Source of the DNA: Paramacrobiotus metropolitanus | Taxonomy: Eukaryota > Tardigrada > Eutardigrada > Parachela > Macrobiotidae | DNA: 64,000 nucleotides | Assembly: GCF_019649055.1 (NCBI RefSeq) | Contig: NW_026570282.1 | Location: 186,001-250,000 of the forward strand | Direction: 5' to 3' | Part shown: piece after piece, positions 1 to 64,000 of the stretch | Layout of the letters: every line of letters starts with the position of its first letter | Numbering within the stretch: the stretch's first letter is position 1 | Position numbers and translations under genes: made by a program | Notes under the pieces: model-generated | Databases searched by the model: none | What the model was told of the DNA's origin: nothing | Seen by the model: the letters and a program-made list of their open reading frames with translations, nothing else

Positions 1-142
1 AGTAATTGTACGGTATAATTCTTACTGCTACGGCAACACATGTACTTGTACAGCTGTAGTCGCAGTTACGGCAGATGGTGGCAACCGTACAAATAATGTG
101 CTGTTAAGGCAAATCAGCAAAACTATTCAAATGAATACTCAC

Positions 143-290
143 GAATATGTTGCAATTTCACCGCTACATCGTCGTTGCGAAATGGTGGTGGAGCAATCAC
201 CTGGGGCTGCTGCATTGCTGGTACTCCTAATATTCCAGGAAGCAGGCAAAAGGTCATCAAGATGGTATTTTCCCATTCCGAAATCGCCAT
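143..290 (-). CDS. Putative first coding exon of a secreted protein (rest lies outside the window)
   Basis: An ATG at 290-288 opens a 148-nt exon that ends at a good donor (ATTC|GTGAGT, intron from 142). The peptide begins MAISEWENTILMTFCLLPGI and continues LGVPAMQQPQVIAPPP. That reads as a weak signal peptide with a Pro-rich start of the mature chain. The hemopexin-domain gene just upstream on the same strand (907-3305) also has a signal exon followed by a Pro-rich segment, so this could be a third family member, but no hemopexin sequence is visible here. The next exon would lie left of position 1. It could be a chance open frame. Confidence 0.3.
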
Positions 291-906
291 CTTTAATTGT
301 CGTGACCCAGTATTCCGATACATCAGCTATTACAATCTGCATATTCTGGAACCCTAACATGATAATTTCCGAAGTGGCACTTGAGAATGCCACCAACGGC
401 GAGTTAATGCTACGTATTCGATGATTGCACTTTTACGGGCTTAACGTACGTAGAGTACGACACGTTGTGGGTTTTGGCTAATAATTTTGTAAGAAAGCTA
501 AACGAACTGCAATATCGTCCTCGGCGATTCGATTGAGAAAAGTGTGGCGCATTTTAAACAATCGGTAAACTGCTACCAAAGCAAAACTGTTTTTGACCAC
601 TTGAAACGAACTGCACATACGGGCAAAAGTTTACGACAGTACAGATAGGTGGTAGTTTCGGTAAACTGTAGTTTCACTACACGTACGGTTTCCTGTAAGC
701 CATTTGGGTATAACTTTGCAAAGTAGTTGTAGGGATCGTAAAAGCATCCATTACTTGTCGCTTACTATGTCACATTCTTTTATTACCCCATTACAAACAT
801 TTTACTAATCTTTGTTTTATCATAGTATATCTAACTAGTACTTTCATATATCACAAAAATTTACAGGTAGAAACTGCTTGAATTAAGCAGTCGGAATTGC
901 AGTTTG
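291..906. other. Intergenic, nothing recognised
   Basis: A+T-rich sequence with no convincing exon on either strand. It should contain the 3' untranslated region of the hemopexin-domain gene that ends at 907. Confidence 0.5.
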
Positions 907-3305
907 TCAGGGTATTTCTGTGGCGCCGGCGTGCGCCTCATGTCGCCCAGCACCGCCGCATTCTGGCGGAAACAGATCGGGACATTTAAGCCAACCTTGT
1001 TTCGTAGAACTGTATACAGGAAACTCACGTTCCACCTGTAATACGTAAGCAAATAAAAGAAACACGATTACGTGTACAAAACAATCAGCCAGCAATTTTG
1101 CGATGCCAATTATAAATTATTAAAAAGTACGAACCTTCATCTGATCTGAGGCCATCTCGAAAATTGTACCTCGTCTGTGTAAAAATCTGAAAGCACGTAG
1201 GAATACTGATCATGTATCTGTACAGCCTTATCAAATATTATGCAATATTATATTTTATTATATAAATTTTATTGCAACATTATATATCATTGTAATATGG
1301 CTGTGTTTTGAAAAACTCGTTTTTACACAACTCCGTCGCTTCATTAGAGGATATCTTTCATCCTCCAGTTTAACGTCTTATGGTACGAAATAATTATATT
1401 TTGGCAAATCAGCTGCAAAAGTGCAAATTACGTGCCAGATCGCGGTTAGCATTTGCAGGCTACAATGGTGCAGGCTGGTGCTACATTTGCAGGCTTGTAG
1501 GTATCGATTAGAGGCTTGACCTATCTTACCGTTTGTTTTTTATTGTAAAAACGCTGTCCACAGTGGGTGGTGCACCTGGCACATTGTCCAGATATTGTGG
1601 GCTGTAGCGGGGGTCAACGTTCGGGTTGGCTTGAGGTTGAAAATAAACATATTTGGTACCTGCCAGCGTATAACATCTTTTATGGTTACAGTGCATGTAA
1701 AATAATTTTAAGCGTTAGGGAAAAAAATATGCACGTACCAGAAATGAAAACATATGTGTGGTTATTGAGCTGGAATGCGCCGTTGACAGGAATTGGAACT
1801 CCCGGAAATCCCTCGGAAACCAATCGCGGATATTTTCCGGAGGAAGGATTAAAATCTTTATCGTACTTTGAATATTTTCCTCCCTAAAAATGAAACGGTT
1901 ATACCACACATGCACTGATTTTAATAATTAAATTTCAAATTAATTTTGTGACAACTACAGTGCTATTTACTTGGAAGACAAAATGTTTTCCTTCAATGGT
2001 TACACTGGCTGTAATATCGTCCATTCTTTTATCCAGAGGGATAGGAGTCATATCTATTGGATGTCCATTTGCTTTAACCCGGTACACGTTGCGATCTTTC
2101 ACGATTACCAGGAAGTTCTTCAGCGAAAGAATTCTTGTAATTGGTAACTATAACAGAAATATACCGAAGTATATTCTAAATTCCTCTAAACCTTTCAGGT
2201 CATTTGGAGTAATCCATAGATCACAATGTTTTTAAAAGCTCGATCTATGCATTATGCGCATCCACATACATCATTACAAACAGCACTTCTGTTGCGCGGA
2301 ACCGTGCAGTTAATTTCGGGATCAAAATTCTGCTTCCATTCAATGCGCAGGCTGGGGTTACGCAAACTGGTCGATACCACATTTGGATCTATTCTGGCTT
2401 CATCGATAGCCACCATGTTAGCAGTAGCTGGTGCTGTTAATCCCGGTGCAGGATTTGCTGCCGGGAGTGCCACAATACCGGCTGGACCTCGTCGCGTTTC
2501 TACACTTTCTAGGCTCTCAGTACTAGGCAGGCTTTGGCCACTGATGCCACTAACGCTTCCTCTTCCAGGTGTGAGCCCACTCACTAAAATAATAGTACAC
2601 TTTCAAATGTTACGTGTCGTTTAAAAATTAAAAAAATTTCACACCCTATAATTTCCGCATCACACGAACTACATACACTTTTCTAGCATTTTAAGAGAGC
2701 TAAAGGTCAAAGTGAAACACTATGTTTGCTACCCGATACAGAAAACATACAGCAGCGAATACTGCGTAAAATCTGCTGACCGCTGTTGGATTGAAAACTT
2801 ACACAAGAGTGGTAGCAGTGCTGTCAAAGGTGATTGTGTGGTGGCCTGATCAGCACCTTCCTGTCGGCTAGGATCCGGAGGTACGGCCGGCAAAGCCGCC
2901 GCTAGCTGTAGCACGGTCTGCAGCAGGGGTACCATGTGGCCGAATTCGTATGAACCGGAAATGGAGCGGGCCTCCCGCTGTACCGTTGCTGCAATAGAGG
3001 ATACCTTTCATCCTCGAGTTTTACATCTTATGGTACGAAAGAATATGTTGGTTGGCAGATCAGCTGCAAAAGTGCAACGTACGTGCCAGATCGCGGTTAG
3101 CATTTGTAGGCGGTATAACAGATTCCGTGGATACAAACAGATGGGAAATGTCCACCGCTATTTCGGCATCAGCGTTTGCATCCGCCGTTGTAACATCGCG
3201 GATAATTGTTGTAGTGTGTGTAGTTGCAGGAAAAGATGTAACAAATGTCGTGCATAACAAAAAAATAGTAAGTATCGCGGTGCACAATTTTGTACCCATG
3301 GCCAT
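907..3305 (-). CDS. Secreted hemopexin-domain protein A
   Basis: Eight exons on the minus strand: 3083-3305, 2803-2988, 2270-2583, 1971-2147, 1739-1883, 1530-1659, 1135-1174, 907-1035. All phases close, giving 447 aa. The ATG at 3305 starts a clear signal peptide (MAMGTKLCTAILTIFLLCTT). Residues about 30-235 are a low-complexity, Pro/Ala/Thr-rich linker. From about 238 a four-bladed hemopexin domain follows. It opens with the blade-1 cysteine (AVCND), and blade 3 carries EGFPGVPIPVNGAFQLNNHT then YVFISGTKYVYF. It closes with the blade-4 cysteine in QGWLKC (about 423), the pair that is disulfide-linked in hemopexin folds. No metalloprotease catalytic domain is present, so it is not an MMP; a binding role is inferred. 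Exon sizes 177 and 130 nt match the paralogue at 6782-9456, showing tandem duplication. The last intron but one contains a copy of the exon 1/intron 1 junction (1345-1463). Confidence 0.87.
1345..1463. repeat. Partial duplicate of the exon 1/intron 1 junction inside a later intron of the same gene
   Basis: This stretch closely matches 2995-3112, which spans the end of exon 1, its splice donor and intron 1 of hemopexin gene A. The copy lies in the same orientation in the intron 1175-1529. The donor GTACGT of the original is GTAATT here and the exon frame is not kept, so it looks like a pseudo-exon. Confidence 0.75.
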
Positions 3306-4186
3306 TGTAGTCACCTTTAACTGCGACGCAGTGTTACTACTGCCGACATTGCTGTTGCGTTGTAGGAGCTGTAGGACTCGAGGCGTAATGCTAGAGCACG
3401 CCGAGTCTTTCGCACTTTTAAAACAAGGTTATCCAGGAAGCGAACGATCTGGTTTGTTTGTGAGTAACTGTGATAAGCGTATAACCCAGCTTATTAGTGT
3501 GAGGAAAATACCAGTCGTCCAGTGTCCACGAACTATACGGTGCAATATAATGCCGGTATTCGGCACGACAATGTTTACGGGTTAACAATCATAATCGGGC
3601 AGTTTCTAGCAGATGCTCCGGCAACGTCGAAACAATTCATAGAAATACTACTCAATCGCTTAACATACGAAATATTGCGTAGACAATAAAGCCAAGGGCA
3701 TATTGGTACAGGTGTATATTGTGCCTTTCAGTAATTGGAAACAACGCATACAATTAAGTAACCAGTATTTGTACCATCAAAAAGTTAAAGACTGCAGAAC
3801 AAAGACCTGCGCTAACATTTGCATATCAAGTTATTCATTCTAAAAACTTTTGGTTTGTGTATGTGAAATGATTTACTGAACCACATCAAAGACAACTTGA
3901 AAATGTCAAGGGGTTATAGACGTATAATTTTAGATTCTGTGGTTTAGGAGCGTTGAAAGATACGATTGAGTGCGCCAATTCCAAAAACATAAGCTGGATG
4001 ATTGCAATATGGGTGGTTATCGTGTCTGAAAGCAAAAAAACTCACTAGAGGTTCACAATCAGAATCAGAAGCAATCAGACGATCTAGCGCACAGCTAAAA
4101 CTGACAAGAAAGTCAAGCTGAGACAACTGCAGAAATACTTAAACGTACCCTTTATTGTAAGGTTACACAAGCGGTGGAGTGATATT
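3306..4186. other. Intergenic, nothing recognised
   Basis: Presumed promoter of hemopexin gene A on the right of 3305 and 3' region of the GST ending at 4187. No exon, RNA gene or repeat was recognised. Confidence 0.5.
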
Positions 4187-6033
4187 TCATTTCTTCAGAT
4201 ATGCATCGATTTTCGGGTCGTGCTTTACGGTGTCCACCACTTTCTTGACGTTGGGAAACTGCTCCGCGCAGTCCGCACCAGTCAGCTGTATGGTAATCAG
4301 CTGATCGACCACTGTAAAAATGTACTTCATTAGCAATAAATGAAAAACCTTTTTCCAGACTTGTTCCATCTTGTGTTTACAGGCAGACAATGCTCAGATG
4401 CTGCCTGTGTTTACACTGCTGAATTTGTAAGCAGAATTAAAAAGTGTACAACATTACAATACATACCGTTGAAAAGCGCCAGGTCAGCCAGCGACAACTG
4501 TAAAAAAGAGCGCAGACTCATAGTATGTACTATACAACAGCAGTATTTTACCATACTAATAATGTTCCAGTACTTACTAGTACTCGCACTTGTTTTGATA
4601 GGAACAACAAATACAGTAATATTATTGTGGCGATTATCATCTTGATAAGTTACCTTATTTCCAACCACATGTCCATCCTTCCCGTGTTCTTGGATGTATT
4701 TATCAAAGATTTTGAAAAATCCCGGAACGGTTTCGTCCTTGAACTTCTTTCCTTCAGCAGCCTAACAAGCAAATTTTGTATTCGTAAAAGAACAAGAAAT
4801 TTCATTTAATGCAGCCGCTAAGCTAGTTGTGCTTATCGAAAACTGAAATAATCACGATATGACCTACATTAATGAGAAAATGGTAATTAGCAGAATTACT
4901 GGCGGCGAAATTTTTTTGTAATTGGAGCATTTGGGAACTGCATCGTTCTCTCACTTACTAGTACTACATCGCAGATAATCTGACCTTTCAAGATCACTGC
5001 GTTTACCATGCACGATCTTCTTATTTTCGATTTACTATAGAGGAATATTGTATACCCTACACATTTATTATATACTTGTCCTTTAACTTTTAAATCATAT
5101 AAATACATGACCGTCAACAATACCTTTTGAGATTCCTCGGTTCCGTATATGACCTTCATAGCGGCTTGGAAGACGTCCATTGCCGCATCGTTGAACGAAT
5201 CGATAAGAGCCTCTTCCCATGCTCCCGATCCCATCAGGCCTGTATAACACACAAAACAACCAAGTCATGGTGTGACGCGCTAATCAATCAATACCGGTGC
5301 CACATACACGACCTTGAAATACCCCAACATGCACAGCTATCTAGCACACATCTGGGAATACACGAAAATTCTGTACAAAATAGGTACAGTATGCCTTTGC
5401 AGGCGAAGATGCAACACATACAGGTAGCTATAACAATTTCCGTCACGCACGAAAAGGGCGAGCTGATTTTCCCGTTAGGGACGTCTAATAACGCGATAAC
5501 AGTATCAATGAAAACAATTTTCACTTTGAAAACATTAAAAACATTGCAAACACAGTGGGTCGCGAGCTGGTGCAGTCATGAGATTTTTGCTAACAGAACG
5601 TTGCCGTTGCAATATATACAGCTGTGCATAACAGTACAGTAATTTAAAAAATTAAGTATGCTTTTTGAATTTCCTACCGTGCTGCCTGGCCACATAACGA
5701 ACCATGGCGCCGCTCTGTCCCAACATTTTTCCGTCCACTTCCAACACCGGCAGTTGTCCATAAGGAGTGCCTTAGAAACAAGTATATTAGTGCTTATAGT
5801 TATAACAGAAACAGCAAAAATAAAATATGCATGTTGAGAAAACAATAACCACAGTCTGGCCACGCTCTCGCGAAGCTTTTTAATTTATTGCCAATTATAC
5901 CAGGTTTCATTGTGCCCCAGTCGCCTTTTGCCAAACGGTTATCTTCAAACTTCTGTCCGGCCGCAGCCAGAACCAGGCGGGCGAGTTCACCGCGACCTTT
6001 CATATCGAAGTAGCTAACTTTGTAAGAAGGCAT
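4187..6033 (-). CDS. Sigma-class glutathione S-transferase 1
   Basis: Six exons: 5901-6033, 5678-5770, 5124-5239, 4654-4761, 4467-4497, 4187-4311, giving 201 aa, the usual sigma GST length. The N-terminal thioredoxin-like domain has the catalytic Tyr8 in YKVSYFDMKGRGE, the cis-Pro glutathione-site stretch TPYGQLPVLEVDGK, and GQSGAMVRYVA for gamma-glutamyl binding. The C-terminal helical domain includes GLMGSGAWEEALIDSF, HVVGNK and LSLADLALFNG. Cytosolic glutathione conjugation or isomerase activity is expected. It sits between the two hemopexin-domain genes on the same strand. Its second exon joins two coding parts that are split by an extra intron in the three GSTs at 54.8-63.4 kb. Confidence 0.95.
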
Positions 6034-6781
6034 TGTTGCAAACGTAAAATTTCGCTACCAGCTAGATTAATGATTTCGTCGGCACAAATCTCACTCGGAT
6101 TCCGTCAACCGCAAATACAGAAACGAATGCAGACGCCACGCTCAGAATTCTGGCAGTATGTTTATATACACGCTTAGACAGGTAGCTGCAAATACATAAA
6201 AACGAATCGATATCTAAACCATTTTCCTATATAAACTACATGTGCAATTACATTACATGTAGGTGTGGGCGCAGAAAATCTGGACGAATTGGAGACCTTT
6301 CCTGTGACGTGGAGAGCCATGTTACACTTGTACGGTATTCCAGTAAGTTTTCGATATATTGGCCATTTGTGTTATCGATTTAATGATCTACCGCTGTGCG
6401 ATTTATGTCACGGCCACCGTTATTTCGCTGCAACTATAATACCGATGTCTTGGTGCTATTAATTTGGATTAGAATCCGTCAGCCTGCGGCTGCAGCAAAG
6501 GAATAAGCTTCTTCTCTGCGCCTTTAATTGTCACGCTCACGAAAACAGCAATCTTTTAATGATCGTCACGTGCACAGGAGACTTCTATTTTCCAGAAATA
6601 ACATATCTCATGTGATCGTATCCGACAGGATGGCAAAGCTATAAGAAAAGCTTTGACATAGAGCATTCAAGCTTCTGCACAGCCATTCAGCTACCTGGAC
6701 TATTTAATTTCCGCTGCAAATATTTTCTTCTCTAAAATGATACTCAGAAAATTCAGTTAGACCACGACAAGATGTGCACAG
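6034..6781. other. Intergenic, upstream region of GST 1
   Basis: Contains a TATA-like site for the GST and the 3' flank of hemopexin gene B. A 65-codon plus-strand frame (6265-6462) has no recognisable feature. Confidence 0.5.
6161..6170 (-). promoter_or_regulatory. TATA-like element upstream of GST 1
   Basis: On the minus strand this reads TGTATATAAA, about 130 bp upstream of the GST 1 start codon at 6033. A similar TATATAAA lies upstream of GST 4. Confidence 0.4.
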
Positions 6782-9456
6782 TCACGGTAAAGTTGATCTC
6801 TGACGAGGTTTCCGTTTCAGAGCGTTAGGCTGTTCACTGGTGGGGACTCTAACGGTAATGCAGTCTTGCCTCTGATCCGCGGTGCACTTCAGCCAGCCTC
6901 GCCCATCCGCGGTTTTCAGTGGTATTTTGCGTTTGATCTATCCATGGAATAAAACATTGTAAAAGTCCATCCAATTGATAAAAATGAAAAAATGCAAAAG
7001 GGACTCCATAAAGAAGGATGTAAAGAAAAATCCATAAAATGTACTGTACTTATTTAACAATTATGCCCAACGATGCGTATAAGCAAGTATGCATTTAAAC
7101 ACGAAAAACCAACTGGAAAAACCAACTTGAACTACCGTATGTATCACTTAGATCAGACAAAAACGTAACCTAAGAACAATAGCGCCGTTAACCAACTACA
7201 CTACTTACTTTCATTCGACCGGGATCCAATTCATACAGCATTCCCTGGCGATAAAGAACCCTAAACAACGAAAGAAGTTTTACAACCCGCAAAACCACAA
7301 CTTCCGGCAAATCAGCACTCATAAATATATCAAAGCGAGCGAAAACATTACCCAGTAGGTTTCGATTAAGTATTCGCGTTTACTGCACTTTTACTTGATA
7401 CCATTCGGCAAATCAAACAAGCGAAACAATTTGCAAAACTATGTAACGTACGGTCGACGATTCAGCATAAAAACGCTGTCCACCGATGACGGAGCCCCCG
7501 GAATGGACTGCAACATCTGTGGACTGAAATCCGGATCAACCGGAGGATTAACATGCGGCTGATAATAATACAGCTTATTCCCTGCAACATACAGACAACA
7601 CGTTACATACTGACCTGAGCATTATGCGGCGCAACCTAACGGACGCTTAACATAATTTTTAAAATTTCCGACTGCTGTTGATCTAACCGATTATAAAGAC
7701 GTAGGTGTCGTTGGTCAAAGCAAAGACTCCATCAATAGGTCCATGTATGCCGGGAAACCCACCGGCGATGGGGCGGCTGACCATTCCACTCTGGACATTG
7801 TCTCCCGCATTATCGAGATATTTGTAATATTGATCCCCCTAACACCGTGTGGTAAACGGCATTGTGAACAAATCAGACAAAGCCAATCAAGGTGCGTTTC
7901 TTACGTGGAAGATGTACTGCGAACCAGCCAGGCTGACAGCCGCGCTCATGCCCTCCAAGGCTGGATCCAATCCCACAGGCTCTGGATCCGACGGCGTTCC
8001 ATCAGGTAAGATGTTGTAAACCCGATTGTCTTTGATTCCCATGATATTTTCACCAACAGAAATAATTCTGTCAAAAGGCGCCTGTAAATAAATTCACCAT
8101 AACAGGATTATATTGATAAGATCAGTTTCATAACCAGCACAGTAAAATCATACTCTATATCTAAAGCAAAACCAAACTAAACATAATACAAAAGAAGATC
8201 GAATATTACCAGCATAATAAAAACCAGCACAACAAAACACAAAGCATTTCATATAAGGCAAACCAAACTACAGCATAATGCAGACACACTATCACTGATT
8301 TAATCATAAATATTTAGCTAAGTACGCGTGTCCATAATAATAATACTGGTACTAGTATTTCGCATTTATAACGCTAAGCGCAATCGGACCAGTCCTGAGA
8401 ATGAAAATCAAAATTTCAAGAAATTTAGCTGCATCAATTTATGGATCCCGAAGCTCTTACGTCTTCGCAAACAGGAGATCGTACACCATTGCACCGGATC
8501 TGCACTATTCCGTCATGGTCAACCGCTGGACCGGTAGTCGGGCTAACCAGACTACCACTGACTGTCGGTGGAATACGCAATACGGGGAAGCCATTCGGTC
8601 GAGTGAGCATCGTAGTTAACAAGGATGGGAGATATCGCGCGTTTTCCCATGATCCACTGCCAAGCAGTCCACCTAACGGCCCATCTCCCAAGGACAAACC
8701 ACCTACCGTCTTCGCCACGGCTATAGTGCACAGACAAATGATTATTTGAGACAAAAATATTATTACCGTAGTTGTGAATGATCAATTGATCGTACTTAGA
8801 ATGGGCAGCAAGGCCTGCAAAACCTCTGCAGCCGAAGGTGGACTAGGCAGCACGGGACTCGCTGTTGAGACAGTGGGCGGAGGCGGCGTGGGAATCTGAC
8901 GATCCGCAGCGCTAGGAGGTACGGGAGGACCGTCATTAAACAGCTGATCGGCAGAAAACAGGTTTTGTTCGTTTAAGAACAATTGGGGAAATCTTCCTTC
9001 AGGAGCGGATAGCGAAGGATTTTGCTTTCGCAGTTCTAAAAGTGTAGTAAAAAAATTTGAAAAATATGGTTCGGTTTTTTAGAGCGATGGTTTATAATAG
9101 GCTGTTCCATGCGTTCAAGAAACTATGCTAAAGAGTGGTGAATATGTAAACACACTTCGTAAATAATACTAATATTCACCAAAAGCGATGCATCTTTTCT
9201 AGAAGGTCAGAATTAAACTCTGCATTTAGTTAAACGACATAAACATACGAGACGAAAGTTTTAGAAAAACACAAACTGACCTGCCAAAGCCGGAACTGGT
9301 GATGCCACCTAAATAATCCACAAAACTAATACAATTCAATGCAATCACTAAGCAGTCAGGAATACAATTTAGGCATACCTGACTGTCTTGACCATCCTGG
9401 GCGTAAGCCATCAGGAAGTCGGTTGAAAAAAGCAACATAGCAATCACACTTGCCAT
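6782..9456 (-). CDS. Secreted hemopexin-domain protein B
   Basis: Nine exons: 9379-9456, 9281-9308, 8796-9035, 8461-8720, 7905-8081, 7688-7838, 7452-7581, 7209-7260, 6782-6937. All phases close, giving 423 aa. Signal peptide MASVIAMLLFSTDFLMAYAQ is followed by a Pro-rich, then Gly/Leu-rich linker (about 36-195). The hemopexin domain starts at SPVCED (Cys about 200) and ends at GWLKC (Cys about 390). Blade signatures include APFDRIISVGENIMGIKDN, GSQYIFHGDQYYKYLDN, HGPIDGVFALTNDTYVF and VDSVFMLNRRPVLYRQGMLY. As in paralogue A, no protease domain is present. Exons of 177 and 130 nt match A exactly and phases are conserved. Role inferred: extracellular ligand or haem binding; haem ligands cannot be judged from sequence alone. 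Confidence 0.9.
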
Positions 9457-9730
9457 GGTAGCAAAATTGTCGTTTGTGAAACGCGAGGGTATAATTCAAA
9501 AAATGCTGTTTTGAATCTTTTTGTACTGATCTTTTATCATTCAGCTTGAAAGTCTCAACGGCCACAGAGAGTTATGATGCCATTGTCCAGCCGATTAGCC
9601 GACTCAAAAGTCGTGCATGGTACATTTACAACACCTGTTTTACAAGCTACGTCATGGTCTTTAAGGATTACAACGCATCGACAGGTATTTATGATGCACT
9701 TCACACAAAATTAAAAGGCCAGAAAAACGT

Positions 9731-11452
9731 TTACGAATAAAATAATTTTGCAAAAAGTTTATCGTGTGCGCTTTGAATAACTTCCAAAACTGGATTGCAG
9801 ATACATGGCTCCGGAACTGCCAGATATCTGTGATAATTAAGAAACACAGCTTTATAGCATTTAAGAAATCTGCATAACGAACTCCATAGTGCATACTTTT
9901 CTGATAAAGGAACCAGATCTCGTTGAAAACGGTTTTGTATTTCTTGGCCCTGTATAAAACAGCAGTTTTAGTTCCGGATTAACATGTTTTCTACTGTAGC
10001 CATCGTATACTGTATACAGTTATTTCATATGCAAATTACTCATTTTTCTGGCAGCTAGCTATAGAGTTAGTTAGCAGCGGAGCATACTTTTAATGGTCCA
10101 ATTATGCCCATCCGCACGGCGCTCCCTAAAACAGTCCTTAACTGTCCAAATAGATAATATCGTGCTGTTTGTTCCAGAGTGGCTCCAAGAAATCGACACA
10201 TGCATGCAAAAACAACAGGAAAATGTCCTGCCATTTGATGGGACGAGATGGCAGAGTTAATATCATGCATGTTGAGGGAATAACGATGCTTGATAAAAAC
10301 CTGAGCACTGGTGGAAGCCAAAGATTTGCCCTGTGAGATAAAAAAATTTCTAATTCAAAATCTGCAGTAAAGTTTACATATTTCACTAACGATTTACATA
10401 TTTCACTATAAAGTTTATATGTTTCATTTATTTGAAGTATCAAATACTACTAAGTAGTAAGCAAATACGTAAGCACACTATTATGGATTCAATAAAATTG
10501 AAGAGCAACAACATTAAACTGCAAATGGATGCCTTTCCGCCATCATTCTGCGCAAATTTGCATTTAACCTGATTTAGGTAGGTAAACTGTTTAGTCTATG
10601 CGACCAGCCATCTAGTGTGTGTGACGCGTGGAAATTCTGATATTTTGTGCGGAAATTGTTTTGTTCCTCTCTCTTTGGTGTTTGGTTGATTTGCAAATGT
10701 TACACGCTGTCTGTCTTGTCATTACAACGTATTAAATTGTCATTTATATTAGTCTAGTATTGCTGCATTAAAAACTAAAACCTTATAAAACGTTTTATAA
10801 AACAATGCTAAATTACGCTTTTCCGGATGACCATTAACAAAATTTTGGCTATTTTATTAAAATTACGAGTATCTGGTCGTAGTCCAACACATGCTTTACG
10901 TGTCCCGTTATCCGTTATCCTTATGTTTCGTCGATTTTAACATCTGGTGCATCCCTACCTGTTGCAAGCTGGCTCGTTTTGCAACATGGTTGCTCATCAT
11001 TATGTGCAATCTTGCATCGATCTCCGCAATTATTTTTATGGTATCGGCATTCAGGAAGGCATCCCGAAGAAAGGGAATATGCAGTGACCCTGCATTAACA
11101 AGTAACTGTGACTCTGTGAGTACAGAAAAAAACAAAATTAATGCTAAAGTAAGAGTAAGACGCACAGTACCAGTATTGTCCAAAATCGACAATATTAGTC
11201 TATCCAAAGTGGAAAATGCTTCGGGTGACGAAAGATTCAAATTAGTTCTGTTTGGAAATCCAGTATCCGTCAACTTGCACAATGCTTCAAAACCGCCAGA
11301 ATGAGCATAAGATCCAATAGGAAAAGCTAGCAAGCAAAGCAAACTGCAAACAGCTGATCCAAAAACCTGCAATTTGCAAAGAAACCACCTGGAACTGTCA
11401 TTTGCATCTTCGTACCGGAATCAAGAAGTTGCAGTAAGTCCAGCTCATCCAT
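9731..11452 (-). CDS. ureF: Urease accessory protein UreF
   Basis: Five exons: 11416-11452, 10959-11326, 10088-10330, 9897-9949, 9731-9827. All phases close, giving 265 aa, normal for UreF. UreF works with UreD/UreH and UreG to load nickel into urease. Family landmarks are clear: N-terminal MDELDLLQLLDSAFPIGSYA then HSGGFEAL, DARLHIMMSNHVAKRAS followed by QGKSLAST, then LRTVLGSAVRMGIIGPLKGQ, and a C-terminal AHDKLFAKLFYS. Introns show it is an integrated animal gene, not contamination. No urease subunit or other accessory gene is in the window. Its stop lies 275 bp upstream of hemopexin gene B on the same strand. Confidence 0.94.
10371..10430. repeat. Three 20-bp tandem units in a UreF intron
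   Basis: Three consecutive 20-bp units, the first AGTTTACATATTTCACTAAC, the second differing at few sites and the third more diverged. Inside the intron 10331-10958. Confidence 0.55.
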
Positions 11453-12339
11453 CTTTCTTTTTCGGATAATCAATGCTGCACAAATTCAAAAATTTAGATC
11501 GAAAGAAATTAACAACAATACTTTAAATAATACTAAACGTAAACTACATGTACAGTATACTCGTATAATATAGATATCAGTGTGTCGCGTGGCTAAATTT
11601 CGCAAATTTTTTCCGCTTGTTTTGGTTTCGCGTCACTGCACAGTTCTGTTATGTTATTACTATAAGTAAGTATACGGATTGACGGTATTGTTATGTCAAA
11701 TTATGCGGCTCTACTGCCGATACTGCCACCACCCTAGGCGACGATTTGCGTGTATTCATTCTCACACACAACGAACACGCTCGTCAGTCTAACAAGTCAC
11801 ACAACTTATTATACTGTTAAAAATGTAATTAAAGAGTCTTAAAATGATTAAAACGTATTTAAAAAAGGTTTAACATTTTAGAACACAACAACAGTACTTC
11901 AAATTTTAAAATACGGGAAACGAAATGTCGTGGAGCACAGGCACAGGCGTGGAAGCCTTCAAGGAAGTTCCCTTGGCGAAAAGGATCGGCACGCTAGGCG
12001 GTGTCTTGCATATGGAACGAATGGATCATTGTTGGTGCAGACAGCACTTGAAATTTCGAAATCCACGTACGCTGCGGCAGCATCGTCAGTTGGAAATTGG
12101 AAGTGAATTGTTCTGGGCCGTCTGGATTGTTCTGGGCCTTCTCAGGCTTCTTGTAATCTTGTTTGTTTGTTCTTTGTCTCTGTATTCCGTTGTTTAGTTT
12201 ACAATCTAAATTCTGTCATTGGTTCCATATCAATAATATCATTAGCTTACTGTCGTACAGGCTTTTAAATTAGCGGAACCGTTCTGGATTTGGCTGACAG
12301 TTGAGTACCCATTCCTTTGTTTTTGTAATCGTTCGGACA
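11453..12339. other. Intergenic between divergent UreF and SOX genes
   Basis: Probable shared promoter region. A 90-codon plus-strand frame with an ATG at 11925 ends in a hydrophobic, low-complexity tail and has no recognisable domain; I do not call it a gene. Confidence 0.45.
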
Positions 12340-13660
12340 ATGGCAGAACCCGCAGTTTCCCCGCTTCCCGCCACCACACCCGCTCCAGTCCCAACCCTAG
12401 CTCCTACGCCCCCGCCATCCACACAGGAATCTAAATGCATCGTGCTGGATTCAAAAGCTGTCCTGCGCGAAAAGCACATTAAACGGCCTATGAACGCGTT
12501 CATGGTGTGGGCGCATGAGCGGCGTCGTCAGATGTCAGCCGACAGTCCCAAAATGCACCACTCCAACATTAGTAAGATATTGGGCGCTGAATGGAAACTC
12601 CTTAGTCCAGCCGAAAAACAACCGTTTGTTGAGGAGGCCAAGAAGATCCATACTCAACACATGCTGGCAAGCATAATCTTGATTCTTACTAGTAGTACTT
12701 CCTACCAGATACCTAGGCAGCGTAATTTGCATCCATATAATTATGTGAGCTACCACGTTTTTACTTTTTGATGCCTTGTCATCTGGTTCTTTAGGATAAA
12801 TCAGCCACTGCTACTACATTATGTAGTAAATTTACCATTATTGCATAGCGGTGGTAGTTTTGCTACTTTCGCACCACATATTTTCGATTAATACGAATGT
12901 CACTTTTGTGACACGGTAATATGGTACTTCAAATTTACAAGTTAACTGTTAACAAATAAATTTTATATTTCATGATGCGATCCTGCGGATCATCCACTTC
13001 GTTGACTGAAGTTACTGTTGATACTTAAGGTCTAAGGAAATTAATTTTCAGGATCACCCAGATTACAAATACCGTCCTCAACGTAAATTGAAGCCTCTCA
13101 TGAAAAAAGTGCGCGCTCATTCCGCGCCGAAACAGCTGCTTCCTGGCCCAGTATCGTATTCTATAATCAGCACACCGGATGATCTGCCATTCGAAATGCC
13201 GATTGTCGGCGTGTCATCCGTGCGGGCTTTTGCCGTTGAGGATTTTCCCAGTACTCCGCGCCGTTCACTGTCGGCCGCATCTTCGCCTTGCCCGTCCAGT
13301 GCCCGTTCACCGGCGTTTGGCCGCTCCTTAGGTCGTTATCCGCCAGCCGCCCCGGTGCCGGCGAAGTCCTGGCCACTTATAGCTGGTCCTGGTCGGTCAC
13401 CTGGCTCGTTTTGTCCGACTAAGCCAGTCGGTGTTTACCGTGGTCCTCTGCCGAAGTCGCCGCTAACAAAATCGACGGGGACGCCGAAGCGTCCCAGAAC
13501 GTTTGCCAAATTGGAGGATTATTCGGCATATTTGTTGGGCGATGATGCATTGAGTATCCCGCCACCTCTGGTTGTTAAGAAAGTGTCAGAATTTGACTCC
13601 ATCATTCATAAGCACAACACGAGAAAAGCGACAGTGGACATAAAATCCAGGTCAAAATAG
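12340..13660 (+). CDS. SOX-family HMG-box transcription factor
   Basis: Two exons, 12340-12666 and 13052-13660, giving 311 aa. The ATG at 12340 has a good context (GACAATGG). The HMG box spans residues about 46-122. Exon 1 has [20 protein letters not shown], then [20 protein letters not shown], and exon 2 has [12 protein letters not shown]. The RPMNAFMVW core and HPDYKYRP tail are diagnostic of SOX proteins, which bend DNA and regulate development. The box resembles group B, with group D-like features ([13 protein letters not shown]), so the subgroup is open. The N-terminus is Pro-rich and the C-terminus Ser/Pro-rich, as in transactivation regions. The intron begins with GC (ATGCTG|GCAAGC) and ends TTTTCAG; no GT donor gives an in-frame box. 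Confidence 0.93.
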
Positions 13661-14276
13661 CGGTCAACATTGTTGAAGTTGTGATTGTGTGTTGTTAATT
13701 TAAATTGCAGTGGTTGTTGTAATATTTTGTAGCGCATAAATACAGTACGTTGTCGTTGTGTTTTTTCTGTAGTGGCATGATTCTATGAGTTGTTATCGCA
13801 TGGTGTAATTCTAATCTTCTATACCGTACGTTTGTGTGAGCGGGGATGAAAGTGCCCATTTTCTATAAAGCTTTCTTTTGTGTTTTAAATCAGTAATAGC
13901 CGATTCCAGTTTGAACTTTGCAGTCTTAATGGTAAGCCTTAAGGGCTGCAAAAATTAAAATGGGAAAAATAGTACGTACTTCGGAATTCGAATTAGTAAT
14001 TACCATTCATAAACCATCGACTTCGATATTTAAGTTCGATAGTAGTGTTCCAGAATTAAAATTGCCAATTTGCTTGTAGTTGTGGAGCTTGGTGATTTGC
14101 TGCTTATAAGAAAGTAGTAAGTTCTCTTCAACCTTTGATGAGTATCATAATGCGAGTACAAACTATGTACCAAACAAAACGGCGTTTACAAAAGAAAAAC
14201 TTCCTCTATGCTATCCTGAGCGGGGGATCGTGCCCATTACACAAATCGCGTTTCCCCGTTGTATTTGCATAGATAC
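13661..14276. other. Intergenic, 3' flank of SOX
   Basis: Presumed 3' untranslated region and spacer. Nothing else recognised. Confidence 0.5.
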
Positions 14277-14788
14277 TCACTGCTTAAAAAACTCTTTCGC
14301 CCGCTTCTGGCCAGTGGAAATCGCTATACCGTTTCCAACCTTATCCACTAGCTTTTAGTTCCGTCTCTCCAAGGTCCGTAAATTTCGAAGGCGGCTGCAG
14401 CAACGAAATCGTATCTTGGTTGCAGCCAGGCGTGTTTCGCTAGTTTCTGCCTTTCCGCGAGTTCGGCTGCTGCGCCGGCGTTCACGGAGGTGCGGTCGAT
14501 GTACGAGGCCGCCAGCGTGTCCACGCAGGTAACACTAACATCCACGGCCAGCGGTTTTCCGCGCGCCCACGGTATAAGTATGATCACTGACAGACAGATC
14601 ACATCCGGCCTTTTCTTATCCTTCAGAGACAGACTTTTTAGTTCCATTCTAGAATGGAAGCCGGCTGACTTCAGGCCTCTGGTAAATTCCGCACTGATTC
14701 CGTCGTGTCGTGGTAGTCTTCCGGCAGACCGCTTACAGCGAAGCGCCGAAGTCCATGCCGGCCCAACTCGTCGACCAACCCTCCACAA
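14277..14788 (-). pseudogene. Decayed fragment of a retroelement C-terminal region
   Basis: The minus strand encodes KKRPDVICLSVIILIPWARG, then KPLAVDVSVTCVDTLAASYI, AELAERQKLAKHAWL and AAFEIYGPW. After a stop near 14348 and a one-base shift it continues VDKVGNGIAISTGQKRAKEF. The order RPD...PW.G...D.....DTLA...A..A...K...Y...FGPW...TG..RA..F is one I know from C-terminal segments of reverse-transcriptase-bearing elements scattered through invertebrate genomes. The frame break and missing upstream reverse transcriptase mark it as a dead fragment. Family assignment is from memory of the motif and tentative. Confidence 0.45.
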
Positions 14789-15335
14789 AGTTGTAAGTAG
14801 TAACTGCGTATTTAGGTAATAATGCCAGCAGCAAAAGATAACTGTTTATGCCATTAGCCCAACAAACTGCATGTATCTGTATTGTACGAAGTAGAGTAGT
14901 TAGTAATAAACTGAGTAAGTAGTAATAAAATTTTGCTACCTGTGCTTCCTCTGTCTCTTATTTTTTCGCACCGCCGCTGCGAACTCTGAAAAGAAAGCAC
15001 CCGCCACGGATGACAGCCAGCAGTGCTATCAGTTCAGTGTCAGCTGCAGATTTCGAGTAGAGATTTTATTAAAAATCGTAAGTACTTACAAGTTTTACCT
15101 AATTGTAAGTGATTTCGAGTTTTAAAATTTACAGTTTCGTTATTACGTACTTAAAACGTTTAGAATTTCAGCCGTTTGACGAATTTATCCTTCTACACTT
15201 TCTAAAGTTTTTGGTTTCTAAACCGCTAAAGGTTTCCTGAGAGGCCTTGTACAAGATAAGTTTGAAGGCCTGGTTCGCCATCTGGCTCCATCTGATTAAT
15301 TTACCGACGTTCGCAGGATTTGTGAAGTGTTGTTT
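14789..15335. other. Intergenic, upstream of the Lys-rich protein gene
   Basis: Likely promoter and 5' untranslated region of the next gene. Nothing specific recognised. Confidence 0.45.
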
Positions 15336-17013
15336 ATGGTTTATAAAATGACGGACCGAAATCATAACGCCAAACTCCAAGCGATTGCCACAACTGGATT
15401 TGATGCCATTGCTAATAATTCATCGGAATCTGTGCATCAGTTAACCGAGGAGCACCCCCCAGTCCTTTCGGACGCTCATTCACCCCAAGCCAAACAACCC
15501 GAACCGCCCCCCACATGTCTCCTCGACCATCCCAAACTGTTGTCCAACAATTTCCATTTCCTTAAAGGTGTTGATCTCCACCATCCGATTCTGTCGCATG
15601 AAATGGCGTTCGCGGAGGCGGTCGCCACCAGGAACAACCCGACCACCATGGACAACATTCGCACTAAACTCACATCACTGCCCCCCAATTTCGCGTCGTT
15701 CAGCAAAGAACAACAGACCGCCTATCTCCGTCTGGTCGACTGTGCCGAAATGAAGCAGACCCTCAAATATGAACTGAAGAATAAAGAAAAATTGGTTCGG
15801 GATCTGGAGATGCGGTATTTGTCAGCAGACTTTGGTCTTGGGAATGTGGTGCACGGATGGGATTTGACGGGAAATTATGGGGTGGCTGATCGGCAGGTCG
15901 GTACCCCGCGGGTGGTTAGTCGAAGGAAAATTAAAGACGGTGATCGGATTTTCTCGTCATCGTCGGTGATGTCTTTCACCAATCCTGTCAAAACTTCCGA
16001 AACACATCTGCCGGAGATTAAGAAGAAAAAGGAGAAAATGCAGAAGAAAAAGCAGATAAGTACACTAAATCGTATGCAGAGCAGTCAGATGGAGATGCTG
16101 GAGACCGAAGATGAACCAGTGGAAAGGACTTACACAGTAACGGAGAAAAAGCAGAAGGCTCGTGCAGATAACGATGATATTTTGAATGTAAAACAGAAGC
16201 TTTCTAAGAAGAAAAATATGGTGACCAAGAAACCGAAGAACTCCACTGGCTATCGGGATATTCCTGCTGGCGGCAAGCATTCACTGACGACAAGTGTTAC
16301 GACAAAGACGCCTAAAACACCCACTGTTTCCAAACCACCGGAGAAACCACCAATGGAAACGGGACACCGTTTAAGAACACTACTGACGAACAAAGCTCCG
16401 CATGCCGCGTCGTCCTCATTTACAAAGGTAAACTGTTAGTACGTCATTTTAGGTAATTTGCTGAGAGTTTTAAGCTATTAAACAGTCTTGAATAGAAAAC
16501 AGCTGTTTTAGATTTGGTTTAAGTGTTCTGGAAATGAGAGTTTTAATAGTAAACTACTAAACTGAATTGTCTTTATTATTTATAGTATGTGACCTTTCAG
16601 ATTTTTTCTGTTACTAGTTATTTATTGTAGCACCCGGGAAACTGACGAAGTTATTTAAAATATTGGTTTGTTAGCGTTAGCAACGTTTTTAGTTCACTTA
16701 ATTTTTAAGGGAACAAGTTGCTTTTCACAAGGATTTTGCGTTAATATCGGTTTCTCACATTATTTAAGAAATTATTTTGGTGTAGACTCCGGTGGACAGT
16801 TTTGGTTCTGGCCGGGATCAAGGAGGAAGCATCAAGTTAAAAATCTTTAAAACACGTGCCGGCATCCAGTCGGAAAGCAGCGAAGTTCCTCCCAGTCCGG
16901 CAGCCTCCATCACACCAGTGGACAGTAATCCCGAAACACCGAGCACGCCGAATCCGCTGAACACACTCTCCAAACGCCAGCGTGGTCGTCCGCCACGACG
17001 GCTAGCCGAGTGA
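15336..17013 (+). CDS. Uncharacterised Lys-rich nuclear-type protein with AT-hook-like C-terminus
   Basis: Two exons, 15336-16427 (donor AAAG|GTAAAC) and 16786-17013 (acceptor GTGTAG), giving 439 aa from the ATG at 15336; an alternative ATG in the same frame is at 15348. Not recognised as a known family. A mid-N-terminal helical stretch (TAYLRLVDCAEMKQTLKYEL then KNKEKLVRDLEMRYL) looks coiled-coil. The middle is strongly basic (EIKKKKEKMQKKKQI), and the last residues KRQRGRPPRRLAE resemble an AT-hook, so DNA or chromatin association is inferred. The 3' flank carries AATAAA at 17331. No paralogue is nearby. Confidence 0.75.
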
Positions 17014-17514
17014 GAACACACTGGGTATCTGATTATGCTGTATGTTCGGCAAGCAGTGCTGTAATCAATTGTCTTTATTTTGGCTTTGTCGTGTCGATGC
17101 GCCATAATCCCGTGTGTGACGTCGACTGTTATGTTTTAAATCCCTGCGTTGTTGCAGGATCAGTTATCCATGTTGTTCGTTAGCGTTAAAGCACATATTT
17201 TTTGTTGTACAGGAATCTGCGGTTGTGTTTCGCAGTTCGCCGCTTACTCATAACGGAATGATCGGTTTTTTGTTCTTTGACATCCGTTCGTGGGCGCGTC
17301 TTGTGCAGCTGTTGTAAATCATGAAGGTGAAATAAACTTTTTGCCTACACTTTCATTTCTGACGATTGAACCGTCGTTTACAGCGGGACTTTTTTGCGAT
17401 ATCAAGTTATTCACACGATGTCTGTTAATTGTTTGTGATGTGTCAGATTTTTGGAAGAGGTTTAGATAGCATATCAACGTTGTAGTTCGTTTAAAAGAAG
17501 CTCAAATTTTGAAA
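17014..17514. other. 3' untranslated region and spacer
   Basis: Stretch between the Lys-rich gene stop and the astacin-like start, with a poly(A) signal in the middle. Confidence 0.5.
17331..17336 (+). terminator. Poly(A) signal AATAAA
   Basis: Canonical hexamer about 320 bp after the stop of the Lys-rich protein gene. Confidence 0.55.
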
Positions 17515-19306
17515 ATGTCCTTGGTGAAATTCACAACAATCTTTCAATTTATTCCGAGGTCGTTTGTGCTGTTCATATTTTTCAAACTATCTGCATGTGC
17601 AGTTTTAGTTAAAGTCGACGATAACACGATATCTGATTCTGCCGTTAAGAATGGATCACAGCGCCAAATTTCGGAAGTGCGGTCTACTTTGAATCGCGAT
17701 ACAAAATTTGGACGATGGTCATCGGTAAGTTTATTAATAAGTCGGCTCTAAATCATTTACACTTGCCTGAAAATATGCATATCTCACATCTGTGTTAAAA
17801 ACATCCATACACAAATACAGTACGTATAATGTACTTCCCGTAAAAACTTGTTAGCTGTTTTGTGTTCACGTACGCAAGTAAAACTACATATTTTCAAATT
17901 TAAGAAAAATCAAGATAAACGGTATACTTTTAATATTATCTTTATTCTTTGTGCTTTAAACTGTATACAAGAGTTATATGTCGTGCAAACAGATCTGATC
18001 ATGAAGTGCCGACATTGTAAATTCCAGTTAAACCCGAGTTTACAGTACTTACATGAATTCTTTTCAGAGCAGGATTCCTTACCGGCTGGATTCCTCTTAC
18101 AGTGAGTGGAGCTTTTTATATGAAAAAAGACAGATTTTCGTCATATGTTTCGCATAACATAAGCACTGTTTTCCCCTCCGGTGTTGTACAGCTCCTTTTC
18201 AAAGAACGGCGATTCGGGAAGCTATGAGCCAGATTTCATCAGATGTCAATAACTGTGTCAGATTTGCGGAATTCGACTCGCGCACCGATATGGGAGAGGA
18301 TTTCTTGCTAATCACACCGACCGACGACGGGTGTGGCAAGAGTTCATAGTTTTAAAGATAATAAAAGCTAACAGCTTTTCTGTTGTTGGTGTTTGTTTCA
18401 GAACATTACAGCAAACTTGCTTTACATCGCCTGGACGCGATACAACGCGAGGTGGGCTGGGCCAACCACTTGTTATGTTTCCCGGAACCGGCGGTAATCA
18501 ACGCTAATATATATAACTGATATTCGAATCGTTATTTTTGAATACTGTACATCTTTTTTAGGATGCATGGATTCTAAGCGAGACATTATGAAGCTTCTTA
18601 GCAATGCTTTGGGTTTGCGTAATGAATTTTCCCGACCAGATAGAGACAATTTTATTTTGGTGCAACCACAAAATGTAAAATCAGGTATTGGCAAAGCGTC
18701 CATTAAGTATTTATGCTATAATATTGTACATACCTGTAAAAGGTCACACTGTCATCAGCGTATTATGCCTTTGTATATCAGAAAGCAAAAGACTGTTACG
18801 AGTACTAGCTGCTTTATTATCGCTCTACTTTATTAAGAGTTCCGTACGCTGGATCTGTTCCGGAAGTATCAACCGTCAGAAGTGGAATACCAGAATTTTC
18901 CCTTCGATTACCTCTCCATCACAATGTATTCGCAAGATCGATTCGCCATTGAAGGCACCGTCGCCTACAATCTCATCAATCCCGGTGCATTTGTGGGGAA
19001 TCTGCCGCGACTTAGCAAAGGTGACTGTCAAGGCCTGACAGCGCATTATGGATGCAGCTCTCTCTTCTGCTTAGATCGTAAGTCTATATGGTCAACCCCG
19101 TTGTAATAAAATGGAACCCGTGTGAACTTCTGGGATTTGTAGCCTATGCGGATGCAAAGGATAAGAGCATCACAGCCGACGCTGCATCCTGGAATCTGGA
19201 TGACTTGAACAATTTCAGTATTGCCAAAGATCTCTTTCACAAACCGAGTAAACCTAAAGCTTCCAGTCGACGGCCATTTTTGATTCGACCTATCGCTATT
19301 TTATAA
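17515..19306 (+). CDS. Secreted astacin-like protein without zinc ligands (pseudoprotease)
   Basis: Seven exons: 17515-17724, 18068-18101, 18192-18330, 18402-18493, 18562-18684, 18838-19077, 19143-19306. All phases close, giving 333 aa. The N-terminus is hydrophobic (about residues 8-30, ending LSACA), a plausible signal peptide. The astacin fold follows: RIPYRLDSSYTPFQRTAIRE, NNCVRFAEFDSRTD, CFTSPGRDTTRGGLGQPLVM, FSRPDRDNF, FPFDYLSITMYSQDRF, LSKGDCQGLTAHYGC. In astacins the zinc site is HExxHxxGxxHE. Here the aligned positions read KLLSNALGLRNE (169-180), so all three histidines and the catalytic Glu are replaced. The Met-turn SIMHY reads SITMY. Proteolysis is therefore not expected; a binding or decoy role is inferred. 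Confidence 0.92.
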
Positions 19307-19685
19307 TCATGGACAACCGGCAACAGTTTCATCAATTTACTGCTTTTTTGATCCTTTTAACAGCAACTCAAGTCACAAAATGTACTATTTCACCATTTGC
19401 CAGCAATCCAGTACATGGCCCAACAGCATAAAAATCAAATAAATGCCTGCAAATATGTTATAAAAGCTACAGTTTACAAAAAATCCAACTGTAATGTCTA
19501 GCTGACGTTGACAAAAACAAAATCCATCACAATATAAGGCAACCTTTTCAAAATTTTAAATGTTATATCACAACATAGTCGTATTAATCAATTTCACCAA
19601 GTGAAGAAGAAAACCAGAATAATTTCCGTGCAGTCCGATTAATAAAGGTAGATCATATAAAAACAACGGTTCCTTTCGGTCTGTG
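19307..19685. other. Convergent 3' flanks
   Basis: Spacer between the converging astacin-like and CECR2-like genes; AATAAA at about 19439 could serve the former. Confidence 0.45.
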
Positions 19686-21507
19686 TCACACGGGCCAATC
19701 ATAATCCGTTTTCTTCAAATACTGGGCTAGCAACACTCTGGCTTTACTCATCAACTCTTCCCTAGTCGCATTCGTAACAGAAACAGGGGCTTTGCGTCTG
19801 ACCTTTACTTCCGACGACTCAATTGATTCCGCAGGCGGCCGCGTAAACAATGGCGCAATAAACATAGGAACTTCGAAGGTTTCGTGCATCATAGCCCGTC
19901 GCTGATAGCGCTCCGCTCGCGACAATTTCTTTACTGGACTGTCACCGTCCACGGCTTCATCGGCCTTCATTGGAGATTTAGGGCGCTTTCGCTGTGCCAG
20001 CACCTCCTGCCGCTCCTGGCGGGCTTTTTCTCGCGCTAGCTGCGCCGCGGCAGACCGACGCCGGCGTAAAGTCATGCGTCGCTCGAGGTCATGGTTGCGC
20101 TGATTTTCGAAATGCTCATGGAGGCCAGGGAGAATTTTGTTTTCCAGATGACTGACCAGTGATCGGTTGCGGGTGCTATTGCCCAGTTTTCGGAGGTTAG
20201 CTACAATCTGGGTAAACTGTTCGGGTTCCGACGCTATTAGCTCCCAATCGTATGTGCCCTTTCCTCCAAGGGAATCGTAGTCGGCGTTGCTTTCTTTGTA
20301 CAGCCTCGTTCCTGAATGCATTAAAAATTACTGATCACAAAGCAAATTCATCTAGGGAGCCATACTCCAGGAATTCACACAAATCTATTCTATTTTTGTT
20401 GACTCCTGTACTAATAATTTATGATTTACGAGTACGTACCCTTTCTTTGCGGAACAGTAGTAACAGCACAGACTGTCCAGTAACAGAAAGAAAATTTGCA
20501 AATTCTCGTTTACCGACTGAGCCAGAATTAAAAATTTCAGTTTGACTTCTTTCAGCATCGGTGGGCGTTTAGCCTGTAGGTATTTTGTTCGAATTACATT
20601 TCTCTTTTAAATTTTAACCAACAAAATAGCGGCAGTTCATTATGGTCATAATAGGAAAGAAAACCAATACCCAATGAAACAGCCTGAAATTTAGAAGCCC
20701 GTTTATTGGAAGTAATTATTATCCGGGATTTCTCAGTGTGCACCAGTGCGGTATTGTTTTCACCCTGCAGTGATCCCTGTGGCTGTGGGAAAACGAAATA
20801 ATAAAATACAAAAAGATTACCCGTTCCAAAACGATAAAGATAAACTGAAGGCGCTGATGCCGAATGTACGAAGAAACAATTAATTTCACTTCTCGAGAGA
20901 CGATGACAGCCCTGCACTTACCGCAGAGATAATAGTACGTATTGCCCCGCTGGTCCGTTCCAATGGGCGAAATTCTCAAAACATCATCCTCCACCGATTC
21001 GATGTAATTCGTCCTAATCAGATAGTTCATCATCCAGCAGTTCAACAGGACCACCATCACCTCTGCCTTCATGACCGGGGCCAGAGAGTGAAAATCCAGC
21101 AGGGCCATGCGCGGCGTCTCCACTTTCACTTCTGGCACGGCCTCCGTTGACGACGCGGTGACGGCGTTCTCCGCACACTCACCGGTCACCGCGGTGAAGG
21201 GGCACGGCAGATCGGTTGGGCAGTACGCCTGCCATTTGCGGATGGCCAGACTGCGCAGAATATCGAAACAACTGTCCTCCCGCACGTACGCTTGACCACA
21301 ACCCTTCAGAAGGCGGATGATAATGTTAGGCAGAACCAGCGGATCGAACTCGTCCTCTGTTTTCGCATCCGGAGGAAGGAGACTGTGTTCGTACTCGGAG
21401 ATGCCCAATTCAGGGAGATTCAGGTAGCCCTTGATGACATTATTAAACGTGTGAACAAAGTTAGGGACGGCAGAGGATCGGCGCAGGATGGTCAGTGGCT
21501 CGTCCAT
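19686..21507 (-). CDS. CECR2-like chromatin protein lacking a bromodomain
   Basis: Two exons, 20922-21507 and 19686-20311, giving 403 aa (start ATG at 21507). The order matches the N-terminal third of vertebrate CECR2, a partner of ISWI/SNF2 remodellers: a helical start with LNLPELGISEYEHSLLPP, NIIIRLLKGCGQ, a middle helical region, then RISPIGTDQRGNTYYYLCGT running into RLYKES. Next comes YDWELIASEPEQFTQIVANL with the Ser/Arg stretch LGNSTRNRSLVSHLE. After a basic coiled stretch (ERRMTLRRRRSAAAQLAREK) the protein ends TDYDWPV. Vertebrate CECR2 is far longer and carries a bromodomain, which is absent here. It could instead be another DDT/WHIM-type protein, but the YYY..GTRLYKE match favours CECR2. 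Confidence 0.72.
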
Positions 21508-23431
21508 TGCGCTGACTGAGCAGATAATGCGGATTGGCACCGCACTACACTCCACCGTAGCAACACGCTCTCAGCCAACCCACCACACAGATGTCCAACT
21601 AAAAGTTTTGCCAGTCTCAGTAAATGAATATAGGCACAGAGAAAAAGAGAAAATTAATACCAAAATAACTTCTCGTAGAAGAAATACTGACAAAAATTAC
21701 GAGGGTTTTCCTGCTCAAAAGGTGAGAACGGATTCGAAACGAAAAACCTGCATGCCCAATTCATGAATTTTTTCTGCTAGATAGGCGTCTGCAATCTCGA
21801 TCCCTGGGAAACGAAACCAAGCCAGTCAGCAAGCACAGCACATCAAATCCACTCTTTAGTCTTTACTCTTTATAGCACGTAAGTACTAACTTTTTTATAC
21901 TGCGCACTCGTATACTGTAATAGCAAAACGTCTTGTTAGTGCATTTCGAACGCTCCAATAATACGAGTACTTAAGTAATTCTGACATCAGTTAATTTTAA
22001 TTTATCATTACTGCACTATAAGTTTCTGTGCCTTTTTCTGAGCTTCTGCGAATTTTTAAAAAGAACTTTTGTGTTGATCAAGTAGAACAGAATTCTTTTT
22101 ACAAATCCCAGTATTATACACTGTGGAATTTCAAGCCCTGTGGAATTTTGAATACTGTATTATAAGCATAATATGGATGTACTTGTACTTGTATTTTATC
22201 TTGCACTAACTGTGCTAATAATAATTTACTATAACTTATTATATGAATATTGAATACTAATTAATTATCTGGTTCTGTGCCAGAATTTCGACCATAACGC
22301 AAGATCTCAGCTTCTGCTCGTCCAGTTCTGCTGCTCCAAGATATAACATAATCTTTTCTGCGCGGCGAGTGTTTGTAAACTGTGGGCCGTTTGCCATCTT
22401 GATTATTAATTTTAGGCCCAGTGGTCACTCCAAAGCTTGTTACCATGGATGCCATTGGGATTACATGTGTCTGCTTTAATTTGCTACCATGCACGGCATT
22501 ACTTGTCAATGTTCAGTTCAAGTTTATTTTTCATTGAAAGCAGCAATAAAAAACACCAAGCAGCTAAATTAAGTACACATTAGAAAGTAATCGGATACGA
22601 TTAGTGGATCCGATCTGTGACGTTTCAAAATGCAATAGTCATAAGCCAGTTTTCATCCGTGCTTAGCTAGTTTTTATGCTAATTGAGCTACGTGGTCGTT
22701 TCGGCAGCTTTGAGCTGCCGGAAGGACCACATAAACATCGTTGATCACTGCAAGGTCACTGCTATATGGATTGCACTTCGGTCGTAAATCCTTTAGATCT
22801 CGAATTGAGGTATGGAGTCGTACATAGGACGTTGTGAAAATGTCGTGCAATGAACTGGGATTGCACTGGGCGGCATAGCTCGGCAAAAGAGTACTTACTC
22901 GGCAGGCTAATCAACTACCGAGTACTTTAATGCAAAAAAAACTAAACAGATAAAAGCAAAGATATGCTTCTAGGTTATGGTTACGGCGTGAAATGGCACA
23001 ATAATAAGTACAAACAAAGAAAATTTTGAAATGCATCTACTACTTGCTGACGCCAAACTAATGTACCACTGCAGTAGGACATCCGGGGGTAGCCGAACAT
23101 TCTTTACATGCTCCAAGGCACCTTACACCAAGTTCTGAAATATCGAAAAACACAATACCATTACGTTTACGCACATGCGCTTAATCAAACATAATAAAAT
23201 CGTAAATTATGAAACCGGCTTGCATAAAACTGGATAACAATTCAAAATTAACAGCAAATATGCGTCAGCTAGAGAAATACATATAACACAGTTCGGATCA
23301 TATTATCATCACACTGAAACAGCTAAGCACTCGTAATGTGGCGCTATACATAGTCATTAATCATCTGTATTATTATAAATTTCGAAAACATTTTACAATT
23401 TTATCTTCTTCTTTATGAGGTTTATAAATTG
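21508..23431. other. Long intergenic stretch, nothing recognised except a hairpin
   Basis: A+T-rich. Minus-strand frames at 22261-22509 and 22674-22886 are open, but no domain, signal peptide or splice partner could be seen. Confidence 0.45.
22702..22720. repeat. Perfect 8-bp hairpin with 3-nt loop
   Basis: CGGCAGCT, loop TTG, then AGCTGCCG. Isolated in intergenic DNA, with no run of T after it. Confidence 0.5.
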
Positions 23432-23880
23432 CTATAATGCCAATCGAGTTATTAGCAACAGCATCCTGACGCTTTCCATTGCCTCATCAGAAAGGTAAAG
23501 TGTGGTAAAAGTATACATACTAGATTTAGCGGGACTGCTCCTTATTTTGCAAATGGCTTCCTTCATGGTCACCTCGGTTTTGTCGGTTAAGCAGACCTTT
23601 GTGAAAGGAGAGGGATAGCTTTTACCTTGCCATGTTTGGAATGCGTCTCCTAAAATGTGACATAAACTCAAGGTAGTAGTTTTTAACTTCAGCTTGCTCT
23701 CGTCCACCACGGGAAAAATAAAAGTAAGTATATAATAGACGAAGCCGTAGACACACAATTTTACCATCATAAAGTTTAATACGTTTAATATATTTATTTC
23801 GACAACAGCCATTATACATAACAAAATGCCTGCGCTGATTTATACTAATAAAAATGATCGAATTAAAAATGATTCTCAAA
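23432..23880 (-). CDS. Unidentified open frame, possibly exonic
   Basis: Two overlapping minus-strand frames remain open here. One contains YFYFSRGGREQAEVKNYYLE, which faintly recalls the YF..RGR.E start of sigma GSTs. The other has a hydrophobic start (ATG GCT GTT GTC, about 23810) followed by VVDESKLKLKTTTLSLCH. Neither can be joined to other exons with certainty. It may be a GST relic, a small unknown gene or chance. Confidence 0.18.
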
Positions 23881-23897
23881 ATATCTTAGTAACTGCG

Positions 23898-24641
23898 TTA
23901 ACTTAGTATTAAACTATGGGTTCGGTTGTTTTCGGAATTTGTAACCGTAGTATAAGTAACCGTTGGTGCTGAACACGAAGAAACCAGTAAACTGTGAATA
24001 TGTGACGCGGTATATATATGAATTATGTTGCTCGATACCGTTGCTGCTGAACACGAAGAAACCAGTAAACTGTGAATATGTGACGCGGTATATATATGAA
24101 TTATGTTGCTCGATAAATAGGGCATAGGTGCTCACCGGCTACCAAGTTCGAGGCACTTCCGCTGGCCGAGAAGGCGTTAATTCCTGCAGGCTGACTGCCT
24201 TGTCCTGTGCCACTTGCTGACGGGTTTCCTGATCCCGATCCCGAAATATTAGAAGGCCGTTGCATGGCGGAATTGAAGCATCGTTTCAAGTGCTCTTCAC
24301 CGTAACCTAAAACAAAATAATCTAGTTTTTTCGTCCAAGATACCGGGTTTTACGGTTGCCATATACGTATTCACTAAAGCGCAAAAGTGATATCGGAGTC
24401 TTGGTGCATACACGAAGCGTGCTGTTAACCACAATCCGCAAACATGGCCAAAGATTTTTTGCTGATTACCGGCATGTTCTATTCCAAGGAGTTCCACCAG
24501 CTCTTGTGGGGATGAGATACCGTGAAAATCGTCTGCTGTGAATGATTTTGATGCTTCGAGGGAGCGAGTGTTGCAGAATTCTGCAACAGTAGCCAAGTCT
24601 TCAGTGGAACTGCATCTCCTTGCAAGTGTACCAATTTCTCT
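23898..24641 (-). CDS. 3' exons of an unknown Cys- and Ser/Gly-rich gene
   Basis: Reading leftward: an exon with RRCSSTEDLATVAEFCNTRS, then LEASKSFTADDFH, ending at CACG|GTATCT. An exon from a TTTTAG acceptor follows, with GYGEEHLKRCFNSAMQ and a Ser/Gly/Ala-rich tail, ending at GCCG|GTGAGC. The last exon (acceptor GTGTTCAG) reads PTVTYTTVTNSENNRTHSLI and stops at 23898. The three exons join in frame. The 5' end is missing: the acceptor at about 24641 abuts an inverted-repeat element, and no phase-matching exon was found upstream. It may be continuous with the Kazal gene at 24897-25346 through an unseen small exon. No family recognised. Confidence 0.4.
23959..24114. repeat. 78-bp tandem duplication carrying a splice acceptor
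   Basis: Two near-identical 78-bp copies, 23959-24036 and 24037-24114. On the minus strand each holds TTTCTTCGTGTTCAG followed by CA(C/G)CAACGG, so each supplies a 3' splice site for the last exon of the gene at 23898-24641. 78 bp is 26 codons, and the frame stays open from either acceptor. Confidence 0.8.
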
Positions 24642-24642
24642 G

Positions 24643-24774
24643 ACCCGAGTAAAACAGCTTGTAGGAAAAACGTTAGTTTAACATTTAAGTACCGCTGGTT
24701 AACGGATGTGTGTCAATTTTAGCCGTTTCCTAACGTTAAGTTAACGTTTTTTTTGCAAGTTGTTTTACTCGGGT
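24643..24774. mobile_element. 132-bp inverted-repeat element (MITE)
   Basis: Begins ACCCGAGTAAAACAGCTTG and ends with the reverse complement of ACCCGAGTAAAACAACTTG. Inverted similarity continues for about 40 bp on each side (both reach AACGTTA..TTTAAC). No coding capacity. No clear target duplication. A diverged relative of its core is at 51918-52020. Confidence 0.75.
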
Positions 24775-24896
24775 GAATGACTTAACTGGCTCTAAGGTAT
24801 CTTTTTCTTATCTTGTTGCCTCGTACTTTGTATAAAATTTTATCGATACTTACTATTTTTTACTGTTGCTGTTCTATTTTTTAAAGTTTGCACTTA

Positions 24897-25346
24897 TTAT
24901 AGGAACGCCCCGGTTGTCAGCAATGACTTACTTGGTACATAATTACAGTGTGTGCCACTGCAAGGCCCGGCACAGCGTCGTCCAAGCCCTGTTAAAGTTA
25001 ATATACATATATAATCAGTGTAAATCTTTTATTAAAAGTCCCGGCCTTTTTATCCACACTTTGTTAGGAAAATAGTGCACGATAACCCACGTACCTGGAT
25101 CTGTTTTTTGGGCTTCCTTCAGGCTGCAGATATTATGATATTCAAAACCATCGGTTGCGCATACAGGAATGCTGGCTAGCTTTCCAGAGCAATCACAGAT
25201 GCTGCTTGCAGCATTTGAAGCATGACCAACTGCTAGAACTGAAAAAATTAATAAGATGCATTATCTTGTGCATACTGTACAAATTCGTTAATTTCCACTA
25301 AAAATTTACCTAGAGAAATCAGCAAGGCAATGCCAAAGCAGTACAT
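24897..25346 (-). CDS. Small secreted Kazal-type protein
   Basis: Three exons: 25310-25346, 25095-25238, 24897-24988, giving 90 aa. Signal peptide MYCFGIALLISLVLAVGHAS. One Kazal-like module follows: ICDCSGKLASIPVCATDGFE, YHNICSLKEA, then a C-terminal CAGPC. C-x-C...PVC.TDG..Y.N.C.L is the Kazal core. Kazal modules usually inhibit serine proteases; the reactive-site residues cannot be assigned with confidence here. The last exon has two possible GT donors (after ASN-Tyr and PRO), so the protein may extend into further exons at 23898-24641. If unspliced it ends YVPSKSLLTTGAFL. Confidence 0.62.
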
Positions 25347-26521
25347 TGTTTCTAACTAATACTGCAAAGGTCACAAATTCTCTGACTGGAGAGTATCTGA
25401 ACGGTAGAACGTGATCAGTGTTTACCGTGGTCAATATCTCAAAATATTGTTAGACAGCAAAAGAATTTATATAGAATTGCTTAGGCAGCGTCTTTAAACT
25501 ATGTGCATCGTAACGGCAAAAAACCTCTTCAAATCTGATGATTTCAGGAATGTTTAATAATATGATAAAGTCATGACCTGGCATACCTCTGGTTCTCGTG
25601 CACGTATACAGCATCCGTAAACATAAACTTTAAAGAAAAATGTCGTCCCATTTTATAATCTGCTTTGTCGATTTCCTTTTATTGCACGTGAACGCTAGTG
25701 TAATGTACAGCGTAAATCACTATAACAGAGCAGAGCTTACAATCATTAATTTCTGCGTTTTGGCAGTTTCTACGAGTACAATTCTGGAGTCACCACCTAA
25801 TACCTGTTAACGTTAATGTTGATATGAAGCCTGCTTACACATTAATTGATTTATATAGTTTCCTGCGTGGTATAGCCGCTGCCAAACACCCTAACATGGA
25901 TATACCCTGCATTTATATTTACCCTTGTACTATTTGTATGAATAAAACTTGTTTTAAAGAATCGAACACAGCTCAAAAAGGAAAATATCCCCTTGGTAAT
26001 TATTTTGCGAGCCGACATCACACATTATCAGCGCGTGGTGCCTTCATTAGGAAGTGCTGAAGCAGGAAACTGCGTCACAAAACGCCCATTCTGCGAATCA
26101 CTTTTGCTCATGAATAAAGCTCATATTTTTAAATATTTTTTGCTGATGCTTCGCAGTACTGCATGCACCTGCACACTGGGGACAAGGTTTTGCTCATGCT
26201 ACAATCCATAGGTACTCTTTATTACAAGCGAACGATATGCGTTGAGCATGACATCTGCCTATTCGTATTTGCCAAGAACATTGCCGGGAAGTTTTAAAGT
26301 ACTAGTTGCTCATTTTTTTCCAGTGAATAGTGATTTAACCAGTAGAAGAAGAAAAAGAAGACGGAAGAGAAACAGAATAAGCCTATTAACAGTAATGCCC
26401 GAATTTCTAGTTTATGGTGTCACCTTTATGAAAACACCAACCACTACAAAGCGATGTATCACAGATATAAATACAGTAGGAGAAGTCCAAATGGTCAGCT
26501 CCACTTCTTGTTAAAACGTTA
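25347..26521. other. Intergenic, nothing recognised
   Basis: I looked here on the minus strand for the missing thioester half of the alpha-2-macroglobulin gene and found no exon-like sequence and no GCGEQ-type coding. Plus-strand open frames (25824-26060, 26242-26514) have no recognisable content. Confidence 0.5.
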
Positions 26522-29500
26522 CTAAGTCTCGACAATGTTGTCATCCTCGGAGTTTCTTATGACCATCGTCTTTATTACGGGGTCCAGATTCTCCATAGTC
26601 CGCACGGTAACGGCCACCTCCAGAATACCCGGCTTATCAGACGGAATGACCAACAGAGTGCTGTTGACACTGTTAGCATATACGACAAAGTCCATGGACG
26701 GTCTTATATAGTCCTCCAGTGTCCGGTTGTTGAGAGCAAACCGGTACTCCAATACGGCATGCTCGTTGGTGCTAGCGTGATTGTAGACAAACACTTTGAA
26801 GTTAGCTCGCTTCCCAACCTCCAGAGAGTGTGGGAGGTCAAAATCGACATATAAATTTTGGCGCGACGACAACTACGATAGAGAAAAACAGGTACAGTAC
26901 GTGCAGTTAGAAAACAATTTATAACGAGCCATGAGTTATGACAATCTTGACAAAGTGCACGCAAAACCCAGGGGTATACAACAACAAAATGAGCAAAGGT
27001 TATATTGTAGCAAATCCCCTTGTTAAATCGAAAAAGCTGCGACCAAGATACAAAATTTTTAAAAGTACAGCAGGTACCTCTGTTGCTTTCTTCATGAAGC
27101 CTATCCCTTCAGGGCTAATACTGAAAGCCGTAAATACCCATGTTGTCAGTGTGTCAGGGATAACAGTATCCAGCTGTACATCTCCGTCACGGCTGTTTAA
27201 AGGACAGGCGAAAATTAATCATTTAACAAAACAGTGAGGGAAAGCCAAATGAATACAGCACTGTAAAAGTATGCATTGCTTTACCATATATGTATATCCT
27301 TGCACTTTCTCCTAAGTTTTTATTTATCCAACACAATTCGATAGCATGCACGATTTTGTACTTACTTCGCACGTCCCGTTATAAAAAGGAATGAATCCCG
27401 GAAATCCATACGGGCTAACACAGCATTCGGCGAAGGTGGTGGAGCACAAAGATCATCAGTGCAAGAGAGATAACTCGTTACCGGCTCTTCCACTAAATAT
27501 ATTAAAGTTTTTGTGCATATGACTCCGTTTTCTTGGGTAAAAAATTAAGATTTTGACTATTTGTGCCCTTAAATCTTAATATAGCACCAAAATCACATTC
27601 GGATTGGAGTGGTTTTAAAATTGCCAACAAAAATCGATTTAACGTACTCAGAAAAGCAGAAAGATGAAAATAATCTAAGTCAGCGTGTTCGGCATTCCCA
27701 CTTACAGTGACTATTGGGGCGAGCAAAGTTGAATTCGTGTGCTACACATCCAGAAACCTATACAATTTACAATATTAGATGTGCGAAAAACATTTCATAA
27801 AGCAACGAGGACAAGACGAAAACGATGTCTATTTAAACTGCAGCCGAGACCAACCAAAAAATTTAGATTTCAGTATTCAGTATTAAGTATTTCAGGTTTG
27901 CAACCGAAATAGTATTCTCTATCCAGTAAAGAGGCGAACAATTTTACCTTCAAGAACTTGTGCAAATTGCGTCCACCAATCCGCTTTAGGTGCATGTTGG
28001 TAAATCCAAGATGTCTTGCTTCCAGGATTTTATTTATAACCTGAAAATGTAATTTATATCTGTTGTTAGTGCTCTCAATTTATTTGTGGTGTGTTAATAG
28101 TTATTACGAATTACAAAGAAACGACTTCTTTGCTACGCAGATGAAAGACGATCTCGATTTGCTGACCTTATCTTCTGTTATATTGTGAACATGGTCAACC
28201 GTAGCCAGACGACTGTCGACTGCCAGGAATGCCACAAGAGAATTCGGTAATGCCGCCGCATGAATGCTGATCGTCTTGTCCAGATCGCTGTACCGGTGTT
28301 GGTTATCCCGGGTTTTTGATTTCCATGTTGCATTTAGCACAACCTGAGGAAAAGGCAAAAAAGTTTGCTTACAGAGCATAAGTTCAAGTAACTGTTCAAC
28401 ACGTTGGTAGGTACAGCTTGGTAATTTTCAGCAACTCACTTCTTCGGACAACCCAGTTCGAGTAACATGGAAATCGCTGTACGCCATTACGGGATTCTGC
28501 GAGTGACTGTAGTAATATGCTATCAAAGTCGACTTTGGAGCCATTGCATCAGTTGTTTCGAAAGAAAATCTTCTTTCTTCCATATCGTGAGTTCCGGCCA
28601 GAATTATATTTCCGTGAGAAATCACCTGTTGAGAATCAGCTATGCTCAGAAAAACATCGCACTGGTTTTCAGAACGTTACTCTTTTATGTCAGCAACAAA
28701 TACTAAACCGGCACTGATTTTGCTAAAATTGCCCTCACCACATAATCGAACGCTGAGCAGTTGCACATTATTGAAAACTCCTGTAGTCTGGGATTGTGTC
28801 TGTCTGGTTTCAGCACAGTGATATCAATAAAATCCTCAGTATCCGACCGGTCAGCTGCTAGCAGTGTGACATTATCCCGCAAATCGCCGATCTGATAGAA
28901 GACATCAATGCGCTGGGTGGTTGATTTTGGTTTAAGATCGATGGTGAAATTTTCCAGCACTTTGTCGCCCTTGGATGTTGTTTTCTTCACGACACTGCGC
29001 CCAATAGCTGCCTTTTTTGGGCTCATAAAGATTTCTAATTCCTTATACGCATCCAGAGTGCGGTCAAAATGAAGTGGTTTTCCATTATGTTGGGTCACTT
29101 GAATTTGCAGACTGTACGTGTAAGTTGGGCGGAAGAAGTCAGCCGGTTTGATAAAATTAATTTTGTATGGTGTCACATGCAGCGGTATCGTGCCGGATAC
29201 GTCGCGTTTGTAACGGTAAATGTTGTCGATAACGGTAGCGGAGATTTCGATGTAGTAAGTGGAGGTGACGATTAATTCAGTGTTTGACAGAAGGTTAGGC
29301 AGTGGAATGGAAACGGATCCTTTACCGTTAACCAGCTATAAAAATACAGCGCAGAATCTTAGGTTATGAGTATTTATTATTATCATTTTTCCTACAGTAG
29401 CCAACTTATTCAGCGTAAGCTGATGAAGATATCTACCAGGCTAATGGAAAATTTTTTTGGTACATTTAAAAATTTTGTACTTTTTTTGGTTTGATTTTAT

Positions 29501-31506
29501 GAGATAAAAGTTACCCAACCTGGGAATCGCACCCAGGACATACAATCTAAATTGGTTTGCATTTAAAGTAACGGCTTCTTTATTTTCAAATTTTGCGATA
29601 AGAAGTTTATCGCCGTTATCGGTACACGTAATTAACCAAATCAGCAAGGTATATATCTGTAGCGAGTACAGGTAATATCTGGCCATATTACGTTCGAAAC
29701 TTCATTAGATATATTTAAAAATTAAAATCATACCTGCGAATTATATTTAAACGACCGGCCGTTAGGTCCAGTGACAGAGAACTCAGCTTCTCCGGAGGAA
29801 GGCTTTCCACTGCTGTAGTATCTGTAATAAGACTTACGGAAACTATTTATAAAATGCGTCCCATGAATGGGAAATCTTACTTCGCTAACACGGCCAGCGG
29901 GAAATGAGATGCATCAGCCAAGATATACTGTGGCATTTGCAAGGACACATCAAATTGTCGTGGCTCTGTATTGAAATATTAGCTGCAGGCTGTAATAAAT
30001 ACGATAAACCGTAACAGAAGAAGAAACTGGTGTTACCGTATTGTCGGACCCAGATCAATTTTTCTTCCACTGTATCGTGCACGGTTACTCGAATTGTCCA
30101 GTTCCCTGGGGCAGCCGCAATGGGCAGGACAAAGGAATCCTCGAAGTAACCGGGATCTACGGTACATGTACGTTTATTTTTGGTTGAATAACTTTGATAG
30201 ACTGGTACCGTAACTAACAAAATTCAAAACACGTAATGATAAATCACGTGCCTGACGCAAGAGTTAAGGAGTGATAAAAGATGACCGGATATTCGATTAA
30301 TTACATATGTACTCGTATGTAAAGTACATGACGCTTTTTCGATATAACATATTTTACTACATAATTTAAATAAGTATCGTACTCGTACATAATTATAGTG
30401 GTTAGATGTAACTTATTCTAGTCACCAAGTCAGCGCTTACATTTCGAGAATTTTTTGCTGATTCGTTTGTGGATTTGGACGTTTTTCCTATTAGAATCCT
30501 GAAAAAGCAGTAGTGCGCGTCAAACTTAATCCTAATATATAGCCGACACTATAATAATTATTACAGAAACGAAAGCATGGCAACACAATCCTAAACTGGA
30601 TCTGCACATCGTACCTCTATGGACACAGTCGCTGCAACGTCTTTTGGGATAAGATTTTCATCAACGGTTACCACGCGGAAGGACACTTTATCGCCTTGTC
30701 TGTAGATGGACTTATCCGGTTGGATCAAAATAAACACTTCCTTGTCATGATAATCGATGTGCCAGCTCTTGGACAGACTAGAGTTTGACACCGGATCGTC
30801 GACTTCTACTTCCAGTTCGTGCTCGTATGTGTCCTTTAGGAAACTGGACTGCATGCAATAAACCGAGCACTGCATGATTACTATGTGCTGTGTATTGTGT
30901 ACCAAACAAATTTACTGACAGAAGAACAGCAACATGCCACATTCGCATTAACGGTAATTCGTTACTTTAAAGTGGAAACTCATGTCAGCTTAAAATAACG
31001 CTTGCAATATTTTTTTATAAACGCAAAAGAATCAAAAATGGATTTTTACAATCCAGCTTCGTTCAAATTCTGATTTTAATAATGTCTAAATTGTACAACT
31101 TACCGGCATTGTTAAGTCAATTTCCGTCAGTCCGCCGCTCTTTGACAAAGCACCCCCATTTTCCTTGACGATAATAGCTTTTCCAGTACTATTGCTTTTA
31201 GCGATAATCTTGGCAAAAATTGACAGATCATCCGATCCATAAAATTGTCGCGCTATAACTTTATACGCAGCATCCGTTTTCAGCATTTGCGGCGCATAAA
31301 CCAAAACTCGAGCATTTCCCAAGAGATTTATCGTTCCTCGGACTCCACCTCTGCCAACAATGTTAAAGGATCAAATAATGGTTTCACCAATTTACTGCCG
31401 TAAATATGTAAAATTACTAACCTTTCCATTAGTACACCGTTTACAGCAGTATTTGCCAACCATGTTAGTACGATAAAACAAAAACAGAAAAATCTTCCAG
31501 AATCCA
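26522..31506 (-). CDS. Truncated alpha-2-macroglobulin/TEP-like secreted protein (MG domains only)
   Basis: About 14 to 15 exons, ATG at 31506, stop at 26522-26524. Signal peptide MDSGRFFCFCFIVLTWLANT. Macroglobulin (MG) domains in order: NARVLVYAPQMLKTDAAYKV (MG1); FILIQPDKSIYRQGDKVSFR (MG2, the typical Q.DK..Y..G..V.FR); GNWTIRVTVHDTVEEKLIWV (MG3); KYYSSGKPSSGEAEFSV; RMDFRDSFLF, matching the R..F.E.W.W motif before MG7; then VIPDTLTTWVFTAFSISPEG (MG7 start) and FDLPHSLEVGKRANFKVFVY. The frame closes with DDNIVET-stop at the end of MG7. Family members continue with CUB, thioester (GCGEQ) and receptor-binding domains; none is present downstream. Exons between 27360 and 27760 are not fully resolved because one phase does not close. 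Extracellular protease trapping or opsonisation in the usual way would need the missing half, so a binding or regulatory role is inferred. Confidence 0.9.
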
Positions 31507-32145
31507 TTTCCGGTAGACAACCAAGATTATTTCGATAATTAGCGATATGTAATCAGACTTAACCACAAAAACACCGATCAAGTTTTAGCACACGTACATC
31601 CTCACCGCGTGTCAATGACTGCAGTCTGCAGTAGTATTTTTGTAACAGATAAAATGGCGGTCGCATACATCAAAACACTATAGAAAACCGGCCTGAACGC
31701 TAATGTTTAATGCGAACCATAACGATACGTCCACAGTTCTACACAATCAATATGACGTTTTTACGCGGAACTGCTTGATCCGTAGTAAAGGGCATGACTG
31801 ATTTTTCTTGCAAATGTTATCGATAAGCGATGGAGTTTGAGTTCGATGGTATCTGGGCAGTGAACAAGTTTTGGTTTTAGCAAGCGTGATGCCGATTAGG
31901 AAATCACTTGTGCCACATTCACGAATCTTTTGAAAAACATTACCATACCTTTAATGTATACCAATGCCTGACTTCTGCGATCGCCTTAGAAATAGTAACG
32001 TAGACATACTTTTCAAGGAAACTAAATCGATTACTTCTGAGTGCATTAAAACAACGTTTTAATCGTGCACGTAACAATATTCTCGGCAGTATTGACTGCG
32101 CTCAATGAGAGACTGTCAAAAGTTACCGAATAATGAATGAGCAGT
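31507..32145. other. Intergenic, nothing recognised
   Basis: Promoter side of the A2M-like gene and 3' flank of the FAM187-like gene. No exon or repeat recognised. Confidence 0.5.
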
Positions 32146-35087
32146 TCATGTGTTTTTGACTACGTAACAAATTCCAATAATAAAGAACATCACAATAAAG
32201 CTTATCCCGGCTACTGTAATAATCATTCTCCATGGTCGCCTGACTCGAGGTTGAACAAACAGTTTTGTGGTGGCCACCAGGCGTCCGTCATAGTAACAAC
32301 TAAAAATTAAATCAGCAGGTTAAACAGGAAGCGAACAATTTTTTTAACAACCTCAACACTCACCTAAATATACCGGCATCCCAGAATTTTAATTTTTTGA
32401 TAAGCAGAGCGTTCAAAATGGTTATTCGCACTCGCCCTTGCGACGATTTCTCCACTCCAAACGGATCGACGGGACGGCAACGCAGTCCTTTGTCCGTAGT
32501 GGAGCAGTTCTGCCATCGAACCGACTTTTTTGCGCCCCTAAACCAACCCACTGAATTAAATTATCCGCTGATTCTAATTGTTCCTATGGATGCACTTTCG
32601 ACCTCGGGCAAGAAATCCGCACTCTACTTTCTTCCTTTTCGTGGACGGTTTCCCGCTGGACTAAAGGCGGAAGTTTCGGTGGAGCATCTAGAATCTGCAC
32701 CTTCCCTTCGCTCTGTTCATACTGATCCACGATTCTTCCAGATTCATCAGTTACGAACACCTGAAAGTCTGGTCTTTACTAGAGTGTGGTTGTACCATTT
32801 TGCGGTTTGATTCTAGTTTAAAGCTTGTGCACGTGACCAACCAGTCAGGGCCTCAGAGTCTCAGACGTACAGATACAGTACAAGGATGTAAGGATGTAAT
32901 CAAGCATGTTAATCGCTTGCCAATACAGTGGAACCTCCCGATCTTGAACACCCTCGGTACGTAATTTTTTGTTCAGGGTTCAGAGGTGTTCACGTCTCTA
33001 GAGGTTACCTCCAGTGTTATGCATTACGAGGGTACGAAAAAATATTGTTCAAGATTCAGAGGTGTTTATCGCTTAGAGGTGTTCAAACTCGGAGGTTCCA
33101 CTGCAGACGGCAAGTTTGAAATAGAAATTGCCATAACCACAAGTCAAAACTCACCACGGGCGGGAGCGTCGGACACGGTTCGTGGCAGTGTCCAATCAGC
33201 ACTTCGCTTGGGCGTTGTAGGTGCTGTCTAAATTCAGCAGTAAAATTGGCAGGCAACAACAACGATCGGCACGGCACACCCAGTGCGAACATGCCAAAGA
33301 TGGGATAGTCAACGGGGAGTGTTGGGTCATTGTAACGTTGCTTCTACAAGAGAATACCAAGTTGCGAAGTCCAAATCAGTAAGCACTCACTGCTGTATAT
33401 ATTTGATGCCTGCTTCTTTAAGAAAACTTGTTCCCAACTTCCCACATATCACATACTTATGCTTCTCCTACTCGTGTATTTCGTGAATAAAGAAACAAGC
33501 ACTGTCCCTTAAAAATGAACAGCCAGCTATAAAAAGCATGAGAATTACTGTATAACTGACTGTAAAGTGTAAACCCATTGTACACAGTGCGAGATTAAAC
33601 TAGCAAATTAAATTCAGTCAAAAACTTTTGCCTACTAGACTAGAAACAAAGATTTGTTGCACGATAGCTGCCCCTGTAAGTCGTTTTCGTAACCTTAAAA
33701 TCTGGTACATACTTCGGCATGTGCGAAATACCAGGTTGCCGAAATGAGCAGCTGCCGAAGTGATCGTGTTTAACTGGGCGAATTTTACGGCGGTCGGAGT
33801 GATCGGACGCTTTTTTCCTATGTCATCCTAGATTGATCATCAATCTTACAGTTAATGAAAGCACTATTTGTAAAACTTAAATACTGATAAGGTGCGCCCT
33901 GCGCATTTTATCACCTGAACAGTGCAGATTCCAACCCGGCGTCGTGTAGAACCTTTCCCGCATTCATTGCAGCCAGCCCAAGTGTCCCAATGGGTGTATA
34001 TCCTGATATTCGATACGTTTAACTCTTCGCTGGGTGTGTTCAGTGGTCCGTCTGCACTGTTTTCAAAGACCTGCTAACATAAAATAGTAAAGTTAGAATT
34101 CCTTTGATTTTCTGCCATTAAAAATCGCCGACTCGAAATTGCGTAATGTACTGTTGCTTCCCGTTGTAGTCGGCTCGTTTTCCACGACTTGTATATCGTA
34201 GACCCGAACAGTTGTCCGATCGGATACGCAGAAATATCTTCCAGAATCGTGATCATTAAGATCGGTTATGGTCAAGTCAAATGTAGCTTCATTAAAAAGA
34301 TATTTCTCAGTGTCGTACATGATTTCGATGTCATGTGGTTCATCGTAGGGAACGAAACGCCACTTAATAATGTGTCGCTGTTTACCTTTAGCGTTCTCTT
34401 TGCCCGGATAACGACTATACGAGTAGCACAAAACAAACGAAATGTAAGAAATAAAAATTATTAAAGAAAAATTTAATTATTATGTCACTGAGGGTTTTAG
34501 TTTATGGCAACACCTTACCAATCGCCACATTTGATTGTAACGTCTTGACCCATCAGCTTCATGTTGGCTTCGCTCGTTATTCGATCAACTTTCTCGTACA
34601 GCAGTGCATTCTCGGTAACGCAGTTCAAGTATTCTTCGACAATTGGGCCTCCGTGCCGTGCTCTTCTGTAATATTCCAGACTTTGGCGGTAATGCACCTG
34701 AACATCTTCGGACGAAGAATGGTTGTATCTAGCCACATTTGGCTCATCCCCTTTTGCGTCAGATTCGCGATCGTCATCAAAGTAGTTAATTTCAGCACGG
34801 CCAGTGCGAGCTTTGGGCGATAACTTGGTATTCTTTAATAGGTGTGTCTGGCTCCTGCTGATTTTCTCTTCATGTGGCCAAATTCCTTTGACAGCCCCTG
34901 GATCCAAAGCTCGTTGTTCTGTTATCAGTAAATTGGAGAATATGAAGCCTACAACCATGACTATTATAAATGGTACTGGTATAACAGCACCATAAAAATT
35001 TAAATTGCTCATTGTTGTTACAGGAGCAGCCGCATGTGCAACCGGTTTAAAGCAGTAAAACGATAAAAAAGCACGTAATCCGGACAT
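32146..35087 (-). CDS. FAM187-like Ig-domain single-pass membrane protein
   Basis: Seven exons, the first ending at 34519, then 34189-34414, 33915-34070, 33155-33343, 32603-32760, 32364-32537, 32146-32299; all phases close. I start at the ATG at 35087, the first after a minus-strand TATATAA at about 35170 (541 aa). Others in frame are 35012, which puts a hydrophobic segment near the N-terminus, and 35210. Ig domain 1: MGQDVTIKCGDC, IIKWRF, then ITDLNDHDSGRYFC. Next the FAM187 signature YTHWDTWAGCNECGKGSTRR then RVGICTVQ, and FALGVPCRSLLLP followed by IGHCHEPCP. Ig domain 2: RVRISCPRGAKKSVRW to FWDAGIFSCYYDG. A C-terminal membrane helix (last 30 or so residues) precedes a short KNT tail. Type I cell-surface topology; ligand unknown. 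The second exon uses a weak donor (CAA|GTCGTG). Confidence 0.75.
32926..33103. mobile_element. 178-bp inverted-repeat element with pogo/Tigger-like ends
   Basis: Starts CAGTGGAACCTCCCGA and ends TCGGAGGTTCCACTG, with internal repeats of GGTGTTCA and TTCAGAGGTGTT. CAGTGGAACCTC ends are typical of Tigger/pogo-type Tc1/mariner elements. A TA precedes it; the right flank is CA. No coding capacity. It lies in an intron of the FAM187-like gene. Confidence 0.7.
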
Positions 35088-35583
35088 CAAAATGGAAAGG
35101 TCATCAGTACTGTACAGTACTAATCTGTAGCACTCGTGCCAAACGGCGCTACGGCTGGCCGCTGGCGTTATATAATATTCGGTGATTAATACCGACGTAA
35201 ACAGCGTCATTTTTGAAAAAAGCAGCACTACGAACTTCGCAACCTTACTGGTTAGTCCTTAGCCTCTAGGTACTGTACTTAACTGCATATCAGTGGATCA
35301 CAAGATCAACATTAACTTTCGCATCACAAATCGAAATAAAAAAATAAATGCTAAAATAAAATGGTACATCTGTACAGGTGCAAGTACAAGTATATTTTTT
35401 TATACTTCAAGTAGTCATCTGTTGCTATGGCAACTGCATCGCACGGCGCAAGGAAGTTCAAGATGCTTGTGTAATTGTACCATGTATTTGACTACAGATT
35501 CCGCACAGCAATAATTATCACTGATCACAGTACTGTACTGTAAGTGCATCAGATTTTGCCACCGGCGTGATGCGCTTTTACAG
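35088..35583. other. Upstream region of the FAM187-like gene
   Basis: Holds the TATA-like site at about 35170 and A+T-rich DNA up to the transposon target site. Confidence 0.45.
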
Positions 35584-36150
35584 TTTTACTGGGCCAGGTG
35601 CTTATGGCGGGCACCCGCCTTAGCAAGTGCGATAAGGCGGGTGTCAACCATCAGGCGGGCATCGATGGCGGGCATTGCAGAAATGCATTTGCACAGCGCA
35701 CTTTCCCACTAGCAGCGCATCCTTGCCGCAAGTCATATGCACTATACTTGCTCACGCTGCTGCACGATTTATGATTTTAAAACTTTCAAAAATCACCCCT
35801 TGCACTATTGTTTACAAAAAATACGCAGATTTTTCTAAATTGTTTTGTTGAGCTGCTTGGTTGTAATTTAAATAAACATGAAATGCAGAATAAATGTCAT
35901 GCCCCAGTGACCTGTTACTGTGATAAAGCACTTATTCTAATGGCTTCAAAAAACTCACTCAAGTCGCCGGAAAATTTTTTACGCCTCTAATTTAAAAATT
36001 TTCTTTTATGCAAAGGTTACCGTAAAAGGCATAGTCGCAAAATATTTAAATACGTACATTTTATCTATACAGATCACAAACACGTATGTGAAAGCGATTA
36101 AAGCTGTAACATTAGAAAAAGCAGTACAATATTACTAAATAAACTGACCG

Positions 36151-36230
36151 TCCGCATTTCAAAAAAGAAGGTAACTTCAGCTAATTTGATTCCGCATTTC
36201 AAAAAAGAAGGCAACTTCAGCTGACTTGGT
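36151..36230. repeat. Two 40-bp tandem units
   Basis: TCCGCATTTCAAAAAAGAAG begins both units (36151 and 36191); they differ at few positions. Inside the large transposon. Confidence 0.8.
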
Positions 36231-36755
36231 CACACGAACCAACATTTACAATTATTGTTTGCAGCCACGTCAGGTTATTTTTGCCCTCTATTATGGTAGT
36301 CCAATGTGTTGTCAATTTTTAGCATTTACGCACTGAGGAAAATACTTACCATATAGGGAACATAATATGCATAAATGTTTGCAGTTTTGTCTTATAATTT
36401 AGTGTCTAACGCTGAGCCTACTAAGGAGCAAACTTTATTTTTTTGTAAGTTTCAATAAGACGCAAAATGAAAAAAAAACAAGCAAATGAATAATTTTTTT
36501 AGCATGTGTTAGCATGTGTTTTTATCATGCAGCATCCATCGCTCAAAAACCACAAAATTAGTGTGCTGATATTTGGTAGAAAAAAGGAAGCGACACAAAC
36601 AATATCTAGCTGCAACAGTTTTCGTTAAAGCCGAAGAAAGGGAATTTCTGACTTACAAAGAGTATCTTACTTCAGACTAAATGCATTCTTACCCTTAAAA
36701 ATTTTACATGCAGAAGAAAATAAATCACAGCTTTTCTTGACACCAAAAAAGGTGA

Positions 36756-37052
36756 GCATGTAGCAGACCTGGGCAGTTATGGAAAAGGCACCCACCGTTA
36801 GAGTTATGAGTTACAGGTAGCGTGCGAGTTACGCTACGAGTTACGCTATTTATGCAAGTAAAACCGAGTTTCGAGTTATACCTCGAGTTACGCTACCATA
36901 GACAATGTATACAAATTTCAGGCGAGTTACGTTAGAGTTAAGTTTTTTGGGTAGCGAGCTACGCTACAGAGTTACGTTAAAACTCGATAACTCGCAAATA
37001 ACTCGCGTTAAGTTATAGAGTTAAGTTATAACTGCCCAGGTCTGGCATGTAG
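36756..37052. mobile_element. 281-bp hAT-type MITE nested in the larger element
   Basis: Element 36764-37044 starts CAGACCTGGGCAGTTAT and ends with its exact reverse complement. It is flanked by the 8-bp duplication GCATGTAG (36756-36763 and 37045-37052). CAGACCTGGGC termini and 8-bp duplications are typical of hAT elements. The interior is made of repeated GAGTTACG/CGTTAGAGTTA-like motifs and encodes nothing. Confidence 0.88.
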
Positions 37053-38603
37053 CATACCGCAATAAAATAGGCTGCAACCTAATTGCAAAAGATTATTTTG
37101 GGAAACGATAAAACAGCGACTTAGGCTACAGCCTAAATCGATAATTATATTTTAATATCAAAACATGCATACCAAACAATTCTTTTTTATTTCAAAGAAT
37201 GCATGCCAAGTGATTCTTTCTTATTTCGCTCGTACTATGAGATCGAATTAGTTGGGAGAAAAGTTCTGTGGATGGAATGAACGGAAGTCAAAAAACTTAG
37301 GTTGTAGCCTTATTTAATAAAACAAATCGGGACGTTACAGCGACAAATCGCGCTTTACTCATCTTTTCTATGTGACCCAGGTTGGAACCCTCTTCTGTTT
37401 GTGTTTGAAAACCGTTGTGCGAGCAAAACCTAGTTGTATGGGGACTATCGGGTGTAGCAAAAACTACATATTTATATGTAAACTGTTAATAGATCGATTT
37501 GTGCTTTTGGTTTGCTAACTTTGCTTATCACTGACTGGTTGATCGACTTTCCCGAAAATTTTTACGGCATGGTTATAAAACTTTTCGAGGCTCTTCCATC
37601 AGCAAATTAAAACTTTAGATTATTAGAGATATAACTGCTTAAGCTTCCGCATTACGATATGCACGAAATTCAAAGAGAATGCGGTCAATTATTTTCTGAA
37701 CAGTTAAATACATTGTGCATGTAAATTGCTAACATCAATAATATCGTTCTGTACGTATTGCGACTATTTACGGTGTTCAAATGTTTAAATGTAGTCACTT
37801 TTTCTGATCTGCGTGACTTACTATTTCTAATTTACCGTTAATTTGATTTACAAAAGTTCTTTTATTTTGTTTGGTGCTTTGGAGTAGATAACTTTGGGAG
37901 GCCTGCTTGGAAAAATATGAGATGCTGTCAGGATACAGTGTTTTTCACTTTTTTGTGTTTAACAATTTTAAATTTTGTTTAAAAATCTGAAAGTGTGAAG
38001 CGATCTAGGTCAAATCGCTTCACATCAATTTCTGCTTTCAATTGGTCTTACTGTATCAAAGTAAAACATGTATGAACCTGCTCCCTATATGCATGAGTGT
38101 AAAAACGACAGAACGTTCGTTTTTATGACTTAAAAATTGCAGATAAAATTCAGCCACGAAAAACACTAAGGCAAATACACAAAAGCTGCAAATCGAAAAG
38201 GCGAAATCGAAAAGGCTCGTAACACAGTAGAAGACTAGAAGTGCACTAGCGATTAGGCAGGTGCAGTGCAACTGATGCCTCAGTGCAATGTGCAATTCGG
38301 CTGTGCCCGCCACTGATATTAATACCCGCCTTAACACACCCGCCAAGGCGGGTGCCCGCCATAAGCACCTGGCCTTTTACTGACTTACTGCAACAGCACG
38401 TAGTCGTAAACTGCGAAAGCAATTCTGCAATTATTTTTCAGGCGAAACGCTGATTCCCAGAGACTACGGATTCCGTATCCGCAAAATCTGTAATCATATC
38501 TAGGAACCTGAAAAAGCGGAACCTAGGAATCTAGAAAAGAAAAGTTTTGTACTATATAATTACTGTACCCTTAGTAGGACATTTACACATATAAATATTT
38601 ATT

Positions 38604-39120
38604 ATGGCTGAATCACGCACAAATGACTCCTACTTCCGGGTGGATACTAAAAAATTGGAGAAGGAAATGGATGAGGCATTGCGCCAAGAGAATGATTACC
38701 GCCTACGCAATGAAGCAAAATTTCGTGCCGCTGCACAAAAAACCGCTACGTATGAGGAATTCAAGTAAGTCACTGTCAACTGTCAAATTCGAAAATATAG
38801 TGTTGCTGGAATCCTGACACCACGAACTCGCAAGCTTATTAATAGTTTATTAAACCGCTATCTAGCTATTAATTAGCTAGCTATTAATTAGCTTATAGTT
38901 AATTAATAGCTTACACCACGAATAGCTTATTAGACATACTCCTATTTATTAGTTAATGGCTTAAATAGTTTGGTTTATCGAACTGAATTTGTATTAAAAT
39001 ACACGTAGAGGGATCGTGGATCTAGCACATCTACAGCCTCTAACGAAAAAGGACTATAAAAAGATCGACACAGCAGTGCAGAAGAAGGAAGTTGACCCAT
39101 GGACACCACTGAACAGCTAA
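38604..39120 (+). CDS. CCDC103-like protein, dynein-attachment-factor N-terminal domain only
   Basis: Two exons, 38604-38764 and 39009-39120, giving 90 aa. YFRVDTKKLEKEMDEALRQE, NEAKFRAAAQKTATYEEFKG and IVDLAHLQPLTKKD match the conserved N-terminal segment of CCDC103 (DNAAF19). That protein attaches outer dynein arms to ciliary microtubules; in vertebrates the segment is followed by a longer C-terminal domain. Here the protein ends VDPWTPLNS, so only the N-terminal domain exists unless an alternative exon is missed. A role in sperm flagella or other cilia is inferred. It sits directly right of the transposon. Confidence 0.75.
38851..38945. repeat. A+T-rich palindromic repeat of TTAATTAGCT/AGCTATTAAT
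   Basis: Overlapping copies of AGCTATTAATTAGCT and TAGTTAATTAATAGC within the CCDC103-like intron can fold back on each other. Confidence 0.5.
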
Positions 39121-40446
39121 GCGACCGGCACACGCAATGATAATATTGTTAAATTAGTTTTGGAACAATTTCTGAGTATACTAGTAACCAAAATTTGTTG
39201 TGATGTTCAGGAAGCGAGTCCTAAAAAAGACGTCTACATAAAAATGTGTATCTGTGCATTTCATAACATCATCGACCAGATTGACCCTGCTACAGGAATC
39301 CTCGTAATTTAATTTGTGCCGGTTTTTTAATTGTACTTCTGATTTAATCGTAAGCTGCTTGCATTTAATACGAGTACCGTTGATCAACAAGCGTGCTTGG
39401 CAAAGTAGAATTTCGTAGAACTGAGAAGGTATATCATGTTTGATCACGGAACAGTTGCTATACGTTGTTGCGAATTTTGGTACGTTCTTACCATTAATGA
39501 CTATGTAATTATTAGTACTTATTACTTAACGCGATTAAATTTGTCGACATATGCTCTCTATTCTCTAATTGTGCTCCACTGTATAACTCATTGTCCTCAC
39601 TTCGTTGCCGGCCGCACCAACCTTCTCAAACACCAACCTTTTCATACAACCTTTTCAAGTAAAAATCCACTAGACCAACATAACTTTTCAATCCCAGTTT
39701 GCGATGGCTAATCCATAGTTACAAGTTACCACAAATAACCATCGCTGATAACACGATCACGAAGCACAAACAAAAATTCAGCTGCTGCAATAAGCTAGGT
39801 CTTACGTAAAATAACATTCAGCAGGAACGCAGGTCCAAAGATTACGAAGGACACTAACGATTTTGGTTGTTTTTTCAATATGTTGAAATGTGTGCAATCA
39901 TTTTAATGTAATGTTGTGCAATCATTTTAAGTAGTAATTTGCGCTGGTGTATTGATATGTGTACATGTATAATTGTATTGGCTGATGCCGAATAAAATGG
40001 TTTTTCAGCAAGAAAGCAGGTTCATTTCAGCAAGAAAGCAGGTGTTGAGGAAGCAGGTTCAGGTCCTTTAATCACTTTCGTTCATTAAAATGTTAAGCAG
40101 TCAAGCAGACTCAAGCGACTCAAGCTCCCTAAATGGACACCAACGGGCATATCTCCAAACGCCTTCGGTCGAGAGTTACTTACTCAAATGCTTTAACAAC
40201 GTAGTTCGTTCCGCTAAAATTTATCTGCATTTTAATTTTTTTATTTTGGTGAGTCTGCAACATTTTTTGAAAAATTGGCAGAATCGTATTCTTGATTAGA
40301 ACCTGTTGATGTTCAGTGACCAATCATTTCTGTGAACACGATTTTAGTTACTACCATAACATCGAAGTCTTCCCCATTCAGTAGATACCCTTTGATTTTG
40401 GTTTGATTGTGACGACATATTTGTTTGGCAACATCTTCCCGACACA
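39121..40446. other. Intergenic, nothing recognised
   Basis: A+T-rich spacer and DDB1 promoter side. A short direct repeat of TTTCAGCAAGAAAGCAGGT lies near 40005-40041. Confidence 0.5.
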
Positions 40447-43400
40447 ATGGCGGAACCCACTCGCCCCCGATTCTACGTCGCCTCTTCTGAGCCGGCGGGA
40501 GCGGTTACATCCTGCGCCTGTGGCAATTTTTTTCGACCAACAGAGCGAAATCTGGCCGTGGCTAAGAAAGATCAGCTGGATATCATGGGATTCGCGAGTG
40601 AAGGAGTGAAGATCATCGCGACTACACGTACATCCTCCGCAATTTCTCGCATCCTGACAATCCATCCGTCCTGGGCCAAGAACGATCTGCTGTTCGTTCT
40701 CATGATTAACTACGATGTGTTGATGTTGGAATTGGGCACGGATGGCACCCATCGTCCTTATATCCGCACGGTAGCCGCCGGATCGGTGCAGGATAAAGTC
40801 GGCAGAGTGACGGAGCAGAGCAACCAGGTCGCTGTAGATCCCGAGAACCGCTGTATCGCGCTGCATATTTACGATAGTTTGGTGCGCATCATACCTTTGA
40901 AAGACACTGCTGAGCCGAAGGAAATTGAGAGTTTCAATATGCGCGTTGAGGAATGCAACATCGGTAAGTACTTCTCCTAATTTCAGTTGCTGTACAGTGT
41001 ACTACTTAGTACTTTCTTTCAAGCTTTCAAGCTAGAAATAAATTTATTTACGATTAATAATTTTTAGTAGTTTGAACTGGGCCTGTATGAACTTCGGTAT
41101 TGGGATTTAAAATGAATTTCAGTCGTTGTAAAATCGGATTTGCGTTGTTTAGGTTCGATAGTGTTTCTTCACAATGCTGCGCGACCAACTTTGGCTCTCC
41201 TCCATAAGGATTTGTACGGAACTCACATCTCCAGCTATGAGGTTGATTTCCAGGAGAAAGAGCTCAAACCACCCAAGAACAAGCACGTGGAGCTGAAGAA
41301 TTTGGAGAACGATACCATTTCCTTATGCAGTGTTCCCGGAACGAATCAGGGCGTCATTGCGTGTGGTTTTAATACGCTGACCTTCGCCGATGTGGACGGT
41401 GTGGGCATTACCGCTGGAGTCAAGAAGGAAAATCGCGGTTTAGGTATCGCCTACGCGCTGCTGCATGATTCGCCCACCGGAACCAAATTCTTGGTGGGAG
41501 ACCTGTCAGGAGCACTGCATGTGATTTTTTTAAAGAAGACCCCTTCCGAGAAGTCTGGACACGCTCAGGTGGTCGAGTGCGGTGTCATTTCGTTGGGAGT
41601 ATTGACTATCACCTCCTGTGTAAGTCGGTGAAAAATTATATGGGTAGCAATACGTAATTCGTGAAATGGACGTCAACACCAAAAAATGCGTTTTCAGGTT
41701 TTTACGCAAATTCCTCACGGAGTGTGTTTGATTTTTTTACGTTTTATTGATACTTCTGTTGACTTGATTAGCTTGAGCAGTATTGTTGGTTCCGATGCCA
41801 TGTTGGTATTGTTGGTTGTTATTGTTGCCACCGGCGAGGTGCTGTGTTGCGTTTTTTCTACCCTGGTGATTGATATTGTATCGATAAATTTCAAATGTGC
41901 TTATGAAGTATTAATTTTTTTAGTTAGCGTATCTGGATAATCGGGTGGTTTTCGTTGGTTCCCGATTGTCGGACTCCATGATAATACGGCTGCGAGACGA
42001 TCCGAATCCGGAAACAGGCAACCTATTCGATGTGGCAGAAACTATTTCCAACATCGGTTCTATTACGGATTTCTCACTAGTGCGGTCTGATAATCAGGGC
42101 ACGCAGCCGCAGATGATTGTGTGCTCGGGTATGGGGCCGGGATCTCATGCTCGCATTGTGCGCAGTGGGATCGGGATGCAGGAGACAACATCCCTGGACG
42201 CTCCAACCGGGCGGCAGATCTTTGCTCTGAACTCGCAAAGTGCTGCTTTTGGACCACATGATTGGCTGGTGGCCAGCTTTCTGAGTGAAACCAAAGTACT
42301 GAGAATGGAGAATGAAGTGGGAGAATTTGAGGACCTTATTGACGTGGGTGCATTCGTCCTGAACGATTCCACTCAACTGGCGGCAAAAGTGAACGGGTTG
42401 ATTGTACAAGTGACTAAAAAAAGTATTCGAATCATCGTGCCTGGTGAACTCACTTTAAAGGAAGAATGGTTTCCATCGGATCGCTCTCATCAGATCACTA
42501 GTGCAGCGTTTCATAATAATCAGGTCGTTGCTGCTGCTTTTGACACATTGCTCATTGTGGATTTGGCAAGCAACTCTACAGGTGGAGTAATAATTTGTAT
42601 TCTGTTATTGAGTTTGTGCGAGTTTGATTTACTGTTATCAGGAAATTATTTTGCCGTTCTCATCGGTGTTCTGTTTTGTAGGTTCCCGCTTTAAGGAAAT
42701 CAAGTTGGATGATCAAATTTCCGCCGTAGATATTCATTCATTCACTCCAGGTGAAGCAGCAGAATACATTGTGGTTGCCACGTGGAAAATGGATTTAGTC
42801 TTGCTGTCAGCACCGGAATGGAAACGTTCTGCCACAGTTGATTTGAACACGGATGTTTTCGCTCGCAGCGTCATGTTGCAGGAACTAGATGGCGTTGACT
42901 ATGTCATTGCTGGATTGGGTGATGGTAGTTTGCAATACTTCGTTTTGGACAAGATTAAAGGAAAAGTAAATCAGCCGAAACGTGTTAGTGTAGGCACCCA
43001 GCCGACTTATCTGCAGTCGTTTGTCGCCAGAGGTACCACCAACATTTTTGTATGTAATGATCGTCCCAGTGTGATCCATAGTTCAGGCCGAAAGCTCGTC
43101 TTCTCCAATGTCAATATGAAACATGTATATGCGGTGTGCCAGTTGAATTCTTCTGTTTATCCCAATAATTTGGCCATCATAACGGAGACTGGTTTAGTTG
43201 TGGGGAAAATGGATGAAATTCAGAAACTGCACATCCGGTCGATTTCGCTGCCGGGAACGCCGAGGCGGGTGGCTTGTCAGCCGGAAACCGGCACATGTGG
43301 ATTTATTGTGATGCAGAACCCCATGGAATTCGATGTCGATGCGGCGGGAGACAGCGAGATGATAGAGGAACCGGAGGAGCCACCGGCGAAATTCGGGCAG

Positions 43401-44535
43401 ATGCCAGCGCAGAAGTTTCTGGTCACCGATCAGACGAATTATCAGATTCTGGCCACGTTTCCACTTCTGCCTGATGAGACCAGTATGGCTTTAGCTAGTG
43501 GAAATCTTGGCAACGATCCAAGAACGTTTTACATTGTGGGAACGGGAATTAGCAAAAAGGACGAAAAGGAATGCACTAATGGGAGGATTTTAGTCTTTCA
43601 GTACGTCGACAAGACACTGAGTATAGTGTGCGACGCGAAGACCAGAGGCTTGCCGACTCATATGGAAATTTTTAAGGGCAAATTGTTGGTATCAATAGGA
43701 TCATCTTTAAAGTTGATGAACTGGAATGAGGAAAGCCAGGAGCTGGTGACGGAAACTGCCATGACTCAGTTCATTATGCCTGTCTTTTTCAAGACGAAAG
43801 GCGATTTTATCCTCGTTGGCGATCTGATGCGCTCGATCTCGGTGTGGTTGTATCGCAGCGCTGAGAACAAATTCGATATGATTGCATCCGATCCGTTTGC
43901 GCGGTGGCCCACTAGCGCAGAATTCATTGATGACGATGTTTATGCACTGATGGACGATTATGGGAATCTCTTGTTCTTCCGCCGGGAGACTGATCCTGCC
44001 AGTGGGGACCGCTCTGATTTGACTGAAGTGGCTGCCATTAATTTTTCGGATACCGTTAATCTTATCCGGAAAGGAACGCTATTGCCCGATACCGCCGTTA
44101 CAGAGCGCCCGTTTGCTGATGGAGCGCTGATTTTGGGAACGCAAGCTGGAGCCATCATGCACATTTTGAGTATTGATGAAAATACGTGAGTAACTCTTTT
44201 ATTGTGTTAGAATGAAACGCTGCTTAGATGCACAATATGATTCCACTGTATGATTTTTCAGTTATCAGCTGTTAAAGCAGTTGTGTGACAAATTAATCCG
44301 AAATATCATCCCATTCGGACGGGTCAACCCCGAGAAATACAACACAGTGCAGCGTCATGCGGGATCAGTTGTGCCAGCCTACGGAGTTATAAATGGGGAT
44401 CTCATCGAGATGATTACCACAATGAGCAGCGAAGAAGTTCACGAATTGATTGTCGATATGAAGGATGCCTCTAACAACCCGGTTACGGTTGAACAAGTTA
44501 CGCGAATTGTGGAAGACCTTGCACGGTCCCATTAG
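40447..44535 (+). CDS. DDB1: DNA damage-binding protein 1 (DDB1)
   Basis: Five exons: 40447-40963, 41153-41619, 41924-42581, 42682-44185, 44262-44535. All phases close, giving 1139 aa (human 1140). DDB1 is the three-beta-propeller adaptor of CUL4-RBX1 ubiquitin ligases, acting in nucleotide-excision repair, replication licensing and protein turnover. Family landmarks: LDNRVVFVGSRLSDS, VGTQPTYLQSF, RPSVIHSSGRKLVFSNVNMK, DEIQKLHIRSISLPGTPRR, KTKGDFILVGDLMRSISVWL, GVINGDLIEMI and the C-terminal VEDLARSH. The N-terminal residues up to about 45 differ from vertebrate DDB1. The gene looks intact. AATAAA at 44892 is a candidate poly(A) signal. Confidence 0.98.
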
Positions 44536-45370
44536 ATGTGGATATCGGGAATGTGTTGTCGTGAAATCCAGTTTTCTGCCTTTGGCAGTAAAAGATGTTA
44601 ATGTCCGCCGTTTTTGGCCGGAATTTCGGATATGCTGTTAAATTACTGTTTCGCTTTATAATGATTGATGTTTGTTTTATTGTAACTACGACTTTCAGTA
44701 CTCGTAGGCATACGTACAGAAACATTTTGTTTACTGCGTATTTGCAGATATGGATTCTATAATTTTTTTAAGTGCGTTCCTGTGCTGTATTATAAATGTT
44801 CCCTCAAACTGATGAAGAAGTAATCCATCTGACGATAGGTAGCCGGTTTTGTGAATGCATAAGTAGTTGCTCCAGATGCGAGTACTGTATGAATAAAATC
44901 TACTGCTTGTGCCCGCTGTTCTCGTGCATTGTCCATGCGGAGCCGTTGTTGCGTCTGTTGTAGAGTGAAAAACAGTTCTATAGATGGTTTTTTAAAAAGG
45001 TTTTATGCAGTTCACTATTTGCAAAAATTCAAGAAGCGAACCATGTGGTACAAGTACCAACATAAGAAAACATGATACCGGTAAATTATTGTTTTTACTC
45101 TAGGTAACTTACACTTTCCACGTACGGGTTTATCGTGACTTAACGGTCAGAATTTAGGAACAGTTTCCTCCGGCATGAATGAAGCAACGTTAATAACGTG
45201 AAATATATCAAAACGATGAGCAGTGAGCACCAATCAGCACAAACAAAGTATAGTTTCCGGACCAAACATACGAACCACAAGTAAATAACAATACAAAGGT
45301 TCCTTAGAACGCTTGTAACTGTAACTCGTAGTTACCGTAGTACATACAGGTGCAAAGATGTGTGCTTTTT
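44536..45370. other. DDB1 3' flank and convergent spacer
   Basis: Contains AATAAA at 44892. Nothing else recognised. Confidence 0.5.
44892..44897 (+). terminator. Poly(A) signal AATAAA
   Basis: Hexamer 357 bp after the DDB1 stop. Confidence 0.45.
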
Positions 45371-47653
45371 TTAAGCGTAATTCGCATAATGGAGCATGTA
45401 CAATGCCAGTTTGGTAAACTGCTCTGGCTGTAGCTGTTCAAGATCAGCATTTTGGAGATCCTTGCAGGCTTTGACATGGGGCAGTCGAAACGTATTCCAC
45501 CTGAAACAAAATAATTTAAGTTAAACCTCGCAACAAAGGGTCTGCTAAGTGCGGAAGAGAGAAATTATTACCGGTCCGCACCGGCAGATTTTGGCATCTA
45601 GGAAGGTGTCTTCATGTAATGGACTTATAGGGAATAAATTTAACGGCGCACAAATTCTAGTTCCAGCAGCCATGATGTAGTTACTTACTGTAGTTATACT
45701 TTGTATTACCGCATCTTGCTATTGGGGTTAACAGAGCTCACCGTAACTTCGCGATGAATGCATAAACCCAGTGCAAAAAATGCGTTAACCACAACAAAGA
45801 TTAACGTACTGTTATGATATGAAATTTAACTACACTTACGGGAATAATAATTCTCTTAATCCACTCCAGTCCGAATCAGTAGTCGCACTATCCACCCAAC
45901 TATAATACATTTTCAGGCTATTAACGTGAATCCACGATGGTACTTGCGGACAGCCAGCTTCCGATGCTCGAAGAAAAGCGCGAAAGCATTCTTCACGGGA
46001 CATCGCAGCATAATTCAAACGGAGACGTCGGATCCGTAATGATCTAGCATCGGGTTTCAACTGGGTTTTCTTGAAATTTCTTAACCAATTCGGTATCGAA
46101 CCAGAGGATAGTGTAAACTCAGCCAGTACACCCGTTATCGTATAATTGGTCAAAATAACATGCCGACTCACAGCGAGTAGTTTATCCAAATGAAGAAGCT
46201 TTTCTTCACAAGACTTGCACGGCCTGCTAACCTCATAAGCAACTTTACAGTTCTCCAGACGAATGGCTAGGAAGCGCACTCCTCTGAAGGATGATAAATC
46301 ACAAAACAAATTGAGAGCTTTCCAGTTTAGCGACCAGTGTTCAAGCAATAACGTTCTGGTTTGCCGGGTGAATGCGTGATCTAGAAGGCTTGCAAGATAA
46401 TAACCTTTATCATTATCCCACGGATCTCTTTCAGGCAGGTAACTGCTCAAGTTTATGATCCGGTGGTCCGTCTTGATGCCACTGATCACCTCCTTCCATA
46501 ACCAGCAAACCCTAATGCACCGTTGTTTTTCAAGCACTTGGTTCACCAGTGCATCATCTGGTTAAGCACAAACTCAGCGCATACCTTTTCGCCAAAGCTT
46601 GACTATAAAGATCTAAGTGGATAAAAATTTCCACGAGCAATTCCGAAAGCATAAAAACAGCAAGGCGTGCTTTTTCCAGCCCATCTGAAAGCACGAACTC
46701 TATTAGACGGATACGTACTCTAATCGCGAATCCATCATACACAATGCATTATTTGTGAGGCATTTCCATAAACCGTTCCCGATGTCTTCCTCGCACAGGT
46801 TTCACTACATACCTTCAATAAACGCTTCTCTCGGTAACAAAATTTGACGAGGAAGTTCTAGGGAAAATCTGAATGTCCCATCGAGGGAGCAGTTGCATAC
46901 AACGGCGTGGAGCGCTTCATCCGTCCAGACTTTAGAAGTGGACAACTGTTCTAGGCAGACGAACACTGCCGTATCTCTCTCGACATGAAAATGAAATCTC
47001 TCTTCATATCCAAACTGCTTGGTTATATTATCGCGCAACCTATCTTGCCGAGCATATTTGACCGCACGCTGCAGCCGCGCAGTGTTGACACTGACCATCA
47101 ATGAGGCATCCGCAAAGGGAATTTCATGCCGGACATACTGACCACAATGGTTTACCGAGGAGGACAGTAGTGCCGTATATGAGCTCAACTGGCAACGGTG
47201 GACGACTCTTCGCTCAAGCGTCTCGTTGACCCCCAAGTCCACATAGCACAGGTAATTGTCTGAATAGGAACATTTCGAAAGCAGAACACCGTGCTGTAGT
47301 TTCAGCGGATGGTCTCTTGTTGAGCGAACAGCCACATTAACGTTCATTTTGCGGACGGATTTCCCGGGCGGACCAATAGGCCGCTGAAATGTTGGCGGAA
47401 TCACCGTCAAACGGGAAGAAATCCACGAAGGTTTTTTAATGCAGCTTTGAAAGTCAACAAGAACACTGTCCTTTTTCACTTCCCGCACATATCCCATGCA
47501 CCACACTCCCTCGGCTTCCGGGACCAAGATCGTGTTGAGGATGTTTATGGAAAACTTTTGACTGCTGATGTCATCCAGTGGATCTGCACTCTGCTCTGCA
47601 GACGCTTTTCGGGTTACTGCGTTACCCGAAAACAGTTCGCTTTTTGACTCCAT
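45371..47653 (-). CDS. F-box-like protein, middle joint unresolved
   Basis: The ATG at 47653 opens a long exon to about 46816 (GAAG|GTATGT). It includes GVWCMGYVREVKKDSVLVDF and SWISSRLTVIPP, a small beta-rich module that may be Tudor/agenet-like. A second block (about 46742-46554) has MLSELLVEIFIHLDLYSQAL, the start of an F-box. A third block (46546-45836) continues QRCIRVCWLWKEVISG, the expected F-box end, then a Leu/Arg-rich region. The last exon (about 45500-45371) joins in phase and ends LALYMLHYANYA. F-box proteins recruit substrates to SCF ubiquitin ligases. The two F-box halves are in different frames with no normal intron between them (about 46545-46580), so there is either a frameshift or an intron I cannot place. 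Confidence 0.5.
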
Positions 47654-48491
47654 TCTGTAAACGGATTATGGCAACATCTCCGTTACGAACCTAAACAGAA
47701 AAAGTCTGATAATAGTGATAAGCCTTGACTTGATCTCAATGCAGCAATAATGCAATATCATATTTTATCAGAGTGCTTATCTGAACATGAACGCACTGAT
47801 CGTATCTGAACACACTTACTGAGCGCTTCAAAAGAGGTCAATGTTAAAAACTTCGAACAGAACCCGCAACTTACGGAGACCATTGACTAGCAGAAGTTCT
47901 GCAGTTTCGTTGGTGACAAATATATTTTCAGTGGTAAACTGGTAATTCACTTACCGGAAGTTCTGAAATCGTGCGCGAACTCCAGAATATCCATGGATCA
48001 TACTCCGATTACTCTCCACTTGAAAAATGTCAACATTTTCAAATAGAACCAGATGAAGATGAAACAGAAGTCTGAAATACTTATACTGTTGCAGGACCAC
48101 GGAAAAACGGGTCCCAACGATCAAAAGCCAAAGCTAAAAATAGCCGCGACAAAGTCATATTAAAGCGAAAACAAATCTATTCGGGGCCGATGGAGTATTG
48201 AACCTACTGGCTGGTAAAAGTAAAGGGAGAGCAATTTATTTTTTTAAATATAGCGCAGCAGCTCGGGCGGACACCCCCACAATTAAGCTCGTTTAGCGCG
48301 TCCTCCTCCCGGTGCGGTGTTACGGAGAAGTCGCACATGCACACTGCACAGACTGGCAAAGAAAAAGCACTTATGGTTTTTCATTTTCCGTTTTGAGCTT
48401 TGAGTTTTAACTGTTCAGTTTTCGAACCACAAAATGACAGCCGACATTACTCTGATAAATTGGGAAAGCGGTTTTTGAGGATTTGTTAAAT
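47654..48491. other. Divergent promoter region
   Basis: Lies between the F-box-like gene (minus) and the KH-domain gene (plus). No exon recognised; a short upstream ATG frame at 48434 closes before the KH gene start. Confidence 0.5.
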
Positions 48492-49816
48492 ATGGTACTA
48501 AACAATGCAGATTTTTCGAAACGGATGCAAGTTACTGAGCGGATCTTCCGTACAAATGACATGATAGCAAAATACTCTGACAGCGTTGGTCACTTTCGTT
48601 TCAGCCGCGGAAGTCAGTGGATTGTTCTGTGGCCATTCTCCTCTCAACTCTTCACCAGACTGGTTGCTCGCGTATTTTTCTACGGGCGTAAAGTTCTCTG
48701 TGTACCGTTCATGAACTGCTGGACTAATGAGAAAGAAAAAGAAGCGAATGACTTTGGCAATGATCTGGTCGGAGTGTCTGGAATAATCTGCTGGAATTGC
48801 AGAGCTCCCGAGGAACCACCTGAGAGCGGAACGGGGCAAACTTACCTGGCCCGGATGGAGAGACTGTTCGTTTGTTCGATGTTTTCAGATACGCCTGAAT
48901 GCAATGAATCGATTGTCTCGTATTTGCGGATACCTCGGGATATCTTGCAAATTTACCGCGATAAAGATCCCGACTGTCTGCGAAAACTAGAGCTGAACCA
49001 CTCAGTACGGATTTTTTGGGGGCGGGACTTTGAAAGGTTTCGCGATCGGGATAAAGCGTCCGCGCCTCGCGGCTTGACGCGAATGTGCTTTTGTGGACAG
49101 CGTACAGACGTGTCGGATGCGCGTTTGGAAGTTTTCAAATGGATTCACTCACAGGTTCTTTTTCTCACAGGGTTTTTGATACGGGAGTTTTTGATAGATT
49201 TCCTGAATATGGTGTATTTCTGATAAATATCACATATTGATTGGAAATTTATTCTTAATTCATGTAAGTAAATGAATTAATTTTAACCGTTCTTTAGAGT
49301 AACTGTATAAATGCTTTTTTCTAGGGTGATTTTTGCGAAGAAGAAATTTTGGTTCCGGAATTTGCTGCAGGCAACGTCATTGGCCGGCAGGGCACACGCG
49401 TAGCCCAAATGCAGCTGGAATCACGGGCCAAAATCGACGTAATGAGCCGGGATGCCAAGGGCAGTGATGTGGTGAAGATCTTTGTCTCAGGTCGGCGCCC
49501 GGCTCGTAATCACGCCAAACGCCTGATTCAGAACTGTGTGGAACACAGTGAAAGAATGCGGCAGGATGATGAGATTCGTGCTAACATTCGCGATGTTCGT
49601 CGACGTATTTTGTATCCGGACAGCGACGAAGAGGACGACGCGGAACCGCGATTTCCCCTCGTTTCGTATGAGCCGTTTAAACAGGAATCATTCAACGAGG
49701 AAGATCAGTGGGAGCAGAATGGAAGTAATGAATCAGATCAGAATTATAAGGATCAGGAGTACCAGCAGCCGACCCACTCAACTGTCGGTGAAGTGTGCAC
49801 GGAAGCTTGGGACTAG
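48492..49816 (+). CDS. KH-domain RNA-binding protein
   Basis: Two exons, 48492-49154 and 49325-49816, giving 384 aa. Exon 1 (221 aa) has no domain I recognise; it is rich in aromatic residues and has CWNCRAPEE and CFCG cysteine pairs. Exon 2 opens with a KH domain at about 226-295: EEEILVPEFAAGNVIGRQGT carries the GxxG-type loop as GRQG, then QLESRAKIDVMSRDAKGSDV and VKIFVSGRRPARNHAKRLI. The C-terminus is acidic and Gln/Asn-rich. The fold binds single-stranded RNA or DNA; targets are unknown. AATAAA follows at 50037. Confidence 0.82.
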
Positions 49817-50292
49817 AGATGAGTTTGACCTTTATAAACCGGTACGATATTGACGTAAATCTCGATGCTGTGCCTTGTGTTTGTATATGTATAGGACAGA
49901 CAGCCTTTCATATTTTCGTTTTGTATTTGTATAAATACTTGTTGTGAAAGGCCTTTCAGTTTCTGTTGCAGTATTTGACTATTCCTTTGGTTTGTTTCAA
50001 TTTGGTACCGTTTTATGGTTGACCTGAATTGTATAATAATAAAATGTTAAAGGATTGGTAGCTGCTTACTTTAAATGGAATTGAACATTGGTTCATATTA
50101 AATTAGTATTTAGGGTACGAACTTTCCCACAATTACTACAGTAGGTTTTAGTGTTTTACTATCCAGAATGGCCATAAGTATTGACTGTTACTTTCCTGCT
50201 TGTACTGATTGCGAGCATAACGAGTGCAGTCGCATAACACTGACTTTTATACGCATCAAGTCGGCTCGTTAAAGGAATGAAAAGTTACAGCT
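49817..50292. other. KH gene 3' flank
   Basis: 3' untranslated region and spacer with AATAAA at 50037. Confidence 0.5.
50037..50042 (+). terminator. Poly(A) signal AATAAA
   Basis: Hexamer 221 bp after the stop of the KH-domain gene. Confidence 0.5.
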
Positions 50293-50449
50293 TAGGACAA
50301 AATGGTCGCATACCCAACATCTCCACATTCAGTACGAATGCAGCGCAGTGCACTGTACGACTGAGTTCAAAATATCCGTTTCGTACAAGTTCACTGCACC
50401 GCTTGCGTACAGAATGCTGGGTATGGGGCTATGCGACCATTTAGTCCTA
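50293..50449. mobile_element. 157-bp inverted-repeat element
   Basis: TAGGACAAAATGGTCGCATA at the left matches the reverse complement of the right end with one mismatch, and CCCA.CAT/ATGCTGGG extends the pairing. TA at both ends would suit a Tc1/mariner-type target duplication. No coding capacity. Part of its sequence (ACAGGATGCTGGGT) recurs just outside at about 50455. Confidence 0.7.
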
Positions 50450-50931
50450 CATTGTACAGGATGCTGGGTGATCAGTTTAAAAAAAGCACATGTGTTTTCT
50501 GTAAGTAACCTACTCGCACTGCAGCAAGACGACTCTGGCCGGAGGTGGCCCAAATGATTGCCGCCAATTGCTAAAATTTAACGTTATGCCTGAAATTTTT
50601 GCATAAGTACAGCGGCGCCGACCTTCTAAAAGGGAGTACAAAGGTGTGTTTGTCGGTACGCAATGACAGCGCAACTGTGTGGCACCTTATTGATTAATTT
50701 TATACCGTACGTACCTGCTATCCTCTTTACGGTTCGCTTGGAAAACGAATACTTCAAGTATCGATCAAACATTTGCATTTTGCATTCCATTGGGATAACC
50801 CTGTGCTACTGTGTATGGTGATGCATTTGTGGATATTATGAATTCGTAAAATTTACCAAAATATCATTGTAATGTAAGTAATCGAAGGCCAATTTTAGCG
50901 AGAAAAGGAGACGATTGGATCAGAAGCAATC
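50450..50931. other. Upstream region of IFT70
   Basis: Spacer and likely 5' untranslated region; nothing recognised. Confidence 0.45.
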
Positions 50932-53900
50932 ATGCTTCATACTCGGGTTCGGGAAGGAGATTACACTTCTTTCATCTATGACTCGGTGAGCGTATTTTAT
51001 TGTTCTTTGATGCAACGGTAATGCGAACAACGTCGATTAATGTGGTTGGTTATTCAGATTGCTGCGGGAAAATATGCGGAAGTGGTTGAGTTCTTGCGTC
51101 CGAAGGCTGAACTGGCGCCAATGGTATTGTCGAAACATCACCTGCTCTTTTGGCTTTGGTTTTGTTTGGAATCGTGTTACTGATTAAAATTCTCCTGTTT
51201 CATCGTAATTTTTAGTCACAAGCGATCCATTCCGTTCTCGGTTGGTGCTACGTGGCGCTGCAAGATTTTGTCAATGCTGCCGATGCTTACGAGCGTTTAA
51301 CGACCATCATGCCGGAAAATACTTCCTACTGGATTTGTTACGTTCAGTGTCTGGGTAAAGCTGGATTTCCCAGTGAAGCTATGAAGATCTTGAATTCAAT
51401 TTCATCACGGATTGAGCCTGTTGTATTACTGACACTTCGAGCTGCTATTCGGTTTCAAGAAGATGAAACCCGAGAGTGTAAAGTGCGTATAAATCTGTGC
51501 CCGTTATTTGCCGGGTAAAAATAAGTTTCTTTTGCAATTATCGTCATATTAGAGAAAGTACCATGACACGATAGCAGTGCGTATTTAAGAACAAACAACT
51601 GCGTTGGGCGGAAGTCAGATTATACTTGCCGTCTTAAAGCAGATTGGAACATGGAAACATAAAGAGATCTAAATGTTTTATGCAAATGATGATGCACGAA
51701 TGTTTTCAGAATCTCTTGGAGAAAATATCCAACAGCACGCCAACTGTGCATCATAATCAGGGTTGTGCTTTCTTTCAAGACAAAGAATACAGTGATGCTG
51801 CTGCTAAGTTTTCGCATGCCCTCGCTCTGGGTGGATTTCGCGCAAGTACGTGTTGTTCTGAAAATTAATAGTTTTCTTGATGATTACCCGATGATTACCC
51901 GTTTTCCTACCCGTTTGTAGGAAAACGTTTGTTAAACGTTTAACTACCGCTAGGTGAATGGATGTGTCTCAAATTTGACCGTTAGCTAACGTTTAACTAA
52001 CTGTTTTTCCAAGTTGTTAAAATTGGATTATTAATCGCGCAGAGTGAAGTATGTGATATTAAATTTGCTAATTTTTGGTTGTATCGCGACAGAAACCGCA
52101 TATGCACTGGCTGTGTGCTACTATGAAATGAATGATATACGGCAAGCAGTGAAATACTGCAACGATGTCATCGGGAAAGCCTTGTCCAATAACCCAGAAC
52201 TGGCACCGCAACCACGAGTTGATGGGGAAGCAATGAAATTCATCCGAAATTCTCCAGCTTTGCAAAGCTCCTTTCTGATTGAAGCCTACAACTTACGGGC
52301 AGCGATAGAGCATCGTTCGGGAAATCGTAAGAATATCTCGTGCAGTTGTATTCAACTGTGTCTAATCTAACAGAGAATTCTGGTTATGCTTCGCTGCCAC
52401 AGTGTGTGAACTTACTTGTATCTTGTTATTCGACTTGAGAAATGTTATTATGCAACTTTCGAGTTTTGCAAAACCCAGATTTGCAATTTCTGATATAAAT
52501 AGTTTTGTTCTGTGTTTTTATTTTACAGTTCTGTTGGCCAAGGATGAACTGAAGAACATCCCGAACCGTTACGACGAAGACGTGGATCTGGTGACCTTAC
52601 ATAATAAGGCCATTTTGGATAGCGAGGCTGACCCAGAGGAAAGCATTCAGATGCTTTCTCACGTTGTGTCCCAGCCAATTTTTCCGAAGGAAGCGCTGCT
52701 AAATTTGATAACACTGTATCTCAAGGAGCAGCACTACGAGGTTGCAGCCGATTTCATGGCGGAAAATATAGAGATTTGCTATACTCAGCTGTCAGAGGTA
52801 CGTATCCATCCCCCGTGGAAATGTGGATCATATATTATAGCTTAGTGTCAAGCTTACTACTGTATGTGGAGTCTGTGACTCTGTGGACACCGTTTGTAAT
52901 TTTTATAGGATGCGTACAGTTTTTTCGAAGCGTGTATTATTCTGCAAACGTCACCAGAAGAAGCTTACCTGCGTTTCGAACAATTAATTTCACGCTACCA
53001 AGATCAGTTACGGAAACTATCTAACCAAGAGAAGCTGCGCCGGAAGGAAAATGCACTGGATAAAGTAAAAGCAGTCGAGAGTGAATTCGACCAAGTGATT
53101 TTGAAGTACGTTCACATTGGCGGTTGGTAAAAAATGCGCGTATTGTAAAAGGTTAATTATGGCTGTGCGACTTATGCCACAAGTTCAGTTTTATTAAAGG
53201 GGTCTCGCTTGCCGGGGTGTTGTGGGGATTGTATTTGTAATTTTTAAGGTGTTCGTTTGCTCCGTGGTTTCTACGGCCTATGTAGCATCGTTTCGGTTTT
53301 GTAGGTTGCAAGCAGCGGTCATGTCGCAGGCATTGATGTACTGGGAGCGGAAAAATTTCGTACAGGTCGAAAAGCAACTGAAGCGCTGCCATGAATTTCT
53401 ATCCGACCAAGCGACATGGCGCACTAATATGGCTCACGCTCTTTTTATGATGGAGAACTACCAGGAAGCGGCGAAATTTTATGAAACCATCACCAGGAAC
53501 CAGTTAACGGATCTGCTTAAGGTGGATACTTCTACGTGTAGTGCTAAAGTGGCATTTGGTTATGGTGCGCTTTCTTTTCATAGGTTAGTCCTATTCTTTT
53601 GGCCAACCTTTGTGTCTCATACATCATGATCTCCCGCAACGAGGAAGCGGAAGATATACTACGGCGCGTGGAAGAAGCCGAAGAGCGGAATAAACGCAGT
53701 CCAGTGCCGGATGGTGCTTCCGCCGTGGAAAGCAGTTCCTCGTTGTGCTTAATTAATCTGGTTGTTGGGTGAGTTGCAAATTATGTATAACGATTTATTT
53801 GCAAATTATGGGATATAATAACCATACTCGTATCGTTGGTTAATGACATCTATCATTAGTAGTTAGTAGTTACGACTGCTGTAGCACTTAAGTGATAAAC

Positions 53901-54535
53901 TGACGATGAATAAATACTGTCACTGCTTATAAAAGCCCGAACATACAACTTGGACATTATTACCTGTTTTTAGCCCTTGTATTGTTTTTTTTTTACACGG
54001 CAAAAACGTGAAAATTGAAATTATTAGAACATTTTAAGTGGCTAAATGGTTCGCTGAGACAGATTCTGATTCCAGTTTTTCTTTTAGAACACTATACTGC
54101 AGCAAAGGAAATTATCAGTTTGGTATCAGCCGCATATTGCGCAGCTTTGAGCCATCGGTAGCACAAAAACTAGATAAAGAAAGCTGGTCGTATGCGAAAC
54201 CCGTCATTCTAGCGGCACTTCATAAAATCTCCCAACATGAATTCAACATTGAGCCGGGTGTCATCCAGGAGTGCATCGAATTCCTCAGGCAGTGCGAAGG
54301 TAATTTACATATAGTTTGCGGTTTTATTGCTCAGAATATTTGAAAAACTAGTGACCTTGTAGAAATGAGTGTGATAAAACATCTCATGCAATCATGAATT
54401 CCATCCCGTTTTCTTTTTCTAGACGTTGGAAAAATGATGCCGCTCGACAATGTGTTAGGCTTAGCAAAACCGACCACAGTTGGAGCAGAAGCCAGAATCT
54501 TAAGGAAGCTGTTCCTAAACTATGCTGTGAAATAA
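50932..54535 (+). CDS. TTC30: Intraflagellar transport protein 70 (TTC30 family)
   Basis: Eleven exons: 50932-50985, 51058-51123, 51216-51482, 51710-51845, 52093-52326, 52529-52797, 52909-53105, 53305-53521, 53584-53768, 54088-54299, 54423-54535. All phases close, giving 649 aa (vertebrate TTC30 about 665). IFT70 is a tetratricopeptide-repeat subunit of the IFT-B complex that carries tubulin and cargo along cilia. Matches across the length: TSFIYDSIAAGKYAEVVEFL, SVLGWCYVALQDFVNAADAY, DKEYSDAAAKFSHALALGGF, LHNKAILDSEADPEESIQML, EQHYEVAADFMAENIEICY, NMAHALFMMENYQEAAKFYE, VSPILLANLCVSYIMISRNE, TLYCSKGNYQFGISRILRSF, VIQECIEFLRQCE. Intron 8 uses AAG|GTGGAT as donor. The intron 51846-52092 contains a small inverted-repeat element. 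Confidence 0.96.
51918..52020. mobile_element. Diverged relative of the 24643-24774 inverted-repeat element
   Basis: Shares GTAGGAAAA.CGTT, TTAAGTACCGCT/TTAACTACCGCT and GGATGTGT.TCAA, and the ending CAAGTTGTT, in the same order as the element at 24.6 kb. Its outer ends are degraded. Located in intron 4 of IFT70. Confidence 0.6.
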
Positions 54536-54615
54536 TCACTGTAGAAACGGTTACCGATGCTGATTGTGGAAACATTACTTAAATAGAACCCGGCGAGCTG
54601 TTAATCAGGGAATTT

Positions 54616-54621
54616 TTTATT
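54616..54621 (-). terminator. Poly(A) signal for GST 2 (minus)
   Basis: AATAAA on the minus strand, about 210 bp after the GST 2 stop. It lies upstream of the plus-strand signal at 54723, so the 3' ends of IFT70 and GST 2 could overlap. Confidence 0.4.
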
Positions 54622-54722
54622 GCTAGTCATTTAATATTGCGCACACAGTAATAATGAGTCTGATGCAATTGCCACAAATTATTTAAGGCTTCCAGATGGT
54701 TTTGAGCGTCATTAGGAATTCT

Positions 54723-54728
54723 GAATAA
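54723..54728 (+). terminator. Poly(A) signal for IFT70
   Basis: AATAAA 188 bp after the IFT70 stop. Confidence 0.45.
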
Positions 54729-54829
54729 AAGAGCACAGTATTAAACTAATGACTAAAACAAATAAAGATCTTGTGCAGGTTGCTCCAGCATGACTGATTT
54801 ATAACGAACCTTGATAGGTCACCACCAGT

Positions 54830-57126
54830 TTATCTGCGAGTCTTTATATATTGCGCAACTCTCGGATTTTTTGCAACTTCGTTGTACACCGCTTTAGTTT
54901 TCGGATAAGGGTTGAGAAAAGTCACGGGGACTTTGACGAATTTCCACTCTTTCAGTAAATCGATAGCTGCAGTGTTTTATTGAGTTATGGTTAGGTATAT
55001 GTGCGCAACTAATTATTCGTTTATCCGGATGTGAAAGTGAAATTAACGATAACTGTTGGTATAGACACTTGAATTCTCATCCTAATAATACTTACGGGTC
55101 CACATAATTACTTGAAACTACAGATATGCAGTAGGTTGTGCAAACTGCAAACGTTCTACCATATCGGAACAATTTTACTTATTACAAGAATGAACTTCTG
55201 TGATATGGTTTCGTTTGCTGTATTGTAAGACTGCTATCCGTAATACAGTCTTTAAAATTTGAGTTATCGTAATTGACCAACTTACCGCAAAATAATGACA
55301 GGTCTGCAATTGTCAGCTGTAAACAGAAAGAGCTTAATCAAAAAATTAATACTTGTATTTTTCAGGGTAGAATTTGTAATTGCTAAAATCATAATAAGAA
55401 TGAATATTCTAATTGCTAATTGTAGAATTTGTAATCAGTAAACGATTATGCGCACAATCACATCAAATGCGTTCAGTCCAAAGATTTCGCCATAAATAAA
55501 CCTTATAATGGGTTTAACATAAATTATTTAAAGATTTTTCTCGCGGCTCTACCTGGTTATTATGTTAGCTGTGTGGAAGAGCTTGTAGCAGGGCGAACAC
55601 GACCGCAGTTTAATACAGTGGCAAAAACATGTAAGTACAAGTACACAGCCTGTACTACGAGTACATACATGTAAGTCAGGATACAGTACCTTATTTCCAA
55701 CGTTAACAACATGTCCGTTTGATCCATACTGGGTAATAAATTTCTCCATGTTTCGGAAAATTGTCGGTAATGTATCGGTCATGAATATATTGGTAGCATT
55801 TTTCTACAAAATTAAAGAAAACAGTGTTCAACAATTTTTTACAACTTGAGATGAATGTTATTAAGAGTTCGTAATCGCTGCCTAGTGTAGGTGCAGTTGC
55901 ATATGGCTGCAACTCAGCCTGCAAGTGTCATTTGTTGATAACTCTTTTACAATGTTTACGGGGGTTCAATCAACATCATACCGACATAATTAAATAGCTT
56001 GAATTAAGAATCGGACGACACACCTTATCGCTTTCGGGGGTATGGAATAAAATCGTTACTGTTCCATCATAAATCTCCAAGGCCTTTTCCACAATTGAGC
56101 CGGCCAAAGCTTGTTCCCAGTCTCCACCAGGCAAAAACCCTATATGGATAATTGTTCGCGTCATGTTGCCAGTAAGAGTGGGATGTATTGTACATAAGTA
56201 CAGATACAATATTTGTTTTAATACTGCACTTAATGTCTTTTTTTAAATGCTGCAATGTGACTAAATGGTATTTGCAATTTCAAATGGATTACAGTACGTT
56301 GATATACACGCAAATTTTTCTAAATTTAATGCTTAAAATCTATGAATGAATAACAGAATTTACTGCTAGAACAAACTTTGTTGGAAAAAACGCGTTTAAA
56401 ATAACAGAGTTCCGTATTTACACTTGCAAGTGCATCTATATATTTGCGTACGGCGCACATAATAATATATTTACGTACCGAAACGTTGTCCCAAAAACCT
56501 GATAATTGGTTTGGCCTCTCCTAAAACTTTTCCATCGACCTCTGGAGAAGTCAAATTTTTAAATTAGCAGCACTACGAGTAGCATGGCTTAATAACACTC
56601 GCTAGTATTATGGTGCCATGGCATTAGTGCACTACAATCCTGTAATATTAATAAGTTTTTCGGGCATAACAAGATCTGCTGTTTCCTCTCTCGCAGCAAA
56701 GTAAACTGGAAAATAAGAAATCCGTGGACACCAATCAAAATTCAAAGTCGTAAGTGGAGTCAGTTTAGCGCAATAGGTATGTTCTTACTTCTTACCAAGA
56801 TATGGCAGTGTTCCCCAAGGAGTTTCTAAAAGGATCCGCATTACAGTAAATAGTGTAATAAACAAACAAATTAAAGGCGTTTGGAATGCAGGAGTTATTG
56901 TGAACATACTCGCTTTGAAAGTTCCCGGCCATTGCGACTCAGTTATTCGAAAGTCAGTAAATTTTTGTCCAGCAGCGGCAAATGTAATCCGCATAAATTC
57001 ACCGCGACCACGAGAATCAAAATAAACCAGCTTGTAATTATTTGTATGCGCAGGAGTGCCAGCTGAAATTACGGATTTACATAGCAATAAAGTGTAAAAA
57101 TAGAGAATATTTATTAAACTAGACAT
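54830..57126 (-). CDS. Sigma-class GST 2 with N-terminal signal peptide
   Basis: Seven exons, the first 56910-57126, giving 235 aa. The mature part is a normal sigma GST: catalytic Tyr35 in [74 protein letters not shown] and the C-terminal YIKTRR. It is preceded by about 25 extra residues, [20 protein letters not shown] then SAGTPA, a hydrophobic secretion signal. GST 3 and GST 4 instead start Met-x-x-Tyr, and both have a splice acceptor just before that Met. Here the matching codon is GCG, not ATG, and a remnant TTTCAG lies upstream, now read as coding. Export from the cell is therefore predicted. The linker HVVNVGNK has two residues more than GST 1. Confidence 0.92.
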
Positions 57127-58093
57127 TTTCCTTAAGACCGGACAAATGTAACGAAAGCCAAATGAGAAATTGTAAAAACAACACTTTTATGAATTCAGTT
57201 TTTAAATGACTTTCGTCGAAGTGTTAATGGTTTTTATAAGTTACGGGGAGGAGAGCGCGGCATAAGATACAGCAACATTCAGTGCATGCAGTTTAGTTTT
57301 TCGTTACCCGAAGAGCGAAAGTTAAGGTTGTACACTTTAGGGCTTCGTGGTTTCAGGCGCTTTTTGTGTGTTTTACATTAGTATGAGTACTAGTTAAAAT
57401 TCACAGTAATCGAAACGCATTGTTGCGGTCGAGATTTAAAATTCTACGTGGTTGCTGGTTAATTACGATACCTCAATCACCTTGTACCGGTATGGACCTA
57501 TCGGTACCGGTTTGTAGGCGTCCGCCGTGATGGTCTTTATTTACGAGTATTATGTACTTCGAAATTTAATGCCTTTAATGTACTGTACATTGTACGTCTG
57601 CGTATACTATATAAATATACGTATGTTCCATACGGTTGATGCGTCTTACAAGTCGGCTTGCTCACCATCAATAAAGTATCCCGTGTATTTAATAAACCAT
57701 TACAGCCCCAAAGCATTGTCTGACGGCCGCAACTTTTTATGTTTATGCGCGCTGTTTACCGCCGCGCTTTAGACATAACATGGATCATCATTTATGATAT
57801 AGAATAACGATATCTGATCATGAGTTATTTTAAAGATCAAAGCATGGCGATGGAAAGTGCAAAGAAAAGAAGCTGATTTTGAGTACGAAAATGTAATTAG
57901 ATACCTTTTCGGCCCGGATGCAAAAGTAGATCGCATGCGTTTATTGTGAGTTGCATTCATTCTGAAATATTTCCTTACGGAAATCAACCATGTTGTATAC
58001 GTTCTAATAGTACTTATTAATAATTAATGACAGTAAATCAAGTTTAATTAGTAACTAAGTTTTGTGCAGGTCCAGTTCGCCGTTGTTACTTTG
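57127..58093. other. Spacer between GST 2 and GST 3
   Basis: GST 2 promoter side and GST 3 3' flank. The open frames here lack any recognisable feature. Confidence 0.5.
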
Positions 58094-59742
58094 CTATTTG
58101 CGTGTCTGGAGGTAGTGGGCCACCTTTTCATTGTGGGCAGTCTTATCCAAAACAGCCTTGAGTTTAGGATACGGCGTCAAGAATGCAGCTGGATCTTTGA
58201 CGAACTTCCATTCTTTTAAAAGGTCAATTGCTAAAAAAACATCGATTTACCTGCGATTCTAATAAGTGTGGTGCACCTACTTCTTCATATTTCTGACGAC
58301 AGCAAAATTTGGGAAACCGGCAGCCTCTCTACACTTTTGGTAAATTAAAAACAAGTTACCTGCTGCAAATACTACAAAAGATGTAACTCAGAAATTCTTG
58401 GAAAAACAGTTTTTGTGGCAAATATATGCTTTGATTCAGTCTATTTGTGTTACATTATGTACATATTTCATTAAAAGCCTAAAATGCTTTTCTGAGAGGC
58501 GGACAATAAGGAAGACTTACCACAAAACATGGACAGATCCGCAGTTGTCAGCTAAAATAGAAAAACAACGTAGGATTTAAGTTCGACATACCGTATGATG
58601 CAGTGCGAAGTTTTTTTGTTGTGACTACCTTGCTTCCGTAACAATGGCCGTGAGTGCCATGTTGGGTGACGAATTTTTCTACGTCTTTGAGGATTGTAGG
58701 GACACTGACTTCCATGTACTCTTTGGTTGCATTAGCCTAATTGTACGCAAAAAATTTCACAACGCTTAACAGGGATGCTCGCGCGCTCCTCACATACGAG
58801 TACAACTATTACAATGCGCTAATTGTACGTGAATATTAAGTTACTGATTTTCAAAATGCTTTAATTATGCACAATTCGAGTTGTAATAATACTAGCACCA
58901 AACGGTGAATAACCTTTTCGCCATCTGGAGTCTTAAAAAGAATCTTGACCATGCCGTCGTAGATGTCCATAGCCTTTTCCACAATAGAGCTTGCCAAGGC
59001 TTGATCCCAGTCTCCACTTGGAAGCAGACCTTTGACAGAGAATGTGGTTTTTAGCATAAGGTCGAAATGAAATATTCGCATGCAGCGATGTTTTTTTTAA
59101 AAATGCAACCGGTAAGAAACCGGAAGAAAAACAAGTGCTCGAATACAGCAAGTATTCGCATGCATTGCCTAAGCACCCACGATTACGAAACGAAACCGTC
59201 AATAAACTTACATTTTACCGGCAGAAAAGCACGTGCACAAGTACCGATTCAAAGCTCCTTACCGAAACGCTGCCCTAAAAGGCGGATAATAACTTTCGTC
59301 TCTCCGAGTGGCTTGCCGTCCACCTCTGGTAACAAAAGATATTATTATTGCGTATAAAGATCGATAAAAAATACGTGAAAAATGTAATGCTGAGCATTCC
59401 ATAAAAAAAATAGCATTACCTAAGTAAGGCACAGTTCCCCATGGAGTCTCTGTAACGATATGCGTTGATAACCCAACACTTTACTCCTTGTAAATCTGGA
59501 CGTCGACTTCAGCATTTCAGGACAATACACTTAAATTGCTGCAGTTTCACCAAGCGCCAAAATTCTCAGTTCTTAAAACGGAAATACAGATAGATTTGTT
59601 AAAAATTACTCGGTTTGAAAGCCGGCCAGTCTGGGGTTGCTACGCGGTAATCTTCGAATTTCTGTCCAGCGGTGGCAAAAAGTAGTCGAACAAATTCCCC
59701 GCGACCGCGTCCATCGAAATATACTAGTTTATAAGTATGCAT
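58094..59742 (-). CDS. Sigma-class GST 3
   Basis: Seven exons, the first 59610-59742, giving 205 aa. Catalytic Tyr8 in [20 protein letters not shown], then [69 protein letters not shown] and [14 protein letters not shown], ending LQTRK. It is the closest paralogue of GST 2 (both have [17 protein letters not shown] and a TR[RK] end). The acceptor CTACAG 18 nt before the ATG implies a 5' untranslated exon. Cytosolic. Confidence 0.95.
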
Positions 59743-61736
59743 TTCGGTAGGTGAATCCGATCTGTAGAAACGTAATACGTAAGTACATTACCATTTACCA
59801 GATGTTGAAATAAATTTGGTTTAAAGTGGATTGTTAAACTGTACTTACAATTACGTATTTTTTACCTACTTATGCAGGCAAGAAGATGGATTCTATGTCC
59901 TATAGGTAGAGACTTTACGGCATCAGTAGAACAATACACAGTATGGTTTCGGGCATTAACGTCTGAACATCAACCACTATTTACAGTAAAACCAGAGCTA
60001 AAACAAAGCGGATGTAAATAATCAGTGCACTACCAAAGCCGTTAGCTGCTGGGTTTTCGTTTTACTGAAATATTCAAATCGTAATGCGCAACTGTCAGTC
60101 GCTAGTATTGTCATTTTTGATAATCTAAAGTTTGTCACTGCTGTCAGACATTTTAGAAAGCACGAGGTTAGATTTTAAATAAATCTTAAATCTTCCTTAC
60201 CCGTAAAATGTCTCAAGATTTCGGAGGTTCTGAATTTGGTTCTTCTGGGATTTATCTGTACTATCTATTAACTATACTTCCAGTTCTATCAATGAAAACG
60301 TGCAAGACTACTGAACCACATTTAGTATTCCAACCGCCACAAACTGCTGCACAACGGTTTATTCTTGCGACCGTTCTTATGCTTTGGAACTAACACATGT
60401 TCAGCTTGCACACAGTTTTTGAGTTTAACGTGCCTGGAACAATATTGGGAATCTGCTTTCACAGCCGGCGGAACCGGTACAGCACAATACGGTTGCTGCA
60501 TGGTCCTAGCGAAGCCGTCATTACTCGGCGATTCTGCACAATCGTGGTTGTTTATGTACCAGCTGAGCTGTTTGCTCGCCGAATGCTGTACGGCGTTTTG
60601 TACGGTGTTCCCAGCCGGTTGCACGTTGCAGCAGAGTAAACATTATCAATTAAAAAAACTATGGCTGCTACATGCGAAGCAGCAAAAAATACCGATAAGT
60701 ACGGTACTACTTGTACAAAGAAAATATAATAATTATCATCTATACTTGAAGGACCAAATAATTGTCTAACTACAGTGTATTTACATATATCACAGTCTGT
60801 TGGTTAGTGCGAAACAGCACTTGTATCTTGCGAAGTTAGCACAAAACGAATTCGAGAAGCTACGTTATTAAACAGGACTTACGTGGCATTAGTAGATTCT
60901 GGAGATGAAGCCTCACCAAAACTTATTCCACAAAAAAGCAAAGACTGCAGGGCAATTAAACCAAAATTCCGTAGGGGTCCCATCCTGCAAGGTCACGTTT
61001 TTAGCTGCTGTTTCAGTTTATTTGCAAAGGACTTGCTGCACCTACATGCACCTTTTAAAATCAGGTGAACCTGCTTTTTATGTCAAACTGCAACCGGAAA
61101 AATGTATCCCAACCCGGACAGACTTGGACCGATCAAATCAGACGTCGATTTCAATCAGTAATCAAAACCGATGCTTGCTTTACGTTTCTGTGTACGCTAA
61201 ACTGATTAATAATTAGGTGAGTGAAATAGAATTACTGTTATGTGTGGATTACTGCTATATGTCAAGAAATTTATTTTGTTGATCGTCGCAGCTGATGTGT
61301 GAAAGTGCATCTCATAATTAAAAACTAAAAAATTTGGCGCAATAAAAAGGAAGAATCCCACAGTTTTGAGTCTAAATTTTCAAGTTATAAGGAGAAATTG
61401 CAGGACTTGAGTAGCAGATTTCCCTTTTACTGATAACCAGTTGTCCAGGGATCAGAACTATAAAATTATAATTTATACCGATGTGTGGATATGTGTACGT
61501 AGACCCCCGACCGTCTCTAAATTTTGTAAAACTCTTTACGCTTTCGACGTGCAGTAAGCGTCCTGGTTGATTAAAATCGTAATTTAATCGCATCGATAGG
61601 TGACTGACAGATCTAACCCTTAAAATATGATAGCATCAGGCGGAAATTCTATGCGTACAGTACAACATTTGATTCTCGATACCGCAGTAATCATTTTTAA
61701 CTAACAACAGCACGTGAATAATGTCACGTTACTGGC
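59743..61736. other. Long spacer between GST 3 and GST 4
   Basis: One minus-strand frame of about 100 codons (60630-60322) is rich in spaced cysteines (NNHDCAE, QQPYC, DSQYC, LKNC, PLCSS), but it begins just after a stop with no ATG or acceptor, so I do not call a gene. Overlapping plus-strand frames are equally unsupported. Confidence 0.4.
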
Positions 61737-63445
61737 TTAATGCTTTTTAGCGTATCCTGAGAGTTTGTCGTGACTGCGGACTTTGTTCACAACCTCCTTC
61801 ACTTTGGGGAAGCCATCAATGAAATCCTTCGTAGTTAGATTGAGGAGAAGTGTGGAGTCCAGCACTGGCAAAAGTCCGAAGTTAGATTTAAGAACAAAAT
61901 TACCAATTATTGCAAATCGTAACTTTCTTCCTCGACAGACAGAAGTAGCTGTTCAATAGCTTTGCTTTTGCCGTAATTAATTGTTAACGGAGATTACATT
62001 CCCGTCCTGTAACCGTACCGTTGTAGATTGCAATATCCGCTGCGGTAATCTGTCAGCACAAAACGTAAAGGTCATAGTGGCATTTTAGAAAATAGCAAAG
62101 GTAACGTCAAGGTGGATAGGTAATGTAAAAGCTTATGCAAATGCCGTTGGTAAATAAGTTTTTATTCAGAAAAGGTGACTTATTTTACCCGTGTGAAGAT
62201 CACTGAACATTGTCGCGCCGGGAAAACTGTACTCGTACCTTGTTTCCCACGGTATACCCGTTTGTCCCGTGTTCGGAAATAAATTTCTCCCAATACTTTA
62301 GGGCTGGATTGAAAATTTCTTGTTGATATTTTTGACCTTCAGTCGCCTTTATCAAATCAAATGTGCAGGAAATTAAGACAGATGTATCGCATGAAGGTAT
62401 TTGGGCACCATGGCCACCTTTTGTCCTTCTGGCGACATAACAACTTTTCCCATCGCCGTAAAAATATCGGATGTTGCCGCTACTACGGATTCGACCAGTG
62501 CTTGTTCCCATTCGTTTTCTCCAGCGAGACCTGACATTTAAGCAGGAAAGTGTGTACGTTGCATATGCAACGCAATGTGTAAAGTTGTGTTTGCTGACCG
62601 TATCGCCGTGCTAAAAAGTTGACAATAGCACTGGTTTGCGCCAGTTTTTGTCCGTCCACTTCCAAAACTAAAAAAAATAGGTTCTGCATTACATATCAAC
62701 CGCTAAAAGCCTATAACAAGTGTAATTTATTTGCAAAAGCCGTATCAGTTACTTTAAATTGTGGGTTAGATGCATGTTAAAATACTTATTCATGGAATGA
62801 GCGATAAATGCGAAAGACGATATTAAGAAATCCATGCATACTTGGCAGCTGTCCAAACGGTGTGTCTAAAAAAACAAAGAAAAAACTGGGATGTACAGTA
62901 TAATTATTTGTATTATATGAGTACGCGTACCACCACTACGTTAAAACTGAAATATTTGTACATACCAAGACGGCACTTAACAACTGTGTTCTTGATGTAT
63001 AAGAGACATTATAGAAATGCAAAATACACGTGGCAGGCGTAATTCACAGTTAATGCTAGTTTTGAGAAATAAAGTTAAGTACCTCTCTAGGCCTACGCAG
63101 CTTCTTTAGAACCAAACAATTTTTTTTCCTGCGCAGTTTAAGTAACCATATTGTTGTGCAGGAAGGAATCCGCTTCGACTACCGCTTTCTAACTTAATTT
63201 GTGTTTGAAATATGCACTACCCCTTGCACTTAAATTAACTAATTATTGTGCTTAAATTAACTAATTTTTGTAATTAGGTGTTGAGTTGGAAGATATTTTT
63301 TCCGCTTACTGGATTTCAAGGAGGGCCAGTCTTGGAAAGCCACGGGCACTTCCTCCCATTTTTGACCGATGGCTGTTAGCAGCAGACGTACGTATTCTCC
63401 ACGGCCTCGAGCACCCTCCCAGTACATCAGTTTATAATTAGGCAT
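61737..63445 (-). CDS. Sigma-class GST 4
   Basis: Seven exons, the first 63310-63445, giving 202 aa. Catalytic Tyr8 in MPNYKLMYWEGARGRGEYVR, with one residue more than its paralogues in the first loop. Then TPFGQLPILEVDGQKLAQTS, NFLARRYG, GLAGENEWEQALVESVVAAT, GYTVGNK, ITAADIAIYNG, ending GYAKKH. The C-terminal half (TVGNK, IYNG, VV.KV..HDK) resembles GST 1 more than GST 2/3, while the intron that splits exon 2 is shared with GST 2/3. The acceptor CAGCTCAG before the ATG implies an upstream untranslated exon. Confidence 0.94.
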
Positions 63446-64000
63446 TGTGCCGGTATCTGAGCTGAAAGGGTTAACGAATTATTTTTAATTCCACAGATAT
63501 AATCCGAACAGATTTTAAAAAACTACAAGGTCACCTTTTTTTAGCTAACTTGACAGTTTGATACAGATTTTGCATTACTTGTAGTTATTTTTTTCTTGCA
63601 TGCCCAAAATTATAATAATTTTAAATTATGATGATAATCATAACCGACTGAAAATCTGACCACCAGATTAATAAAACGAATTTGAAAAAAGCAGTATTTA
63701 TAAATTATAATTAATAAACAAACCTTTCCCAGCAGAAATACCTGAGTAGCCTGGCTAATGTAGAGGCTGTAGAGAACCGGGAACTTCCAATACTGGCACG
63801 AATCGCAAAGTGGATAGCAAAATGCTCGAGCAAACATCATCGCTTACATCGATAACTCTTGGTTTATATATGAAACCTGTAAACCCTAACGACCTTGGTA
63901 TTCACAAGTAATTTGTGGATAATACCATCTTAATAAAGCTGATTAACCATTGAAACTGTTGGTTTTCAACTTTAAACGATCAGAAACCCCACATTATGCA
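63446..64000. other. GST 4 5' region
   Basis: Includes a likely untranslated first exon near 63745-63840, ending at a donor (CTCAG|GTATTTC), and the TATA-like site below. Confidence 0.35.
63863..63872 (-). promoter_or_regulatory. TATA-like element upstream of GST 4
   Basis: TATATAAACC on the minus strand, about 30 bp before the putative first exon of GST 4 and about 420 bp before its ATG; matches the TATA-like site of GST 1. Confidence 0.45.

Follow-up and report, generated by a model that had tools for sequence, protein, structure and literature searches.

Sister sigma-like glutathione S-transferases with predicted signal peptides in a tardigrade gene cluster

Two genes of a tardigrade glutathione S-transferase (GST) cluster, GST2 and GST3, most likely encode exported sigma-like GSTs, as predicted from their sequences, and the export of both most likely goes back to a single origin. 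The explanation that we favor, with a probability of roughly 0.6, is that export was gained once, after the split from GST5, and that GST2 later acquired an intronless leader and lost its Met. The two sister proteins would enter the secretory pathway by way of N-terminal signal peptides.

The window analyzed, a stretch of 64,000 nucleotides (contig C62, positions 186001–250000), is part of a 169.8-Mb genome assembly of 533 contigs. It carries a cluster of sigma-like GST genes on the minus strand, of which we built six complete models by hand:

4187–6033, minus strand: GST1, 201 amino acids, cytosolic form beginning MPSYKV, about 49 kb from GST2 (model and tree)
54830–57126, minus strand: GST2, 235 codons in seven exons (model)
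58094–60983, minus strand: GST3, including a putative upstream signal-peptide exon (model)
61737–63445, minus strand: GST4, 202 amino acids, cytosolic form beginning MPNYKL (model)
C62:252359–254269, minus strand: GST5, just past the window end (model)
C62:255086–256610, minus strand: GST6, just past the window end (model)

All six models are in frame with GT-AG introns, the positions of which are largely common to the cluster, and the splice-site matrices used throughout were built from 34 introns of our own models. Between GST4 and GST5, at about 450–2030 of segment L001, an ORF-bearing stretch is flanked by repeated gggtgcctataat-like motifs, as seen by eye, and is perhaps a DNA transposon remnant. 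Comparison across the genome covered 19 loci, drawn from GST_N profile matches that closely match GST3. One contig (C50:224174–582457) carries all eight of the strongest GST_N matches in the genome, in long open frames (137–266 codons), which may mark a bacterial symbiont contig or transferred genes; at C39:910119–911417 a pair of sigma-like GSTs in head-to-head orientation, their matches about 750 bp apart, possibly shares a promoter.

The preliminary description of this DNA had delimited GST2 at 54830–57126, which is exactly the coding span of our model, from an ATG at 57126 to a stop at 54830, with an unbroken frame and GT-AG introns. A pseudogene is ruled out by the intact seven-exon model. 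The parts of the gene are as follows:

57232–57238, minus strand: TATAAAA (pattern scan), a putative promoter element that begins 112 nt ahead of the ATG
56910–57126, minus strand: exon 1, comprising leader codons 1–22 (57126–57061), an eight-residue linker and the start of the GST domain (in-frame spliced model)
57063–57068, minus strand: acceptor-like TTTCAG, translated through (acceptor matrix score 6.7)
56825–56796, 56541–56479, 56139–56024, 55803–55690, 55316–55286 and 54966–54830, minus strand: exons 2–7 (model and Pfam)

The ATG at 57126 is the first of the gene; the 130 nt upstream contain no other, and the upstream frame has stops. Transcription would probably start just below the TATA box. 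The leader is hydrophobic, although without a basic residue in its n-region, and gave a von Heijne score of 4.5 with a predicted cut after Ala22. The score for GST3 was 4.8, and both lie above the customary threshold of 3.5, compared with no more than 1.1 for the 15 full N-termini among 17 other loci; the remaining two loci were C2, a fragment only (-4.6), and C24, for which there is no score. The von Heijne counts behind these scores were entered by hand. The preliminary description had held that an upstream ATG reads through TTTCAG and adds a hydrophobic N-terminus, and had proposed signal-peptide prediction as a check; the leader does cross 57068–57063, and it is hydrophobic and, by its score, signal-like.

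We set thresholds of 3.5 for the score and 1.8 for hydropathy and scanned for read-through signal peptides, which appeared in only 22 of 5000 Markov shuffles of the 400 nt upstream of GST2 itself, so that a chance origin of the leader is unlikely. Among the 17 loci scanned, a read-through signal was present in GST2 only (0 of 16 others). The next in-frame Met after the leader start is Met45, past the conserved YKLVYF. Most likely, in our view, the upstream ATG is the start codon of GST2 and the protein is exported, as predicted; this ATG would open a signal peptide of 22 residues that runs straight on into the GST domain, with cleavage after Ala22.

The domain start itself lacks a Met (A26 H T N N Y31), as had been noticed before. 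The accompanying claim, that the lost Met is now a GCG codon (57051–57049), is plausible if GCGCATACA is paired with ATGCATACT of GST3, but it depends on the alignment, since this pairing needs two inserted Asn codons and MAFFT instead sets Thr28 of GST2 opposite the Met. The paralogues had been said to start Met-x-x-Tyr, which holds for the domain starts of GST1, GST3, GST4, and GST5 (MPSY, MHTY, MPNY, and MPHY, respectively) but not for that of GST6 (MPQSF).

The model of GST3 differs in the layout of its leader:

60883–60983, minus strand: signal-peptide exon, encoding MGPLRNFGLIALQSLLFCGISFG followed by EASSPESTNA, with the phase 2 donor CAC/GTAAGT
59610–59761, minus strand: exon 2, with a phase 2 acceptor, the linker SDSPTE, the old Met (residue 41) and the start of the GST domain
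59449–59420, 59325–59263, 59029–58914, 58736–58629, 58551–58521 and 58230–58094, minus strand: exons 3–8 (model; Pfam GST_N and GST_C_3)

The signal exon consists of 33 open codons and two bases, lies 1.1 kb upstream of the acceptor at 59761 and joins it in frame; the predicted cut follows Gly23. The acceptor scores 8.5 and lies 19 nt before the old Met, and the six codons between them, SDSPTE, continue the SSPESTNA linker, so that the sequence is rich in S, T, P, E, D, and N on both sides of the junction. The GST3 signal peptide would sit on an exon of its own; after removal of a 1.1-kb phase 2 intron, a short linker rich in Ser, Thr, Pro, and Glu and then the domain would follow, and the former cytosolic start Met would now be internal. 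The signal exon had a single match in the genome, which lends no support to its being a repeat copy, although such searches can miss weak matches.

Our scan for signal exons covered 17 of the 19 loci (all but C2 and C24), took acceptors up to 60 nt from the domain start that passed a 10th-percentile threshold, and reached 3 kb upstream (2,656 nt for C6p). Within these 3 kb no signal exon was found for GST1, GST4, GST5, or GST6, with GST1 and GST5 having no qualifying acceptor, and none of the four has a signal-like N-terminus by von Heijne scoring. The GST4 acceptor (score 7.4) ends 16 nt before the ATG and is likely a 5' UTR acceptor, as is that of GST6, 19 nt before its ATG. The preliminary description had placed a 5' UTR acceptor just before the Met in both GST3 and GST4; this stands for GST4, but for GST3 the in-frame signal-peptide exon upstream makes a 5' UTR acceptor improbable. 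The view of GST3 as the untranslated ancestral state, and of GST2 as the only gene to have gained a signal, is likewise not supported, for the sister gene appears to carry a coding signal exon of its own.

GST2 and GST3 are sisters in a six-gene full-length tree (ultrafast bootstrap 98, SH-aLRT 96), with GST5 next to the pair (98/98). In an N-domain tree of 15 of the 19 loci (C2, C3, C24, and C40 left out) the pair holds (98/93), but GST5 is not placed beside it. Because both sisters have a predicted signal and none was found for GST1, GST4, GST5, and GST6, the most parsimonious and in our view most likely course is that predicted export was gained once, in the GST2/GST3 ancestor before the two split; we infer that this followed the split from cytosolic GST5. 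The leader DNAs show no similarity beyond chance (973 of 1000 shuffles aligned as well), so that the single origin rests on parsimony. The similarity of the leader proteins is weak, yet most shuffles fall short of it, as 9 of 2000 full shuffles and 49 of 2000 regional ones reach its score. Between the two genes dN is 0.25 and synonymous sites are saturated, which points to long purifying selection on the GST domain. GST2 and GST3 share the position of an N-x-T sequon (N144 and N156, respectively), which is absent there from GST1, GST4, GST5, and GST6; GST4 and GST6 carry one elsewhere, and the GST3 linker has an additional sequon at N32 (NAT).

The stepwise route from a cytosolic to an exported GST that had been proposed survives in altered form, as a graded series in which GST3 would be an intermediate and not an untouched ancestor. 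GST4 and GST6 have an acceptor in the UTR and their own cytosolic Met; in GST3 the acceptor would have come to lie within the coding region, so that former UTR would now encode the linker and the old start codon an internal Met; GST2, at the end of the series, has no Met at the domain start and would need no splice. The distance from acceptor to Tyr codon is 26 nt in GST2 (from TTTCAG), 28 in GST3, 25 in GST4, and 31 in GST6. The direction of the steps, from GST4/GST6 through GST3 to GST2, is one that we infer. In the last of them the GST2 leader would have come to be read without an intron and the old Met would have been lost.

How GST2 came by its leader admits several answers, among them that it is former 5' UTR or intron DNA, which is possible. 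Somewhat short of even odds, in our judgment, stands descent from a GST3-like signal exon after loss of the intron. Both sister genes have predicted signals, the leader proteins show the weak similarity noted above (49 of 2000 regional shuffles), and secretion need have been gained only once, with a single intron lost; it would, however, require that this intron alone was lost, the other six being kept in both genes, and the leader DNAs do not align.

We regard as rather doubtful the proposal, a refinement of the route in the preliminary description, that the leader is a former intron, in which an ancestral 5' intron ended at TTTCAG and a new promoter arose inside it, whether as an independent gain or in place of a GST3-like signal exon. 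The polypyrimidine tract would then be translated as the hydrophobic core, and the acceptor would supply the Ser-Ala cut. The specific version in which the GST2 signal peptide is a translated intron end, read from a promoter in the ancestral first intron and replacing a GST3-like signal exon, is unlikely. In keeping with a former intron, the 66-nt leader is 47% T, the TATA box and the ATG-free stretch of 130 nt lie upstream, and TTTCAG lies at the homologous place with a score of 6.7, compared with a median of 7.6 over 34 modelled introns. Local DNA is expected to provide an acceptor-like site in the 9-nt slot in 2.4% of cases, which makes an "old acceptor" here only mildly surprising. Moreover, T-rich codons for a signal core with Ser-Ala codons after them look like an acceptor, and codon shuffling recreated such a site in 415 of 20000 trials that moved every leader codon and in 1552 of 20000 that moved only codons 2–22. 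The phases also differ, being 1 at the GST2 site and 2 at the GST3 acceptor.

Similarity to the GST3 intron is likewise at the level of chance. In an end-anchored comparison of the GST2 leader with GST3 intron 1, 526 of 2000 shuffles were at least as good, and that intron fell outside the ten best of 37 intron ends; in local alignments with intron ends or upstream DNA of GST3, GST4, GST5, and GST6, shuffles matched or beat the real score in 307, 343, 133, and 732 of 1000 cases, respectively. The test is low in power, since five of the six truly homologous GST2/GST3 intron pairs also did no better than shuffles, with the sixth somewhat better (20 of 500).

A signal exon matching the phase 1 of TTTCAG was not found within 3 kb upstream of GST2. 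Splicing past GST3 to use its signal exon was rejected, since a phase 2 donor joined to the phase 1 site of GST2 would be out of frame. An excess of phase 1 introns close to signal cleavage sites across eukaryotic genes is described in the available part of PMC1626468, and the GST2 site is likewise phase 1, in the codon of the -1 residue; given that enrichment, a lost phase 1 intron and mimicry are both possible. Human signal-peptide genes tend to be without 5' UTR introns, as stated in the available part of PMC3077370, and GST2 likewise has a leader and no 5' intron in our model, which fits but proves nothing. A search of the literature for signal peptides derived from noncoding DNA gave no paper that matched most of the terms, and one combining polypyrimidine tract, exonization, and signal peptide returned titles of which none was on the subject.

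It seems improbable that the GST3 signal exon is accidental, or part of another small gene, and that only GST2 is secreted. Chance does yield such exons: of 3000 shuffles, 65 produced one equal to that of GST3 and 183 any qualifying signal exon, and of 140 real windows of 1.9 kb, 4 contained an equal exon and 10 any. The real windows took in coding DNA, so that some of their four matches may be true signal exons. The 1.1-kb intron has ten further acceptors above the threshold, including one that scores higher (9.2) than the acceptor at 59761, and these would leave tails of 2 to 64 residues; such alternatives, for example the acceptor at 60433, and a candidate of the same kind on contig C40 give the accidental reading some weight. 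Against it stand the in-frame join to a well-scoring acceptor, the linker composition that spans the junction, the sequon common to both GST domains, and the leader of the sister gene. We judge the evidence for the GST3 signal exon to be good but not decisive.

Inside the proposed first intron of GST3 lies an open stretch of 106 codons with several Cys (window 60642–60325, minus strand), a single match in the genome, as is the segment 60300–60660 near the signal exon. An acceptor at 60433 (score 7.5) could let the signal exon splice into part of this stretch, which would add a tail of 37 residues, two of them Cys. On contig C40, an ORF starting MLPTWPCPLLLACLIGMTLAVSRA, about 430 to 270 nt upstream of a GST exon at C40:379804 (plus strand), has a signal score of 9.05 and could join a sigma-like GST in frame via a weak acceptor; as a second hydrophobic stretch results from the join, we judged this signal exon to be accidental.

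That neither leader exports, GST2 using an unseen upstream exon or GST3 starting at Met41 from an internal promoter so that both are cytosolic, is distinctly improbable: GST3 does retain a usable internal Met, but GST2 without its leader would start at Met45, beyond the conserved YKLVYF, and the 3 kb upstream yielded no signal exon of matching phase.

GST2 exceeds the Pfam cut-offs for GST_C_3 (62.9 bits; cut-off 21.6), GST_N_3 (26.9; 22), and GST_C (23.0; 20.7), scores 25 for GST_N_2 (printed cut-off 25), and falls just below the cut-off for GST_N (20.7; 20.9), and GST3 is above the cut-off for all five Pfam GST models. The best 60 matches shown for the two proteins include 2hnl, 3w8s, 2ws2, 4q5f, 2wb9, 3vpq, and HPGDS entries; several of these structures are named just "Glutathione S-transferase," and we take them to be of the sigma or sigma-like class. 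YKLVYF, present in GST2 and GST3, is the first-strand motif YKLxYF of the catalytic Tyr, a role that we assume from Tyr8 of HPGDS.

Sigma GSTs are normally cytosolic. The available part of PMC6939172 describes secreted sigma GSTs of Onchocerca with a cleavable signal peptide and an extension, each of 25 residues, as well as N-glycans, calls the signal peptide and extension of Onchocerca GST1 absent from other GSTs, and gives 2hnl as the O. volvulus sigma GST. This structure is the best solved-structure sequence match for GST2 and GST3 and the ninth for cytosolic GST5. Our two proteins resemble the secreted, glycosylated OvGST1a/1b of Onchocerca volvulus and OoGST1 of O. ochengi in their sigma-class fold and predicted cleavable signal peptide. 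The extension with an N-glycosylation sequon of Onchocerca GST1 has a possible counterpart in that of GST3 (20 residues, NAT at 32), whereas the GST2 extension has 8 residues and no sequon within. In a tree of 11 proteins, of which just five came from outside and were taken from among the PDB matches listed, GST2, GST3, and OvGST1 formed one clade in 0% of 200 bootstrap trees, and the well-supported branches force two changes. On this tree we reject export shared with OvGST1 by descent, and since the three proteins form no clade, predicted export in GST2/GST3 and export in Onchocerca look convergent.

The Gln-Ser/Thr of GST1, GST4, GST5, and GST6, presumably the glutathione motif, is replaced by Glu-Ala in GST2 (56541–56479, minus strand) and by Glu-Thr in GST3 (59325–59263, minus strand). 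In the next exon, the Asp kept by GST1, GST5, and GST6, which we take to reach the glutathione of the neighboring subunit, is Gly in GST2, Ser in GST3, and Glu in GST4. In the alignment OvGST1 also has Glu-Ser and is without the Asp, and because of these similar changes the altered residues do not exclude activity. We would call GST2 and GST3 sigma-like and not proven enzymes. Glutathione use may have shifted in these predicted secreted forms.

A parallel exists in the glutathione synthetase-like effectors of cyst nematodes (PMC5919673, available part), where a housekeeping glutathione enzyme was likewise duplicated and paralogues gained a signal peptide; the enzyme is a different one, glutathione synthetase, and an effector role and gland expression are shown there. 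The words "intron" and "UTR" do not occur in the available part of that paper, which under those words does not treat the origin of the leader. Among the papers listed by our literature searches, no title or abstract opening describes a tardigrade GST with a signal peptide, which does not prove absence; the available parts of PMC11313143 and PMC5531438 mention tardigrade GSTs and no secreted one.

If the favored reading of GST2 and GST3 is true, they would be a second, independent case of secreted sigma GSTs, this time in a tardigrade. Two sister genes with two leader layouts, beside cytosolic paralogues, would then form a small natural series from a cytosolic enzyme to export. Were the translated-intron origin general, secretion signals could readily arise from the 3' ends of introns, since their T-rich tracts encode Phe, Leu, and Ile and an acceptor in the right frame provides small residues for the cut. 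An extracellular role may differ from ordinary conjugation, as the changes at the glutathione site of both proteins suggest, and predicted export would place glutathione-type chemistry outside the cells of an animal group known for its stress tolerance.
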